Below, piece after piece: positions 1 through 64,000 of a stretch of DNA of 64,000 nt. Location of the stretch: NCBI GenBank assembly GCA_947492905.1, contig CANLOL010000001.1, positions 1,900,578 to 1,964,577 of the forward strand, written 5' to 3'. How positions within the stretch are numbered: position 1 is the first letter of the stretch; every line of letters starts with the position of its first letter. Position numbers and translations under genes: made by a program. The notes below the pieces were generated by a model. The model was not told where the DNA came from and did no database searches. It saw nothing but the letters and a program-made list of their open reading frames with translations. The DNA comes from an uncultured Sphingorhabdus sp. (GTDB lineage: Bacteria; Pseudomonadota; Alphaproteobacteria; Sphingomonadales; Sphingomonadaceae).

Positions 1-1
1 G

Positions 2-400
2 GGAGGCTTGCACCGCAATACATTCATATGCTCGCCCAAATTATTAGACCGCCAATTGCGCCTTAAATCAGCACCGCATATTCGCTTTGCAGGGCAAATT
101 ACTGGCTGCGAAGGCTATGTTGAAAGCAGCGCGGTAGGCTTATTTGCTGGAATTAGCACTGCTGCTGAAATTACGGGAACCAATGTTGATTTGCCGCCGT
201 CCACTACTGCATTAGGTGCATTATTGGGACATATTACCGGCGATGCCGATGCAAAATCATATCAGCCGATGAACGTAAATTTTGGTTTATTTCAACCGCT
301 TGAAAAGCGCGTCCACAAAAAAGAGCGCAAAGCGGCTATGACTTCAAGAGCGAGAGAAGCGCTTGATGATTGGATGAATACACAAAAAATTGCGGGCTAG
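2..400 (+). CDS. trmFO: TrmFO, 3' part only: methylenetetrahydrofolate-dependent tRNA m5U54 methyltransferase
   Basis: The window opens inside this gene; the first complete codon is at base 2 and the frame runs to a TAG stop at 398-400. The visible 132 residues are the C-terminal part of the folate/FAD-dependent enzyme that makes 5-methyluridine at position 54 of the tRNA T-loop. Seen: the GLHRNTF start of the fragment, the segment [17 protein letters not shown] that forms part of the FAD-binding region, and the Pro-Pro-x-Thr-Thr-Ala-x-Gly-Ala-Leu stretch followed by the NVNFGLF motif typical of TrmFO. The catalytic N-terminal half lies outside the window. It ends 1 base before the convergent EF-hand gene, so the two 3' ends abut. 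Confidence 0.93.
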
Positions 401-401
401 C

Positions 402-890
402 TTAGCATTTACATTTGGGCTTGCTGGATTTCTTAGCTTTTGTGGTTTTAAACTCATCACGCGTTAATTTCTTATTTTTATCGCTATCGGCCTTAGCAAA
501 TCTATCGCTCGTTCGAACGGCCCACTCTTCGAAACTGAGTAAATTATTGCCATCAACATCCAGTTTTTTAAAAGCTTTTGTTCTACTTGCCATCATTTCA
601 ATGCGGCTAATTTCATCATCGCGGTCTAAATCATATCGATTAAATCGGCGCTCTTCACGGCTTAATTTTGATGCGCGTGGCGGACTCGGCGGGGCTTTGC
701 CAAATTGCGGACTATTGGGATCAGCTTCTGGTAATGTCTCAACATTGATAGGGTTGACCTCTGCTTCTGGCGGCGGCGAATTTGGAATAGGAAGCGGAGC
801 AGAAGCATTAGATTGCCACCAAAACAAACCCGCCGATATTGCCAATATAGCAAATAACCCACCGATTAGATATTTCGACATCATCTTCAT
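402..890 (-). CDS. Membrane-anchored EF-hand protein
   Basis: 162 residues. An N-terminal hydrophobic segment (about residues 5-25) looks like a membrane anchor or uncleaved signal, followed by a Pro/Glu/Ser-rich linker (30-75). Three EF-hand-type loops are readable: residues 87-98 (D87, D89, D91, E98), 111-122 (D111, D113, N115, E122) and 135-146 (D135, D137, N139, E146). All three keep acidic residues at the 1, 3 and 12 positions, so calcium binding in the periplasm is likely. The C-terminus is Lys-rich with two Cys. Initiation could also be at Met3 or Met4. Convergent with trmFO; same strand as the next gene. Function beyond a calcium-binding envelope protein is unknown. Confidence 0.85.
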   Translation of the reverse strand: MKMMSKYLIGGLFAILAISAGLFWWQSNASAPLPIPNSPPPEAEVNPINVETLPEADPNSPQFGKAPPSPPRASKLSREERRFNRYDLDRDDEISRIEMMASRTKAFKKLDVDGNNLLSFEEWAVRTSDRFAKADSDKNKKLTRDEFKTTKAKKSSKPKCKC

Positions 891-916
891 ATCCCCTAAA
901 TTATTGAATAAAGCCC

Positions 917-1588
917 CTATCTCGCGCTAATAGCATGCCAAATATAGGATAAACCAAATAAAATACCATCTTGTTTTTTATCATTGGTTTTCAGTGCGTA
1001 AATAGCTGGAAATGTTAAAATCGATAAAGGGCGAATTGCCCGCGCCAATTGGCGGAAATTGATGGATTTATAATATTCATATGCCAATGACCGCGCTTTT
1101 TCAGCATTGATATTATCTTTTTCAAAAAGAGAGGATAAGGCCCATATCCGGCCTAAATTTTGAAAATCTTCTGTTAATTCTGATTTACCGCAGGCTTCTG
1201 CCATTAGGCCAAAATAGGCCCCGCCGCGCTCTGATGCATAGTGATAAAGATCATCATCGCTCAAATTTTCTTCACTCAATATAAGATATTCCCAGCCATT
1301 GATAAGGGATATTAAAGCATTAGTGACGTCAAACGCATGATATTGATTTTGAACATTTTCTATCATCTCAACCAAGGGTTCACCCTTTGGTTTTATGTCT
1401 GAATTAATAGTATCGCGCCACCATGCCAGACGAATTTGTGCAATCATGGCTTCATTCATTTTTGCAAAAATATCCTCTAATCGCGAATCCAATGCCAAAA
1501 ATAAGGTTAATAATGGCCGCAATTCATCGTCTAAATATAACAAAGACAGTCTTTGAGGAGGTGAAATTGATGCAATGGCGTCAAACAT
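917..1588 (-). CDS. Squalene/phytoene synthase family protein, probably non-catalytic
   Basis: 223 residues if it starts at the ATG at 1586-1588, where the family-like sequence begins (MFDAIASISPPQR). The longer frame reaching 1717 would add 43 residues without family character and would run up to the start of the divergent tadG gene, so I prefer the shorter form; no strong ribosome site is seen for either. The QIRLAWWRDTI segment (about residues 50-60) and the later ERGGAYFGLMAEA and LGRIWAL helices place it in the squalene/phytoene synthase fold. I do not see the paired Asp-rich DxxxD motifs that bind the prenyl diphosphates, and the protein is shorter than true synthases. It may be closer to the NDUFAF6-like branch. 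No carotenoid or hopanoid gene is adjacent. Confidence 0.75.
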   Translation of the reverse strand: MFDAIASISPPQRLSLLYLDDELRPLLTLFLALDSRLEDIFAKMNEAMIAQIRLAWWRDTINSDIKPKGEPLVEMIENVQNQYHAFDVTNALISLINGWEYLILSEENLSDDDLYHYASERGGAYFGLMAEACGKSELTEDFQNLGRIWALSSLFEKDNINAEKARSLAYEYYKSINFRQLARAIRPLSILTFPAIYALKTNDKKQDGILFGLSYIWHAISAR

Positions 1589-1722
1589 ACAGGATTTTAC
1601 GCACGAGTTTGTGGGAAAAATCAAGGTAAAGATTTTGTTTACCTTAAGTGTTGAAAACTTCCTTACCATTTCGCCTCTATCAAGCACGCTACAAGTAATA
1701 TTAGCGAGTAAAGGCATAATTG

Positions 1723-3738
1723 ATGAAAAATCGCATATCAGGATATAATAAGGGCAAGGTCTTCAAGCGCTTATTGAAAGATCAAAGTGGTAACGCAATT
1801 ATCTTTGTTGGTGCCAGTTTAATACCTTTGCTCGCTCTCGTTGGCGGAGGCGTTGATGCTTCTCGCGGCTATATGGCGCAAGCTAGACTCCAGCAAGCTT
1901 GTGATGCTGCTACTTTGGCAGGTCGACGTGCTGTTGGTGATGATAGTTTTGATGATGATGCAGAATTACAAGCGAACAGATTATTTAATGCTAACTTTGA
2001 AAGAGGATTCCTAGGCGCAGTAAACACAAGCTTTACAGCGAGTTCAATTGACGGTGGTAATTCGGTTCAAGGTGTAGCATCTGCCGAAGTGCCAACAGTT
2101 ATAATGCGCATATTTGGTAATGAAGAGATTACTGTATCGGCCACATGTGAAGCTGCGCTTAACGTTGCAAATGCTGATGTTATGATGGTACTAGATACAA
2201 CTGGTTCCATGCGATTTGCGCCCGATGGGACTGATTTAGGCACAGATGGCAATGGTGATGCGTTAGCCGGATCTAGAATGTTTGCTTTACGTGATGCAGC
2301 CAAAACATTTTACACTGTACTTGAAAATGCTACTAGCCAGACCAGAGCGCGCGTTCGCTATGGCTTTGTTCCCTATACCGCTACTGTAAATGTTGGTAAT
2401 TTGATAACTAATAACAGTGGTGCATCCTTATTAACAGGCAGCAGAGCCGGTGATACGCATACATATCCAAGTAGACGTGCCGTATATGAAATTGAAATTG
2501 ATGATGGTGTATCGACAGATCAGTTTGATACAACTTTCACACATACAGACGGTTCCGATGCATTTTTAACGCAGGAAAATTGTAATCGTTACGCCAATAA
2601 TCAATCTTTTGATTATTTTACAGTACAAGATTTCAGAGCCACTTTCAGAACTCGTAATGAACCAAATCCAGGAAACCCAGTTACCGTTGGCAATACAACC
2701 AGTTCATTCTCATTTGTGAGTTGGCAAGGTGGTTTTAGATTTCCCGATGGTACATTAATATTAAGGTGCACCCGACGTGTTGACACCGAAACACAGCTTA
2801 TAAGAACTGAAGAAACTTATGATGGCACTATTGACGGTGCAACCTTCCTAAGATTTGAATATAGTAATTTAACATGGCCAGTTGATGATTATGTAGCATC
2901 AATTGATCCAACAAACCCTGCGGTAAAACGTCCATCTGAGAGAGAAGATCAGCCAGATATTTTCGATCGCTGGAGTGGTTGTATCGAGGAACGTGATACT
3001 GTGTCAGCACCAGCAACTGATATAGGCTTTACTGCTTTTACAGGCGTTACGCCTACAGATGCAAGCGATTTGGATATTGATGGCGTGCCGACTAATGTTG
3101 AAACTAGATGGCGTCCATATTGGCCTGAAATCACCTATAATCGCGTAAATGATGCTTTCACGAGCTTCGTTCAAGATAGTGTCGCAAACCAAGGGCAATT
3201 AGCAGGCGATAACTGTCCGCAACCAGCTCAACTATTAAGCGAACTCACTCAGACGGAATATAATAATTACATTGATAGTCTTCGTCCTAATGGTGCAACT
3301 TATCACGATATCGGTGCTATTTGGGGTGCTAGATTAGCTTCCCCAGAAGGACTTTTCCAAGCAAATGTAAATGCTGATGCACCGAATAATGGCTTCGTAT
3401 CACGTAACATGATATTCTTAACCGATGGTACTTTGGAACCAAATCGATTTACATATTCAGCATATGGCACAGAGTTCCAGAATCCATTGGTTGGACCATC
3501 AGCTGCGAGTAATGATGAATTACGTTTACGTCATGATGCCCGTTTCCTTGCGATCTGCGGTGCCATAAAAGCCAAAAGAATCCGTATTTTTGTAATTGCC
3601 TTTGGTACTGGTTTAACGCCTAGCCTGCGTACCTGTGCTAGCGCGGATAGTGCATTCGTAGCTGATGATGCAGCAGCTCTAAACGATCGTTTCCTTCAAA
3701 TCGCGACTAATATCGCCGACCTAAGATTGACAAATTAA
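1723..3738 (+). CDS. TadG-type pseudopilin-like protein with von Willebrand A domain
   Basis: 671 residues from the ATG at 1723, preceded by AAAGG 8 bases upstream (a TTG one codon earlier is also in frame). Residues 20-45 are the TadE/TadG-type N-terminal hydrophobic segment (SGNAIIFVGASLIPLLALVG) followed by the typical Ala/Gln-rich helix ACDAATLAGRRA. A vWA domain follows: MIDAS motif DTTGSM beginning at D158 and a second metal-site element TDG near residue 568, with a large insertion between them. TadG proteins are minor surface or pilus-associated components exported through the Tad system. Translationally coupled to the next TadE gene (TAATG overlap at 3736-3740). No Tad ATPase, secretin or prepilin peptidase is in the window, so the machinery must be elsewhere. 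Confidence 0.9.
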   Translation: MKNRISGYNKGKVFKRLLKDQSGNAIIFVGASLIPLLALVGGGVDASRGYMAQARLQQACDAATLAGRRAVGDDSFDDDAELQANRLFNANFERGFLGAVNTSFTASSIDGGNSVQGVASAEVPTVIMRIFGNEEITVSATCEAALNVANADVMMVLDTTGSMRFAPDGTDLGTDGNGDALAGSRMFALRDAAKTFYTVLENATSQTRARVRYGFVPYTATVNVGNLITNNSGASLLTGSRAGDTHTYPSRRAVYEIEIDDGVSTDQFDTTFTHTDGSDAFLTQENCNRYANNQSFDYFTVQDFRATFRTRNEPNPGNPVTVGNTTSSFSFVSWQGGFRFPDGTLILRCTRRVDTETQLIRTEETYDGTIDGATFLRFEYSNLTWPVDDYVASIDPTNPAVKRPSEREDQPDIFDRWSGCIEERDTVSAPATDIGFTAFTGVTPTDASDLDIDGVPTNVETRWRPYWPEITYNRVNDAFTSFVQDSVANQGQLAGDNCPQPAQLLSELTQTEYNNYIDSLRPNGATYHDIGAIWGARLASPEGLFQANVNADAPNNGFVSRNMIFLTDGTLEPNRFTYSAYGTEFQNPLVGPSAASNDELRLRHDARFLAICGAIKAKRIRIFVIAFGTGLTPSLRTCASADSAFVADDAAALNDRFLQIATNIADLRLTN

Positions 3739-4337
3739 TGTTAAATAGAATGATAAAACAAATTAAGAAAAAAGAAGATGGCGCGGTTCTAATTGAATTT
3801 GCTTTCATTGCTCCTGCATTATTTCTTATATTGATCGCTATATTCGACTTTGGATATTCAATCTATGCGCGCACATTATTAAATGGAGCTATTCAAGAAG
3901 CAGCAAGAGACTCTGCATTGGAAGATGGCGCTTCTATGTTAGATGGAATTGATGGAAGACTGAGAGAGCGCGTTGAAGATGTAGTTCCTTTTGGTGAAAT
4001 TACCATTGAAAGAAAAAGCTATTTCGACTTTTTCGATGTGGAGCGTGCCGAAGTTTTCACTGATAATGATGGCAATGGTACATGTAATAATAATGAACCA
4101 TTTACCGATGAAAATGGCAATGGCACTTGGGATTTAGATGTTGGTGAATCTGGCGTTGGTGGACCAAGAGATGTGGTGCTTTATGAAGTCACTCTAACTT
4201 ACGACCGCATATTTCCATTGTATAGAGCATTAGGAACTAACCCAGTGCAAACTATGCAAGCGACCACCGTGCTGAGAAACCAACCTTACGGTCAGCAGCA
4301 ACAGGCTCAGCAAAGCCAAGAGTTAACATGCACCTAA
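3738..4337 (+). CDS. TadE family pseudopilin with Asp/Asn-rich insertion
   Basis: 199 residues. The start ATG overlaps the stop of the upstream tadG by one base (TAATG), indicating translational coupling. Residues 13-40 hold the TadE signature: GAVLIEFAFIAPALFLILIAIFDFGY, with the conserved Glu in VLIEFAF that TadE shares with prepilins. Residues about 109-135 carry two Asp/Asn/Gly-rich stretches (DNDGNGTCNNNEPF and DENGNGTWDLD) that look like calcium-binding loops. The C-terminus is Gln-rich and ends with a Cys. It presumably assembles with the neighbouring TadG and TadE-like proteins in the inner membrane or periplasm. Confidence 0.9.
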   Translation: MLNRMIKQIKKKEDGAVLIEFAFIAPALFLILIAIFDFGYSIYARTLLNGAIQEAARDSALEDGASMLDGIDGRLRERVEDVVPFGEITIERKSYFDFFDVERAEVFTDNDGNGTCNNNEPFTDENGNGTWDLDVGESGVGGPRDVVLYEVTLTYDRIFPLYRALGTNPVQTMQATTVLRNQPYGQQQQAQQSQELTCT

Positions 4338-4384
4338 TATGGTAATTCTACGTTTATCAACATTTATTAAGTCAGAGTAACATT

Positions 4385-5050
4385 ATGAGTATAAAGAAAT
4401 TTGTTAAAAAATTACGCAACGATAAAAGCGGCGTAGCAATGGTTGAATTTGCTGTAAGCCTTCCCTTTTTCGTGGGTATAGGAATGTATGGGATTGAAAT
4501 CTCTAACATGTCTATTGTTAATATGTCTCTGAGCCAAACAGCCCTAAACCTAGCAGATAATGCATCAAGATTGGGTCAAACGGATGGCGGTATCGTTACA
4601 CCAACAATCACTGAAAACGATATTCTTCAGGTTTTTGAGGGAGCTCGTATTCAAAGCAGAAATCTTGATTTGTTCGAGAATGGAAGAATTATTTTATCCA
4701 GCCTTGAAACCAATAGTAATGATGACCAACAGATTAGATGGCAAAGATGTAAGGGTTTGTATCAATTTGATTCAATTTATGGGCCAGAAGGAACAAATGG
4801 TACAAGTGATAGCACCTTTGTAGGCCTGGGAAGAGCTGGAAGAGAAGTAGAGGCTTCGACTGGCACAGCTGTTATGTTTGTAGAATTACGCTATGATTAT
4901 AAGCCTCTGTTTGGCTCATTGTTCATGGAAGAGAGAATATTCTCTCAAGAGGCGGCCTTTAATATCAGAGATGATAGAAATTTAAGCGCGGGTCTTGCTG
5001 ATACAGGTCAAGGTACACCGGCAACTTGCGATTTATTTACTGATACATAA
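4385..5050 (+). CDS. TadE/TadG-like pseudopilin-like protein
   Basis: 221 residues. The N-terminal basic patch and hydrophobic helix (KSGVAMVEFAVSLPFFVGIGMYGIE, residues 16-40) match the TadE-like domain, including the Glu of MVEFA. The rest is a predicted extracytoplasmic domain with a Cys in QRCKGLY and another near the C-terminus (ATCDLF), which could form a disulphide. It lies 47 bases after the TadE gene on the same strand and is probably the third gene of the tad operon that starts at 1723. A strong hairpin at 5054-5075 follows directly. No catalytic motif is present. Confidence 0.88.
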   Translation: MSIKKFVKKLRNDKSGVAMVEFAVSLPFFVGIGMYGIEISNMSIVNMSLSQTALNLADNASRLGQTDGGIVTPTITENDILQVFEGARIQSRNLDLFENGRIILSSLETNSNDDQQIRWQRCKGLYQFDSIYGPEGTNGTSDSTFVGLGRAGREVEASTGTAVMFVELRYDYKPLFGSLFMEERIFSQEAAFNIRDDRNLSAGLADTGQGTPATCDLFTDT

Positions 5051-5053
5051 TTG

Positions 5054-5075
5054 GGTGGGGACACAGCGCCCCACC
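5054..5075. terminator. Hairpin between convergent tad and pdh operons
   Basis: A perfect 7-bp GC-rich stem, GGTGGGG (5054-5060) with CCCCACC (5069-5075) and an 8-base loop, sits between the tad operon stop (5050) and the pdhB stop (5078). The T-rich tail on the plus side is weak (GATTATTTG), so it may act mainly for the tad operon or as a bidirectional RNA 3'-end stabiliser. Confidence 0.6.
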
Positions 5076-5077
5076 GA

Positions 5078-6442
5078 TTATTTGTTAAGCAATTTCAATG
5101 TTGCACTTACAATCTTATCCGCATTGATAACAGCTAAAGCTTCTAAATTTGCTGCATAAGGCATTGGTACATTCTCATTTGTGACGCGCGTTACTGGCGC
5201 GTCCAAATCGTCAAAACCCTCTTCCATGCAGATTGAGATAATTTCACTGCCAACAGAGCAGACATGCCAGCCTTCTTCGGCAACAATCATATTGTTGGTT
5301 TTGGCAAGGCTGTTTAAGATAGTTTCTTTATCAAGCGGCCTGATGGTACGAAGATCAATAACTTCGGCTTCAATGCCCTGCTCTGCTAATGCATCCGCTG
5401 CTTCGAGAGAGAGACCAACACCAATTGAATAAGAAACAATCGTTACATCGCTTCCTTCACGCATGATACGCGCTTTGCCAATCGGCAGCGTATGATCTTC
5501 TAAATCTGGCACATCAAAGCTGCGGCCATAAAGCATCTCATTTTCTAAAAATACCACTGGATCTTCGCTTTGGATAGCTGCTTTCAACAATCCTTTTGCA
5601 TCTGCTGCATCATAGGGTGATATAACAATCAAGCCTGGGACTGATGCATACCAAGGCGCATAATTTTGGCTGTGTTGCGCCCCTACTCGGCTTGCAGCTC
5701 CATTTGGCCCGCGAAATACTATCGGACAGCGCATTTGTCCGCCCGACATATAATTTGTTTTGGCTGCACTGTTAATGATATGGTCAATGGCTTGCATGGC
5801 GAAATTGAAAGTCATAAATTCTACAACTGGCTTTAGTCCGCCCATAGCTGCGCCGCTGCCGATACCGGCAAAACCATATTCGGTAATTGGTGTATCAATA
5901 ACGCGCTTATCACCAAATTCAGCCAATAAACCTTGCGTAACTTTATAAGCCCCTTGATATTCAGCAACTTCTTCACCCATCACAAAAACGCGCTCATCTT
6001 TGCGCATTTCTTCGGCCATAGCATCGCGCAAGGCTTCACGAACGGTTAGGCTGTTCATCGCAGTGCCTTCTGGAACAGCTGGATCATCTTTACGTGCTGT
6101 CGCTTCTGGTACAACAAGTTCGCTACTATCATCGACCTCAGTTGGAGTCTCCATTTCCTTAACTTCAGCAGCCGGTGGAGGTGAAGCACTAGCATCTTCA
6201 TCTTCGCCAATCAGCATAGCTATTACCGTACCGACTTTAACATTGTCAGTGCCTTCTTCGACCATCAAAGAACCAATGGTTCCCTCGTCAATGGTTTCAA
6301 ATTCCATAGTTGCTTTATCGGTTTCAATTTCAGCAATAATGTCGCCGCTGCTCACTTCATCGCCTTCTTTAACAAGCCAACGCGCAAGTGTGCCTTCTTC
6401 CATAGTAGGCGATAATGCAGGCATTTTTAATTCAGTAGCCAT
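5078..6442 (-). CDS. pdhB: Pyruvate dehydrogenase E1 component subunit beta, with lipoyl domain
   Basis: 454 residues from the ATG at 6440-6442, which overlaps the pdhA stop by one base (TGATG) and has GGAG 8 bases upstream; a TTG one codon earlier is also open. Residues 1-80 form a biotinyl/lipoyl domain with the lipoylation site [10 protein letters not shown] (K43). An acidic, Pro-rich linker follows, then the transketolase-type pyrimidine-binding and C-terminal domains ([29 protein letters not shown]). An E1-beta carrying its own lipoyl domain is the usual alphaproteobacterial form. Together with E1-alpha it decarboxylates pyruvate and reductively acetylates the lipoyl group for acetyl-CoA formation. 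E2 and E3 genes are not in this window. Confidence 0.96.
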
Positions 6443-7515
6443 CAATATTGCTCCACCAAAATATCAGTATATAATTCTTTCGCATCGGGCTCAGGAGAGG
6501 ATTCTGCAAAGTCAGCAGACTCGCTCACTATTTTCCGTATTTCTTTATCCAAGGATTTTAACTCTTCTTCTTTTACGCCCAATTCCATCAATTCTGCTTT
6601 GGCCCGTTCAATAGGATCAGATTTTTCGCGCACTTCTTGAACCTCGTCTCTGCTTCTATATTTAGCAGGATCAGACATAGAGTGACCGCGATAGCGATAG
6701 GTTTTCATTTCTAGCAAAATCGGACCCTTACCGCTGCGCACCCAATCCACTGCAACTTCAGCAGCACCGCGCACAGCCAATACATCCATACCATCGACTT
6801 GAATTCCGGGAATACGGAAACTCTCTCCGCGCTTATATAATTGATCTTCCGATGATGCTCGGTTTACGCTTGTGCCCATTGCATATTGGTTATTTTCAAT
6901 CACAAATATAACAGGAAGCTTCCAAAGCTCTGCCATGTTAAAGCTCTCATAAACTTGGCCTTGGTTCGCAGCACCATCCCCAAAATAAGAGAGGCAGACA
7001 CCGCCATCTTCTTTATATTTATGGCCAAAGGCTAATCCTGCACCAAGCGATACTTGCGCACCCACAATACCATGACCGCCATAGAATCCATGCTCAACAG
7101 AGAACATGTGCATAGAGCCGCCCTTGCCTCTGGAAATTCCAGCTTCACGGCCCGTAAGCTCAGCCATAACGATATTAGGATCGATACCGCATGCCAGCAT
7201 ATGACCATGATCGCGATACCCAGTAATGACGCTATCTTTGCCTGGCTCAATCGCACTTTGTAATCCAACTACAACAGCCTCTTGCCCTATATAAAGGTGA
7301 CAAAAACCACCGATTAAGCCCAAACCATATAATTGGCCTGCTTTTTCTTCAAAGCGACGAATCAACAACATTTCTTTATAAAATGCCAATAGAGTTTCTT
7401 TATCTGCTGAATAACGCTCTGGTTCATCAGGACGTTCTCTATTGGGAATAAGCGGAGCTGAGGCGGCCTTTTTGCCTTTAGCATTGCTTTTTTTGGTGCT
7501 AGCTGATTTTGCCAA
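6442..7515 (-). CDS. pdhA: Pyruvate dehydrogenase E1 component subunit alpha
   Basis: 357 residues, starting at a TTG (7513-7515) with AGGA 7 bases upstream. A Lys/Ala/Ser-rich leader (1-25) precedes the thiamine-diphosphate fold. The cofactor motif GDGAANQG begins at residue 179 and closes with ENN at 207-209. The phosphorylation-loop-like segment [15 protein letters not shown] is present near residue 275. It forms the alpha2beta2 E1 of the pyruvate dehydrogenase complex with the downstream pdhB, to which it is coupled. The 200-bp spacer upstream contains an inverted-repeat cluster that could regulate it. Confidence 0.96.
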
Positions 7516-7655
7516 TTATAATTCCTAATAATGGTTATTTAAGATTCAAATTTCTTTATCTAAATTTCTTTGGTTTCCCTAGAGGAAAATAGCATTTTCA
7601 TCGAAAAAAAAGTAACAAATAATATCAATATTTTAATGCAAGAATTTGCAGCAAT

Positions 7656-7701
7656 ATATTGTAATAAAATTACATTTCTCTCAAAAATACCATTACAATA
7701 T
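7656..7701. promoter_or_regulatory. Cluster of TGTAAT/ATTACA inverted repeats upstream of pdhA
   Basis: Within the 203-bp AT-rich spacer between ftsB and pdhA there is a 15-bp palindrome TGTAAT-AAA-ATTACA (7660-7674). A third half-site, ATTACAATAT (7692-7701), is a perfect 10-bp inverted copy of 7656-7665. Such spaced half-sites are typical of a dimeric regulator. They could alternatively fold as an RNA hairpin at the 3' end of ftsB. No clear -35/-10 pair could be fixed in this spacer. Confidence 0.35.
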
Positions 7702-7718
7702 TATTTGCCATAATATCT

Positions 7719-8033
7719 TCATTCTAGAGGAATGATAACTTCGTCTGGCGCAACAACATTTAAGTCTCTGCGCATCAATTCCCCCGCTAGGTCAGGATCG
7801 ACATTATCTTTATCTAGCAATTTCACACGGTTTTTGAGAGCATCACGCTCCTGCTCTAGCGTGACAAGTTCTTGCTCGCGCAAGGTAATCGCTGATTTAT
7901 AATCAGTCCAGGCCAAGATACCTGTAGGGCCCAAAAGCGCATAGCTGCCAATAGCCAATAATATAAGCAAAGCAAAAATCGGGATGACGATGCTTTTCAA
8001 ATTGGATTTACGTTTTCTTGGCCTGCGATTCAT
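7719..8033 (-). CDS. ftsB: FtsB/DivIC-family septum formation initiator
   Basis: 104 residues. A basic N-terminus (NRRPRKRKSNLK), one transmembrane helix (about residues 14-34, IVIPIFALLILLAIGSYALLG) and then a heptad-rich coiled coil (about 45-75, REQELVTLEQERDALKNRV) give the bitopic layout of FtsB/DivIC, which joins FtsL and FtsQ in the divisome. The tail MRRDLNVVAPDEVIIPLE is characteristic of the alphaproteobacterial members. It lies between eno (77 bp upstream) and pdhA, a common alphaproteobacterial order. The symbol rests on family and context. Confidence 0.85.
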   Translation of the reverse strand: MNRRPRKRKSNLKSIVIPIFALLILLAIGSYALLGPTGILAWTDYKSAITLREQELVTLEQERDALKNRVKLLDKDNVDPDLAGELMRRDLNVVAPDEVIIPLE

Positions 8034-8110
8034 ATGCTCTATGCACCATGTTTAGGATAAAAAATCAACATAGCCGCATCATAGAAGCCTATAATTATTT
8101 AATAAGCCCT

Positions 8111-9463
<1,353 letters not shown>

Positions 9464-9591
9464 CTATCATTGCAACGCATAGCTTGATGATATGCAAAAT
9501 TATTTAATGCTTGATATCATTTGCAACAATTTCGGTATGAAATTGACCATCCACAAAGCAACAGATGACAAAAATAAATTTACTGCTATAG

Positions 9592-9622
9592 TTGACTAAT
9601 GCACCTCTGATACAAATATAGA
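9592..9622 (+). promoter_or_regulatory. Possible promoter of the ElaB/YqjE-like gene cluster
   Basis: TTGACT at 9592-9597 is followed by TATAGA at 9617-9622, with a 19-bp spacer (AATATA with 17 bp is the alternative). It lies 30 bp upstream of the start of the gene at 9653. Assigned by eye. Confidence 0.3.
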
Positions 9623-9652
9623 TATTATGTGAAGCAATATGAGGATCAACGA

Positions 9653-10261
9653 ATGGCTGATGATAAGAAAAGTGCGGCTACAAAAACAACCGCTAAAAAA
9701 CCCGCCCAAAAGAAAACAGCTCCAAAAAAAGTGGCTGCTAAATCAGCGCCAAAAAAAGCTCCTGTTAAAAAAGCGCCAGCGAAAAAAGTTGCGGCCAAGA
9801 AAAGCACAGCAAAACCAGCGGCTAAAAAAGCTCCAGCTGAAAAAGCTACTGTCAAAAAAACCAGCTCTACTGCAGTTATTAAAAAAGCAGCGCCAAAGGG
9901 AAAGACTGATAAAAATATGAAAGACGATATCAACAATTTCAAATCTCAAGCGAGCGATTCCGTTAAAGATACAGCCAATAAAGGCAAAGCTAAAGCCAGC
10001 GAAGCTATGAGCGGAATTAGCGGTAAAATTCGCGAAACAGCGGAAACAATTGATGAGAGCCTAGGCGAGAAATATGGCGGCTTTGCCCGTAATGCTGCGG
10101 ACTCTATAGATGAGTTTGCTGATACATTAGACAAAAAAGATGTGGATGATATTGTAGAAGACACAAGAAATTTCGTGCGTAAAAGCCCTGCCCTTGCTAT
10201 AGGAGCAGCAGCAGCCGTAGGCTTTCTATTAACGCGCCTAATTCGTGCTGGCAGAGATTAA
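9653..10261 (+). CDS. Ala/Lys-rich histone-H1-like protein with ElaB/YqjD-type membrane-anchored C-terminus
   Basis: 202 residues from the ATG at 9653 (GAGG 8 bases upstream). Residues 1-90 are built of repeated AKK/APKK/PAKK units like the C-terminal tail of histone H1 or bacterial HU-like extensions, strongly basic and disordered. The second half (about 95-180) is an amphipathic helical region (DSVKDTANKGKAKASEAM, AETIDESLGEKYGGFARNAADSI). The end is a single hydrophobic helix AIGAAAAVGFLLTRLIRAGRD, the layout of ElaB/YqjD/DUF883 proteins, which anchor ribosomes to the inner membrane in stationary phase in E. coli. The basic repeats could bind DNA or RNA. First of four small genes in series. 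Confidence 0.8.
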   Translation: MADDKKSAATKTTAKKPAQKKTAPKKVAAKSAPKKAPVKKAPAKKVAAKKSTAKPAAKKAPAEKATVKKTSSTAVIKKAAPKGKTDKNMKDDINNFKSQASDSVKDTANKGKAKASEAMSGISGKIRETAETIDESLGEKYGGFARNAADSIDEFADTLDKKDVDDIVEDTRNFVRKSPALAIGAAAAVGFLLTRLIRAGRD

Positions 10262-10285
10262 TCTTTAATTTGGGTATCCCACATA

Positions 10286-10714
10286 ATGACAACAGAAGAT
10301 GCCCAAATAGATGAGCATGATGCGAATGAAGATGCGCACAGCAATATTGAAACAGAAGATTTATCGATAAAAGAGCAAATTTTGCTCTTAATTGCCGCTT
10401 TAAAAGACAGTGTGACGCAAGAATTGGAATATTTCAAAGCGCGCACAGGCTATTCTATCAATATGATAGTAAAAGGAAGTATCTTTTTCTTCATTGCATT
10501 CATGTTTGTTTTGGCAGCATTCATAATAGTTGGTATAGGGTTATTATTAGCATTAAAGTCCATAATGGGGATTATCTGGGCAACAATATTATCCACGGTA
10601 ATATTTCTGACACTATCTTTGATTATGGCTTGGATCGGGAAAAGCTATTTTAGTAAATTATCTTTTCCAGAATTAAATGATGCTAGTTTAATAGCCAATG
10701 ATAGTGACGAATGA
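10286..10714 (+). CDS. Phage-holin-superfamily (YqjE-like) membrane protein
   Basis: 142 residues: an acidic N-terminal cytoplasmic tail (1-35), an amphipathic stretch, and two transmembrane helices at about 62-88 and 92-118. This fits the Phage_holin_3_6/YqjE family, in which a chromosomal membrane protein follows an ElaB/YqjD gene. The E. coli order yqjD-yqjE-yqjK is mirrored here. It is 24 bases behind the H1-like gene and overlaps the next gene by 4 bases (ATGA). Despite the family name there is no phage context. Confidence 0.75.
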   Translation: MTTEDAQIDEHDANEDAHSNIETEDLSIKEQILLLIAALKDSVTQELEYFKARTGYSINMIVKGSIFFFIAFMFVLAAFIIVGIGLLLALKSIMGIIWATILSTVIFLTLSLIMAWIGKSYFSKLSFPELNDASLIANDSDE

Positions 10715-11010
10715 AAAGAGAGAATAAGCCAATGAACAGAGATACAGTGAAATCATCCTTTGTAGAAAAACAATTGGCTCGTCATATTTTGCAGGATAAT
10801 TTGACCCATGCGAAACATAATTTAGCGCCTTCTAATATTGCGCAAAAATGGACCGCTAAACAAAAAGATAAATTGGTCATAGCCAAGGATAAAACAGCGC
10901 AAGTCGCGCGCGATAATGCCCCTGTTATCGGAGTGGGTGTTTTGGCTACCGCTTTATTTTTATGCCGCAAACCGATTGCGAATATGATTAAAAAAAGAAC
11001 CGCAAAATAA
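10711..11010 (+). CDS. Small basic protein with C-terminal membrane helix (YqjK position)
   Basis: 99 residues, start ATG overlapping the preceding stop (ATGA). An internal ATG at 10732 (MNRDTVKSS) is a possible alternative. The protein is Lys/Gln-rich and helical, with one short hydrophobic segment near the end (about 70-87, APVIGVGVLATALFLCRKPI) and a basic tail. I do not recognise a named family. Position third after the YqjD- and YqjE-like genes suggests a YqjK-like partner. Confidence 0.6.
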   Translation: MKRENKPMNRDTVKSSFVEKQLARHILQDNLTHAKHNLAPSNIAQKWTAKQKDKLVIAKDKTAQVARDNAPVIGVGVLATALFLCRKPIANMIKKRTAK

Positions 11011-11038
11011 TATTCAACATTAATTCATTGGAATAATC

Positions 11039-11509
11039 ATGGCTAATAAGCTTCAAAAAGCAAAGCAAAAGACCTCGGAATTATCCGCTAACGCCCGCAA
11101 CAAAGCGCGCAATGCTCTTGATGCTAGTAAATCAGCGGCTGGAAAAACAGTGGAAACATCAAAGCGTATTTCTAGCAATGCAAAAGCGAAAACTGGCGAA
11201 ACTATTGAAACAAGCCCACTTGCGATGGTCGCAGGCGGCATTGCAATAGGGGCGATTGTCGCTGCATTATTGCCAAAATCAGAGCGTGAAAAAAAAGTTT
11301 TAGGCGGAGCAGGACGCAAACTTAATGATACCGCCAAAATTGCCGTGAAAGCAGCGAAAAGTGCTGGTGCTGCTCATATGGTCGATGTTGGTCTCAATAG
11401 CGAGGCTTTGCGCGAACAAGCCAAAGATATTTTCCAAAAGGGCGTTGAAACGGCTAAAACCGCGAGTAAGGCTGCAAAAGACGCCGTAAAAACACCCAAA
11501 GAAGATTGA
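11039..11509 (+). CDS. Ala/Lys-rich single-helix membrane protein
   Basis: 156 residues. Long Ala/Lys/Ser-rich amphipathic helices flank one hydrophobic segment at about residues 72-90 (PLAMVAGGIAIGAIVAALLP). It resembles the DUF883/ElaB-like proteins in composition but has the helix in the middle rather than at the C-terminus. It begins 28 bases after the previous gene and is probably the last gene of the cluster that starts at 9653. Role unknown; a stress-related cell-envelope function is only an inference from the neighbours. Confidence 0.65.
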   Translation: MANKLQKAKQKTSELSANARNKARNALDASKSAAGKTVETSKRISSNAKAKTGETIETSPLAMVAGGIAIGAIVAALLPKSEREKKVLGGAGRKLNDTAKIAVKAAKSAGAAHMVDVGLNSEALREQAKDIFQKGVETAKTASKAAKDAVKTPKED

Positions 11510-11595
11510 TTCTATCGCCTTAATGATATTTTTAAGGACTAGGCAATAATAGATTTTCCTCTTAGATAGATTGAAAATCACATGAGGAATTTGGC

Positions 11596-11832
11596 ATGAG
11601 CAAAACAAAATTACATTTGGTTATGGGCGGCAGAGTAGAAAATCCGCAAAGCCTTGATTTTAACGATCTTGAGAATATTGATTTTGTTGGCGTATTTCCA
11701 AATTATGAAGAAGCCGAAGAAGCTTGGCGTGGGGCTGCTCAGCGCACGGTTGATGATGCAGAAATGAAATATGTGGTGGTGCATCTGCATAGGCTACTTG
11801 AGCCTGATGATTCCAATACGACTGCTCAATAA
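11596..11832 (+). CDS. DUF4170 domain protein
   Basis: 78 residues, ATG preceded by GAGG at 8-base spacing. The sequence KLHLVMGGRVENPQSLDFNDLENIDFVGVFPNYEEAEEAWRGAAQRTVDDAEMKYVV... carries the pattern of DUF4170, a small soluble alphaproteobacterial family of unknown function: a beta strand with LVMGGR, the VGVFPNYEEAEEAWRGAA helix and the VVHLH strand. It sits alone, 86 bases after the preceding gene and ending one base before the convergent rhomboid gene. Confidence 0.85.
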   Translation: MSKTKLHLVMGGRVENPQSLDFNDLENIDFVGVFPNYEEAEEAWRGAAQRTVDDAEMKYVVVHLHRLLEPDDSNTTAQ

Positions 11833-12465
11833 TTAATCTCTATTAAATTTATAATTTAGCAAAGGTCTCGCGAGCAATAGCCCAGCGATAAACCCGCCTA
11901 TATTTGCGTAAAAATATATTGTTATGCCTGTGGTTGATGCAACAAATCCAAGTAGTAGATTCAAAACTATCCAGCCTATTAGCAATTTTATAGGCCATAC
12001 AATATTGGCTGATATTCCCTTCCAAGGTGCTGGTTTTTCTTTTGGAAAATATAGTAAATATACAGCAATAATAGCGGAAACGCCGCCGCTTGCTCCGATG
12101 ATTGGAACGGCGGAATTTGGATCAATAATAAATTCTGCTAAGCAAGCAGCAAATATCCCGACTAAATATATGAAAAACATATAATAGCCTATAACCCCTT
12201 CCACAAAACGGCCCATCAGCAGCAGCATGAGCATGTTCATCAATAGATGCATGAAATTAGCATGGATAAAACTAGCCGTAATCGGCGTCAAAAAAGACGG
12301 TATCCACAGCCCCTCTGGCATAATATCCGTGGAGGTAAAGCGAATTGGAATAAAACCACCCTGTAAAACAGCAATCTCCCAAAAAGTAGGAATTGCCAAT
12401 AGCGCTGCTATCGCAATATTGCTGAGCACTAGAAAATTGGTGATTTTTCCTTTTGGAATTTGCAT
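11833..12465 (-). CDS. Rhomboid-family membrane protein lacking the catalytic His (probable pseudoprotease)
   Basis: 210 residues with about six transmembrane helices. The rhomboid landmarks are present: the H68-x4-H73-x3-N77 pattern in helix 2 (HANFMHLLMN) and the nucleophile motif GASG with S126. In the last helix, where active rhomboids have the second dyad member in the pattern AHIGGFxAG, this protein reads ANIGGFIAG: the position is Asn188 (codon at 11902-11904 reads AAT on the minus strand; CAT would be His). With the His lost, serine protease activity is not expected, similar to iRhoms and other pseudo-rhomboids. No ribosome site stands out. It lies 35 bases downstream of greA on the same strand. 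Confidence 0.88.
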   Translation of the reverse strand: MQIPKGKITNFLVLSNIAIAALLAIPTFWEIAVLQGGFIPIRFTSTDIMPEGLWIPSFLTPITASFIHANFMHLLMNMLMLLLMGRFVEGVIGYYMFFIYLVGIFAACLAEFIIDPNSAVPIIGASGGVSAIIAVYLLYFPKEKPAPWKGISANIVWPIKLLIGWIVLNLLLGFVASTTGITIYFYANIGGFIAGLLLARPLLNYKFNRD

Positions 12466-12500
12466 GATGATTTTAACAGTTCAGCTTATTGCGCTGATGA

Positions 12501-12977
12501 TTAGATAAATTCAATCTTATCGACTAAGAAATATTTATCGCCAGCTGGAACTGTAAATTCAATTTCATCATCAAGATTACGGCCAATAAGCGCTCTGCCC
12601 AAAGGACTTTGATAATTAATCTTACCAGCCTTAACATCAGCTTCGGCTTCACCAACAACTTGATATTTAATCGGTTTATCATCTTCATCAAGCAAAGTAA
12701 CCGTTGCGCCAAAAACAATTTTATCACCCGATAATGTTTTGGGGTCAATGACCTGAGCGCGGCTAATTTTATCTTCTATATCGCTAATCATGGCCTCAAC
12801 TTGGCCTTGGCGTTCCTTAGCAGCATGATATTCTGCATTTTCAGAGAGATCGCCATGCGCGCGCGCTTCTTCGATAGCATCCACAATGATAGGACGCTCT
12901 GCTTTAAAATCGCGAAGCTCTCTCGTTAATTTTTCTAGACCTTCTGCCAACATTGGCATTTTTTCAACGCTCGCCAT
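12501..12977 (-). CDS. greA: Transcription elongation factor GreA
   Basis: 158 residues from the ATG at 12975-12977, with AAGGA 8 bases upstream; the frame continues to 13004 but the first nine codons are not GreA-like. The N-terminal coiled coil with the acidic tip ([21 protein letters not shown], containing the catalytic Asp and Glu) and the C-terminal FKBP-like domain ([32 protein letters not shown]) are complete. GreA induces transcript cleavage by backtracked RNA polymerase. Next to carB on the same strand, a usual alphaproteobacterial arrangement. Confidence 0.96.
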
Positions 12978-13062
12978 GAGCCAATTCCTTAAATATAAAG
13001 TCAAAACATGTCTTACTGCTCAAATACATTGAACAGCCGCAGGATAAAATTGTTAAGAAGAT

Positions 13063-16000
13063 TTAGTCTGCCTTACTATAATAGTCTTGAAGGCTGCGAA
13101 CTTCAAGTACCTCATTTTTAAGAGCCTCAATAGCCTCTATTACAGCCACACTAGCGGTTGCAGTGGTATAATAGGGTATCCTGCTATTTAGTGATGAAGC
13201 GCGAATAGGTTGCGAATCTTTCAACGATTGCCAGCCTTCGGTAGTGTTAAAGACCAAATCAACCTGATTATCTTTAATCTTATCGACAATATGCGGCCTG
13301 CCTTGCGCCACTTTATTGACTATATCGACTTCTAGGCCATGATCTAACATATATTGTGCCGTGCCGCCGGTGGCGACAATTTTAAAGCCTAAATCAATAG
13401 CTTTCCTAATCCCCGGAAGAATTATTTCTTTATCGCTATCTTTTACAGAGACAAAAATTGTGCCCGCCATTGGCAATTTATTGCCCGCACCTAGCTGTGA
13501 CTTAGCAAAAGCCTTGGCAAATCCAGTGTCAATTCCCATAACTTCGCCCGTTGATTTCATTTCAGGCGACAGCACAGGGTCAATTCCTGGGAAACGCGCA
13601 AATGGGAATACCGCTTCTTTGACGGCTATATGGTCAATATCCAAATCAATCGAAGGCAGATTTGCTAATTTCTCTCCTGCCATAACGCGCGATGCGATTT
13701 TGGCTATGGGCGCACCAATTGCTTTGGCAACAAATGGCACTGTGCGCGATGCTCTAGGATTGACCTCGATAAGATAGACTTCGCCATTTTTCACAGCAAA
13801 TTGCACATTCATTAAGCCGCGCACTTTAAGGCCAACCGCCAATGCAACAGTTTGACGCTTAATCTCTTCGATAATATCATCAGAGAGGCTATGCGGCGGT
13901 ATCGTACAAGCACTATCGCCGCTATGCACGCCCGCCTCTTCAATATGTTGCAGCACGCCTGCGACAATCACATCATCACCATCGGCAATGGCATCAACAT
14001 CAACTTCTGTAGCATCGCGTAAATATTGATCGATTAAAACTGGGCTATCGCCAGATACTTGTACAGCAGTTGCGATATAATCATCTAATTGCTCTGGCCC
14101 ATCAACAATTTCCATCGCGCGCCCACCCAATACATAGGAAGGCCGTATCAAAACCGGATATCCAATATCATTGGCCACTTTAATGGCTTCTTCGCGGCTG
14201 CGCGCTATCCCATTATTGGGTTGTAATAAATTCAAACCATTGACCAAAGCCGCAAAACGCTCTCTATCCTCGGCCAAATCAATCGCATCGGGTGAAGTTC
14301 CCAAGATGGGGATACCTGCATTGGCAAGGCCTTGCGCTAATTTCAGCGGAGTTTGACCGCCAAATTGCACGATAACGCCTTCTAAAGTGCCGTTGCTTTT
14401 TTCTACATGCAATATTTCAAGCACATCTTCATTAGTGAGCGGTTCAAAATAAAGCCTATCGGATGTATCATAATCGGTGGAAACAGTCTCTGGATTACAG
14501 TTGACCATGATGGTCTCAAACCCTGCATCCGCAAGAGCAAAACAAGCATGACAACAGCAATAGTCAAATTCAATGCCTTGCCCGATGCGGTTCGGGCCAC
14601 CGCCTAAAATAACGATTTTTTTGCGTTCCGTGGGCTGAGCTTCGCATTCCGCTTCACCAAAGCTCGGTGCTTCATAAGTTGAATACATATAGGGCGTTAT
14701 CGCTTCAAATTCAGCAGCGCACGTATCTATGCGTTTGTAAACAGGAAGCACGCCATGTTTATGCCGCAGCGCGCGCACTTCTTCCTCTGATGTTGCGCCC
14801 GCCATAGCCGATAATGCTTCTTTGATAAGGCCACCGCCGGCAGCAATGCTGCGCCCTGCACCGCCCGCTACATGCACCGAGTCTATGGCGAGTTTAGCCA
14901 GACGACTATCGGAGAAACCCATTGATTTTAATTTGCGCAATCCTATTGCATCAACGGGCAAACCATTTTTGGTGATTTCTATTTCAGCATCAATAATCCC
15001 GCGAATTTGGCGGATGAACCAAGGTTCAAATTGCGTAACAGCGATTATTTCCTCATTGGTCAAACCTTCGCGCATGGCTTGGGCAATGACCAAAACTCTA
15101 TCGGGGGTTTGCTTTGCCAATTCTGAATTAATGGCATCACGGCTCGCACCCTCAAGCGCGATAAAACGATTAAACCCATCAAGCCCCGTTTCAAGCCCGC
15201 GCAATGCTTTTTGCATCGATTCTTGGAAATTACGGCCAATCGCCATAACCTCACCCACAGATTTCATCGCCGTGGATAATGATGGTTCAGCGCCTTTAAA
15301 TTTCTCAAAAGCAAAGCGCGGAATTTTGGTAACCACATAATCAATCGTTGGTTCAAATGATGCTGGCGTTGCGCCCGTAATATCATTGGTAATTTCATCG
15401 AGCGTATAACCAACCGCAAGCTTTGCCGCCACTTTCGCAATTGGAAAGCCCGTTGCTTTGGATGCCAAAGCCGATGAGCGCGATACGCGCGGGTTCATCT
15501 CTATCACCACCATACGGCCATCTTTGGGATTTACGCCAAATTGTACGTTTGAACCGCCAGTTTCCACGCCAATTTCGCGCAGCACTGCAAGGCTCGCATT
15601 GCGCATGATTTGATATTCTTTGTCCGTCAGTGTCAGCGCCGGCGCCACAGTGATACTATCGCCGGTATGCACGCCCATAGGATCTACATTTTCAATCGAA
15701 CAGATGATGATGCAATTATCGGCGCTATCGCGCACAACTTCCATCTCATATTCTTTCCAACCTATGAGCGATTCATCAATCAGCACCTCATTGGTCGGCG
15801 ATGCTTCCAAAGATGTATTCACATAATGGATAAATTCTTCGCGGTTATAAGCAACACCGCCGCCCGTGCCGCCCATAGTAAAGCTAGGCCGCATAATGGC
15901 GGGCAGACCAATATCATCAAGAATCTCAAGCGCTTGTTCGAGCGTATGTGCGATTTCACTACGCGGGCTTTCTAGGCCGATTTTGTCCATCGCAGCCTTA

Positions 16001-16395
16001 AATTTTTCGCGATCCTCTGCTTTGTCAATGGCTTCTGCATCTGCGCCAATCATTTTGACGCCATATTTATCAAGTACGCCCATTTTATTAAGCGATAGAG
16101 CAGTATTAAGCGCGGTTTGCCCACCCATAGTCGGCAGCACGGCATCGGGACGTTCCTTGGCAATAATCTTTTCGACAATTTCCGGCGTGATAGGCTCGAC
16201 ATAGGTCGCATCCGCCATATCAGGATCGGTCATAATCGTCGCAGGATTGCTATTGACGAGGATGATGCGATACCCCTCCTCTTTCAAGGCTTTACAGGCC
16301 TGCGTCCCACTATAATCAAACTCACAAGCTTGACCGATAATAATCGGCCCTGCGCCAATGATAAGGATGGATTTTATGTCAGTATTTTTGGGCAT
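13063..16395 (-). CDS. carB: Carbamoyl-phosphate synthase large subunit
   Basis: 1110 residues, the expected full length, with GGAG 8 bases upstream of the ATG. Two homologous ATP-grasp halves are readable: the first from [23 protein letters not shown], the second from [24 protein letters not shown], each with the carboxyphosphate or carbamate site ([20 protein letters not shown]) and a [38 protein letters not shown] motif. The C-terminal allosteric MGS-like domain ([18 protein letters not shown]) is present. With CarA it makes carbamoyl phosphate for pyrimidines and arginine. Unusually, carA is 1.8 kb away, and the first 21 bp of this gene recur three times in between. Confidence 0.97.
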
Positions 16396-16476
16396 TTGTT
16401 AACTCCGAAGCCCTCTGTTAAGAGAGTTGAGTGAGGATGAGAGATTGATAAAAGGCTTACCAGCACAGAGCGCGTT

Positions 16477-16791
16477 TTGCGTAAAAATATGACCGATGCT
16501 GAAAAAATCTTGTGGAAACATTTGCGCGCGCGGCAATTGGATAATATCAAATTTGTTCGGCAATTTCCTATTGGTAATGCGGTTGCTGATTTTTCCAGTC
16601 GCAGCGCTAAATTGGTCATTGAATTGGATGGTAGCCAACATGCTGATAATGCGGCTGATATTAAACGAACCGCGATGATTAACGTGCATGGCTATCATGT
16701 CATTCGCTTTGGGAATAATGATGTTCTGAATAATATCGAAGGCGTTATTGAAACGATCCAAGCAGAATTGCGCAATATTAGAGACGAATAA
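16477..16791 (+). CDS. DUF559 (VSR/PD-(D/E)xK nuclease-like) protein, 5' end uncertain
   Basis: 105 codons from TTG at 16477, or 101 from ATG 16489 (MTDAEKILWKHLR). Family-like sequence (ERVLRKNMTDAE) already begins upstream of both, back to an in-frame TGA at 16438, with no ATG or GTG; the original start seems to be lost or an unusual codon is used. Core motifs are intact: KFVRQFPIGNAVADF and LVIELDGSQH (the D...ExDG pattern of the restriction-endonuclease-like fold) and GYHVIRFGNNDVLNNIEGVIETI. DUF559 proteins are small orphan nuclease-like proteins scattered in bacterial genomes. Here it lies antisense between carA and carB, next to GC-rich palindromes. Confidence 0.75.
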   Translation: MRKNMTDAEKILWKHLRARQLDNIKFVRQFPIGNAVADFSSRSAKLVIELDGSQHADNAADIKRTAMINVHGYHVIRFGNNDVLNNIEGVIETIQAELRNIRDE

Positions 16792-16857
16792 TAAGCTCTT
16801 ATTCCTTCGCCCTTGAGAGAGAATATCTGATGGGAAGAGTGAATTCACCTCTTCAAT

Positions 16858-16877
16858 CTTCTCCCTTGAGGGAGAAG
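16858..16877. repeat. Palindromic repeat CTTCTCCCT..AGGGAGAAG
   Basis: A perfect 9-bp stem (16858-16866 with 16869-16877) and a 2-base gap, downstream of the DUF559 gene. A degenerate relative, CGCCCTTGAGAGAGAAT, lies at about 16809-16825. It resembles the widespread CTCTCCC/GGGAGAG REP-like elements often seen near DUF559 genes. Confidence 0.55.
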
Positions 16878-16977
16878 GATATGTAATCTTGCCAGCTTGC
16901 TGGTTAGATGAAGTTGGATGAGGGCGAACAACCACCAATCTATTATTATCAATAATCAAAGTGCCCCCTCACCCCAA

Positions 16978-17000
16978 CCCTCTCCCCCACAGGGAGAGGG
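16978..17000. repeat. REP-like palindrome CCCTCTCCC..GGGAGAGGG
   Basis: A perfect 9-bp stem (16978-16986 with 16992-17000) and a 5-base loop, preceded by CCCCTCACCCCAA. This is the recognisable core of a family of short palindromes dispersed in many proteobacterial genomes. It directly abuts the carB-start repeat copy at 17022-17042. Confidence 0.65.
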
Positions 17001-17021
17001 AGTGACGCAATGTGCCAAATC

Positions 17022-17042
17022 TATGTCAGTATTTTTGGGCAT
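17022..17042 (-). repeat. carB 5'-end repeat, copy B
   Basis: Identical over 21 bp to codons 1-7 of carB (ATG through ATA). Its ATG overlaps the TAA stop of the gene at 17042-17599 (TAATG), the same junction form as after carA. Reading on from this ATG gives a 28-codon frame (MPKNTDIDLAHCVTPSP...) that runs into the palindrome and stops at 16956; it looks like a by-product rather than a gene. Confidence 0.85.
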
Positions 17043-17599
17043 TATTTTATCTTTTTCGAATAATTTACACACATGCCAAGGTGGCCTTTATGAAGTGCTA
17101 GGCATCTATTATTTAGATTAGAAAATATATTATGAGAGTTTTTTGTAAAAGTTTCAAAAGACTCAACAAATTCGGTATAACCTTCTGTCCATTCCGTTTT
17201 TAATAATCTTATTTTATTATCGTCTATGCCGCATTCATATAAGGCTGATTTAATTCTTTCAGAAATCAAATCATGTGATTTTTTTGGATTATCAATATAA
17301 AAGTAATCCACAGGTTTAATAAAACCTGCACATTCACCATTGTTAGAATAATATGAGGTACGAAGCTTAATTCCATCATCGTTTATATTAATATTTGTAA
17401 TGTTCTGTGTATCATTCCAATGAAGAATTACATCAGTCCCAGACTTTGCTTGATGGAACGGCCTATTTTCTGTCCACTCCCATTTAATTACAGAAACCGA
17501 AAAATTACCATTAAATTCTTCTTTCAAGGTTTCGGTTTTTGGTGATTGATATGTATTCAGCATCAAAAATAGTAATAAAGTTGAAGAAACAATATTCAT
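17042..17599 (-). CDS. Uncharacterised secreted protein in the carA-carB gap
   Basis: 185 residues. A hydrophobic N-terminus (MNIVSSTLLLFLMLNTYQS) looks like a signal peptide, followed by a polar, Trp- and Asn-containing domain with three Cys in the mature region and a basic C-terminal tail. I recognise no family. The start ATG overlaps the stop of the 31-codon frame made by repeat copy C (ATGA), and its own stop overlaps repeat copy B (TAATG), so it sits exactly inside one repeat-bounded unit. Visibly AT-rich codons (many AAT, ATT, TTA) differ from the flanking car genes, which fits recent acquisition. Confidence 0.7.
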   Translation of the reverse strand: MNIVSSTLLLFLMLNTYQSPKTETLKEEFNGNFSVSVIKWEWTENRPFHQAKSGTDVILHWNDTQNITNININDDGIKLRTSYYSNNGECAGFIKPVDYFYIDNPKKSHDLISERIKSALYECGIDDNKIRLLKTEWTEGYTEFVESFETFTKNSHNIFSNLNNRCLALHKGHLGMCVNYSKKIK

Positions 17600-17691
17600 A
17601 GCAAACCACCCCTTTGCGCGTATCCCAATTGCAATGACATCAGCATAGCGCCGATGATAAGGATGAATTTTATATCAGTATTTTTGGGCAT
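17596..17691 (-). CDS. 31-codon frame created by a diverged carB 5' duplication
   Basis: Starts at repeat copy C and reads [20 protein letters not shown]..., with TGA overlapping the ATG of the next gene. The first 44 nucleotides match carB with three differences (all C/T), then similarity fades. The product would be a carB N-terminus turned into a signal-peptide-like sequence (hydrophobic stretch followed by GYAQ). It may be only a translational relay to the gene at 17599, or a dead duplication. Coding status is uncertain. Confidence 0.35.
   Translation of the reverse strand: MPKNTDIKFILIIGAMLMSLQLGYAQRGGLL
17648..17691 (-). repeat. carB 5'-end repeat, copy C (extended, 44 nt)
   Basis: 41 of 44 positions equal the start of carB (16352-16395). 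The three mismatches are C/T differences at positions 18, 26 and 39 of the repeat, so this is the oldest-looking or most drifted copy and the longest. It lies 18 bp beyond the stop of the lipoprotein gene at 17709. Confidence 0.8.
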
Positions 17692-17708
17692 TATTTTTAT
17701 TCTTCATC

Positions 17709-18191
17709 CTAACGCTTTGAATTATCATTATTTTCAATAAAATACCTTAAATTTATCAAATTCACATTATCACTTATATTATCACAACCTATTGTAATAA
17801 CTTCATATAATGAGTTTTCTGGTAAACTTATTTTATATGCTTTTAGTTTTTCGGAAGCAAAATAGGTAGCTTCTCCTTCATCTAATTTTTCATTTAAGAA
17901 ATTAGACCTAATTGAATCAGAATTAGAATTAGTTAGTGTTGTGCGGTCAGGTTTTTTCCAAGCATTATAGCCATTTTCTTCTATTTGATTCTGCAATTCT
18001 GATGATAATCTACTTACATCATAAGTTAATTCGCTTGTTACTCTTGCTGACTTGAGAAATGCATCATGTGCCCCTCCTTTATATCGTTCTTTACAGCTTT
18101 TTTGAGTTTGAGCTTCACATCCAGATAATAATAAAGTTACAGCTATAAAAGCTATTGGAACAAAAAGTCTTATGTCAGTATTTTTGGGCAT
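17709..18191 (-). CDS. Lipoprotein with an N-terminus captured from carB
   Basis: 160 residues. Residues 1-7 (MPKNTDI) are identical to the N-terminus of CarB and are encoded by repeat copy D. They are followed by a hydrophobic core and a lipobox, RLFVPIAFIAVTLLLSGC, with Cys25 the predicted lipidation site. The mature part (EAQTQKSCKERYKGGAHDAFLK...) has one pair of further Cys and is Ser/Asn-rich; no family recognised. The start codon overlaps the carA stop by one base (TAATG), so translation is coupled to carA. AT-rich codon use unlike carA and carB. Confidence 0.72.
   Translation of the reverse strand: MPKNTDIRLFVPIAFIAVTLLLSGCEAQTQKSCKERYKGGAHDAFLKSARVTSELTYDVSRLSSELQNQIEENGYNAWKKPDRTTLTNSNSDSIRSNFLNEKLDEGEATYFASEKLKAYKISLPENSLYEVITIGCDNISDNVNLINLRYFIENNDNSKR
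18171..18191 (-). repeat. carB 5'-end repeat, copy D (at the carA stop)
   Basis: 21 bp identical to codons 1-7 of carB. The ATG overlaps the carA stop as TAATG, which is the expected form of an undisturbed carA-carB overlap. The true carB at 16395 instead has a different upstream sequence (GGAGTTAACAA), so this copy probably marks the original junction. Confidence 0.85.
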
Positions 18192-19384
18192 TAATCCAAA
18201 CCACCGACAAATTTCTCAAACAGATAAAAGCTATCTTGTGGACCGGGGGATGCTTCGGGGTGATATTGCACGCCAAAGGCCTTTTTGCCGATAATCTCTA
18301 TGCCGCAATTGCTGCCATCAAACAGGCTCTTGTGCGTCTCGCGCACGCTATCGGGCAATGTATTGCCATCAACCGCAAAACCATGGTTCATACTGGTAAT
18401 CTCAACAAGGCCTTCGCTGTCGTTCCAGCCAGCCCCAACGCGTTGCACAGGGTGGTTCGCGCCCCGATGCCCTTGGTGCATTTTCACGGTCTTTGCACCC
18501 GCCGCTAGAGCGAGCATTTGATGCCCCAAACAGATGCCAAATATCGGCACATCTTTTTCAAGCAGCTCTTGAATGACGGGCACAACATATGCACCCGTAG
18601 CCGCTGGATCACCAGGGCCATTGGATAGAAATACGCCATCAGGTTTTAACGCCATAATATCGGCGGAACTAGTTTTGGCATTAACTACAGTGACTTTTGC
18701 GCCAGCTTTCACAAGATTTCTAAATATATTGCGTTTTGCACCAAAATCCATCGCCACGACATGCGGGCGTTTTTCATTACCATCAAGCGGTGCATAACCA
18801 TGACCAAGCTGCCATGTGCCGCTGTCCCATATGCGCGTTTGATCGCCCGTTACATCGGCGGCAAGGTCTAATCCCTCTAAACCGCTCCATGCTTTTGCTT
18901 TGCCGATCAGCTCATCCATATCGAACTGCCCATCTGGATTGTGCGCAATGACGGCATTAGGCGCACCAGACAGCCTGATGAAGCGCGTCAATGCGCGTGT
19001 ATCCACACCAGAAAGGCCAATACGGCCAGTGGCACTCATCCAATCTCTGAAATCGCCAGTGCTGCGGAAATTAGCAGGCTCGGTAATATCTTCGCGCACG
19101 ATACATCCTAAAGCTTGCGGGCTATCGGCTTCTATATCTTCGTCATTTGCGCCAACATTGCCAATGTGCGGGAAAGTGAAAGTGATAATTTGCCCAGCAT
19201 AGCTAGGGTCTGTCATAGTTTCCTGATAGCCAGTAATCGCAGTGTTAAAGCATACCTCGCCAACTGCGCTGCCCACTGCGCCAAAACCATGACCCCAAAT
19301 GACCTTGGTCGCGCCAGTGGGACTAACCAATAGCAAAACCCCTGTTGCACCAATTGGAGCGGGCGGGATCTGTATATCGGTCAT
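18191..19384 (-). CDS. carA: Carbamoyl-phosphate synthase small subunit (glutaminase)
   Basis: 397 residues, ATG with AAGGA 7 bases upstream. The N-terminal CPSase domain (GEVCFNTAITGYQETMTDPSYAGQIITFTFPHIGN) is followed by a class I glutamine amidotransferase domain: FLSNGPGDPAA, the nucleophile loop FGICLGHQML with the catalytic Cys, and the QYHPEASPGPQD motif with His and Glu. It hydrolyses glutamine and channels ammonia to CarB. The stop overlaps an ATG that belongs to a copy of the carB start, but carB proper begins 1.8 kb further on. Divergent from yqeY with a 151-bp spacer. Confidence 0.97.
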   Translation of the reverse strand: MTDIQIPPAPIGATGVLLLVSPTGATKVIWGHGFGAVGSAVGEVCFNTAITGYQETMTDPSYAGQIITFTFPHIGNVGANDEDIEADSPQALGCIVREDITEPANFRSTGDFRDWMSATGRIGLSGVDTRALTRFIRLSGAPNAVIAHNPDGQFDMDELIGKAKAWSGLEGLDLAADVTGDQTRIWDSGTWQLGHGYAPLDGNEKRPHVVAMDFGAKRNIFRNLVKAGAKVTVVNAKTSSADIMALKPDGVFLSNGPGDPAATGAYVVPVIQELLEKDVPIFGICLGHQMLALAAGAKTVKMHQGHRGANHPVQRVGAGWNDSEGLVEITSMNHGFAVDGNTLPDSVRETHKSLFDGSNCGIEIIGKKAFGVQYHPEASPGPQDSFYLFEKFVGGLD

Positions 19385-19535
19385 GTCTTTTTCCTTTTGT
19401 GGAGCTGTTTTATTTTATGCCAAAGTTTCGGCTCACTAATGCAGGAAAAATTTGTGTTCAATCTATGAAAAATATTATCTTCCCGCTATGTTGGTAACTT
19501 ATTCCTAAAAACATAGCCATATGAAGTGATTTTTT

Positions 19536-19988
19536 ATGATTCGTGATCGTGTGAAAGCCGCGCAAATAGCGGCTATGAAGTCCAAAGATAAAGATCGCAC
19601 TGCTGCGACTCGCTCTATCCTTGCAAAGATAAAAGACAAGGATATTGAACTGCGCGGCAAAGACAATGGTCTGGATGATGATGTTATCGTCACCGACGTG
19701 CTGCAAAAAATGGCAAAACAGCGCCGCGAATCAATCACTATGTATAGCGAAGGTGGCCGTACCGAATTGGCCGAGACCGAGACATTTGAATTGTCCGTGA
19801 TAGAAGAATTTCTGCCAGCGCAGCTGAGCGATGATGAAGTGAAAGCCATTATTGAAACGCTGAAAACCGAAATTGGTGCAGAAAGCATGAAAGATATGGG
19901 CAAGCTGATGGGCGCTTTGAAATCCAAACATGGCAGCCAAATTGACATGGGCAAAGCGGGTGCATGGGTAAAGGCTGCGCTTGGTTGA
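19536..19988 (+). CDS. GatB/YqeY domain protein
   Basis: 150 residues, the full YqeY length. MIRDRVKAAQIAAMKSKDKDRTAATRSILAKIKDKDIELRGK, the segment DVLQKMAKQRRESITMYSEGGRTELAE and VIEEFLPAQLSDDEVKAII are typical; the C-terminal part (MKDMGKLMGALKSKHGSQIDMGKAGAWVKAAL) matches the GatB/YqeY tRNA-interacting helical domain. The precise role is not established; members are proposed to act on tRNA or aminoacyl-tRNA metabolism. It stands 40 bases before dnaG, in the order yqeY-dnaG-rpoD common in alphaproteobacteria. Confidence 0.92.
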   Translation: MIRDRVKAAQIAAMKSKDKDRTAATRSILAKIKDKDIELRGKDNGLDDDVIVTDVLQKMAKQRRESITMYSEGGRTELAETETFELSVIEEFLPAQLSDDEVKAIIETLKTEIGAESMKDMGKLMGALKSKHGSQIDMGKAGAWVKAALG

Positions 19989-20028
19989 TGTTATGTAATT
20001 TCAGGCTATGGCGGATTGAGAGGCGCTT

Positions 20029-21906
20029 ATGAGCCTTACCCCACAATGGCTAGATGAATTACGCAGCCGAACCACATTATCGGCTCTGATTGGCAGAACC
20101 GTCAAAATCACCAAAGCAGGCCGTGAATATAAAGCCTGCTGTCCTTTTCATAATGAAAATACGCCTAGTTTTACCATCAATGATGAAAAAGGATTTTATC
20201 ATTGCTTTGGGTGCAGTGCGCATGGTGACGCGATACGGTGGATGACCGATCAGCGCGGCCTTGGTTTTATGGATGCGGTTAAAGAATTGGCTTCTGAAGC
20301 AGGTATGGACGTCCCTGCCCCTGACCCACGCGCTGCCAAAAAACAGGAACAGCGCAATAGTCTTTATGACGTAATGACAGCAGCGCAGGAGTTTTTTGTA
20401 AAGCAATTGGGCAGTGTTCAAGGGGCTCATGCACGTGAGTATCTAAAAAAACGCGTTATGAAACAGCAGATTGTGACGGAGTTTGGATTTGGATATGCTC
20501 CTGATAATAGAGGCGCCCTAAAACAAGCATTATCGCATTTTGATACGGCTATGCTGGTTGAGGCGGGCTTGCTAATTTCTGTCGATGGCAAAGACCCCTA
20601 TGATCGTTTTCGCGGGCGGTTAATGATTCCAATACGCGACATAAGAGGGCGCGTCATTGCCTTTGGTGGCCGTATATTAGGCGATGGCGAACCCAAATAT
20701 CTGAACTCGCCCGATACGCCATTATTCGACAAAGGCCGCACCCTCTATAATTTGGACAAAGCATCGCCTGCATCTCGGCAAACAGGGCGCGTTATCGTAT
20801 GCGAGGGGTATATGGATGTCATCGCCTTGGCTCAGGCAGGCTATCCAGACTGCGTTGCGCCGCTTGGGACAGCCGTTACAGAGCAGCAAATAGAGATGCT
20901 ATGGCGGATGAGTGAAGCGCCTATATTATGCTTTGATGGGGATCGCGCTGGCCAAAAAGCTGGTGTTCGCGCCGCAGGACGCGCCCTTCCTTTGCTCAAA
21001 CCAGGGCATAGCTTGCGAATCAGCAACCTGCCTGCGGGACAAGACCCCGATGATATTGTTGGTAAAGAAGGAAAAGCGGCTTTCGATGCTATATTAAGTC
21101 AAGCCAAGCCGTTAGATGCACACCTCTGGCATTATGAAAAAGCTTCACAACCGCTGAATACGCCCGAAGAGCGTGCTGGCCTTAAACAAAGGCTCAACGA
21201 TTATGTTTCAACTATTGGAAATGATGACATTAGAAACCTGTATGGACAAGCCTTTAGAGAGCGGTTTGATGCCTTATTTCAAAAGGCAAAATTTAAGCCC
21301 CAACAGAGGCAAAATTTCAAAAAAAATGGCAAATGGAAACCTTATAATCAAATTGAGACGCCCCCATCGGACAAAGCACGCTCTATAGGAGCGCATGGCA
21401 GCGATATTTTATTGCAGGCTATTTTAACCTGTTTATTACGCTATCCTTCATTAATTTCTCTTAATTTTGAACAGCTTAGCGGATTAAGCATCAAAATCGA
21501 CTGGCACAAAAATTTGCTCGATTCGCTCATTGATAATATGGATCGAAAAGAAACACTTGATAATGAGGCCTTTCATACCATATTAGAACCATCATTGTAT
21601 AATAAGGCAAGACAGCTTTTACGAGCAGATCAACCAAGTTTCGCCTTTAGCAAAAATATCTCAAAAGGCGATACAAAGGATGATTTGAACCAAATTGGGG
21701 CAGATTTATCAGAGGCTATTCGGCTCTATAAACAAAAACCCAAATTGGACAGTGAATTGGAAGACGCCAGCAGACGCGCCACTATGGCCGAAAATGACGA
21801 TGAGTTTGCTAAAGCGTATGAAGATACATTGCGAATTGGTAAGGCTAAAAAAGAATATAATCGCCGTCTTGCTGGGCTTTTACAGCAAGATTTAAGCGAT
21901 ATTTAA
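20029..21906 (+). CDS. dnaG: DNA primase
   Basis: 625 residues. The N-terminal CHC2 zinc finger has C38, H41, C59 and C62 (CPFH...CFGC). The RNA polymerase core follows with KYLNSPDTPLFDKGRTLYNLD and the TOPRIM domain (VIVCEGYMDVIALAQAG; CFDGDRAGQKAGVRAA; PAGQDPDDIV). The C-terminal part is the DnaB-interacting helical domain, less conserved. It makes RNA primers at the replication fork. Between yqeY and rpoD, a version of the macromolecular-synthesis operon lacking rpsU. Confidence 0.96.
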   Translation: MSLTPQWLDELRSRTTLSALIGRTVKITKAGREYKACCPFHNENTPSFTINDEKGFYHCFGCSAHGDAIRWMTDQRGLGFMDAVKELASEAGMDVPAPDPRAAKKQEQRNSLYDVMTAAQEFFVKQLGSVQGAHAREYLKKRVMKQQIVTEFGFGYAPDNRGALKQALSHFDTAMLVEAGLLISVDGKDPYDRFRGRLMIPIRDIRGRVIAFGGRILGDGEPKYLNSPDTPLFDKGRTLYNLDKASPASRQTGRVIVCEGYMDVIALAQAGYPDCVAPLGTAVTEQQIEMLWRMSEAPILCFDGDRAGQKAGVRAAGRALPLLKPGHSLRISNLPAGQDPDDIVGKEGKAAFDAILSQAKPLDAHLWHYEKASQPLNTPEERAGLKQRLNDYVSTIGNDDIRNLYGQAFRERFDALFQKAKFKPQQRQNFKKNGKWKPYNQIETPPSDKARSIGAHGSDILLQAILTCLLRYPSLISLNFEQLSGLSIKIDWHKNLLDSLIDNMDRKETLDNEAFHTILEPSLYNKARQLLRADQPSFAFSKNISKGDTKDDLNQIGADLSEAIRLYKQKPKLDSELEDASRRATMAENDDEFAKAYEDTLRIGKAKKEYNRRLAGLLQQDLSDI

Positions 21907-21951
21907 AATATCCGTCATCTTTTGGGATGATGAAATATAGGGAAGTAAAGA

Positions 21952-23976
21952 GTGGCAAGTCGCGAAAAAACTAGCAAATCTAAGAGTGATAAAAATGGGG
22001 ATGCACCCGTAATTGACAATAATGATGCTGCTATCAAAAAACTGCTCACCAAAGCAAAACGCCGCGGCTATATTACCTATGACGAGCTAAATGAAGCTCT
22101 GCCTCAAGATCAAATGTCATCCGATCAGATGGAAGATATTATGTCTTCTATTTCTGAAATGGGCGTAAATATTGTTGAAAATGACGAAGAAGCTGCTGAA
22201 GAAAAAGAAGAAGTCGAATCTATTGACGCAGCCGCAGATGATAAAAAAACCGCAGCCGCTGCCCCTAAAAAAGTAGCTGGCGATCGTACGGATGATCCGG
22301 TTCGCATGTATTTGCGCGAAATGGGCGCGGTAGAATTATTAAGCCGCGAAGGCGAGATTGCTATTGCTAAACGCATTGAATCGGGTCGCGACACGATGAT
22401 TTTAGGCCTTTGTGAGAGCCCCATTACATTTCATGCTATCATTGAATGGTCCAAAGCCCTTAATGACGAAGAAATGCAACTTCGTGAGATTTTAGATTTG
22501 GATGCTATGTTATCAAAAGCGCCCGAAAATCTAAGCGATGATGATGACGATGATAATGGCGAGATTAGTGCAGAAACAGCAGGCCCTACCTTCAAAGAAG
22601 AAGAAGATATTGAGGAAGAGCCAGTAAAATCAGACGATGACGATGATGAAGTTATCGAGAGCGAAGCTGCTAAGCAACGCCGCCTAGAAGAGGAAGAAGA
22701 AGAAGATAACACCCTCTCTCTTGCGCAAATGGAAGAAGCATTAAAGCCTGATGCACTTGAGAGATTCTCTAAAATAACACGGTTGTTTAAGAAATTTTCT
22801 ACCATTCAAACCAACCGTATGCATGCGCTAGGTGCTGGAGATGATTTCCCTGATGCTACGGAACGCAAATATCAAAAATTGCGCGAAGAATTAACCGCTG
22901 AAGTTGAAAGCGTTCAATTTCACGCCAGTAAAATTGAATTTTTGGTCGATCAGCTTTATTCATTCAACCGCCGCTTAACCGCATTAGGCGGTCAGATGCT
23001 GCGCCTTGCTGAGCGTCATAAAGTACCGCGCCGCCAGTTCTTGGACCATTATATTGGTCATGAAATGGATGAAAATTGGCTAGAGACCGTCCAGAAGATT
23101 GATAAAAAATGGGCGAAATTTGTCGACGAAGAACGTATGGCCGCTGAACGTATCAGAGATGAAATCACTGATATTTCAAATGCTACGGGCATATCTTTAA
23201 CAGAGTTTCGTAGAATTGTTAACATGGTGCAAAAGGGCGAGCGTGAAGCGCGTATTGCCAAAAAAGAAATGGTGGAGGCCAACCTGCGCCTCGTTATTTC
23301 AATAGCCAAAAAATATACCAATCGCGGCCTGCAATTTTTGGATCTTATCCAAGAAGGCAATATTGGTTTGATGAAAGCCGTTGATAAATTTGAATATCGC
23401 CGGGGCTATAAATTCTCTACCTATGCGACTTGGTGGATCAGACAAGCGATAACGCGCTCTATTGCCGATCAAGCACGAACCATTCGTATTCCCGTGCATA
23501 TGATTGAAACCATTAATAAATTGGTTCGTACTTCGCGGCAATTCTTGCACGAGCAAGGCCGTGAACCTACGCCAGAGGAAATGGCAGAGCGTCTATCTAT
23601 GCCGCTGGAAAAAGTGCGCAAGGTTATGAAAATTGCGAAAGAACCGATTAGCCTTGAAACGCCTATTGGTGATGAGGAAGATTCTCATCTGGGTGATTTC
23701 ATCGAAGATAAAAATGCTATCATTCCTGTTGATGCGGCTATTCAGTCTAACTTAAAAGAGACTGTAACGCGCGTTTTAGCTAGCTTAACGCCGCGTGAAG
23801 AGCGGGTTTTGAGAATGCGCTTTGGTATAGGGATGAACACCGATCATACTCTAGAAGAGGTTGGTCAGCAATTTAGCGTTACACGCGAACGTATTCGTCA
23901 AATCGAAGCAAAAGCGCTGCGTAAATTGAAACATCCATCGCGTAGCCGCAAAATGAGAAGCTTTTTGGACCAATAA
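21952..23976 (+). CDS. rpoD: RNA polymerase primary sigma factor RpoD with acidic insertion
   Basis: 674 residues, GTG start with GGAAG upstream. Region 1.1 (residues 20-70, [23 protein letters not shown]) is followed by region 1.2 ([11 protein letters not shown]). The non-conserved region contains a very acidic stretch at about residues 196-255 (runs of Asp and Glu). Regions 2.1-2.4 ([50 protein letters not shown]), 3 and 4 ([44 protein letters not shown]) are intact. It directs housekeeping transcription. 45 bases after dnaG. Confidence 0.97.
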
Positions 23977-24034
23977 TAATATTTATTTGTAATTTTCTTG
24001 GTTTTGTAAACTCTGTATTTATCTTTTCAGGTTA

Positions 24035-24085
24035 AAGCATCCTTATATTCGCCATTTATGGAATTGGTGATTGCAAAGGATGCTT
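24035..24085 (+). promoter_or_regulatory. Inverted repeat that can mask the ribosome-binding site of the next gene
   Basis: AAGCATCCTT (24035-24044) is a perfect 10-bp inverted copy of AAGGATGCTT (24076-24085), with a 31-base spacer. The right arm contains the AAGGA Shine-Dalgarno and ends immediately before the ATG at 24086. In RNA the stem would hide the ribosome site, so a translational switch (thermosensor or ligand/protein-controlled leader) or autoregulation is possible. As a DNA operator it would overlap the leader. Confidence 0.45.
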
Positions 24086-24790
24086 ATGAGTAACAGTCAG
24101 TTAGGTGCGCAAAAGACAGACAATTTGGGAGCAGCAATAGCTCAGCGAACAAATGTTGATGGTTCCGTTCATATCATAGCGCCCTTTGTTAAATCATTGT
24201 CTAGCTCTATCAATGGGCTCAATCTGCGTGATGAAGCACGCAAAGAGAAACCAATGGTTGTTGCTGATATCGCGCATTATTTGTGCGTAGCGCATGGCAA
24301 GCATCCGGGCATTATCGAGCATGCTATGAGCAAAATCGTCGAAGATTGTTCGAGAGAATGGCTTGTAAAAGCGGCTGATGGCTTCACCAGAGAGAGAATA
24401 TATTTAACCGAATTAACCGTCGCTGCTGGCCCAATAACGCGCATTGTGGGTCAAGATGAAACCGATATGTTGATTGTGAATCAATCCAAACATTATAAAA
24501 TGTTGGCATCTTCTGATCGTAAAGGCTGTTCCATTGGTGCTGCTGCTGCTTTCATTATGGACTGGCATCATATCCGCCAGTTGATGGATATTGTCGCTCT
24601 GCAGCTTAATATTTCCATACCATCTAGCACTCTACCCTCTGTTCATGAAACAGAGAAAATGATTAGCGAATATGCTACGAGCGAAAATATTACGCGCGCA
24701 ATTAATTTTGGTGCTGATCAAATATTATCGCAGCAAAGAGCATTTTGGAATCTTATAAAAGCGCGTGCCACATCTCGGAATGCGGCTTAA
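24086..24790 (+). CDS. Uncharacterised conserved-looking soluble protein
   Basis: 234 residues from the ATG at 24086; TTG 24071 and ATG 24080 are in frame upstream, but AAAGGA fits the 24086 start best. No signal peptide or membrane helix. Recognisable patches are VVADIAHYLCVAHGKHPGIIEHA, GAAAAFIMDWHHIRQLMD and FGADQILSQQRAFWNLIKAR. I have seen comparable hypothetical proteins annotated in sphingomonads (possibly the DUF6975 family), but cannot confirm this. It follows rpoD by 109 bp with its own leader structure and precedes the MoxR/CoxE pair by 75 bp. Confidence 0.7.
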   Translation: MSNSQLGAQKTDNLGAAIAQRTNVDGSVHIIAPFVKSLSSSINGLNLRDEARKEKPMVVADIAHYLCVAHGKHPGIIEHAMSKIVEDCSREWLVKAADGFTRERIYLTELTVAAGPITRIVGQDETDMLIVNQSKHYKMLASSDRKGCSIGAAAAFIMDWHHIRQLMDIVALQLNISIPSSTLPSVHETEKMISEYATSENITRAINFGADQILSQQRAFWNLIKARATSRNAA

Positions 24791-24865
24791 CTCAAATCAA
24801 ACTTGCAAAGATTTGATATCCCATTAAAGCATTAATCGTATGATTAATTTTTAAAGGGTTTATTT

Positions 24866-25708
24866 ATGAAATTTGCTGGCACCGACAATTATGTTGCTAC
24901 CGAAGATTTAAAAGTAGCCGTAAATGCTGCTGTTAAATTACGCCGCCCGCTTCTTGTTAAAGGTGAGCCAGGAACCGGTAAAACAGTTTTGGCGCATGAA
25001 ATTTCAAAAGCATTGGGCGCTCCATTGATTGAATGGAACATCAAATCCACCACCAAAGCCCAACAAGGACTCTATGAATATGATGCTGTGGCGCGTTTGC
25101 GCGACAGTCAGCTAGGTGATGAGCGCGTTCATGATATTAAAAATTATATCAAACGCGGCAAATTATGGGATGCTTTTACCAGCAAAGAATTACCCATTTT
25201 GTTGATTGATGAAATTGATAAAGCCGACATTGAGTTCCCAAATGATCTGTTACAAGAATTAGATCGCATGGAATTTTTTGTATATGAAACGCAAGAGACT
25301 ATTAAAGCGGTCGAGCGTCCTATCGTCATCATTACGTCTAATAATGAAAAAGAATTGCCCGATGCATTTTTGCGCCGCTGTTTCTTTCACTATATAAAAT
25401 TCCCAGATCGCGAAACGATGCAAGATATTATCGATGTGCATTTCCCTGATATTCAAAAAATATTGGTGAGCCGCGCAATGGATATATTTTATAATATTCG
25501 CGAAGTCCCTGGCCTGAAAAAGAAACCAAGCACTAGTGAATTGCTAGATTGGCTAAAATTATTACTCTATGAAGATATGCCGCTGGATGTGCTGCAAAAT
25601 GCGGACTCAACAAAAGCTATTCCGCCATTGCACGGTGCGCTTTTGAAAAATGAACAAGATATCATGCTATTTGAACGTCTTGCATTCATGGCAAAGCGTA
25701 ACAGCTAA
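24866..25708 (+). CDS. MoxR-type AAA+ ATPase
   Basis: 280 residues, AAAGGG 7 bases before the ATG. Walker A GEPGTGKT (about 35-42), Walker B LLIDEIDKAD, sensor 1 VIITSNNEKELPDAFLRRCFFHY with an Arg-finger-type motif. This is the MoxR class that works as a chaperone or metal-insertion partner with vWA proteins. The next gene is its CoxE-type vWA partner, 52 bases downstream, so the two most likely act together, as in CoxD/CoxE-type pairs. Confidence 0.92.
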   Translation: MKFAGTDNYVATEDLKVAVNAAVKLRRPLLVKGEPGTGKTVLAHEISKALGAPLIEWNIKSTTKAQQGLYEYDAVARLRDSQLGDERVHDIKNYIKRGKLWDAFTSKELPILLIDEIDKADIEFPNDLLQELDRMEFFVYETQETIKAVERPIVIITSNNEKELPDAFLRRCFFHYIKFPDRETMQDIIDVHFPDIQKILVSRAMDIFYNIREVPGLKKKPSTSELLDWLKLLLYEDMPLDVLQNADSTKAIPPLHGALLKNEQDIMLFERLAFMAKRNS

Positions 25709-25760
25709 TTTGGTGCATCGGCATTTGCTGATATTTTTCGTGCGATGAAATGAGTATTCT

Positions 25761-26939
25761 ATGTTTTTCAATTTTATGGATGAGTTAAGAAGCGCAGGAT
25801 TGAAAGTATCCTTAAAAGAACATTTGATGCTTCTTGATGCTTTGAATGAAGAAGTCATAGATCAAAGCCCAGAAGAATTTTATTTCTTAGCCCGCACAAC
25901 ATTGGTCAAAGATGAAGCAAAGCTAGATCGTTTTGACCAAGTATTTAACAAAATATTCAAAGGCCTATTCAGTGATTATGCTGAAGAGGGTGCAGAGATT
26001 CCATTAGATTGGTTAAAATCAGTTGCTGAAAAATATCTCTCCGAAGAAGAAATGGAGAAGATTAAAGCTATTGGTGATTGGGATGAGCTGATGGATACGC
26101 TCAAAAAACGCTTAGAAGAACAGGAAAAACGCCACGAAGGTGGAAGCAAATGGATTGGTACAGGCGGAACATCTCCTTATGGTAATGATGGATATAATCC
26201 AGAGGGCGTGCGCATTGGCGGTAAAAGCAAGCATGGTAAAGCCGTTAAAGTCTGGGAAAAGCGCGAATTTGAGAATCTCGATAATGATCGTGAAATCGGA
26301 ACGCGCAATATCAAAGTTGCTATGCGCAGATTGCGCCGTTTTGCGCGCGAGGGAAATGCCGAAGAATTAGACATTAATGGAACCATTGATGGAACGGCTA
26401 AGCAAGGGTGGCTTGATATTCAAATGCGCCCAGAGCGCAGAAATGCAATTAAATTGCTATTATTATTGGACGTGGGTGGATCGATGGATCCATTCATTAA
26501 ATTATGCGAAGAATTATTCAGCGCAGCAACGAGCGAATTTAAAAATATGGAATTTTTCTATTTCCATAATTGCCCCTATGAAGGTCTGTGGAAAGACAAT
26601 AAGCGCCGCTTTGCTGAACGCACCAACACATGGGATATTTTGCATAAATATCCGCATGATTATAAAATAATCTTCGTTGGTGATGCGGCTATGAGCCCAT
26701 ATGAAATCACCCATCCGGGCGGCAGTGTTGAGCATTTTAACGAAGAATCTGGTCATGTTTGGATGCAGCGTTTCGTCAACACCTATACATCTTGCGTATG
26801 GTTAAACCCAGTTCCTGAAAAACAATGGGGCTATTCACAATCCACCAAAGTCATGCGCGATATTATGAATGAACGCATGTACCCGCTAACTTTGGGCGGT
26901 CTTGACGATGCAATGCGCGAGCTTTCACGTAAGAATTAA
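25761..26939 (+). CDS. CoxE-type von Willebrand A protein, partner of the MoxR ATPase
   Basis: 392 residues. The N-terminal 200 residues are a helical CoxE-like region (MFFNFMDELRSAGLKVSLKEHLMLLDAL) with a Lys/Gly-rich linker and RRLRRFAREG. The C-terminal vWA fold has the variant MIDAS DVGGSMDPF (in place of DxSxS), which is usual in this family, then HNCPYEGLW and IFVGDAAMSPYEI. It probably delivers the AAA+ ATPase to a substrate. No molybdenum hydroxylase or other obvious client lies beside it. Confidence 0.9.
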   Translation: MFFNFMDELRSAGLKVSLKEHLMLLDALNEEVIDQSPEEFYFLARTTLVKDEAKLDRFDQVFNKIFKGLFSDYAEEGAEIPLDWLKSVAEKYLSEEEMEKIKAIGDWDELMDTLKKRLEEQEKRHEGGSKWIGTGGTSPYGNDGYNPEGVRIGGKSKHGKAVKVWEKREFENLDNDREIGTRNIKVAMRRLRRFAREGNAEELDINGTIDGTAKQGWLDIQMRPERRNAIKLLLLLDVGGSMDPFIKLCEELFSAATSEFKNMEFFYFHNCPYEGLWKDNKRRFAERTNTWDILHKYPHDYKIIFVGDAAMSPYEITHPGGSVEHFNEESGHVWMQRFVNTYTSCVWLNPVPEKQWGYSQSTKVMRDIMNERMYPLTLGGLDDAMRELSRKN

Positions 26940-26954
26940 CTGCTATCGACAATC

Positions 26955-28148
26955 TCAATAAAGGTAATATTTCTCGCTCTCTTTTGCCCATGATGTTTCA
27001 TCAGCAAGCGTTAGTGCATCCAATTCATCAGGCGTTGCATTTGGATTATCGACCCATTCGCGTAATATTGGGCCGCCATTTATTACATCAATGGCCAATT
27101 TACCAAATTCATATTCATACTCAAAATCACGCCATAAATCATAATCGGGATAGAGATTACGGATTGCCTTAAAAGCTGCTATTTGTATGCGCCAAGGTTT
27201 AAATTTTTCATGATCATAATATGGGCCATCGCAATGAATTTGAACGCCATGACATAATTGACCTACATGTTTGTGGAAAGTGGGTTCAAACCAACATTCG
27301 CGTAATTTGCAACCTTCCAACCAATGCGGGGCGATCTTTTGCATTTCTTGAATAACGGCCTTAGCGTCTATATCAGGAGCACCAAATATCTCTAATGGGC
27401 GGGTCGTTCCCCTACCCTCTGATAAGGTAGCGCCTTCTAGCAGCACAGTACCCGCATAAGCGCGCGCCATTGAAACATTAGGCGCATTAGGGCTTGGGTT
27501 TATCCAATCGCGATCCGATGGCCACCCATGATTATCGGATAAGTCCCATCCTTGCATCTGAACCACTTTATAAGCCACATCCAGATTCAACATATCAATG
27601 AAATAATGGCCAAGCTCGCCAAGCGTCAAACCGTGGCGCATTGGCATCTCAGCAGCCCCTACAAAGCTTTGCCATCCATCGCGCAACGATAGTCCCTCGA
27701 TTGGGCGACCCGCAGGATTAGGACGATCAAGCACCCATACTTCCTTACCCAAATGTGCTGATGCTTCCAAGATATAGCGTAATGTCGTCACAAATGTGTA
27801 AATGCGGCACCCTAAATCTTGGAGATCAAATAAAAGCACATCAAATGAATCCATCATTTCATCTGTTGGTTTGCGCACTTCACCATAGAGGCTGTAAATT
27901 GGAATATTATAGATTGGATCGTTATAATCCTCTGATTCCATCATATTGTCCTGCTTGTCCCCGCGCAGGCCATGTTGCGGGCCAAAAGCGGCGCTCAGTT
28001 CAATCTCATCACATGCAGCAAGCGCATCGAGCGAATGCGTCAAATCCTCTGTAACAGAGGCTGGATGCGCCAATAAAGCAACGCGTTTACCGCGCAAAGA
28101 AGCTTTTAATTGCTGATCATTGATTAAAATATCGATACCATTTTTCAT
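26955..28148 (-). CDS. DUF1343/NamZ-like exo-beta-N-acetylmuramidase, no visible signal peptide
   Basis: 397 residues. Family landmarks: VALLAHPASV near residue 25, FGPQHGLRGDKQDN, PIYSLYGEVRKPT, LLFDLQDLGCRIYTFVTTLRYIL, VLDRPNPAGR, MPMRHGLTLGELG, SPNAPNVSMARAYAGTVLLEGATLSEGRGTTRPLEIFGAP. The founding NamZ of Bacillus releases MurNAc from peptidoglycan fragments and is secreted. Here the N-terminus (MKNGIDILINDQQLK) has no hydrophobic signal, so cytoplasmic action on imported muropeptide sugars is suggested. AmgK and MurU, which would use free MurNAc, are encoded at 53-55 kb. It follows the DOMON-like gene by 5 bases. Confidence 0.85.
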   Translation of the reverse strand: MKNGIDILINDQQLKASLRGKRVALLAHPASVTEDLTHSLDALAACDEIELSAAFGPQHGLRGDKQDNMMESEDYNDPIYNIPIYSLYGEVRKPTDEMMDSFDVLLFDLQDLGCRIYTFVTTLRYILEASAHLGKEVWVLDRPNPAGRPIEGLSLRDGWQSFVGAAEMPMRHGLTLGELGHYFIDMLNLDVAYKVVQMQGWDLSDNHGWPSDRDWINPSPNAPNVSMARAYAGTVLLEGATLSEGRGTTRPLEIFGAPDIDAKAVIQEMQKIAPHWLEGCKLRECWFEPTFHKHVGQLCHGVQIHCDGPYYDHEKFKPWRIQIAAFKAIRNLYPDYDLWRDFEYEYEFGKLAIDVINGGPILREWVDNPNATPDELDALTLADETSWAKESEKYYLY

Positions 28149-28153
28149 AATTT

Positions 28154-28675
28154 TTACCTAGCTTCTAGCTTATGCAAAAAGCAATGCTTTTGATGAAAAT
28201 CTGGTTTATCTTTGCAATGTTTTAACGCCCAATAAGATTTGCCATCTTGCGTTTCCAATATTGAGCAAATGCCAATCCCATTATTAATTATGGGTATAGT
28301 CTCTGTCGCTAACTCTATCACAACGCTCAGAGCGCCTTCATCCTTGATTAATTCAACATTGGGTCTCTTGATGGTGAGGTTTTTCATGCCTTCGCGATAA
28401 TCATCAAAATGATAGGCTGCCCAATCCCCATTAGGCGCAAAATTAAATTCTGAATATGATCTATCATCTGCTCCCAAAACAAATGTTTCAAAGCACGTTG
28501 ATTTCCATATTTCATCCCGAAAGACTGGTTTTTGCGCGGCTGATTCTATCTTTAATGCTTGTAAATTGCCTATAATCTTAAACTTAATCCGAATATGCTC
28601 ATTGGATATAATAAGATCACAAGATATGCTATAATCTTGATGGACTTGGTCCCATGGATGCCGCTTTAATTCCAT
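28154..28675 (-). CDS. DOMON-like domain protein
   Basis: 173 residues, no signal peptide. The beta-rich sequence includes IRIKFKIIGNLQALKI, DEIWKSTCFETFVLGADDRSYSEFNFAPNGDWAAYHFDDYREGM and a C-terminal ICSILETQDGKSYWALKH. The WKSTCFETF and EFNFAPNGDWAAY motifs match the DOMON-like (carbohydrate-binding-type beta sandwich) family often found beside DUF1343 genes in sphingomonads. Five bases separate it from that gene, so the pair likely forms an operon. A sugar- or haem-binding role is possible but unproven. Confidence 0.8.
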   Translation of the reverse strand: MELKRHPWDQVHQDYSISCDLIISNEHIRIKFKIIGNLQALKIESAAQKPVFRDEIWKSTCFETFVLGADDRSYSEFNFAPNGDWAAYHFDDYREGMKNLTIKRPNVELIKDEGALSVVIELATETIPIINNGIGICSILETQDGKSYWALKHCKDKPDFHQKHCFLHKLEAR

Positions 28676-28801
28676 AATGAAAGACTCTTATAAAATTTAT
28701 TTATACCATAATAACCGCTGTATATTTAATGATGATAATCATATATTTTGCGCAAACAATGCTATTCATTAAACGCATGACATGCTAACGGCGCAAACAT
28801 T

Positions 28802-30031
28802 ATGACAAATTTTTCATCATCCTTATTAAAAACACTGCATGATCGCGGTTATGTTCATCAAATTACAGATGAATTGGGTTTAGATACATTAGCGCAAAAA
28901 GAGATTATCCCTGGTTATATAGGTTTTGATGCGACAGCTTCTTCGCTGCATGTAGGCAGCTTGGTTCAAATCATGATGTTGCGCCGATTACAGCAATGCG
29001 GCCATAAACCCATCGTCATCATGGGCGGTGGCACGACGAAAATAGGCGATCCAACGGGCCGTGATGAGAGCCGTAAAATGCTCAGCGATGCTGAGATAGA
29101 TGCTAATATTGCTTCTATTCGCAAAATATTTGAAAAATTCCTGACCTTTGGTGATGGGCCAAGCGATGCTATCATTATCAATAATGATGATTGGTTGGGT
29201 AAGATTGAATATCTTAAATTCTTGCGCGATATTGGTCCGCATTTTACAATCAATAGAATGCTCACCTTTGACAGTGTTCGCTTACGCCTAGAGCGTGAGC
29301 AACCTATGACCTTTCTCGAATTTAATTACATGATAATGCAAGCTTATGATTTCCTTGAATTATCACGCCTTCATGATTGTAAATTACAAATGGGAGGTTC
29401 TGATCAATGGGGCAATATTGTTAATGGTATGGAGCTTGGCAGACGCATTGATGGCAAATCACTCTATGGTTTAACCACGCCGCTTATTACGCTCGCCGAT
29501 GGCGGCAAGATGGGCAAAACCGCATCAGGCGCTGTTTGGCTTAATGAAGATATGCTCTCTTCTTATGATTATTGGCAGTTCTGGCGCAACACCCAAGATG
29601 CCGATGTAGGCAGGTTTTTGCGCCTATTTACCGATATTGATTTGGCAGAAATAGAGCGGTTAGAAAAATTAGAAGGCTCTGACATTAATCAAGCCAAGAT
29701 TATTTTGGCCAATGCCGCTACTGAAATGGCGCATAGCAAAGAGGCTGCTTTATCCGCTGAAAAAACGGCGGCTGATACATTTGAAAAAGGCATGGGCGGC
29801 GGCGATTTACCAGAATTTAGTACAGCAGACGATAATATATCAATGTTGGATGCACTGTTGGGCCTAGGCTTTATTGCTTCAAAAGGCGAAGGCAAACGCT
29901 TAATTAAAGGCGGCGGCGCAAAGCTTAATGGAGAAGCGATCAAAGATGAAATGCATATGATTGCACGATCAGCAGACCCAATTAAGGTTTCTGCGGGCAA
30001 GAAAAAGCATGGTATTTTATCATTTGTGTAA
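28802..30031 (+). CDS. tyrS: Tyrosyl-tRNA synthetase
   Basis: 409 residues. The class I Rossmann core has HVGSL (50-54, the HIGH equivalent), the tyrosine-binding segment YMIMQAYDFLEL, GGSDQWGNIVNGMEL, and the KMSKS-equivalent KMGKT. The C-terminal part is an S4-like RNA-binding domain (GFIASKGEGKRLIKGGGAKLNGE). It charges tRNA-Tyr. No strong ribosome site is visible before the ATG. Divergent from the DOMON-like gene. Confidence 0.97.
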   Translation: MTNFSSSLLKTLHDRGYVHQITDELGLDTLAQKEIIPGYIGFDATASSLHVGSLVQIMMLRRLQQCGHKPIVIMGGGTTKIGDPTGRDESRKMLSDAEIDANIASIRKIFEKFLTFGDGPSDAIIINNDDWLGKIEYLKFLRDIGPHFTINRMLTFDSVRLRLEREQPMTFLEFNYMIMQAYDFLELSRLHDCKLQMGGSDQWGNIVNGMELGRRIDGKSLYGLTTPLITLADGGKMGKTASGAVWLNEDMLSSYDYWQFWRNTQDADVGRFLRLFTDIDLAEIERLEKLEGSDINQAKIILANAATEMAHSKEAALSAEKTAADTFEKGMGGGDLPEFSTADDNISMLDALLGLGFIASKGEGKRLIKGGGAKLNGEAIKDEMHMIARSADPIKVSAGKKKHGILSFV

Positions 30032-30114
30032 ATATTTATAATTTCTAATAAATCTTTACTATTTTTTTAGCGTTTATGTTCATAACGGATGTTTCATGGA
30101 TAGGGTGAGACATT

Positions 30115-30438
30115 ATGCAAGTAATTAACAATCATAACGCAAGCGATCAACGTAGATCAGCAAGACATAGAACCAATTTTGACTCTATTACAGAGAGCAA
30201 AAAATATGGTGATTTGCCCGTTCATGTCGTCAATATATCAGCGCATGGCTTCATGATTGATAATAATGAAAAATTAGAACGTGGTGATCGTATCACCATC
30301 AGGCTACCAGAAGCGGGCCATGTTGAATCCTTGGTATTATGGGCCGTTGATAAACGCGCAGGACTTCAGTTTGAGCGTGTAATCCGTGTTCCAGAATTTC
30401 TGGCAATGTTAGATAAAGTCGCCATTTCGGGTCGATAA
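30115..30438 (+). CDS. PilZ domain protein (c-di-GMP receptor type)
   Basis: 107 residues, a stand-alone PilZ domain. Both c-di-GMP motifs are complete: RRSAR (RxxxR, R13-R17) and NISAHG (the D/NxSxxG motif, N40-G45). It should bind cyclic di-GMP and act as a small adaptor. It ends one base before the convergent recG. The GGDEF/EAL protein at 36.4-38.5 kb is the only other c-di-GMP gene in the window. Confidence 0.92.
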   Translation: MQVINNHNASDQRRSARHRTNFDSITESKKYGDLPVHVVNISAHGFMIDNNEKLERGDRITIRLPEAGHVESLVLWAVDKRAGLQFERVIRVPEFLAMLDKVAISGR

Positions 30439-32532
30439 TTAACCACTTCGCAACGTAGCAACGCCAGCATCGCGCTCAAATAGATAGAGCAATATTCGAA
30501 CAGCATCTCCGCGCGTACCAGAGAGACCTCCATCTCTCTGCACCAATAATTTCGCATCATCAGCCGCAGTGGATAGCAATGCCCTCACATGCGTATCATC
30601 TGCTACTTGAAAGGGTGAGCCGCCTGATTGCCGCGTTCCAATCATCTCACCAGCACCGCGCAAGTTCAAATCTTCTTCTGCGATTTCAAAACCATCATTG
30701 CTTTTGCGCATCAAGCTTAGCCTTGCGTGCGCAGTTTCAGACAATTCCTCTGATCTTATCAGCAAACATATAGATTTTTCGCTGCCCCTGCCTACCCGTC
30801 CGCGTAATTGGTGCAATTGGGCAAGGCCAAAACTGTCCGCCGCCTCGACTATCATCAGGCTGGCATTGGGCACATCAACACCGACTTCTATCACTGTGGT
30901 CGCGACCAATAATAATATTTCTTTGTTCACAAAGGATTCCATGACTTTATCTTTATCTTGGTTTTTCATCCTGCCATGCACAATGCCAACTTTATCGCCA
31001 AAATGTTTCTGCAACATCTCGGCTCTAACTTCTGCAGCTGCTTTACCGCTGCTGCTTTGCTCTATTAAAGGGCAAACCCAAAATGCTTGCTTACCAGCGG
31101 ATAAATGCCGCTCTAATCCTCTAATAATATCGTCCATTCGGCTATCAGGCATAACCACCGTGTCAATGGGCGTGCGTCCCGGCGGCAGCTCATCGAGCTG
31201 CGATACATCCATTTCTCCATAACAGGCTAGCGCTAATGTTCTGGGGATTGGCGTTGCCGTCATAACCAACAGATGCGGGACACCGCGCCCTTTTTTGGTA
31301 AGCATCAAACGCTGACTAACGCCAAATTTATGCTGCTCATCTATAATCGCCATCGCCAGATTTTTATAGGTAACGGCTTCTTGGAATATAGCGTGCGTGC
31401 CAATGATGATGTCAATAGTACCATCAGCAAGCCCCATCAAAGTGGCTTCGCGCACCTTGCCCTTGTCGCGGCCCGTTAAGATAGCAATATTAACCGGCAG
31501 CGGGGCCAATATTTGTTGTAAATTGGCGAAATGTTGCCGTGCTAATATCTCTGTAGGAGCCAAAAAAGCGCCTTGATAGCCCGATTCCACGCATTGCAAT
31601 AGCGCCATCAACGCGACTATTGTTTTTCCAGAGCCCACATCACCTTGTAATAATCGCAGCATAGGCCGGCTTTGCTCTAAATCGCCTTTAATCTCGCCAA
31701 TCACTCTTTTTTGAGCGCCCGTCATTTCAAAGGGTAATTGCAGCATTTTGGTCAATCTATCATCGCCTTTGATAGGCAAGCATTTGCGATTATCCATTTC
31801 AGCACGCACCAATTGCATAGTGATTTGATTGGCTAATAATTCATCATAGGCGAGCCGATCATGCGCATTTTCATTATATTCACTATGCATATCGACGATG
31901 GATTCATGCCAACTCTTCCACTCCTTTTTTTTGAGCAATGATGGTTCGATCCATTCCTCCATCTGTGGACGAATGGCGAGCGCTTCTTTTACCAATTGTA
32001 CCAAACGCCCATTGGTTATCCCCTCGGATAATGGATATATGGGTTCAACAAGAGGAACAGATGGTTTCTCCTGACTTTCAGAAGAATCACCTTGGGGAGA
32101 ATCGGATTTATATTCCGAAATATGATCAGGATGCACAATCTGAAGTTCATCACCATATTGTTCTAATTTACCCGAAATGATCCGCTGTGATTCCATTGGG
32201 AGTTGTTTTTTGGCCCAACCCGCATTTTTACCAAAAAAAATTAAACTCACCGTATCACCATTTTTATCTTCACCTATAATGCGCAATGGGCTGCGATAAT
32301 TATGGCCATTGCGGATGTTGATAACGCTTATTTTTATGATGATATGCTGTCCAACATCGCTTATATCTAGGGTTTCACGATAATTACGATGGGTGAAACT
32401 ATTGGGAAAATGATAGAGCATATCCTTGACGCGTTGTAATTTTAGACGCTCCAAAGGCTTGTTCAAACGCGGCCCAACCCCCTTAAGAGATTGCACTTCT
32501 GAAAATAGTGGATTGAGAATATCTGGCCGCAT
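30439..32532 (-). CDS. recG: ATP-dependent DNA helicase RecG
   Basis: 697 residues. The N-terminal wedge/OB domain begins with SLKGVGPRLNKPLERL; the helicase core has Walker A GDVGSGKT, the DEQH box (IIDEQHKFGV), TATPIPRT, motif VI QLRGRVGRG and the RecG C-terminal segment SNDGFEIAEEDLNLRGAGEMIGTRQSG. RecG remodels stalled replication forks and Holliday junctions. Divergent from sdhE-mfd (64-bp spacer), convergent with the PilZ gene. Confidence 0.97.
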   Translation of the reverse strand: MRPDILNPLFSEVQSLKGVGPRLNKPLERLKLQRVKDMLYHFPNSFTHRNYRETLDISDVGQHIIIKISVINIRNGHNYRSPLRIIGEDKNGDTVSLIFFGKNAGWAKKQLPMESQRIISGKLEQYGDELQIVHPDHISEYKSDSPQGDSSESQEKPSVPLVEPIYPLSEGITNGRLVQLVKEALAIRPQMEEWIEPSLLKKKEWKSWHESIVDMHSEYNENAHDRLAYDELLANQITMQLVRAEMDNRKCLPIKGDDRLTKMLQLPFEMTGAQKRVIGEIKGDLEQSRPMLRLLQGDVGSGKTIVALMALLQCVESGYQGAFLAPTEILARQHFANLQQILAPLPVNIAILTGRDKGKVREATLMGLADGTIDIIIGTHAIFQEAVTYKNLAMAIIDEQHKFGVSQRLMLTKKGRGVPHLLVMTATPIPRTLALACYGEMDVSQLDELPPGRTPIDTVVMPDSRMDDIIRGLERHLSAGKQAFWVCPLIEQSSSGKAAAEVRAEMLQKHFGDKVGIVHGRMKNQDKDKVMESFVNKEILLLVATTVIEVGVDVPNASLMIVEAADSFGLAQLHQLRGRVGRGSEKSICLLIRSEELSETAHARLSLMRKSNDGFEIAEEDLNLRGAGEMIGTRQSGGSPFQVADDTHVRALLSTAADDAKLLVQRDGGLSGTRGDAVRILLYLFERDAGVATLRSG

Positions 32533-32596
32533 GACTATCGCACCTTATAACGGCTCTGCAAACTATTCCAGTGGTCAAAATTACAAAGGATAAATT

Positions 32597-32881
32597 ATGG
32601 CGGATGAAGCGCATCTTCGTAAACTATATTTTCGATCATGGCATCGCGGCACACGCGAGGCCGATGCTATCATAGGTGGTTTTTTTGATAAATATGGCTC
32701 TTCTTGGAATGAAGAGGAAAATGCTTGGTTTGAGAGATTATTGAACGAACAAGATGTCGATATAATGGGCTGGGCTATGGGAACTATTGAAGTGCCTGAA
32801 TCTTTCCAAGGCCCGATGATGGATGTCATGAGAAAATTAGATTATATCAGCGTCCCCAAGGGCATAGAGGATATGGATTAA
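32597..32881 (+). CDS. sdhE: SdhE, FAD assembly factor for succinate dehydrogenase
   Basis: 94 residues, AAAGGA before the ATG. The motif RSWHRGTREADAIIGGFFDKYG contains the conserved RGxxE that contacts the flavoprotein, followed by the acidic NEQDVDIMGW segment. SdhE promotes covalent flavinylation of SdhA. It precedes mfd by 37 bases and is probably cotranscribed with it, an arrangement common in alphaproteobacteria. Confidence 0.93.
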   Translation: MADEAHLRKLYFRSWHRGTREADAIIGGFFDKYGSSWNEEENAWFERLLNEQDVDIMGWAMGTIEVPESFQGPMMDVMRKLDYISVPKGIEDMD

Positions 32882-32917
32882 AACCACAGCCCTAATGCTG
32901 TCTTTAATAGAGCAAAT

Positions 32918-35900
32918 ATGCAGAACGACACTGAAATCCATAATATATTAAACAGCAAAAATGCGCTTACCTTATCGGGTGTTGCTGCTGGATTTACGCC
33001 ATTATTACTGGCCGATATTGCACGCGCCAGCAAAGGGCGCGCTGTTTTCATTGCCCCCGATGAAGTGACGATGCGCTCGATTGCAGAGAGCGTTCCCTAT
33101 TTCGCGAAAGAGGTAGAAGTTTTGCAATATCCCGCATGGGATTGCTTGCCCTATGACAGAGCATCCCCCTCGCTCAATATAACATCAGAGCGCATGGCCA
33201 CGCTGCAAGCTTTACAGCTGCCGATTAAAGAGAGCCAATTATTGGTCACCACTATTGGGGCCGTTATTCAGAAAAATATATCCCCTTTCAGAGTGCGCCA
33301 AACCGGTGAAGTTTTGAAGCCAGGCCATAATATATCGCGCGAGAGAATAGCTGCCCTGTTGCAATCCAATGGTTATTATCGTGTCGATACCGTCGCCGAA
33401 CCGGGTGAATTTGCAATGCGCGGCAGCTTGGTCGATTTATTTCCATCGGGATTGGATCATGGCATAAGGCTCGATTTTTTTGGCGATGAGCTAGAGAGTA
33501 TTAGAAAATTTAATGCAGAAAATCAGCGTACTACGGGCCGAATGGATAGGCTTGATCTTTATCCAGCGGTTGAATCCTGTCTCGACGAAGATGCCATAAG
33601 GCGTTTTAGAACGGCCTATCGTGAGCGTCATGGCGCCAATGCGACGAGCGATCCGCTCTATCAAGCTATATCAGAAGGCCGCCGACTGGCAGGCATGGAT
33701 CATTGGCTGCCTTTGCTCGAAGAAAAGATGGTTCCATTATTCGACCATCTTTCTAATGATGATGTTATTTTACGCGACAAAGCCAGCTATGCGGCGGCGC
33801 AGCAACGTTTTGATGCTATCCAAGATTATTATCAAAACCGCGTGCGTGTTGAGACAAAAGAAATCGGTGCTTACCGTCCATTAGAGCCTGAGAAATTATA
33901 TCTAAGTGCCGAGGAATGCGATGCAATTTATGCAGATCGACCCGTTCATTTGCTTAGTAATTTTGATGAACCTGATACAGAATATTCGCTCTCATTCGCT
34001 ATCAAATCAGGCCGAGATTTTGCCCCTGAACGCGCACAAAAAACGGCTGTTTATGGGGCAGTAAATGCACATATTAAAGCTTTAAAAAAATCCAACAGCA
34101 AAACAATCATCGCCAATTATAGCAGCGGTGCGCGCAGCCGTATGCTAAAATTGATGAGCGAAGATAGCTACAATGTTTTTGCCGAGGCCGCGAATTGGCA
34201 AGAAGCCCAAGCGATTGCAGCCAAAGGCGCAACGGCCATGATTGTCTTAGCGATAGATCATGGTTTTACCGCCCCCGATATTGCGCTCATTACTGAACAA
34301 GATATTTTGGGCGACCGATTGGTAAGGCGCCGCAAGAACCGCAAAAGTGCCGATGCATTTATGGCGGAATTATCGGCCTTAGCGGTCGGTGATTTGGTCG
34401 TTCATGTTGATCATGGTATTGGCCGCTACGAAGGCTTATTATGCATCGAAGTCGGTACTAGTCCGCATGATTGCGTATCCTTAACCTATGCGGGCGGCGA
34501 TAAATTATTCGTGCCTGTTGAAAATATTGATGTGCTGAGCCGTTACGGTGCATCGGGCGACACAGTCCCGCTTGATAAATTAGGCGGGGAAGCGTGGCAG
34601 CGCCGCAAATCTAAGCTTAAAGAACGCATTAGAGCCATTGCGCATGAACTTATGAAAACTGCGGCTTTGCGCGCTCTGCGCAGCGGGCAAGCCATAGAGA
34701 TTGACGAATCTGCTTATAATGAATTTATCAACCGCTTTCCCTATCAAGAAACCGAGGATCAAGAGCGCGTCATTCAAGAAGTATTGGACGATTTAACCTC
34801 TGGCAAACCCATGGATAGATTGGTCTGCGGCGATGTGGGTTTTGGCAAAACCGAAGTTGCCCTGCGCGCTGCATTTGCTGCTGCTTTATCGGGTATGCAA
34901 GTGGCGATTATTGCGCCCACTACATTATTGGCGCGCCAACATTATAATGGTTTTGTCGAACGCTTCCGTGATTTGCCATTTAATATTGGACGTTTATCAC
35001 GTCTGGTCACAGCAAAAGAAGCAACAAAAACACGCGCGGGATTGGCCGATGGGACAATTGATATTGTCATAGGAACCCATGCATTATTGGCAAAGACCAT
35101 AGATTTTAAGCGCCTTGGCCTCGTTATTGTAGATGAAGAGCAACGTTTTGGTGTTACGCATAAAGAGCGTCTCAAAGCCCTTAAAACCGATGTCCATATG
35201 CTAACGCTAACGGCAACGCCGATACCGCGAACTTTGCAAATGGCGATGAGCGGACTGCGTGAATTATCGGTTATTCAAACACCGCCTGTGGACCGTTTGG
35301 CCGTGCGCACCTATGTCATGCCTTGGGATGGTGTCGTTATCAAAGAAGCATTACTACGCGAGCATTATCGCGGCGGACAGAGCTTTTTTGTTGTGCCGCG
35401 CATATCAGATTTAACCGATATAGAGGAATATTTGCGCGAAGAAATTCCAGAGATTAAATATATCTCAGCGCATGGGCAAATGGCTCCTGCGGACATTGAA
35501 GAACGTATGAATGCTTTTTACGACAAAAAATATGATGTTTTATTGTCGACTACTATTGTGGAGAGCGGTCTCGATATTCCATCAGCCAATACTATGATTA
35601 TTCACCGCGCTGATCGCTTCGGTTTAGCGCAGCTCTATCAGTTGCGGGGCCGCGTTGGTCGCTCTAAAACTCGCGCATATGCTTATTTAACCACCGATGA
35701 TGATCGCATATTGACGGAAACGGCGCAGAAACGATTAAAAGTATTGAGCGATTTAGATACTCTTGGCGGCGGTTTCCAATTGGCGAGCCATGATTTGGAC
35801 ATTAGGGGCGCTGGCAATTTGGTCGGCGATGAGCAATCGGGTCATATCAAAGAAGTAGGCTTTGAACTTTATCAATCTATGCTTGAAGATGCTATATTAG

Positions 35901-36403
35901 AAGCCCGCGCAAGCGATCAAGGCCTAGCAAAAGCAGAGGCAAGCTTTAGCCCACAAATTACGATTGATGCGCCGATATTAATCCCAGAAGATTATGTCCC
36001 TGACCTGCCCGTTCGTATGGGCCTTTATAGACGCCTCAATACATTAGATAATAAGGAAGAATTGGAATCCTTTGCCGCCGAAATGACTGATCGTTTTGGT
36101 GAATTGCCAGAGCCTACATCCAATCTATTAAGGCTGATTGAGATTAAGCAAAATGCTTTAAAAGCGTGCGTTACAAAGATTGAAATTGGCCCGCGCGGAG
36201 CATTAATCAGCTTTCAAAATGATACGCCGCCCGATATTAATGGCTTGCTATCCTATGTTCAAAAATTAGGGCAGATTGCAAAATTACGCCCCGATAGCAA
36301 ATTGGTGATAACGCGCGTCTGGAATGATCCACAAAGCCGCCTCAACGGCTGTTTGCAGCTATCAAAAGGGCTGCTGTCCGCCAACCGCAAAGCATCTGTA
36401 TAG
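32918..36403 (+). CDS. mfd: Transcription-repair coupling factor Mfd
   Basis: 1161 residues. The N-terminal UvrB-like module (LSGVAAGFTPLLLADIA; LQYPAWDCLPYDR; VDTVAEPGEFAMRGSLVDLFPSG), the RNA-polymerase-interacting domain (VGDLVVHVDHGIGRYEGL), and the RecG-like translocase (CGDVGFGKTEVALRAAF, VDEEQRFGVTHKE, LTATPIPRTL, QLRGRVGRSK) are all present, ending in the TRCF C-terminal domain. It removes stalled RNA polymerase and recruits UvrA. Confidence 0.97.
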   Translation: MQNDTEIHNILNSKNALTLSGVAAGFTPLLLADIARASKGRAVFIAPDEVTMRSIAESVPYFAKEVEVLQYPAWDCLPYDRASPSLNITSERMATLQALQLPIKESQLLVTTIGAVIQKNISPFRVRQTGEVLKPGHNISRERIAALLQSNGYYRVDTVAEPGEFAMRGSLVDLFPSGLDHGIRLDFFGDELESIRKFNAENQRTTGRMDRLDLYPAVESCLDEDAIRRFRTAYRERHGANATSDPLYQAISEGRRLAGMDHWLPLLEEKMVPLFDHLSNDDVILRDKASYAAAQQRFDAIQDYYQNRVRVETKEIGAYRPLEPEKLYLSAEECDAIYADRPVHLLSNFDEPDTEYSLSFAIKSGRDFAPERAQKTAVYGAVNAHIKALKKSNSKTIIANYSSGARSRMLKLMSEDSYNVFAEAANWQEAQAIAAKGATAMIVLAIDHGFTAPDIALITEQDILGDRLVRRRKNRKSADAFMAELSALAVGDLVVHVDHGIGRYEGLLCIEVGTSPHDCVSLTYAGGDKLFVPVENIDVLSRYGASGDTVPLDKLGGEAWQRRKSKLKERIRAIAHELMKTAALRALRSGQAIEIDESAYNEFINRFPYQETEDQERVIQEVLDDLTSGKPMDRLVCGDVGFGKTEVALRAAFAAALSGMQVAIIAPTTLLARQHYNGFVERFRDLPFNIGRLSRLVTAKEATKTRAGLADGTIDIVIGTHALLAKTIDFKRLGLVIVDEEQRFGVTHKERLKALKTDVHMLTLTATPIPRTLQMAMSGLRELSVIQTPPVDRLAVRTYVMPWDGVVIKEALLREHYRGGQSFFVVPRISDLTDIEEYLREEIPEIKYISAHGQMAPADIEERMNAFYDKKYDVLLSTTIVESGLDIPSANTMIIHRADRFGLAQLYQLRGRVGRSKTRAYAYLTTDDDRILTETAQKRLKVLSDLDTLGGGFQLASHDLDIRGAGNLVGDEQSGHIKEVGFELYQSMLEDAILEARASDQGLAKAEASFSPQITIDAPILIPEDYVPDLPVRMGLYRRLNTLDNKEELESFAAEMTDRFGELPEPTSNLLRLIEIKQNALKACVTKIEIGPRGALISFQNDTPPDINGLLSYVQKLGQIAKLRPDSKLVITRVWNDPQSRLNGCLQLSKGLLSANRKASV

Positions 36404-36423
36404 CTAAGATTATGGGCCTAAGA

Positions 36424-38463
36424 TTATTTGCGATTTCTGAGTGCAAATTTTTCAAATTGTTGAACCGATAGAGGTTTTGAACCAAAATAACCTTGGTAGA
36501 TATCGCATTTCTCGCGGCCTAATAATTCTAATAAATCCTGTGTCTCAACGCCTTCTGCAATTATTTTTACACCAACAGCACGCCCCAATGCAATGATAGA
36601 ACGCAGCACCATTAAGTCTTTATTTGATCGGCTAATATTACGGATTAGAGATTTATCCAATTTCAAATAATCCAGAGGCAATTCAGATATATAAGATAGG
36701 TTGCTATACCCTGTTCCAAAATCGTCAATGGCAATTTTAATGCCTTTTTCGCGCAAGGATAAAAGAGATTGTCTGGTCAATTCAAAATTCTCAATTAGAT
36801 TTTCTTCGGTCAACTCAATAGTCAATTGCCGCGGATTAAATCCAGTTTGTTCAATAGCTTCAATGAAATTATGGGTGAAATCACTATCGCTCATTTGCTG
36901 CGGCGTCACATTGATAGATAATCGTAAGTCCATCATGAAATTGGGCCAATCAGCACATATTTTTAAGGCTAATTTTTGAATATGCTGCGAAATTATATCG
37001 CGATAATCACATCTATCGGCCACTGAAAATAATGTATCTGCGCCCAATTTCCCTAAGGTTGGATGATTCCATCGGGCCAGCGCTTCGGCTCCAATTATTT
37101 GCTCATCGCCAATGCTAAATTGCGGCTGCAATACCACCTCAATTTGCTCATTCTCAACGGCGGATCGCAATTCTCTTTCAATATTCTCATTATATTGTGG
37201 GTTAATAACACCATCCGTATCAGCAATCGCTATTGTTGAACTAGGATGCTTCATCACTTCTTTTAATGTCATATTGACGCGGCGTAGCGCCGATATTCCA
37301 TCTTCGCTATCTTGCGCAACACATAAAGCTGCTCTGGCTGAAATATGATATTCTTCACCATCAATATCAATGGCTTCCGTTAGAGATTTGATAATATCAT
37401 CCGCTGTAGATTTTAGAAAATCCGTAGATATATCGCCATTAAATGCGATCAAAAATTCTTTGCCCGATATGCGCGCTACAAAATTATCTATTTTAACTTT
37501 CTCTGATAAAGCCGCGCATATACGCTCACCCGCCTGTTGTATCAGCGCATTGCCTTGCGCGCGCCCAAAACGGTTGTTAATCAATTCTAACTGACGCAAA
37601 CCAACAATGATTAAGCCAAGACAGCCATCAACGCTTTGCTTCCAATTGAGCAAATGGCTCCTAGCAAAGCTGCCGCTTCTTACGCCGGTTAACAAGTCGT
37701 GCGAACGCCAGGTCTTAATCTCAGAGACCTCTTCCATATAGCCGCGTAATATATTCCCATCTAATTCAAGATGGTGAATGAAATTTCTATCGACCAATTT
37801 ATGCGAAAAACCGCTTTGGCTATCGCCAATACTCAATCGCCTATAGGCTGCAATAGCTATACGGCGTTGATATTTCGACATATAATGCAGCAAATAAGTC
37901 TTTGGATAAATTGCCTTTAGATGATCTTGCTGCGCGGCCGAGAGGTTTTGATTAATTGCATTTTGAATATAAGAACCCGTCTCTAATTCAAAAGTCTCTA
38001 AGTTAAAATTCCAGCTATAATTTACCGTCCTACTGTGCCGTTCATCCATGATATGGGATGACACATTGCCTTGCAATCTAGCAAGCAAGGCTAGTGCCGT
38101 TTCTAAATTTGCATTCCAATAATCATCATTACCATCGGCGGCTATAATGTGGGTTGCTTCAATTTTATTCGCAGCTGCAATCATTGCATTATCATTCACA
38201 TCTATGGCCGATAATAATGCAAAGCCATTTGCCGCGATAAAATTGCTCAATTCCCTAATCTCTTCATAGGCATCATCGGGCATATCGCGCATATCAATTA
38301 TCGCAATAGAGGCTGCTGCACCGATAAAACGAGAAAGCAGGTTTTCACTGCGCCTAGCGGCTATAACGCTCCAATTTAAGGATTTAATTTTAGCCGTCAA
38401 ACCGTCTCTATCTTGAAAAGATAGCAGAAATACACGTTTGTGAGCTTCATCATTATAGACCAT
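36424..38463 (-). CDS. GGDEF/EAL protein: degenerate cyclase domain, probably active c-di-GMP phosphodiesterase
   Basis: 679 residues. An N-terminal region (1-250) of unknown fold, no membrane helix obvious, precedes a GGDEF domain (about 260-430) whose signature reads SGKEF instead of GGDEF, so cyclase activity is unlikely. The EAL domain (about 430-675) keeps EALARWNH, SINVTP, ELTEEN, IDDFGTGYSNLSYI, DYLKLDKSLI, AEGVET and YQGYFGSKPL, i.e. the metal and catalytic residues, and should hydrolyse c-di-GMP. The degenerate GGDEF may serve as a GTP-sensing or regulatory domain. Divergent from moaA. Confidence 0.92.
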   Translation of the reverse strand: MVYNDEAHKRVFLLSFQDRDGLTAKIKSLNWSVIAARRSENLLSRFIGAAASIAIIDMRDMPDDAYEEIRELSNFIAANGFALLSAIDVNDNAMIAAANKIEATHIIAADGNDDYWNANLETALALLARLQGNVSSHIMDERHSRTVNYSWNFNLETFELETGSYIQNAINQNLSAAQQDHLKAIYPKTYLLHYMSKYQRRIAIAAYRRLSIGDSQSGFSHKLVDRNFIHHLELDGNILRGYMEEVSEIKTWRSHDLLTGVRSGSFARSHLLNWKQSVDGCLGLIIVGLRQLELINNRFGRAQGNALIQQAGERICAALSEKVKIDNFVARISGKEFLIAFNGDISTDFLKSTADDIIKSLTEAIDIDGEEYHISARAALCVAQDSEDGISALRRVNMTLKEVMKHPSSTIAIADTDGVINPQYNENIERELRSAVENEQIEVVLQPQFSIGDEQIIGAEALARWNHPTLGKLGADTLFSVADRCDYRDIISQHIQKLALKICADWPNFMMDLRLSINVTPQQMSDSDFTHNFIEAIEQTGFNPRQLTIELTEENLIENFELTRQSLLSLREKGIKIAIDDFGTGYSNLSYISELPLDYLKLDKSLIRNISRSNKDLMVLRSIIALGRAVGVKIIAEGVETQDLLELLGREKCDIYQGYFGSKPLSVQQFEKFALRNRK

Positions 38464-38578
38464 ATTTCTTACTTATCTTATCTTTGCTATAAAGCAATAT
38501 ATCGATCAATAACGGACATTAAATTAATATTTCAAAACATTTAGATATGGATAAGAGCAATAAATAGGCTATGCATGA

Positions 38579-39568
38579 ATGATGATTGATGAATTTGGCA
38601 GAAAAATTGATTATTTGCGAATATCGGTAACCGATAGATGCAATTTTCGCTGCCAATATTGCATGCCTGAAAATATCACATTCATGCCCAAAAATCAGCT
38701 GATGGATTATACAGAAATTTCCCTATTGGCCGAACGTTTCATCCACCATGGTATCAAAAAAATACGCCTTACTGGCGGTGAACCTCTTGTTCGGCGCGAT
38801 ATTGAATTGCTCATCAAGCAATTGGGCAAATATGTTGCAAATGGAAAGTTAGAAGAATTAACGCTCACAACCAATGGCAGCTTATTAGAGCAACATAGTG
38901 CAATGCTCTATGACAATGGCGTGCGGCGTATTAACGTCAGCCTTGATACATTGGATAGCGAGAAATTTAAGCGCATTACAAAGCGCGGTGATTTGAATAT
39001 TGTATTAAATGGAATAGATGCAGCGAAAGCAGCCGGATTACATATTAAAATCAATATGGTGGCATTAAAAGGTCAGAATGAAGATGAAATCCTTGATATG
39101 GCAAATTATTGCGCGCTTCATGGGTTTGATCTCTCCTTAATCGAAACAATGCCGCTTGGTAATGATATAGAGCATCGCGCCGATAATTATATTGCGCTAA
39201 ATGATTTTATTGCGCCCTTACAATCTCAATATAATATTGATCCTATTGCTTATAAAAGCTCTGGCCCTGCTCATTATTTTTTAGTGAGAGATTTAAACCT
39301 TAAACTAGGGCTAATAACGCCATTAAGCCAAAATTTTTGTGATGATTGTAACAGGTTAAGATTGACCACCGATGGCAAATTATTCATGTGTTTAGGTTCA
39401 GATTTACACATAGATTTTAAGCAAGCTATGGAAATAGGCGGTACGCATAAAGTTGACAGCTTATTGCAAAAAGCTCTTAAACTTAAACCTAAGCGCCATT
39501 ATTTTGAGGATCAAATGTCAGATAATAACCTCTCAGTGAACCGCAACATGAATGTGACCGGCGGATGA
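38579..39568 (+). CDS. moaA: GTP 3',8-cyclase MoaA
   Basis: 329 residues. Radical SAM cluster cysteines C21, C25, C28 (CNFRCQYC), second 4Fe-4S cluster C254, C257 and C271 (CDDC...C), SAM motif LTGGEPLVRRD, and the conserved C-terminal Gly-Gly tail (NVTGG) needed for activity. It carries out the first step of molybdopterin biosynthesis. Its stop overlaps the nadK start (ATGA). No other moa gene is in the window. Confidence 0.96.
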   Translation: MMIDEFGRKIDYLRISVTDRCNFRCQYCMPENITFMPKNQLMDYTEISLLAERFIHHGIKKIRLTGGEPLVRRDIELLIKQLGKYVANGKLEELTLTTNGSLLEQHSAMLYDNGVRRINVSLDTLDSEKFKRITKRGDLNIVLNGIDAAKAAGLHIKINMVALKGQNEDEILDMANYCALHGFDLSLIETMPLGNDIEHRADNYIALNDFIAPLQSQYNIDPIAYKSSGPAHYFLVRDLNLKLGLITPLSQNFCDDCNRLRLTTDGKLFMCLGSDLHIDFKQAMEIGGTHKVDSLLQKALKLKPKRHYFEDQMSDNNLSVNRNMNVTGG

Positions 39569-40338
39569 AATATAAAAAATTAGCTTTGCTCCATTCTGAA
39601 GCTCCCAATGCTATAGAAGCTGCGCAAGTTTTGCGAGAGCGATATAAATTTATTGATGTTGAAGATGCTGACGCATTGGTTGTGCTGGGCGGTGATGGTT
39701 TTTTATTACAAACTTTGCACCAACAATTGGAAGAAGAAGAAACCCTGCCCGTTTATGGAATGAACAGAGGCACGATTGGTTTTTTGATGAACCATTGGAA
39801 TGAAGTGGGTTTATTAGAGCGCATAGAAAATGCCAAAAATTTTAATATCACTTCTTTGAAAATGAATGTCGAAACCATTGATGGCCGCAAATATGAATTA
39901 CCCGCTATTAATGAAGTTTCGCTATTGCGGCAAACACGGCAATCCGCAAAAATACAAATTGAAGTGAATAAACGCGTGGTGTTGCCAGAACTATCTTGCG
40001 ATGGTGTCCTAGTTGCCACGCCCGCTGGTTCAACAGCCTATAATCTATCCGCCAATGGACCGATTCTGCCGCTTGATTCGGCTATGTTGGCTCTTACTCC
40101 TATCTCTCCTTTCAGGCCAAGGCGCTGGCAAGGGGCAATTTTACCCGAAAGATATGTAATTAAATTCACAATTTTGGAGTCCGAGAAAAGACCCGTCAGC
40201 GCCGTTGCTGATCAGCGGGAAATAAGGGATATAGCCACTGTCAGCGTGCAATTGAACCGCAAACAGAGCTTAAATTTACTCTTTGATCCGGAACATGCGC
40301 TCGATGATCGAATAGCAATGGAACAATTTATCGTTTGA
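39565..40338 (+). CDS. nadK: NAD kinase
   Basis: 257 residues, start overlapping moaA by 4 bases. The nucleotide motif VVLGGDGFLLQTLH (about 39-52) and the NE/D-type motif INEVSLLR, plus DGVLVATPAGSTAYNLSANGPILP, are diagnostic. It phosphorylates NAD to NADP. Slightly shorter than many bacterial NAD kinases because of a reduced N-terminus. Confidence 0.95.
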   Translation: MKYKKLALLHSEAPNAIEAAQVLRERYKFIDVEDADALVVLGGDGFLLQTLHQQLEEEETLPVYGMNRGTIGFLMNHWNEVGLLERIENAKNFNITSLKMNVETIDGRKYELPAINEVSLLRQTRQSAKIQIEVNKRVVLPELSCDGVLVATPAGSTAYNLSANGPILPLDSAMLALTPISPFRPRRWQGAILPERYVIKFTILESEKRPVSAVADQREIRDIATVSVQLNRKQSLNLLFDPEHALDDRIAMEQFIV

Positions 40339-40341
40339 TGC

Positions 40342-40371
40342 TTGCATTATATATTTTTTCGCTGCTATAGG
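40342..40371 (+). promoter_or_regulatory. Likely promoter of tRNA-Asn
   Basis: TTGCAT (40342-40347) and TATAGG (40366-40371) with an 18-bp spacer. The -10 lies about 30 bp before the mature tRNA 5' end, and a small inverted repeat CCGTTC/GAACGG (40381-40396) sits in the leader. Assigned by eye. Confidence 0.4.
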
Positions 40372-40400
40372 CTGCTCACGCCGTTCGGAAGAACGGTTGT

Positions 40401-40475
40401 TCCCCGGTAGCTCAGCGGTAGAGCATCCGACTGTTAATCGGACGGCCGCCTGTTCGAATCAGGCCCGGGGAGCCA
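40401..40475 (+). tRNA. tRNA-Asn (GUU)
   Basis: Cloverleaf complete: acceptor stem 40401-40407 with 40465-40471, anticodon stem TCCGA/TCGGA around loop CTGTTAA (anticodon GTT at 40433-40435), T-arm GCCTG-TTCGAAT-CAGGC (40448-40464), discriminator G40472 and encoded CCA at 40473-40475. Lies between nadK and a convergent TauE/SafE gene. Confidence 0.97.
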
Positions 40476-40545
40476 TTTTCTTAAATCGCTATATTTAAAA
40501 ATTTACAGCCCCTCTTGCTGTAATCGCCCTTGATTGTACATCATC

Positions 40546-41301
40546 CTAGCTAGAGAATAATATCCTTATTCCTACATATAGGGTGAGCAAGGCCGTTAAT
40601 ATTTTTATGATTTTTTCAGGCAATATTTTTACAGCAAATAGCGAACCAATTTGTCCGCCAATGAAAACAGCTATAAATAGAATATAATGGGTGATTATTA
40701 TGTCATTCCACATATGCCCTTCATATTTGCTCATCTGACCGATTAAACCGGCTATTGAATTGACCAATATGAATAATGATGCACTTGCTGCTATTTCGCG
40801 CGCATTACCCCATTTCATAACCAATAATAGCGGTGCTAAGAAAATACCGCCGCCTATACCGACTAAGCCTGCTAAATAGCCTATGACAAAGCCTAAGAGC
40901 GCCGAAATGATTGGATTTATACTCTGTACCGCAGATTTTGTTTCATCCTTCTGGCGCCACAATATTAAGGCGCTAGAGGCTATTAACAATAGGCCCAGCA
41001 ATATCATGAATATATCGCGTGATATGGGCGTAATTCCCCCTAACCAAGCCGCTGGAATAGAAAATATTAAAATCGGAGATATACGCTGCCACGGAATGAT
41101 TTTATGCAGGCTAAAGCGCAATGAAGAACCAGAAACAACAATGATATTGCATAGCAAAGCAATGATAGGGATTGCTTCATAAGGTGTCCCTATTAACGCC
41201 AATAAAGCGATATAGGTAGAGCCACCGCCAAATCCTATTGAGGCATAGAGCATCGCAGTTAAGGCAAAGACAACTGCTAATGATATGCCCCCCATTGTCA
41301 T
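40546..41301 (-). CDS. TauE/SafE family membrane exporter
   Basis: 251 residues, about eight hydrophobic helices. The family motifs FGGGSTYIALLALIGTPYEAIPIIALLCNI in the first half and LAGLVGIGGGIFLAPLLLVMKWGNAREIAASASLFILVNSIAGL in the second half are readable. The family transports sulfonates, sulfite or related anions; the substrate here is unknown. A second in-frame start lies two codons inside. 22 bases downstream of secA on the same strand. Confidence 0.92.
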   Translation of the reverse strand: MTMGGISLAVVFALTAMLYASIGFGGGSTYIALLALIGTPYEAIPIIALLCNIIVVSGSSLRFSLHKIIPWQRISPILIFSIPAAWLGGITPISRDIFMILLGLLLIASSALILWRQKDETKSAVQSINPIISALLGFVIGYLAGLVGIGGGIFLAPLLLVMKWGNAREIAASASLFILVNSIAGLIGQMSKYEGHMWNDIIITHYILFIAVFIGGQIGSLFAVKILPEKIIKILTALLTLYVGIRILFSS

Positions 41302-41323
41302 TAATATGGCTTAGGCATGATCT

Positions 41324-44059
41324 TTAAGATAATTTTCCATGACAATGCTTAAATTTACGGCCAGAGCCGCATGGACAAGGATCATTACGCCGCAGATTAG
41401 GATCATTCAGCAAGGCTGGGTCTAATGCGTTGGTGGGCGCTTGTCGCGGCGGCAAAGAGGATGTCACTAAACCCGAAGTCGCACCATCTTCATCGGCGCT
41501 ATTATCTTCGCCCGTTAACGGATCAATATGCGTTGTCATGAAATCTGGAAGTTCAGGCAATTCATCAAAATCAAATCTATCGTTCAACGTAAATTCGTTG
41601 GTAGCGATAGTTTTGGTGACATCTTCACGAATAGACGCCAGCATATTTTCAAACAAACCAAAAGCTTCTAATTTATATTCATTCACAGGGTTTTTCTGCG
41701 CATGTGAGCGTAAATGAACAACTTGGCGCAACGCATCTAATGTTGAAAGATGCTCTTTCCAATGATGATCTATACGGTCCAGAAGGATATTTTTCTCTGT
41801 GCCATTCCAATCTTGCTCTTCTATATGCGCATGTTTGTTGGTGAATAATTCTTCGATTTGCGCCGCCAATCTCTCTTCGATAATATCCGGCTCTAACGCT
41901 TCTTCTTCTAACCAATCATCAATTGGAGGTTCCAAACCAAGCACAGAGGCTGTGCGTTCTTTCAAGCGCTCAATATCCCATTGCTCAGGATAGGTTCCTG
42001 TCGGGCAGGATTCTTGAACGACCATATTGACGGTATCATTGCGCATATCGGTAACAATATCGCCAACATCTTGGGCTTCCATAATATCGGTGCGTTGCTC
42101 ATAAATAACCTGTCTTTGGTCATTCATAACATTATCATATTCAACCAATTGCTTACGGATGTCATAATTGCGCGCTTCAACTTTACGTTGCGCAGTCTCA
42201 ATGGCTTTAGAGAGCCATTTTCCGCCAATCGCCTCGCCATCCTCTAGGCTGCTATTCATCATTTTCGAAAATAGACTTTCAGAACCAAAAATCCTTAGCA
42301 AATCATCATCAAGGCTTAAGTAAAAACGGCTTAGACCAGGGTCACCTTGACGGCCAGAACGTCCGCGCAGCTGATTATCAATACGGCGGCTTTCATGGCG
42401 TTCAGTGCCCAATACGAACAATCCGCCAGCCTCTAATACTTGGGCTTTTTCTTCTGCAATGCTTTCTTTCAATTTCTCAATGGCTTTGTCTTTATCTTTG
42501 CCATCTTCCATTTCAGACAATTCATCTTCGATACGGAAATCTAAATTACCACCAAGCTGAATATCGGTACCGCGCCCCGCCATATTGGTCGCAATAGTGA
42601 CCGAACCAAGCCGACCTGCTTGCGCAACAATACGGGCTTCATTTTCGTGCATCCGCGCATTCAAAACGCTATGCTCTACTTCTTCTTTGTTCAAAAATTC
42701 CGATAAAAGCTCAGATTTTTCAATCGACACCGTACCGACCAAAACAGGCTGCCCTTTATCATGTACTTCTTTGATGGCCTTGGCAATCGCGCCAAATTTA
42801 TCATTGGTATTTTTGAAGAATTGATCATCTTCATCAATGCGTTGAACAGCAACATTTGTGGGGATTTCAACGACATTTAATTTATAAATATCAAAAAATT
42901 CAGCCGCTTCGGTAGCAGCCGTGCCGGTCATCCCTGAAATTTTGGGATACATACGGAAATAATTTTGGAATGTAATGGTCGCAAGCGTTTGATTTTCTGC
43001 TTCGATTTTCACATCTTCTTTGGCTTCAATGGCTTGGTGTTGACCATTGGACCAACGGCGTCCATCCATCATACGGCCGGTAAATTCATCAATGATGACA
43101 ACTTTACCATCTTTGACGATATAATCCGTATCGCGTTTGAACATCACATTGGCCTTTAGCGCCATATCCAGATGATGCACGACTTGCGTATTCTCAAAAT
43201 CATAGAGATTAGTGCCTTGGATTAACCCTGCTTCTTCTAGCAAACGTTCTGCTTTTTCAGTGCCATCTTCGGTAAGCGTAATATTGCGTGTTTTTTCATC
43301 TTTCTCATAATCATCTTCTGTAATTTTCAAGACGATCTGATGAACGGCAATATAAAGGTCGGTTTTATCTTCTGTTGGGCCCGATATAATCAGCGGTGTC
43401 CGCGCTTCATCGATAAGAATGGAATCCACCTCATCAACAATCGCAAAGTTAAACGGACGCTGCACCATATCTGCATGGCTATATTTCATATTATCGCGCA
43501 GATAATCGAAACCCAATTCATTATTGGTCGCATAAGTAATATCACAAGCATAAGCAGCGCGGCGTTCATGCTCGACTAAATTTGGAACAATAATTCCCGT
43601 CGTCAGGCCCAAATAACCATATAATTCGCCCATCCACTGCGCATCGCGGCGAGCAAGATAATCATTCACGGTAACAACATGAACGCCCTTGCCTTCTATC
43701 GCATTGAGGTAACAAGCCAATGTAGCCATGAGGGTTTTACCCTCACCTGTGCGCATTTCTGCAATCTCGCCTCTGTGCAATACAATGCCGCCAACCATTT
43801 GAACATCAAAATGCCGCATACCAAAAACGCGCTTGGAGGCTTCTCTTACCGTTGCAAAGGCTTCAGGCAATATGTCATCTAAACTCTCGCCTTCGGCAAG
43901 GCGTCCGCGAAATAGATCGGTTTGAGCTTTTAATTCATCATCAGATAATGCTTCTATAGTTTCTTCTAAGGCGTTAATTTTATTAACAACCTTCATAATT
44001 GTGCCGACATAACGATCGTTAGAAGAACCGAATAATTTCTTGGCGAATTTGCCTAACAT
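41324..44059 (-). CDS. secA: Preprotein translocase ATPase SecA
   Basis: 911 residues, AGGA 8 bases before the ATG. Walker A MRTGEGKT (G105-T109), [19 protein letters not shown], preprotein-binding domain, second nucleotide-binding fold ([26 protein letters not shown]) and the C-terminal zinc SEC-C motif [14 protein letters not shown] are all present. It drives secretion through SecYEG. Divergent from argJ with a 146-bp spacer. Confidence 0.97.
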
Positions 44060-44171
44060 ATAATATTCCTACTAATTCGAGCAAAACATCAAAATAAAGA
44101 AATTAATTTTGAATTTATTGCCGATAAATAATCTCGTGTTGCGATGTAGGGTCGATAGCGCCGATAGTCAA

Positions 44172-44199
44172 TTGACGAACGCAATTGAATTGCTATCTA
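44172..44199 (+). promoter_or_regulatory. Putative argJ promoter placed for a leaderless transcript
   Basis: TTGACG (44172-44177), 16-bp spacer, TATCTA (44194-44199). The expected +1, seven bases beyond the -10, falls on the A of the argJ ATG at 44206, and no Shine-Dalgarno precedes that ATG. Assigned by eye. Confidence 0.4.
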
Positions 44200-44205
44200 A
44201 ATGCC

Positions 44206-45429
44206 ATGAAAATATCACCATTAGCACCAAAATCTTTCCCCACCCTGCCCAAAATAGATGGTTTGGACTGTTATGTAGCGCGTGCGCACTATAAAGAATG
44301 GGACAGATGCGACCTAACACTTATTAAAACATGCGAAGGCACTAGCGTCGCCGGCGTCTTAACACAGAGCAAATGTGCATCCCCAGAGGTTATGATTTGC
44401 CGCGAGCATTTGGCGCATGGACAGGCCCGAGCATTGATTGTTAATGCTGGCAATAGCAATGCTTTTACAGGCGCAAAAGGACGCAGCGCTTGCGATCATA
44501 TATTATCGCGCGTGAGCAATCATATTGGGTGCGCTGAAAATGAGGTTTATATAAGCTCTACTGGCGTCATTGGTGTCCCCTTGCCCATCGACAAAGCCAA
44601 TCAAGGTTTGGATAGAATATTTACCGAAGAACCCTGTTCTTGGCAGCAAGCGGCTGAAACCATTTGCACAACTGACACATTTCCAAAAGGCGCAGCAGCA
44701 TCCGTCATGATAGCGGGTAAAAAAGTGCAAATATCAGCTATCATTAAAGGATCTGGCATGATCGAACCAGATATGGCGACCATGCTTGGTTATATTTTCA
44801 CCGATGCAGATATTGATGCGCATTTTTTACAGGAGATGCTCAACAAAGCGAATGCAAAAAGCTTTTCTTGTATAACGGTCGATAGCGACACTTCCACAAG
44901 CGATACTGTATTGGCATTTGCAACGGGCAAAGCAGGCAATGATAAATTATCCTCTTTTGATGATGATGGCGCCGATGCATTCATGGCTGCATTGGATAAT
45001 ATCTGCAAAGAAATGGCGCATTTGGTCGTTAAAGATGGTGAAGGCGCTAGCAAATTTATCGAAATTAACGTTAGCGGCGCAACCAATGATGAAAGCGCGC
45101 ATGTTATTGCCAAATCCATCGCAAACTCACCATTGGTGAAAACTGCTATCGCTGGCGAAGATGCCAATTGGGGCCGCGTTGTTATGGCCGTTGGGAAAGC
45201 TGGCGAACCTGCTGACCGTGACTTGCTCACCATCGCTTTTGGCAATCATATAGTTGCCAAAGATGGCGGCGCAATAGAGGGTTTTGACGAAGCGCCCGTT
45301 GCGCAGCATCTTAAGGGCGATACAATTGAAATCTATGTTGATATTGGGTTGGGTGATGGGGCATCAACCGTATGGACGTGCGATTTAACCCATGGTTATA
45401 TTGAAATTAATGCGGATTATAGGTCTTGA
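44206..45429 (+). CDS. argJ: ArgJ, glutamate N-acetyltransferase/ornithine acetyltransferase
   Basis: 407 residues from the ATG at 44206 (the frame continues to TTG 44185, which would lie inside the likely promoter). The autocleavage site is seen in GSGMIEPDMATMLGY, with T192 as the expected N-terminal nucleophile of the beta chain. SSTGVIGVPLP and EDANWGRVVMAVGKAGEPADR are further signatures. It recycles the acetyl group between ornithine and glutamate in arginine biosynthesis. The stop overlaps the next gene's TTG start. Confidence 0.95.
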   Translation: MKISPLAPKSFPTLPKIDGLDCYVARAHYKEWDRCDLTLIKTCEGTSVAGVLTQSKCASPEVMICREHLAHGQARALIVNAGNSNAFTGAKGRSACDHILSRVSNHIGCAENEVYISSTGVIGVPLPIDKANQGLDRIFTEEPCSWQQAAETICTTDTFPKGAAASVMIAGKKVQISAIIKGSGMIEPDMATMLGYIFTDADIDAHFLQEMLNKANAKSFSCITVDSDTSTSDTVLAFATGKAGNDKLSSFDDDGADAFMAALDNICKEMAHLVVKDGEGASKFIEINVSGATNDESAHVIAKSIANSPLVKTAIAGEDANWGRVVMAVGKAGEPADRDLLTIAFGNHIVAKDGGAIEGFDEAPVAQHLKGDTIEIYVDIGLGDGASTVWTCDLTHGYIEINADYRS

Positions 45430-46220
45430 ACGATCTTATTCACACGCAGGTCAGCGCCTTATTGCGCTCTGTATCCAATGAAATAATCCTGCCGCACTAC
45501 CGGCAATTAAAATCATCTGAAATAGAAGAAAAATCACCCGGCGATCTTGTCACTATTGCCGATAGGTTAAGCGAGCAAGCCTTATCCATTGGTTTGTCCA
45601 AAATCATAGGCGATGCCAAAATAGTTGGGGAAGAAGCCTGTGCCGACAATCCTGATATATTAGAATATTTATCAGCGGAGCAATGCTGGATTATTGATCC
45701 TATCGATGGAACGGGCAATTATGCGCGCGGCGATGGCGCTTTTGGGATAATCATTGCCTTATCCCATAATAATCAAACAATAGCGGGATGGATGTATGAT
45801 CCCATTAAAGACCGATTATGCCATGCCTATTTAGGCAAAGGCGCATATATTGATAACGCCCCCATCAAGGCCAATGATAGTATAATAAATCTACCCATTG
45901 CGGCTTTAGCGACGGGATATATGAAAGCGCAGCAAAAAGAGGATATATTAAACCGCGCAAATGGAAATTATGAGATAGTTCCTATCCCCATGTGTGCGGC
46001 CGAACAATATCCATTGCTGGCCCTTGGCACACATAATATATCTATATTTGAGAGAACCTTACCGTGGGATCATGCGGCGGGTATATTATTTTTGAACGAG
46101 GCCGGCGGTAAAGCTGCGCGTTGGGACGGCAGCGATTATAGGCCTGCTGACAAAGATACAGGATTGCTTGGCGCCTCATCCCCTAAATTATGGGAACAAG
46201 CCGCCAAGATATTTTCTTAA
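45426..46220 (+). CDS. Inositol-monophosphatase-family phosphatase
   Basis: 264 residues, TTG start overlapping the argJ stop (TTGA), so translation is coupled. Metal-site motifs: GEEA (first Glu), [15 protein letters not shown] (DPIDGT), and [15 protein letters not shown] (second Asp). This family includes inositol-1-phosphatase, histidinol-phosphatase (HisN type) and 3'-phosphoadenosine phosphatases; substrate not assignable from sequence. The argJ linkage would fit an amino-acid biosynthetic role such as HisN, but that is inference. Confidence 0.88.
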
Positions 46221-46537
46221 ACTTGGCCTGACAACCAATCTTTTAGAGCCGCTTTAGGAGCAGCGCCAACTTTGGTTTCAACGGCCTTGCCGTCTTTGAA
46301 TAAAATCATCGTTGGGATAGAGCGCACACCAAATTTACCAGGTGTTTCGGGGTGATCGTCAATATTGATTTTGGCGATTGTCACTTGATCGGCCATCTCT
46401 TCGCTAATTTCTTCTAGCGCAGGGCCAATCATCTTACATGGGCCACACCATTCCGCCCAAAAATCAACCAATACTGGTTTGTCGGACTGTAATACTTGTG
46501 CTTCAAATTCTGCATCACTTACTGCGATTGTGGCCAT
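46217..46537 (-). CDS. trxA: Thioredoxin
   Basis: 106 residues. Active site WCGPCK with C31 and C34, cis-Pro in [12 protein letters not shown]. It reduces disulphides in the cytoplasm. Convergent with the IMPase-family gene (4-base overlap at the ends), downstream of addA on the same strand after a 95-bp gap that contains a hairpin (GCCGC at 46596 with GCGGC at 46619). Confidence 0.96.
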
Positions 46538-46632
46538 AAATAATTCCTTTTCTTGTTAACTTCTATCTAATCACGCACAGCGCGCATAGCAAGAGGCCGC
46601 ATTGATAGAAAATCTATGGCGGCTAAGAGATG

Positions 46633-49600
46633 CTATTTTTGCGGTTTGTAAATCTCTAAATCGGCATCTGATAGCATCATCATTTTTGGTGCATTGGTAT
46701 AAAGCAATCCCGTTTTAATAAGCTTATCAGGAAAAATAGTTTCTAACGCCGCTGCATAATGCGCCATTTGCCGCATATAGGCGGTTGGAATATCGCCAAT
46801 CGTCTCTGGAACATTAAATCCCGTTTTATAATCAATAGCTATTATTTCATCATCTGAAAATATTAATTGGTCGATGCGGCCATTGATTACCATTTCCCCA
46901 ACCACAGCCGAAATGGGAACCTCACTGCGGCTATTGGTGCCGAAATATTTTTTATATGAATCGTTTTGCATAATATTCAGAACAGGTTCGATAATGTCAG
47001 ATTCCCGCCAATTGGCAATATTCTGCTGTCTCTCAAACCATTTATGCGCACTATGGCGCAAATCTTCATCTTTCACATGGGCCAGATATTCAAACAAATT
47101 ATGGATTAAATTTCCGCGCTGTGCATATTTTTGCACCTCCTCAGAAACAGGCTTGGATATGCTATCATCTTCTATCACGCGGCTGGGCGCTAGTGGTTTA
47201 GGAGGGCGACTTTCTTCTGGTGCATATTCATAGAGCCATTCCAGATCATCTTCATCTATAGATGTATTTTCAACAACGTCAGCCGTTTTTTCATTGAGCG
47301 GCTTCATTGTAAGCCCTTCAAAAACCAGTTTTTCATTCCATATAGTATCAGACACTTGTTTAGCGCCAATTCTCTCCATTGCTTTGGAAATAGGATCATA
47401 CCAACTGGTTTCTTTGGGCTCTTTGCTCTTTTTACCAAGGCTGCCTGCCAATATTAAATGCTCTTCTGAACGCGTTAGCGCCACATATAATAATCGATTA
47501 TGCTCTTCTAATTCCTCTTGGCTCTTTAAATCCCAAGCTTGCCCAATTTTGCCCAATCTATTCTCTTTATTAATCGCTGGAATCGGCAATTCAAAATTAG
47601 GTTCATTCTTATCAGCATTGCCCAGCATTTTTAGATTAAAACTATTATCTGGGCTATTGGATGGATCTGAACAAATATCAGCCAGTATGACAAGTGGCGC
47701 CTGAAGCCCTTTTGCCCCATGAACCGTCATCACTCTGACTTCATCAAATTCGCCATTATTCTCACGTTTAATTTCGACATCGCCGCGCACGGTCCAATCC
47801 AAGAAACCTTGCAGAGATTGCCCCTGATCGCGGCTATATTCTAATGCAGTATTCAGCAATTCATTGATGGTTATTTCAGCTTCGAAACCGAGCCGCGCAT
47901 AAAGTTTTTTGCGGCCATTAAAATCACCCGATAATATATCCTCTAAAAATTGATAGGGAGAGCTATAATCTGCTTTCGCCAATAAGGTTTGCAAATCCTT
48001 TACTTGCTTGTCCAATTGAGGAACATTTTTGATATGTTGCCACAGGCTAATCTTTTTGCTGCGATACCCATATAATAATAATTCATCATGATTAAGCTTA
48101 AGCAATGGAGAAGTCAGCAAGGTTGCTAAATTCAAATCATCCTCTGGTTGCAATACAAACCGTATCACGCTCAGCAAGTCTTGTACGGCCAGCGGTTTAG
48201 ATAGATTAAGCCTATCAATACCAGAAACGGATATTCCTTTGGCGTGCAAACGCGCAACGATTAGAGATGCCAAATCACTGCGCCGGCGCACCAATATCAT
48301 AATATCAGAGGCTTTAAGCGGCTTGTTCGTGGTGTTTAAAAAAGGCTTGTCATGTAGCAATTGGGCAATAGTTTTGGCTAGATTATCCGCTAAGACACGC
48401 TTTTCTTCGGACATCCAATTTTCTTCATCGTCATTATCATTATCATATTCATCAGATGATACAGCCTTAACAGGCGGTAATAATGTGATGCTGCCGAAAT
48501 TATCTTTCTTACCAATATGATTGGCGATTGATTCTTTTAAACCAAAGGATTCATGGCCTAAATTCTCAATCACAATATTCACGAAATCCAATATCGGCTT
48601 GGTCGAGCGAAAACTCTCTGACAAATTCAAATTATTGAGGGTTTTTCCGCCAGCTTCTAATTTGTCATCAAAATATTTCTGAGCAACCGCATAATTTTCA
48701 GGACTCGTTCCTTGAAATCCAAAAATAGCCTGTTTGAAATCACCGACCGTAAAAACCGTCCGTGGCTTTTGCGCATCTATGGATTCGCCACTATAAAAAT
48801 CATCGGTAATTGCTCTGATAATATCCCATTGGGCTTGGTTGGTATCTTGCGCTTCATCGATCAATATATGGTCAATATTTTGATCCAATTTATAGCGGAT
48901 CCAATCGGCCATATCGGCTGTTTTCAATAAGGATGCGGATTTGCGTATCAAATCGTCAAAATCTAGCAGCGCTTTTTGTTCTTTCAGCTGTTGATAATGA
49001 AGCTGAAATTCGCTGCCGACATTAAAACTATCGCATAATTGCAGAGCCAGAGCATGTAATTTCATTTGCTCTTTCAGCTCCATAGTCCAATCAAAGAGGC
49101 CTTGAGTTAGGGCTAAATATTCTTCTTTTGGTTTGGGCCCTGATTGCGTCAGAGTATTGCTCTTGGTACTCCAAACACTATGCAGATCATCTAGGTTTTG
49201 TGCGCGTTCTTCTGGCGATTGGCTGAGCCATAGATTTATCGCCTCGGCTCTAGGCAGTCCTGTTTTTTCTGTGCCCCATTCAGCATTTAGTGCAGCGCAC
49301 GCACGCACGGCAGAAATATCAAAAGCATCATCTTGGCAAACCTCTATCAGATAGTGCTGCGGGTCCCCTGTTATTTTGCACCCAACCAGAGCAAGTGCGA
49401 CTTCTTTGGTAATGCCTATATTTTGTTTATCCTGCCAATAATGAGCCGCTTCGGGGTTGCGCGCCCATTTTTTCAAATAACCAACCACTCTATCTTCGCC
49501 ATATTTAAGGCTCAAATTCTCAAATGCTGCGATAAAATCTGGATCAGAATTTTTATTCTCGCACATCAGATTTAGCGCATCGCGCAAGAGCATTTCTTGC

Positions 49601-50067
49601 TCTCTATCTTCAATCGCCCGAAATCCAGAATTAAGGGCTGCCTCTCCTGGAAAAGAAGATAATAATGATTGGCAAAAACTATGGATGGTCATAACCCGCA
49701 ATCCGCCGCCCGGAGCATCGAGCAATGATGCAAAGAGTTGCCTTGCGCGATTACGGCTCTCTTCGCTATTATCAGCACCAATGGATGCCAATTCACGGCC
49801 TAATGTGGAATTTTTCATTCTTACCCAAGATGCCAAGCGCTTGTTGATGCGGTTCGCCATTTCGGCAGCACCAGCCTTGGTAAAAGTGATGCATAAAATA
49901 TCTTCGGGCCTTACATCTTTTTCCAATAGCAAACGTAATACTCGAGCAGATAAAACTTGGGTTTTGCCCGTGCCTGCTGATGCACTGAGCCATATATTAT
50001 CAGATGGCTGAACTGCTTCCATTTGCGGCTTAGTCAGATCATGTATGATATATTCATTATCGTTCAT
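46633..50067 (-). CDS. addA: AddA, helicase/nuclease of the AddAB double-strand-break repair complex
   Basis: 1144 residues starting at the ATG at 50065-50067, which overlaps the addB stop (ATGA); seven more codons are open upstream but unlikely to be used. UvrD-type helicase: SASAGTGKTQVL (28-39), FTKAGAAEMANRI, DFDDLI, IDEAQDTNQAQWDII, TVGDFKQAIFGFQG, VMTVHGAKGLQAPLVILAD, LLYVALTRSEEHL. C-terminal PD-(D/E)xK nuclease with AIDYKTG. It unwinds and resects broken ends for RecA loading at Chi-like sites. Confidence 0.96.
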   Translation of the reverse strand: MNDNEYIIHDLTKPQMEAVQPSDNIWLSASAGTGKTQVLSARVLRLLLEKDVRPEDILCITFTKAGAAEMANRINKRLASWVRMKNSTLGRELASIGADNSEESRNRARQLFASLLDAPGGGLRVMTIHSFCQSLLSSFPGEAALNSGFRAIEDREQEMLLRDALNLMCENKNSDPDFIAAFENLSLKYGEDRVVGYLKKWARNPEAAHYWQDKQNIGITKEVALALVGCKITGDPQHYLIEVCQDDAFDISAVRACAALNAEWGTEKTGLPRAEAINLWLSQSPEERAQNLDDLHSVWSTKSNTLTQSGPKPKEEYLALTQGLFDWTMELKEQMKLHALALQLCDSFNVGSEFQLHYQQLKEQKALLDFDDLIRKSASLLKTADMADWIRYKLDQNIDHILIDEAQDTNQAQWDIIRAITDDFYSGESIDAQKPRTVFTVGDFKQAIFGFQGTSPENYAVAQKYFDDKLEAGGKTLNNLNLSESFRSTKPILDFVNIVIENLGHESFGLKESIANHIGKKDNFGSITLLPPVKAVSSDEYDNDNDDEENWMSEEKRVLADNLAKTIAQLLHDKPFLNTTNKPLKASDIMILVRRRSDLASLIVARLHAKGISVSGIDRLNLSKPLAVQDLLSVIRFVLQPEDDLNLATLLTSPLLKLNHDELLLYGYRSKKISLWQHIKNVPQLDKQVKDLQTLLAKADYSSPYQFLEDILSGDFNGRKKLYARLGFEAEITINELLNTALEYSRDQGQSLQGFLDWTVRGDVEIKRENNGEFDEVRVMTVHGAKGLQAPLVILADICSDPSNSPDNSFNLKMLGNADKNEPNFELPIPAINKENRLGKIGQAWDLKSQEELEEHNRLLYVALTRSEEHLILAGSLGKKSKEPKETSWYDPISKAMERIGAKQVSDTIWNEKLVFEGLTMKPLNEKTADVVENTSIDEDDLEWLYEYAPEESRPPKPLAPSRVIEDDSISKPVSEEVQKYAQRGNLIHNLFEYLAHVKDEDLRHSAHKWFERQQNIANWRESDIIEPVLNIMQNDSYKKYFGTNSRSEVPISAVVGEMVINGRIDQLIFSDDEIIAIDYKTGFNVPETIGDIPTAYMRQMAHYAAALETIFPDKLIKTGLLYTNAPKMMMLSDADLEIYKPQK

Positions 50068-53000
50068 GATTGGCTCCTGCCATACCATTCCATCAGGCGT
50101 GAAAGATGTTCATAATCATTATAGGGTGCATATTCAGGATGCAATCTTGCTTCAAACGCTTTGTCACCCAATATATATTCTCTGATTAATTGCGTGGCAT
50201 TATCCTCACTAAATGCAACAAATTCATCGGTCAAAACATAAGTTTTTGCACTTTTCTCTGTAAGAGCATCGCGCGTTGCTTTGGTAACATTACCAAATTC
50301 TTGTTTGTTTTTAGCCAATGACCAATATTCAAAGGCTGATGCTTCCCCGTTTATAATATCTCCAGCTATTGTCTTAAACTTAGCTTTTTCTGCTAGTAAT
50401 CCAAGCAGGCCTAGCTGCATGGCAAAACCAACCTTAATTTGCTTCATCGACGGCACAGCTCCGCTTTTATAGTCAATTATCGCAAGGCGCCCATCTTGGA
50501 ATAGATCAATTCTATCGGCAACGCCTCTTAATTTGACACCCAATATTTCAATCTCGCCTTTCGTTTCGGCAGCAATGATTTTACGGCCTTCTGTTTGGAT
50601 GACATTGCGCGTCTGAGCATCAATCCATTCCATCTGCTTAATCAAGCGCGGTTGCCATAATAAACGTGCCGTTGGGTGCAATGCTTCATTGCTCAGCAGT
50701 TCATGGGTACGTGCCATTAATTTATCGGGATGCAGGCCATCTTCTTTTGCCCATTTTTCCAATATTTCATGGATCATAGTCCCGCGCCACGCTGCGCTAA
50801 CATCTTCGTCAATCTGATCTAATTTTGAAAGACCCATTATCTTTTTGGCGTAAAAAGCAAATGGATCAGCCTTAATTTGATCCATATTCGTGACGCTCAA
50901 ATCAACTTTACGCTGCGCTGCATTAGGTTTAGGTGCTGGCTCTAGCGCTGGATTAGCTTTCCCCGGGTCATCAATTTTTACAACCAATTGCGGTATATGT
51001 TTTTCATATTTTAGCTTATTGCCGGCAAAAGCAATTAAGCGTAATAAAAAGCGCGATGTGACAGCAGGCCCGCCGCTATCGCGCTCGCTTCGGCTCAATA
51101 TTAATTCTTTAGCACCAATCGCTTCGGCCAAATCATGTGCCGATAATCCAATACTTCTGGAGAGCGAAGGCAAGCCCAAATCACGCCTAATACCGGGGGA
51201 GAGCCAAGGATCATTATTAGGGGCTTGCGGCCATGAGCCTTCATTAAGTCCTGCACAAATCACCAAATCGCTACGCTGTAACCGAGCTTCTAACAAGCCA
51301 TAGATTGAAACGCGCGGATGATTTCCATAGGCACTTCTGACCGTATATCCATCCATCAAAATGCTAATATATTGGGGTAATATTTCTATCGAGAGATTAG
51401 AGGAACCTGCGTCAATATACGATATAATATCTGTATAGAAACGGCTCAGTTCGCGACCTGCATCCCCTTTCCATACCTCATCACCAGCGATAAAATCGGC
51501 AATTTTACGAACAGATTCTAACAAATCTCGCGGTGTGCCATCCGATATTTCGGCCAAGTTTTTCTCAATATCGAGCCACCATGATAATGTTGCATCATAT
51601 TTATCATTATCGGGATTATATTTCTTAATCTTATCTATATGGCGCTTGATTGAAGATTGAATACTAGCCAATCCTTGGCCAGAGCGCGGTCCTCTTAACG
51701 TCATATCAAGGGAGCGTATTTTTTCTAGCCATGCGATGCGCCCTTCCCCCTTTCGCGCAAGAGGGTGTTTCAACAGTGATAATAAATCAATCGGCGCAAA
51801 ACCGCTGGCTATATTTTGAGCAATGGTCAGGAACAAGCTACCCGAAGGCGTATCAGAGAGCGACACACCCGCGCTATCATCAGCTTTTATATTCCAGCGC
51901 AATAGATGCGCGGATATCCGCCGCGCCAATTCTCTGTCGGGGGTAATAATAGCAATACGTTTATTATTTATCTCTAAATTCTTGCGCACCAATATGGCAA
52001 CGGCCTGCGCTTCTGCGGCGCTGTCGTTATTGGTCATAATTTTGAGATGATTAAAATCTGTTGCTGATACTTCGATCGATTGCCATTGCGCCGTTTGCCG
52101 CGCTGGCGCAAAAATATGACTGACCAATTGATCTTTGCGGTTCGCAATTTTCGTTACTTTTGCATCGCCAAGCGGCGTGACTTCGCTACGATCAAAGCCC
52201 ATTGTATCGAGCAATAATTTAAGATGAAATTGCGGATGAGTCTCTAGCGAAGGTTTGGCGCGTAATTCGCCTTCCTCTTTTTCATGCGGACCAAGCGAAT
52301 CCCATGTTGCATCATCCATCATCTGATCAATATGCGGTAATATGACCAATCCATTTGCCGCAGTTGCAATCTTTTTTTGCAAATAAGCAATGGCCGGTGC
52401 TGCTGTTGTTATGCCTATGGCAGCGATAAAGGGGTGATGGCTCAAATGCTCTAAATTATTGGCCAAATTGCGGATCATAGCATTGCGATTAACCACCATA
52501 GTAGAGAGGTTTAATTGCTCTAATTTAGCGCGATATTGATAATATATATTTTCAAATAAAGCATAAGATTTTTGCCAATGAATGGCCAAATCTGCTTCGG
52601 AATTTATTGCGATTTTTTCGGATAGTTCGCTAAATTTTTCAAAAGCTATTTCTTCGACGTCCAATTGGTCAATCACCTGCGCCAAATCCATAGATAATTT
52701 TAACGCTTGGGCCGCATCAATATCTCTATCCATGACAGATTTATGATGCTCTTCAATAAGATTAGCCAACAGCATGATACGCTGCATTGCATCTATCGGA
52801 GGTGCGATTTTTTCATCATCATATTGATGCAAAAACAAACCGCTTTTTTCATTCAAGTCTAAATCACCAACCGTCACCAAACGCGGCAGCAAAAGCCCTT
52901 TACCCGTTTGCCGAACAAAAGCTTCTTCAATCGCTCTGACCGCACGATTATTGGGCAGTAAAATTAAACCATCTGCAAGCGCCAAAGGATCTCGGCCATA

Positions 53001-53087
53001 TTGAGACAGAAAATATGCGGCCACACTATCTGCAAAGCCCTGATGGGACGAAACAGAATGAAGTGCGGGGCGCGTTAATTTATTCAT
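50064..53087 (-). CDS. addB: AddB, second nuclease subunit of AddAB (alphaproteobacterial type)
   Basis: 1007 residues. An N-terminal inactivated helicase-like region (LPNNRAVRAIEEAF, AVRIL-type Walker motif absent) and a C-terminal nuclease domain with AIIDYKSGAVPSMKQIKVGFAMQLGL. The four-Cys iron-sulfur cluster of firmicute AddB is not evident, as is usual for the alphaproteobacterial branch. Overlaps murU by 8 bases at its start and addA by 4 at its end. Confidence 0.94.
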   Translation of the reverse strand: MNKLTRPALHSVSSHQGFADSVAAYFLSQYGRDPLALADGLILLPNNRAVRAIEEAFVRQTGKGLLLPRLVTVGDLDLNEKSGLFLHQYDDEKIAPPIDAMQRIMLLANLIEEHHKSVMDRDIDAAQALKLSMDLAQVIDQLDVEEIAFEKFSELSEKIAINSEADLAIHWQKSYALFENIYYQYRAKLEQLNLSTMVVNRNAMIRNLANNLEHLSHHPFIAAIGITTAAPAIAYLQKKIATAANGLVILPHIDQMMDDATWDSLGPHEKEEGELRAKPSLETHPQFHLKLLLDTMGFDRSEVTPLGDAKVTKIANRKDQLVSHIFAPARQTAQWQSIEVSATDFNHLKIMTNNDSAAEAQAVAILVRKNLEINNKRIAIITPDRELARRISAHLLRWNIKADDSAGVSLSDTPSGSLFLTIAQNIASGFAPIDLLSLLKHPLARKGEGRIAWLEKIRSLDMTLRGPRSGQGLASIQSSIKRHIDKIKKYNPDNDKYDATLSWWLDIEKNLAEISDGTPRDLLESVRKIADFIAGDEVWKGDAGRELSRFYTDIISYIDAGSSNLSIEILPQYISILMDGYTVRSAYGNHPRVSIYGLLEARLQRSDLVICAGLNEGSWPQAPNNDPWLSPGIRRDLGLPSLSRSIGLSAHDLAEAIGAKELILSRSERDSGGPAVTSRFLLRLIAFAGNKLKYEKHIPQLVVKIDDPGKANPALEPAPKPNAAQRKVDLSVTNMDQIKADPFAFYAKKIMGLSKLDQIDEDVSAAWRGTMIHEILEKWAKEDGLHPDKLMARTHELLSNEALHPTARLLWQPRLIKQMEWIDAQTRNVIQTEGRKIIAAETKGEIEILGVKLRGVADRIDLFQDGRLAIIDYKSGAVPSMKQIKVGFAMQLGLLGLLAEKAKFKTIAGDIINGEASAFEYWSLAKNKQEFGNVTKATRDALTEKSAKTYVLTDEFVAFSEDNATQLIREYILGDKAFEARLHPEYAPYNDYEHLSRLMEWYGRSQS

Positions 53088-53805
53088 CGCTATTTTCGAA
53101 TGAAAGCATTTCTTCGGCTACTGGAATAGCTTCTGGCGTGCCAATATCAAACCATTTTGCATCGTGAAGAGTTCCATAGATTCGTCCCTCTTTAATGCCC
53201 CTATTCCATAATATATTGGTTGAGAAAGCGCCTTTAGGAGCATCGCGCAACAATCTATGAGATATTATTTGGATACCGGTGAATATATAGGGTGCGCTGT
53301 CCTTATCACCGCGCCTGATGATAATATCATCATCTCCTAAAAAGAAATCACCGGGGCCTTTGTGGCAATAGGCATTCTCTTTGGGGACGAGCAATAGCAG
53401 CGCATCCATTTTTGCATCATCCCAAGAAGAGGCTAATTTGAGCAATGCATTTTGCGCTCCATTGGTCCAAATATTATCGCTGTTGAGACAAAAGAAAGGT
53501 TTATCACCCAAATGCGGCTGCGCTTTTATGAGACCCCCACCCGTTTCCAATAATTTTTCTCTTTCATCGGATATATATATATTAGCAAATTCAGGAACAT
53601 GCGCCATATATTGCTCTACCATCTCTGCGCGGTAATGCACATTAATGACGATATTTTTTATATCTGCAATTTCCATTTGCTCTAAGCAATGGCCCAATAA
53701 TGTTTTGCCTGCTACTTCGACTAATGGTTTTGGGCGATCATTCGTTAAAGGACGCATACGCGTACCAAGGCCCGCCGCCATAATCATAGCTGTATCGATT
53801 ATCAT
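53080..53805 (-). CDS. murU: MurNAc-1-phosphate uridylyltransferase (MurU-like nucleotidyltransferase)
   Basis: 241 residues. The nucleotidyltransferase signature MAAGLGTRMRPLTNDRPKPLVEVAGKTLLGH is at the N-terminus, and NSDNIW supplies the metal-binding Asp. ATGA overlap with the upstream amgK gene. The AmgK-MurU pair converts MurNAc to MurNAc-1-P and then UDP-MurNAc, bypassing de novo UDP-GlcNAc-dependent synthesis and MurA, so this route tends to give fosfomycin insensitivity. Substrate is inferred from family and pairing. Confidence 0.9.
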   Translation of the reverse strand: MIIDTAMIMAAGLGTRMRPLTNDRPKPLVEVAGKTLLGHCLEQMEIADIKNIVINVHYRAEMVEQYMAHVPEFANIYISDEREKLLETGGGLIKAQPHLGDKPFFCLNSDNIWTNGAQNALLKLASSWDDAKMDALLLLVPKENAYCHKGPGDFFLGDDDIIIRRGDKDSAPYIFTGIQIISHRLLRDAPKGAFSTNILWNRGIKEGRIYGTLHDAKWFDIGTPEAIPVAEEMLSFENSDE

Positions 53806-54767
53806 TTTTGCACCGATATTTTGGAATAGCGTATTGCGCTTGGGATAGTATCGTCAAACCATTTCTTTATTTTACTAAGCGCAGGGTTTTCCAAATCACG
53901 TTCAAGCAATCCCCACATACGCGGCAGATAATCAAGATATTTATGCTTTCCATCGCGAAAGCAAAGCCGCGCGAATATACCAATGATTTTAGCATTTCTC
54001 TGTGCCCCTAATATGGCGTAATGATCGAGAAAATTCTTATCTACATCTATATTGTCGGCATAATAAGCGAGCATTTTTTGCTCTAATTCGGGTGAAACAT
54101 CCCGCCGCGCATCCTGTAACAAGGAAACAAGATCATAGGCTTGATGCCCAACCAATGCGTCTTGGAAATCAATGATGCCCATATCGCCATCCGATAATAG
54201 CATCGCATTTTCAGCATGATAATCGCGCAATACAGTAACTTTCTTAGCCCCATAAATAGGCGTCAGTGCCTCTTTCCACAAATTTTCATATATTGCACTA
54301 TCGCATTCAATATTGACCGCTGGCAAATACCATTCGGGCAATAGATTAACTTCTCTGATATAGGTTTCCTCATCATAAGCAGGCACATCAGCGGGCTGCG
54401 CTGCGGCCAATTTGATAATGATATCGATTGCCTGTTTATAGATTGCCTCTTCATCCTGCGGTTCATCATCTAAATGCTCGCGCATTCTTTGATCGCCAAA
54501 ATCCTCTATCAATACCAAGCCATGTTCCAAATTACTGCCATAGATTTGAGGTGCGCGAAAACCTGCACCTGTCAAATATTGAGCGACGTCAATAAAGGGC
54601 TTAGGGTCTTCATGCGGCGGCGGCGCATCCATTAAAATAGCAAGTTTATCAGCTTTTTCGACACGGAAATAACGGCGAAAGGAAGCATCCCCTGCTAATG
54701 GTTTGATGTGCGCCTCTGCCCAACCAATATCAGACAGAAAATCAATCGCTTTTTCTGGAATATTCAT
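53802..54767 (-). CDS. amgK: AmgK-type MurNAc/GlcNAc anomeric kinase
   Basis: 321 residues from the ATG at 54765-54767, which overlaps the tsaE stop (ATGA); a GTG two codons upstream is also open. Aminoglycoside-phosphotransferase fold: DASFRRYFRV near the N-terminus, catalytic loop VLRDYHAENAMLL, metal loop GIIDFQDALVGHQAYDLVSLLQDAR. It phosphorylates the anomeric position of recovered MurNAc. Followed directly by murU. Confidence 0.9.
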   Translation of the reverse strand: MNIPEKAIDFLSDIGWAEAHIKPLAGDASFRRYFRVEKADKLAILMDAPPPHEDPKPFIDVAQYLTGAGFRAPQIYGSNLEHGLVLIEDFGDQRMREHLDDEPQDEEAIYKQAIDIIIKLAAAQPADVPAYDEETYIREVNLLPEWYLPAVNIECDSAIYENLWKEALTPIYGAKKVTVLRDYHAENAMLLSDGDMGIIDFQDALVGHQAYDLVSLLQDARRDVSPELEQKMLAYYADNIDVDKNFLDHYAILGAQRNAKIIGIFARLCFRDGKHKYLDYLPRMWGLLERDLENPALSKIKKWFDDTIPSAIRYSKISVQK

Positions 54768-55213
54768 GCCCACCTTGATACGCCCTCGCCATATATATTC
54801 AATGTAATATCTCTTATATTGTCTGAAATTTTCTCTATTTCGATTGTATAATGATTATCCGGCAAACGCATCGGATATTTATTGGCCCATTCCACTAATA
54901 TGATAGCATAATGAAGGGCATCATCTAATCCTAGCTCTAGATATTCAGAATCATTTTCTATGCGGTACAAATCTGCATGCACTATTGAGACTTTGGTTGC
55001 TGGCGGATCATAGCTGTGGACTAGCGCATAGCTTGGGCTGCTAACCTCTCCATCAAAGCCCAATTCAGCGATAAATGCTTTTGCGAATATGGTCTTACCC
55101 ACGCCCAAATCGCCAATGAGCGAAATCCAATCCCCTACCTTGGCAATGCGCGCGATACGCCTTGCAAAATCATGCATCTCTTTTTCAGAGCTAATTCTAT
55201 ATTTTTTCTGCAT
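54764..55213 (-). CDS. tsaE: TsaE, ATPase of the tRNA t6A-synthesis complex
   Basis: 149 residues. Walker A GDLGVGKT (35-42), SSPSYALVHSY, DLYRIENDSEYLELGLDD and VEWANKYP are standard. It supports the TsaBD threonylcarbamoyl transfer to A37 of ANN-decoding tRNAs. Overlaps divL by one base (TGATG) and amgK by four. Confidence 0.95.
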   Translation of the reverse strand: MQKKYRISSEKEMHDFARRIARIAKVGDWISLIGDLGVGKTIFAKAFIAELGFDGEVSSPSYALVHSYDPPATKVSIVHADLYRIENDSEYLELGLDDALHYAIILVEWANKYPMRLPDNHYTIEIEKISDNIRDITLNIYGEGVSRWA

Positions 55214-57582
55214 CAGCGGGGTAACTTAATAGTGATTTTAGTACCTTGCCCCTTTTCAGACAATAATTCCATAGTCCCGCCATGGGCCTCTATTAATTCG
55301 CGCGCAAGCGGAAGGCCAAGACCTTTTTGTTTATCATCAGAATAAGCTTCATTCTCTTTGGGCGGTAATTTATCAAACACCATATTCTTGGTACGATAAT
55401 CCATGCCCGGCCCATTATCTGCAATGATGATAGAGGCGCTGCTCTTTGTTCCATGCGCATTCACAAATATGCTAGAGGCTTCCCCGCTGTAGGTGATAGC
55501 ATTATCAATCAGATGGTTGATAACTTGCTCTAATCTTCCGAAATCTCCCAATATCTCTCCAACATCCTTATCTATATCGGTTGAAATATTGATTTGATTT
55601 TTGCGAATTTTATCTTCGGCTTTTGCAAGGCATCCATGGATTAATTCAGCAATATTTACCGGCTTTTGTGACACGGGAAGCACTCCTGCCTCGCTTTGGC
55701 TAAAGTCTAATATATTGTTGATTTGACCTGTTAATCTGGTGGTCGATTCAATGATAGCATTGATATATTCTGTTGCTTGTTCATTCATCGGACCGGCTAT
55801 TCCGCTGCCCAATAATTCAGCGAAACCACTGATAGATGTCAATGGCGTGCGCAGCTCATAACTCATATTAGAGAGGAATTTATCTTTAATATTATCAGCA
55901 TCAATTAGCGCCTCATTCCTCTCACGCAATGCATTTTCGATCTGCATACTATCGGATATATCAAGCATAGTGAAAAGCGCATTGCCATCAGGCAGCGGTA
56001 TCGTGGCTATTTGATATATGCTGCCATCGACAAATTCGATGCGTGTGCGTCTTTGCTCTCTTTGAGAGGTTGAAACGCGTATTAATTCGCGCACAATTGA
56101 TATTTGCGATGGTTTTTTAAGCTTCTCGCCTAATAGCTTCATCAGCTCATCAATTCTAGGATGCTGCGCAATAACCTCTTCATCTAACGCCCATAAATCG
56201 ATGAATTGCTTATTCCAGAGATTTAATCGGCCATCAGCAGCAAATACAGCGACGCTTTCAAATAGATTATCAAATGTTGCTGTACGCGCCCGCAGCAGAC
56301 TATCGTGCGCACTCGATAATTTGGCCTGTTCTGTGCTGTCTTCGAAAATGATTAATAGCCCGCCATCGGGGATAGGTTGGGCCAAAACCCGCAAATGCGT
56401 GCCATCATTGAGCAACCAATTTTCCTCTACAGGATCGCTTGCTCTAAACCAACCTTCTCTCTCGCTGCGCCATTCTTGATAATCACTAACCTCTGGGATG
56501 CGGCCAGCCTCTCTCATTTTATCAAATACGCGGCTAAATTCTTGTTTTTCATCGACCCAATTTTCCTGAAAAGAAAAAATTCTTTGGAAAGGAAGGTTAA
56601 GAAATATCAGTCGCCCTTCGGCGTTAAATTGGGCAACGGCTGCTGACATATTGTCTAATAAATTGCGCTGCGCCTCGACATAGCGTAGATATTCTTGGCG
56701 TGTATCGGCCAAATCCTGAACATCAATGGCAAGTCCTGCTATTCCCGTTTGGCCAAGCGGTATATCAAAGACGCGAACCTGCTTGCGCACTCCGCCAATA
56801 GTAGCCGACACCAGACGTTCAATCGTATTTTGCTCTGTTAATGCTTGCTGAGCGACAGCTAATGATGATTGGCCATTGCTCGATTCAATAAGCTCAACAC
56901 CTTCTTGAATAATATATTCAGCGCTCTCGCTATCCACCGCTTCGACATAGGCCTGATTCACAAATGTCAGCCTTAGGTCTGGACTGCGGTGCCACATTGG
57001 AAAAGGAGAAGCTTCGATTAAGCCTACCAAAGCCGCAAAAGCACTATGCGCTTCATCAGCATCTTTTTGTAATTTCTCTAACTGGCTGACGCTTTCCGTT
57101 GCATCAAAGACCCACAATAATGCAGCGCCATTGGGATATATGAGCGCATCAGCGATACTGCCCTTTACTAGAAATTTTTTATTAGACCCTACTAAAGTAA
57201 GGGCTTGGCTAAATGATTTCCCAGTTTTTTGCGTTGATCTGATATTTTCAGTAAAGCGCGCTAAATCTTTCTCGCTAAGACCGCCTTCTTCCTCATACAT
57301 CTCTGTATCTGCTGCAAGATCAGAAATATATTCAATTTTGCGATTGAGGCCAATCCATCGCGCGAACCTATCTGTGGCTTCGAACCTTCCATCGCCTTTT
57401 ACAATGATGGGTATAGCAGGTGCTGTCTCTAATAATCTGCCAAAACGAGAGGTTTGCTGCAGAGTGCGCACTGCTTTACGGCGCATAGTGATACCAGCCC
57501 ATATCGCATATGCGGCAACCACAGTCCAAATTGCGCAGATAATACCGACTAGTCCAATTATGATATCATTATCAAAATTCAC
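55213..57582 (-). CDS. divL: DivL orthologue: PAS-domain histidine-kinase-like protein with Tyr at the phosphorylation site
   Basis: 789 residues, GTG start. One N-terminal transmembrane helix (about 5-30), several PAS domains (70-500), then a HisKA domain in which the H-box reads SNMSYELRTPLTS: Y575 (codon at 55858-55860) replaces the phospho-accepting His. The ATPase domain retains N (LIDNAITYSG) and G boxes (DNGPGMD, GLGLPLA). This is the defining feature of Caulobacter DivL (Y550), which binds DivK-P and controls CckA and so CtrA. Gene order ahcY-divL-tsaE supports orthology. Confidence 0.92.
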   Translation of the reverse strand: MNFDNDIIIGLVGIICAIWTVVAAYAIWAGITMRRKAVRTLQQTSRFGRLLETAPAIPIIVKGDGRFEATDRFARWIGLNRKIEYISDLAADTEMYEEEGGLSEKDLARFTENIRSTQKTGKSFSQALTLVGSNKKFLVKGSIADALIYPNGAALLWVFDATESVSQLEKLQKDADEAHSAFAALVGLIEASPFPMWHRSPDLRLTFVNQAYVEAVDSESAEYIIQEGVELIESSNGQSSLAVAQQALTEQNTIERLVSATIGGVRKQVRVFDIPLGQTGIAGLAIDVQDLADTRQEYLRYVEAQRNLLDNMSAAVAQFNAEGRLIFLNLPFQRIFSFQENWVDEKQEFSRVFDKMREAGRIPEVSDYQEWRSEREGWFRASDPVEENWLLNDGTHLRVLAQPIPDGGLLIIFEDSTEQAKLSSAHDSLLRARTATFDNLFESVAVFAADGRLNLWNKQFIDLWALDEEVIAQHPRIDELMKLLGEKLKKPSQISIVRELIRVSTSQREQRRTRIEFVDGSIYQIATIPLPDGNALFTMLDISDSMQIENALRERNEALIDADNIKDKFLSNMSYELRTPLTSISGFAELLGSGIAGPMNEQATEYINAIIESTTRLTGQINNILDFSQSEAGVLPVSQKPVNIAELIHGCLAKAEDKIRKNQINISTDIDKDVGEILGDFGRLEQVINHLIDNAITYSGEASSIFVNAHGTKSSASIIIADNGPGMDYRTKNMVFDKLPPKENEAYSDDKQKGLGLPLARELIEAHGGTMELLSEKGQGTKITIKLPR

Positions 57583-57681
57583 TATCAGTAGCTTTCCTAT
57601 TTTTCATTTAGCGCCCAAGCCTACACATGTTTGAGAGCAATATATATAAAATTCATCACATTGAAATAAGTTTTATATATA

Positions 57682-57711
57682 AAAAAGCCTACCCCAATAG
57701 TGGGATAGGCT
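57682..57711 (-). terminator. Rho-independent terminator of ahcY
   Basis: On the minus strand the stem AGCCTA(T)CCCA/TGGGG(T)AGGCT (57686-57711, one C-A mismatch, 4-base loop) is followed by a run of six T (57681-57686 read in reverse). Confidence 0.8.
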
Positions 57712-57773
57712 CTTTCAAATATATCAGATATTTATGGCTATTCTTGTAGAATAAACAACCATAGATATTTTAA

Positions 57774-59183
57774 TTAATAGCGATAGTGATCTGGTTTGTG
57801 TGGGCCATTTGTACCAACACCGATATAACCAGCTTGCTTTTCGCTTAATGTTGTTAAGTTCACGCCCAATTTACCAAGATGCAAAGCTGCAACTTTTTCA
57901 TCAAGATGTTTCGGCAATACATAAACATCATTGCCATATTTGCCATCTTCATTGTTTTTGAACAATTCAATTTGCGCCAACACTTGGTTGGTGAAACTTG
58001 CTGACATAACAAAGCTTGGGTGACCCGTTGCACAACCAAGATTTACGAGGCGGCCTTTTGCAAGCATGATAATTTTCTTACCATCTGGAAATTCTACTTC
58101 GTCAACCTGTGGTTTAATTTCAGACCATTTCATATTGCTTAGTGCATCGATTTGGATCTCGCTGTCAAAGTGACCAATGTTAGAAACAATAGCGCGATCT
58201 TTCATGGCGCGCATATGATCAACAGTGATAACATCAACATTACCAGTGGCCGTTACGAAAATATCAGCACGCGGAGCAGCTTGTTCCATCGTTACAACTT
58301 CATAGCCTTCCATAGCAGCTTGAAGAGCGCAGATTGGATCAGATTCTGTTACCAATACGCGCGCACCGCCTTGACGTAATGAAGCTGCGCTGCCTTTACC
58401 AACGTCACCGAAACCAGCAACACAGGCAATTTTGCCAGAGAGCATAACATCGGTTGCACGGCGGATGGCATCCACCAAGCTTTCACGGCAACCATAGAGA
58501 TTATCGAATTTTGATTTTGTAACACTGTCGTTGACATTGATCGCTGGGAAAGGAAGTTTGCCAACCTTTGCAAGATCATACAGACGGTGAACGCCCGTTG
58601 TTGTTTCCTCTGAAACGCCTTTAATAGCTTCGACAGATTTGGTTAGATAACCAGGTTTTCTTGCTACAAAGTCACGCAGTTCCGCTTGGAAAGCGACTTC
58701 TTCGTCATTTTCAGGTTCCCATAAATCTTCGCCTGCTTCCAAGCGAGCGCCCCAAAGAGCAAACATTGTAGCATCGCCGCCATCATCCAAAATAATGTTG
58801 GTGGTGGTTTCATCACCCCAATCAAAAATCTTGCCGACATAACTCCAATATTCTTCTAATGTCTCGCCTTTAATAGCAAACACAGGCACACCAGCGGCGG
58901 CCATAGCTGCTGCCGCATGATCTTGTGTTGAAAAGATATTACAGCTTGCCCAGCGTACTTCCGCACCAAGAGCGGTAAGGGTCTCAATAAGAACAGCCGT
59001 TTGAATGGTCATGTGCAATGAACCGGTGATACGCGCACCTTTTAGAGGCTTGCTTTCACCAAATTCTTCGCGAAGCGCCATCAAACCAGGCATTTCTATT
59101 TCAGCTATTTCAATTTCTTTACGGCCAAAATCGGCCTCATTAATATCTTTAATAATATAATCATTTTGCGCCGCACTTGCCAC
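57774..59183 (-). CDS. ahcY: S-adenosylhomocysteine hydrolase
   Basis: 469 residues, GTG start with AAGGAG 7 bases upstream. Landmarks: [29 protein letters not shown], the NAD-binding Rossmann motif [43 protein letters not shown] and the C-terminal HKPDHYRY that contributes Lys and Tyr to the neighbouring subunit. It splits SAH to adenosine and homocysteine, clearing the product inhibitor of methyltransferases. A 20-bp palindrome 94 bp upstream is a likely SahR operator. Confidence 0.97.
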
Positions 59184-59489
59184 GATAATGTCTCCTTGAT
59201 GGATTGTTTGCTATTGCTCATCAATGATTGATAAGCAACTTATGGCGTCCATAGCCAAGCATCATCGTATAAGCAAATATAAAGATATCTTTATATAATA
59301 TTTTTTATCGATTCATCGCCTATTTTTAGTAAGCATGGCTTTAATATAAGCTATTTGAGAAAGTTTTTTTGGCAATCATTGATTTACCAATATAAATCTC
59401 TATGTCGTGATTATCAAAACTTTGGCAATGATTATGCCTATCAAATGGAAATCCTTAATCCGAAACTTTAACAATAAGAGGAAACTAAT
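59184..59489. other. Divergent intergenic region ahcY / peroxiredoxin
   Basis: 306 bp without a gene. It holds the ahcY ribosome site, a TATACG -10 candidate for ahcY (minus strand, about 59265-59270), the 20-bp palindrome at 59277-59296, and on the plus side AGAGGAAA before the peroxiredoxin ATG. A GGCA-N7-TGCC inverted repeat (59427-59441) lies about 50 bp upstream of that ATG. No small ORF or RNA gene was recognised. Confidence 0.6.
59277..59296. promoter_or_regulatory. Probable SahR operator (20-bp perfect palindrome)
   Basis: ATATAAAGATATCTTTATAT is a perfect 20-bp inverted repeat. It overlaps the -35 region expected for the ahcY -10 candidate TATACG, a position suited to repression. 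As I recall, SahR (ArsR family) senses SAH and represses SAH-cycle genes by binding operators built on AAAGATATCTTT. The sahR gene itself is not in this window. Confidence 0.7.
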
Positions 59490-59969
59490 ATGAGCATCGC
59501 AATTGGAAGCAAAATACCAGAAACCAATTTGGTCAAAGCCACCGAAAATGGCCCTGAGCAAATTTCATCCAATGATTATTTTAAAGGCAAAAAAGTTGCG
59601 CTTTTCTCTGTACCCGGCGCATTTACGCCCACTTGTTCCGTAAAACATCTGCCCGGCTATGTGGAACAGGCCGACGCATTAAAAGCAAAAGGCATTGATG
59701 CCATTGCTTGCACAGCCGTAAATGATGCATTCGTACTTGGCGCATGGAATGGCGCAGCCGGTTCAGAGGCTATTGAAATGCTTGCCGATGGCAATGGTGA
59801 TTTTGCTGCTGCTGTAGGCTTAGAAATGGATGCTAGCGGATTTGGCATGGGCCAACGCGGTCAACGCTATTCAATGGTTATCAATGATGGTGTTGTTGAA
59901 CAGTTGAATGTTGAAGCGCCGGGCGATTTCAAAGTATCATCAGCTGAATATATGCTAGAGCAATTATAA
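59490..59969 (+). CDS. Peroxiredoxin, Prx5/AHP type
   Basis: 159 residues, AGAGGA before the ATG. Peroxidatic Cys49 in VPGAFTPTCS; one more Cys at 74 (AIACTAV), the position found in many bacterial Prx5 proteins; no late resolving Cys, so reduction by glutathione/glutaredoxin or via Cys74 is expected. NDGVVEQLNVEAPG is the family C-terminal segment. It reduces hydroperoxides in the cytosol. A strong terminator follows. Confidence 0.93.
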   Translation: MSIAIGSKIPETNLVKATENGPEQISSNDYFKGKKVALFSVPGAFTPTCSVKHLPGYVEQADALKAKGIDAIACTAVNDAFVLGAWNGAAGSEAIEMLADGNGDFAAAVGLEMDASGFGMGQRGQRYSMVINDGVVEQLNVEAPGDFKVSSAEYMLEQL

Positions 59970-59995
59970 TATATTGGGCATAATAACCCTATAAA

Positions 59996-60021
59996 AAAAG
60001 GCGGCTCAAGGGCCGCCTTTT
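59996..60021. terminator. Bidirectional terminator
   Basis: AAAAGGCGGC (59996-60005) pairs with GCCGCCTTTT (60012-60021) across a 6-base loop: a 10-bp stem with A-run on one side and T-run on the other, serving both convergent genes (peroxiredoxin and M2 peptidase). Confidence 0.88.
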
Positions 60022-60038
60022 CTTTGTGAAATGATGGT

Positions 60039-61892
60039 TTACCAACCCTTTGTCTTGCCTTTATTTTGCTCTTTGAGCCAGTCTTGCAAGGGTTTGAAAT
60101 ATTCCAACATAGCTTTGCCAGACATTTCGCGCGTCCCCGTAAATTCTTCAAGCGCATCAGGCCAAGGTTTAGAAGCGCCAAGCTCTAGCATTGCATTAAG
60201 CTTAGTGCCGACTTCTTTATTGCCATAGAAAGAACAGCGATGCAGCGGCCCTTCCCAACCAGCGGCATCGCATGCTGCTTTATAGAATTGGAATTGCAAA
60301 ATACGGGCCAGAAAATAACGCGCATAAGGAGTATTGCCTGGAATATGATATTTCGCACCAGCATCAAAAGCATCCGCAGGACGTTCAACAGGAGGCATAA
60401 CCCCCTGATACTCACGCTTTAGATCATGCCATGCATTGTTATAATCTGCGGGTTTAATCTCACCTGAGAATACACCCCAACGCCATTTATCGACCAGCAA
60501 ACCAAAGGGTAAAAATGCAACTTTATCCATGGCTTGGCGCAATAAAAGCCCAGTATCTTTATCCGCGCCTGGCACTTGGCTCTCATCCAGCAAATCTATC
60601 TTCACAAGATAATCAGGTGTTATAGAAAGCGCCAGCATATCACCAATAGCTTCATGAAAACCATCATTGGCACCATTTAGATGCAAATAGCTTTGATCTT
60701 TATAAGCCCGTTGGTAATAATTATGGCCCAATTCATGATGCACAGTGATGAAATCATCGCCATTCACTTTGATGCACATTTTGATACGAATATCGTCTTT
60801 ATTATCCAAATCCCAAGCTGATGCATGGCAAACAACTTCGCGGTCTCTTGGTTTCACAAATTGCGAGCGCTGCCAAAACGTCTCTGGTAATGGATCAAAC
60901 CCTAAGGATGAGAAGAAATCCTCGCCAACTTTGACCATTTTGATGGCATCATAATCTTTTTGCACCAATAAATCGCTAATATCATAGCCAATATCGCCTG
61001 CGCCTTCGGGTGCTACGATATCATAGATATTACCCCATTCTTGCGCCCACATATTACCGAGCAAATCAGCACGAATAGGGCCTGTCTCTGCTTGGACTGC
61101 ATCGCCATATTTTTCGTTCAATTTACCGCGCACATAAGTATGTAATTCATCATAGAGCGGTTTTACATCCAGCCATAATTTGTCCATTGTTTCGGCAAAT
61201 TCCTCAGCAGGCATATCATAGTTAGAACGCCACATAGCGCCTGTATCGGCAAAACCAAGCTCTGCTGAACCTTCATTGGCTATTTCAACCATACGTTTAT
61301 AATCATCGCGCATCGGCCCGCCAACATTCGTATGCCAGCTTGTCCACATTTCTTTTAATTCCGCAGGATTTCGGTTTGTTCCCATAGCGGCTTCAATGTC
61401 ACTGCCATTAATTTCTTCGCCTTTGAGAAGGCCTTTTCCTTTACCATATTGAGACTGAAGATCAGTGGCAATCGCGCTCAATTCATCCGCTGCACCTGCT
61501 GTGGTGGGTGCAGGCATTACAATACCGCCGCGCAATATGTCCAATTTGCGCTTTACGATCGGATCCAAACCTTCTTGTTTGGCAAATTCAGCCGCCTGCA
61601 AAGCAAAGTCCACAGACATTTTTGTTCCTTCTGCACCAGCAATAGCCGCCAATGCATCTGTATCTTCGGTCAAATATGTAGAATTAACCCATTGCACTTT
61701 TGCGGAATAAGTAGAAAAATCGAACAATCTTTTCTCAGCTTTTTCAACAAATTCTTCTGCTGTAGCCGCTTCGATTTTTGTGCTAGCTCCAGAGCTATAG
61801 CTGCTCGTTGCACTATCATTTTCAATTTTCTTGCAACCGCTAATGGTTAAACTCGCGATTGCCAATGCACTCAACGAAATCCAATTTTTCAT
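60039..61892 (-). CDS. M2 family (ACE-like) metallopeptidase, lipoprotein
   Basis: 617 residues from the ATG at 61890-61892, chosen because GGAG lies 7-8 bases upstream (the ATG two codons earlier is too close to it). Residues 1-20 are a lipoprotein signal with lipobox LTISGC. The zinc motif HELGH (H386-H390, in VHHELGHNYYQ) with downstream EAIGDML giving the third ligand is that of angiotensin-converting-enzyme-like peptidyl dipeptidases. GMPADE-type and LPFGLLVDKWRWGVFSG segments fit. It would cleave dipeptides from peptides at the periplasmic or outer face. Confidence 0.93.
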   Translation of the reverse strand: MKNWISLSALAIASLTISGCKKIENDSATSSYSSGASTKIEAATAEEFVEKAEKRLFDFSTYSAKVQWVNSTYLTEDTDALAAIAGAEGTKMSVDFALQAAEFAKQEGLDPIVKRKLDILRGGIVMPAPTTAGAADELSAIATDLQSQYGKGKGLLKGEEINGSDIEAAMGTNRNPAELKEMWTSWHTNVGGPMRDDYKRMVEIANEGSAELGFADTGAMWRSNYDMPAEEFAETMDKLWLDVKPLYDELHTYVRGKLNEKYGDAVQAETGPIRADLLGNMWAQEWGNIYDIVAPEGAGDIGYDISDLLVQKDYDAIKMVKVGEDFFSSLGFDPLPETFWQRSQFVKPRDREVVCHASAWDLDNKDDIRIKMCIKVNGDDFITVHHELGHNYYQRAYKDQSYLHLNGANDGFHEAIGDMLALSITPDYLVKIDLLDESQVPGADKDTGLLLRQAMDKVAFLPFGLLVDKWRWGVFSGEIKPADYNNAWHDLKREYQGVMPPVERPADAFDAGAKYHIPGNTPYARYFLARILQFQFYKAACDAAGWEGPLHRCSFYGNKEVGTKLNAMLELGASKPWPDALEEFTGTREMSGKAMLEYFKPLQDWLKEQNKGKTKGW

Positions 61893-61996
61893 GCTCATTC
61901 TCCGCTTAAATGGTTTTGGACATATTTGGTATGAAATGTAACTTATTTTCTACATGGTCAAGGATTAAGACTATAATCGCGCATCAAATGATATAA

Positions 61997-62521
61997 TCAT
62001 GCTTTCTTTTTAAACTTATCCCATGAAATAATTCCCAATAATCCAAATATAGTGGTCAAAAATGCGATGCTCTTGGCCGGCCCTACTTGCGCCGCTATCG
62101 CCGCCAACTTATCTGAGCCTCGCATAGAAAATAGCTGAATGACCTGCGCAATGGTCTCAATATAATCTGTGACACAGAAAATCACAGCCGCTGCTATGAC
62201 CAATGCTCCAATGCGTCGGACAAATAATCGTTCATCATAACGCAGCAATATTCCCCCGCAAACTGCGCCCAAAGAATATATGCCAATGAAAAACAAGTCT
62301 ATAATCATGCTGGTTTTTGCATAAAATAATACATCAGCCGCAGCCCATGCGAATTGTATCTCATCTATCCTATTGGCAGACCCTGCACTTTGATGATCGC
62401 TAATGGCCAGCGGGGATGCATCGGTAATCAACAGTAAATTACCGAAAATCATGATTATCAATAATATTAATCCAGCGATCCAAAATCGCATGAAATTATT
62501 AAGTGCAAAATTTTTCATCAT
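61997..62521 (-). CDS. Four-helix membrane protein of unknown function
   Basis: 174 residues with four hydrophobic segments (about 10-32, 70-92, 104-122, 148-166). A soluble loop of about 35 residues after the first helix contains SDHQSAGSANRIDEIQFAW. I recognise no family. The start overlaps the hydrolase stop (ATGA), so it is coupled to the upstream alpha/beta hydrolase. Confidence 0.7.
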   Translation of the reverse strand: MMKNFALNNFMRFWIAGLILLIIMIFGNLLLITDASPLAISDHQSAGSANRIDEIQFAWAAADVLFYAKTSMIIDLFFIGIYSLGAVCGGILLRYDERLFVRRIGALVIAAAVIFCVTDYIETIAQVIQLFSMRGSDKLAAIAAQVGPAKSIAFLTTIFGLLGIISWDKFKKKA

Positions 62522-63276
62522 ATATTCTCGTTAAAAAATTGCGCCATTTTTTCGCCCAATGATTTTTGCACAACCGATGACATATGATTGCCCGTTATTT
62601 CTTCAAATCGTCCATTTAAAAGGTTATTGGCCAATGTTTGACCATTCCCATTATCTTGGTCTTTATCACCGCAAATCACTATTGTTGGTATATCTATATC
62701 TTTTAATATATCGACATCCAATGAACCAAAACTGCGCAGCAAATGCCTTGCGGCAATAGGATCTATCCCGGTTGTTTTCATGAATTGAACAGGCATATAA
62801 TATGGATCGCCGCGCTTTGTGCTGTGATAATGTTCTACAACGTCTAAGAAAAATTGCTGGCGCTTTCCCCAACCATTCAAACCTTCCCAGCCCATTCCGC
62901 TTAAGCCAAGGCGTTTAGGACGCGCTCCATTAATTACCAATTTTGCGCAACTGCGCGCGCCCAGCGAAAAACCCGCTAAATGATAATCCTGTAAATTCAG
63001 ATGCTCTATTAGAGCTTCTATATCTTTTATGATGACATTTTCGGGGTAACATTCTGCTGCATGCGGTGCGCCGCTATCACCATGCGCCCTAAAATCGGGC
63101 ATAATCAGGCGAAAACCAGCATTCACCAATGTTTCAGCATGACCATATTTGATCCAATTGACATGAGCATTGGAAAATAAGCCATGCAGCAACAGCAGAG
63201 GTTTCCCTTCGCCCATTTCATGCACTTTCAGCGTAACACCATCAAAGGATGTGAAATCAAAAGATGTTAAATTCAA
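62518..63276 (-). CDS. Alpha/beta hydrolase
   Basis: 252 residues, TTG start one base after the preceding stop with AAGGGA upstream. Oxyanion motif LLLHGLFSN (HG), nucleophile elbow AGFSLGARS with S104, acid in VICGDKDQD and His in TGNHMSSV. No signal peptide: a cytoplasmic esterase or lipase-like enzyme of unknown substrate. Middle gene of a tight three-gene set. Confidence 0.88.
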   Translation of the reverse strand: MNLTSFDFTSFDGVTLKVHEMGEGKPLLLLHGLFSNAHVNWIKYGHAETLVNAGFRLIMPDFRAHGDSGAPHAAECYPENVIIKDIEALIEHLNLQDYHLAGFSLGARSCAKLVINGARPKRLGLSGMGWEGLNGWGKRQQFFLDVVEHYHSTKRGDPYYMPVQFMKTTGIDPIAARHLLRSFGSLDVDILKDIDIPTIVICGDKDQDNGNGQTLANNLLNGRFEEITGNHMSSVVQKSLGEKMAQFFNENI

Positions 63277-63277
63277 T

Positions 63278-63931
63278 TCAGCTTTCCCTTGGTTTTAAGC
63301 CCAATTGTTTCAATCGCCATAGCGCCATTTCGATACGGTCTTGACCAAAAAATGGTTCATTCTCAACAATAAGAGAGGGCACTCCCCAATGGCCTGCTGC
63401 TTCCAAAGCATCTTGGTTAGCAGCGATTTCTGCATCTAATTTTTCAGCATCATTTTCAACTTCGGCTTCCATAGCATCAAAATCTAACCCCGCATCAACA
63501 GCAGCATTACGAAGATGATCCCCTTTATCCCAATCTTTGGTACCGCCCCAAATTAATTTAGAAACATTGTTACAGAATTTCAGGCTTTTGCCATGGCGCG
63601 CCGCACTTTGCCCCAAACGGGTCAGCCTATATATATAAGGTTGTTCGGCTGATATCTCACGCGTAATCAAATTTTGCACGATGGGATCAGGGTTTGGAAT
63701 AGCAAATTCTATATTATGAAACTCTGCAACGCGCATCATATCGCGCATTGTATATCCAATCCAATTGGGATGATTTTTCTCAAAAAAATCAGCTTTGCGG
63801 ATTGCCAGAGGATATACGGGACGCAATTGAATATTCAGATCATATTGATCCGCCATATCTTTATAACGCTGTGTAGCCAAATAGCTGTAAGGTGATCGAA
63901 ACGACCAATATAGTTCTGCTTCTATTGTCAT
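63278..63931 (-). CDS. DsbA-like 2-hydroxychromene-2-carboxylate isomerase family protein
   Basis: 217 residues. N-terminal strand and active-site loop ELYWSFRSPYSYLATQRY (no CxxC; Ser10, Ser13 in the glutathione-contact region) and the all-helical insertion place it with HCCA isomerase/kappa-class glutathione transferases. WGVPSLIVENEPFFGQDRIEMALWRL is the conserved C-terminal thioredoxin-fold part with cis-Pro. In naphthalene degraders the relative isomerises 2-hydroxychromene-2-carboxylate; no aromatic-degradation gene is nearby, so the substrate here is open. First gene of the set that continues with the hydrolase and membrane protein. Confidence 0.88.
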   Translation of the reverse strand: MTIEAELYWSFRSPYSYLATQRYKDMADQYDLNIQLRPVYPLAIRKADFFEKNHPNWIGYTMRDMMRVAEFHNIEFAIPNPDPIVQNLITREISAEQPYIYRLTRLGQSAARHGKSLKFCNNVSKLIWGGTKDWDKGDHLRNAAVDAGLDFDAMEAEVENDAEKLDAEIAANQDALEAAGHWGVPSLIVENEPFFGQDRIEMALWRLKQLGLKPRES

Positions 63932-63972
63932 GCGGGCACTATGCCCAAATTATACTTAGCTTGCAAAACAAA

Positions 63973-63998
63973 AAGGGCCGCCAAATATGGCAGCCCTT
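63973..63998. terminator. Terminator hairpin at the window end
   Basis: AAGGGC-C-GCC / GGC-A-GCCCTT (63973-63998, one C-A mismatch, loop AAATAT) preceded by an A-run (T-run on the minus strand). It would end a minus-strand gene lying beyond the window. Confidence 0.65.
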
Positions 63999-64000
63999 AT

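Follow-up and report, generated by a model that had tools for sequence, protein, structure and literature searches.

A variable gene slot between carA and carB in Sphingomonadaceae, with repeated carB starts and a recurrent DUF559 nuclease-like gene

Introduction

The T6SS orphan immunity genes of Vibrio stand in arrays that the available parts of one study attribute to homology-facilitated illegitimate recombination, with ordinary homologous replacement thought to be the commoner process (PMC5361080). In T4-like phages, free-standing homing endonuclease genes lie between conserved genes, as mobE does between nrdA and nrdB, and in the portion of the literature available their mobility is either presumed or shown to depend on cleavage of alleles from which they are absent (PMC2988022). 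EDxHD homing endonucleases, among them I-Bth0305I, have a restriction-enzyme-like active site (PMC3943268, in part), and in the accessible text of another report a DUF559 gene has been assigned to that family (PMC9403480). I-Bth0305I is described as multi-domain and dimeric, with a target near 60 bp; the DUF559 protein considered here has about 104-120 aa and stands alone. A further relative by domain is VsrA of Caulobacter, a Vsr-like repair protein with DUF559 (PMC12907096), which shares with the present protein the DUF559 domain, the PD-(D/E)XK superfamily and an alphaproteobacterial host. VsrA, unlike the protein considered here, is tied to cytosine methylation and proposed mismatch repair, and the available parts of that paper do not mention site-bound operon inserts. 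In Legionella, an evolution study, available in part, describes a segment with a transposase and DUF559 as a hotspot. Pfam still names DUF559 as a domain of unknown function.

The way in which single genes come to join bacterial operons in the absence of an integrase is difficult to observe, as a clean replacement leaves no trace. Here we analyze the carA-carB interval of an uncultured Sphingorhabdus sp., within a stretch of 64,000 nucleotides (hereafter, the window), together with the same interval in related genomes. A preliminary description had read this interval as three single-gene units inserted after codon 7 of carB, each leaving a rebuilt carB start; that interpretation is partly supported by the results below. 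The passages covered of the literature on DUF559 contain no description of a carA-carB slot, and no literature was found on carA-carB intergenic insertion in Sphingomonas or on duplicated gene starts.

Results

The carB start, ATGCCCAAAAATACTGACATA, recurs in the window as exact copies ending at 16395, 17042 and 18191 and, with one change (GATATA), as a copy ending at 17691. As first described, the four share one orientation and are spaced 647, 649 and 500 bp apart, and the outermost overlaps the carA stop as TAATG. A search of the whole genome, as had been proposed, found the first 20 carB bases, at up to three mismatches, only in these four copies, and a reversed control pattern gave one match; among 2000 mononucleotide shuffles of 16375-18191, none held a repeated 20-mer. 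As a control, 465 kb of this genome, with 407 ORFs of 100 aa or more, were scanned; besides carB and pntAB, six regions gave long matches, all of them tandem paralogues. About seven further places had short matches (21-51 nt) with no paralogue behind them where checked; one, of 23 nt, spans a start codon 71 bp away, and another is a 28-nt copy of a fumarase 3' end. The repeated carB starts in the window are real.

Both carA (18191..19384) and an intact carB (13063..16395) lie on the minus strand, as do all features of the interval for which no other strand is given. Copy 1 (18171..18191, 21/21) doubles as the first seven codons of the unit-3 ORF (17709..18191), which encodes a 160-aa lipoprotein-like product beginning with CarB's MPKNTDI; its lipoprotein-type signal was judged by eye. 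Copy 2 (17638..17691), the longest at 54 bp including one flank base (87% identity), opens a signal-peptide-like leader of 31 codons (17596..17691), the stop of which overlaps the start of the 185-aa unit-2 ORF (17042..17599). Copy 3 (17022..17042, 21/21) is the scar adjoining the DUF559 unit. This unit consists of REP-like palindromic stretches of the CCCTCTCCC..GGGAGAGGG type (approximate limits 16800..17010, no strand), a DUF559 endonuclease-like gene on the plus strand, antisense to car (16477..16791; frame open from 16441, start codon uncertain), and a segment directly before carB (16396..16440) in which GGAG is, by eye, a possible ribosome site. The first 21 bases of carB itself are copy 4. 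The claim of one accessory gene per interval thus holds as a count, with the qualification that the gene nearest carB lies on the opposite strand.

The proteins of units 2 and 3 had no match in 198 other genomes of the family and no family in Pfam or NCBIfam; the unit ORFs had no integrase or transposase match, and Rfam at E 0.1 returned nothing within 16000-19500. An integron cassette array was considered and set aside, as the boundary repeats are carB coding sequence and the unit ORFs have no integrase match. Serial local duplication was rejected because it leaves the unrelated gene in each unit unexplained. The DUF559 product matches PF04480 (E 7e-35) and the PDB entry 3hrl, an 'Endonuclease-Like Protein' (E 5.8e-20), a nuclease fold assigned by sequence only. 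The gene has ATT, rather than ATG, GTG or TTG, where that of a sister species has ATG; it is possibly decaying and may be inactive. The segment 16396..16440 is common to the window, G043 and G038, and among three close species the DUF559 unit is common to all and the carA-side content differs.

Across 126 Sphingomonadaceae genomes, the carA-carB interval ranges from -1 to 2202 bp and is mostly filled with varied small ORFs, reaching at least 200 bp in 87 of them. Empty junctions (at most 5 bp) occur in 15 of the 126, eight of these as a 1-bp overlap of stop and ATG. Both the variable number and content of genes and the empty sites with a direct carA/carB junction had been anticipated, and relatives showed neither fixed content nor repeats unrelated to carB, the outcomes named beforehand as refuting. 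These interval counts, like those of scars, 5' divergence and direction below, omit 18 loci that repeat a genome under another locus; L010, L035, L161 and L217 have no measured carA end. A profile scan found few families among the 92 slot ORFs scanned of 110, the other 18 being mainly frames opposite DUF559 or toxin-antitoxin-like genes, and PADLOC on the same 92 gave a single weak match (LmuA, 5.8e-4). Slot ORFs were called mechanically by a score that favored sense ORFs beginning at the carA stop, and a number of them are antisense to DUF559; counts of overlaps therefore lean upward. The carA-carB slot thus has the high turnover between conserved genes, without mobility genes, that defines an integrase-less transfer hotspot.

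Such varied content speaks for a plain recombination hotspot, in which the car operons of relatives with different slot genes would recombine by natural transformation or conjugation, two-sided exchange swapping the slot gene, rare one-sided exchange producing scars, and DUF559 being one passenger of many. Integrase-less hotspots with recombining flanking core genes are indeed known (PMC5635113, in the parts available). We regard this explanation as possible but doubtful, for reasons that emerge with the DUF559 lineages.

Among 109 filled intervals of relatives (110 intervals, including the duplicate L165, from 109 genomes), 10 have a piece of the carB start left upstream of a further insert, as does the window. 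Detection comprised 110 tests with 60 shuffles each, for which one to two chance matches are expected; the weak cases L034 and L206 were excluded, and L048, the weakest scar counted, was not recovered in a second scar search. The scars comprise 22-134 bp of the local carB and start at or near ATG, and their ends vary from about +21 to +130. L161, where carA is not reached, also carries a scar, as do 5 of 11 named DUF559 loci holding both carA and carB. G139 has a second scar. About half of the scars precede genes other than DUF559, which accords with a plain hotspot. The remaining 99 of the 109 filled slots have no detectable carB copy, so a rebuilt start is a minority outcome or decays; inserts bounded by local carB 5' copies, as originally proposed, are found in only a part of the family. 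The variable scar ends do not support insertion after codon 7 as a rule. A uniform cassette is likewise unsupported, and the units hold no other common sequence. Discrete single-gene units with a built-in carB start, placed by a site-specific enzyme, would account for nearly all copies beginning at ATG and for three units in a row in the window; the spread of scar ends, the lack of a carB copy at most slot genes, the lack of other common sequence and the absence of an integrase or transposase among unit ORFs make this very improbable.

The inserts thus pass seamlessly into carB on one side, while on the other they adjoin a scar with no fixed end point, the pattern of homology-facilitated illegitimate recombination. 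A direction test asked which carB start, scar or real, is closer to relatives, a closer scar pointing to donor-type sequence on the homologous side: in nine events from slot-DUF559 genomes, the scar was closer in four, the real start in four, and one was a tie, with L230, among the 'real' cases, scored on a scar preceding a toxin-antitoxin-like pair. In four other events the scar was closer once and the real start three times. The scar, and not the real start, resembles relatives in G124, G027, L286 and L294. The test leaves out the window, G043, G067 (L162) and G130 (L161), and decayed scars give no direction; in the lineage of the window, the 21 bp of the scar do not differ from the real start. 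After this mixed outcome, we abandoned the proposal that in every case the imported copy is the real carB start.

DUF559 occurs in 128 of 149 family genomes and, in the slot, in 14 of 130 relatives examined, antisense in all 14. A scan of named genomes (80 of 579 matches listed) again found it antisense, in 13 of 13 slot loci, one of which is apparently the G151 contig. Phylogeny places 19 slot copies, drawn from many genera, in a single group (SH-aLRT 92), with six slot copies falling outside. When DUF559 sequences are labeled by site, 10 label changes are required; shuffled labels require 29.4 on average, and none of 200 shuffles was as low. The slot within one genus holds two DUF559 clades. 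Patchy occupancy with empty alleles and site-bound lineages across species are both features of homing genes, and this clustering by site, with recurrence at the slot in many genera, counts against DUF559 being only one passenger of many in a plain hotspot. Just one pair of genomes is more similar in DUF559 than in carA (71 vs 69% identity); for the most part DUF559 has diverged as much as carA or more, so that transfer is putative.

At pntAB, sufB and a carboxylase gene, too, gene-end copies adjoin some DUF559 inserts. DUF559 is present in 9 of 32 pnt loci inspected (2 of the 32 picked for having it), and 19 of 31 measured gaps there are 9-11 bp; pntAA-pntAB was the only other operon junction compared, in one genus. 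The preliminary description, having seen no integrase, transposase or attC-like fold in the units, had named no mover. The unit ORFs indeed have no integrase or transposase match, but the carB-proximal unit does encode a DUF559 nuclease-like protein, and the presence of members of this family beside duplicated gene ends at three other operons makes it a candidate. At most DUF559 loci elsewhere there are only REP-like repeats; a reading of the direct repeats at those loci as gene-end copies was rejected, since they are REP-like palindromes. A DUF559 gene about 600 bp upstream of carA was likewise rejected as a second car site. It lies beyond a divergent gene, which we take to be yqeY-like, and thus at a separate site.

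Direct repeats flanking inserts, and DUF559 standing between REP-like repeats at many loci, might also recall transposition, with the 21-134 bp repeats as long target duplications. Both edges should then be random, yet one lies at the carB ATG; the repeat length is not fixed (21 to 134 bp) and no transposase is found among the unit ORFs. We set this explanation aside as highly improbable.

Where DUF559 occupies the slot, the beginning of carB is itself unusual. Divergence of the first 45 nt of carB was compared with that of the rest, as a ratio to the nearest DUF-free genome (Mann-Whitney, related genomes treated as independent). The ratio was 2.25 with slot DUF559 (n = 12) vs 1.07 (n = 100; p = 5e-5), and 1.99 without two related rows (n = 10, p = 0.0005). 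The DUF559 set comprised 16 rows, including L010, where DUF559 itself is unseen beside carB; the divergence limit removed the window, L037, L038 and L232, and a repeat of the test omitted L010 and L048. A second, named set gave 1.64 (n = 10, p = 0.003), omitting L291, which appears to be the G151 contig, and L293, with an incomplete carB; L334 was outside the divergence limit. DUF559 at the yqeY site, used as a negative control, showed no such excess (0.78, n = 12, p = 0.92), nor did scar-only genomes (1.23, n = 6, p = 0.31); L171 sits in both the scar set and the yqeY control list. That the divergence follows slot DUF559, and not scars alone or DUF559 at the yqeY site, again argues against a plain hotspot.

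Beyond the first 30 nt of carB, where translation starts, there is no such excess. It is conceivable, therefore, that the altered starts were not imported and instead compensate for lost coupling to carA after an antisense insert. Yet AT content of these 30 nt is hardly raised (0.494 vs 0.480), unusual codons are common to G151 and L294, and to G124 and L286, and no excess accompanies scars that adjoin non-DUF inserts (n = 6, few antisense non-DUF cases existing). Compensation thus appears unlikely.

Discussion

On balance, we consider it probable that one-sided recombination adds genes and leaves scars at the carA-carB junction, with DUF559 as a homing-type guest. The junction would act as an integrase-less gene slot, entered by a DNA piece that carries a gene followed by a carB start. 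Homologous recombination would join the carB side, keeping carB intact, and the far side would be attached by a nonhomologous join within the initial tens of bases of the resident carB, a 5' scrap of which would remain as the scar. The resemblance of scar and real carB would begin only near the ATG, since donor and recipient have carB in common but not the sequence before it. Repeated events could stack genes one by one, as in the window. The recurrent guest, REP-like palindromes with a DUF559 gene of the PD-(D/E)XK type, probably spreads by cutting or nicking uninserted carB starts and then being copied in, and may bring along an altered version of the first 30 nt or so of carB, which would resist cutting. 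Several results count against this explanation: DUF559 divergence that for the most part follows or exceeds that of carA, the mixed direction test, the absence of 5' excess in scar-only genomes, the scars before non-DUF559 genes, and the many DUF559 loci elsewhere with REP-like repeats only.

A more far-reaching reading, which we offer tentatively and hold to be rather improbable, is that DUF559 and the REP-like palindromes constitute a homing-type chromosomal family that targets the gene ends of core operons and carries an altered, cut-resistant copy of the gene end, as a natural home-and-rescue drive. Repeated breaks in carB might then make the slot in which other genes are trapped, some borrowing the carB start as a translation start and signal-peptide head. 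If true, some DUF559 genes of the family would be accounted for by a homing function that includes rescue of the essential gene it targets. With scars preserving events in at least a dozen genomes, the question of gene entry becomes testable. From the chimeric lipoprotein-like ORFs, it seems that new secreted proteins can arise with the start of a housekeeping enzyme.

The following comparisons draw on the portions of each source that were available. If the homing reading is right, the slot resembles synthetic home-and-rescue gene drives (PMC7968924) in pairing an endonuclease with an altered copy of its essential target; unlike those drives, it is natural, bacterial and only inferred. It resembles integrase-less hotspots (PMC5635113) in that genes turn over between two core genes with neither an integrase nor a transposase, and it differs from them in lying within an operon, in its often small genes with 1-4 bp overlaps, and in its scars.

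As with mobE-type genes, a small nuclease gene without intron or intein stands between conserved genes of an operon. The car slot differs from the T4 cases in its bacterial chromosome, DUF559 family and REP-like flanks, and in its duplicated gene ends and the altered start of the next gene. Whereas T4 enzymes cut hundreds to thousands of bp from the insertion site, the putative target of slot DUF559 would be at the site itself.

In the Vibrio arrays, as is proposed here, homology would anchor one end and a nonhomologous join would form the other, and further rounds would append units and leave parts of the resident gene behind. The car slot departs from those arrays in that its anchor is a pyrimidine/arginine biosynthesis gene, the remnant is the 5' start of that gene, the added genes are unrelated to the anchor, and a nuclease-like guest recurs among them.

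Copies of the carB start in the window

In the window, carA (18191-19384) and carB (13063-16395), both on the minus strand, are separated by 1795 bp, and further copies of the opening 21 bases of carB lie at 17042 and 18191 (exact) and at 17691 (one change), the last of these extending over 54 bp at 87% identity. The spacings between successive copies are 647, 649 and 500 bp. A search tolerating as many as three mismatches gives these four sites as the only occurrences of the carB start in the whole genome, and 2000 shuffles produced no repeated 20-mers; the repeated carB starts noted in the preliminary description are borne out and are confined to the carA-carB region.

The unit next to carB (16396-17041) contains REP-like palindromes and, on the strand opposite to carB, a DUF559 gene (PF04480, 7e-35; structural relative 3hrl). 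Because this gene has ATT where the sister genome G043 has its start ATG, and Gly at a position that is Trp in most slot relatives, the window copy may be decaying. Units 2 and 3 are AT-rich, with GC contents of 31.5% and 29% (carB and carA, 47% and 51%), and their proteins have no match among 198 other family genomes. The copy at 17691 opens a 31-codon leader that overlaps the start of the 185-aa ORF of unit 2, and the unit 3 protein begins with CarB's own N terminus, MPKNTDI, followed by a lipoprotein-type signal recognised by eye.

The DUF559 unit occupies the identical place in two close relatives, G043 and G038 (98% and 97% identical to the window in the N-terminal part of CarB), and is broken in G038. 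Towards carA, the unit is accompanied in G043 by an unrelated 273-aa gene plus a carB-start copy carrying a single change, and in G038 by a degenerate carB-start copy only. The content of the carA side has therefore turned over after these three diverged.

The carA-carB slot across the family

The carA-carB interval (the slot) was measured in 126 of 130 other Sphingomonadaceae genomes. It spans at most 5 bp in 15 (eight with a 1-bp overlap), 6-59 bp in two, 60-199 bp in 22, 200-599 bp in 50 and at least 600 bp in 37. By mechanical ORF calls, 80 genomes have a sense slot ORF; the first ORF overlaps the carA stop by 4 bp in 62, a count toward which the ORF choice is biased, and in 39 the carB ATG and the last stop share 1 bp. 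Among the recognisable slot genes of relatives, those for RraB-domain proteins are the most frequent (15 of 92 ORFs scanned), followed by DUF6680 (4), DUF4177 (2), DUF695 (1) and DUF559 (1, also matching MTES_1575).

Scars, stranded pieces of the local carB 5' end upstream of an insert, occur in 10 of 109 filled intervals (G139, G156, G067, G158, G166, G153, G124, G043, G057 and G027); an eleventh lies in G130 (L161), where carA is beyond reach. They are 22-134 bp long and start at the carB ATG or one base upstream, except in G158 and the second scar of G139, where alignments of about 80% identity reach 23 and 14 nt further up. DUF559 follows the scar in the window, G043, G124, G158, G027 and G139 (first scar), and DUF559 is absent behind roughly half of the scars. 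In three genera, antisense gene pairs that by their motifs resemble a PIN-type toxin and an antitoxin lie between scar and carB (G139, G156 and G067; loci L230, L171 and L162). Sense lipoprotein-like genes follow the other scars, and several slot ORFs are fused in frame to the CarB start (MPKRSDIYC.., MPKRTAISY.., MPKCTHILS.., MPNRADISSIL..).

Slot DUF559 is antisense to car in all 14 of the 130 relatives having one, and in 13 of 13 slot loci among the best 80 of at least 579 relatives in a scan of named genomes. Hosts of these slot loci include Novosphingobium, Porphyrobacter, Pontixanthobacter, Erythrobacter, Citromicrobium, an Altererythrobacter MAG and Sphingomonas changbaiensis, and scars are present in five of their 11 loci holding both car genes. 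A 106-row tree (fasttree, few columns) groups DUF559 proteins by site, with 10 changes where shuffling gives a mean of 29.4; of the slot proteins in a 36-row tree, 19 fall in a single group (SH-aLRT 92), with six further slot copies outside. Horizontal transfer is a possibility at most, since identity is higher for DUF559 than for carA in just one pair. DUF559-like matches also lie within open frames of 1121 and 1927 aa (G016:C4:201018-201257 and G007:C1:3028-3318), possibly as domains of large proteins.

Altered carB starts

Divergence of the first 45 nt of carB relative to the rest, measured against the nearest genome free of slot DUF559 and scars, gave a ratio of 2.25 in DUF559 genomes (n=12) versus 1.07 in others (n=100, p=5e-5), the excess being concentrated in the first 30 nt. 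The ratio was 1.99 without two related rows (n=10, p=0.0005) and 1.64 in the named set (n=10, p=0.003); it showed no significant excess in scar-only genomes (1.23, n=6, p=0.31) or where DUF559 occupies the yqeY site (0.78, n=12, p=0.92). In G124, G027, L286 and L294 it is the scar that resembles relatives and the real carB start that deviates. Four other slot-DUF559 events show the opposite (in three of them the scar has decayed, and the fourth, G139, was scored on the scar preceding its toxin-antitoxin-like pair); G158 is a tie, and among four further scars the real start is nearer to relatives in three. MPRRTDIQS, in similar codons, is common to G151 and L294, and CCT AAA CGT ACA to G124 and L286.

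Repeats and DUF559 at other genes

An own-genome control for repeats at gene ends (465 kb, 407 ORFs of at least 100 aa) recovered carB, pntAB, six tandem-paralogue regions and about seven short matches of 21-51 nt, including 28 nt duplicated from the 3' end of a fumarase gene and a repeat of 23 nt across a start codon. In the region 243061-244912 of contig C1 (L259, L260), the final ~27 bases of a fumarase gene are repeated 347 bp downstream without DUF559, possibly as a 3'-end scar. At 93374-93924, adjoining a DsbA-like gene, two near-identical stretches at a distance of 115-125 bp produce a pair of similar basic ORF starts (MPFRKHLIRKKKSDRN..). Small membrane-protein-like ORFs form two tandem sets of paralogues (240219-241767 and 268668-270124), each set close to a helix-turn-helix-like ORF.

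The genome's second DUF559 gene lies between pntAA and pntAB (L046:5260-5628; C1 ~1614260-1614628), with REP-like palindromes and a diverged pntAB-start copy adjoining the pntAA stop; the window's species shares such a copy with two sisters. Within the genus, DUF559 precedes pntAB in 9 of 32 loci inspected, two of them picked because of it, and the pntAA-pntAB gap is 9-11 bp in 19 of 31 measured. In G027, a 70-83 bp copy of the start of a presumed biotin-carboxylase-like gene flanks DUF559. In G027 and G019 (L092 and L067), DUF559 lies downstream of a gene that, likewise judged by its protein end, is presumably sufB-like, and has on its other side a duplicate of the 3' end of this gene, mirroring a start scar. 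Most other DUF559 loci have REP-like repeats or nothing.

A proposed mechanism and its parallels

The preliminary description read the units as single genes inserted serially after carB codon 7, each leaving a rebuilt carB start, by an unknown mover; this is supported in part and extended here, with DUF559 proposed as a candidate mover. One-sided homologous recombination fits the scar pattern: with carB as the common anchor, identity would begin close to its ATG. The opposite end would be joined within the resident carB 5' end, because a join further upstream would disrupt carA or an earlier guest without leaving a scar, and one further downstream would produce long, unstable repeats. DUF559 is a plausible cutter with a reason for returning to a single site, and DUF559 proteins may also do other work, as does a Vsr-like protein of Caulobacter (PMC12907096). 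A comparable one-sided model has been put forward for Vibrio immunity arrays (PMC5361080). The free-standing homing genes of T4-like phages likewise return to one site, but their enzymes cut far from their own location (PMC2988022), unlike the reading proposed here for DUF559.
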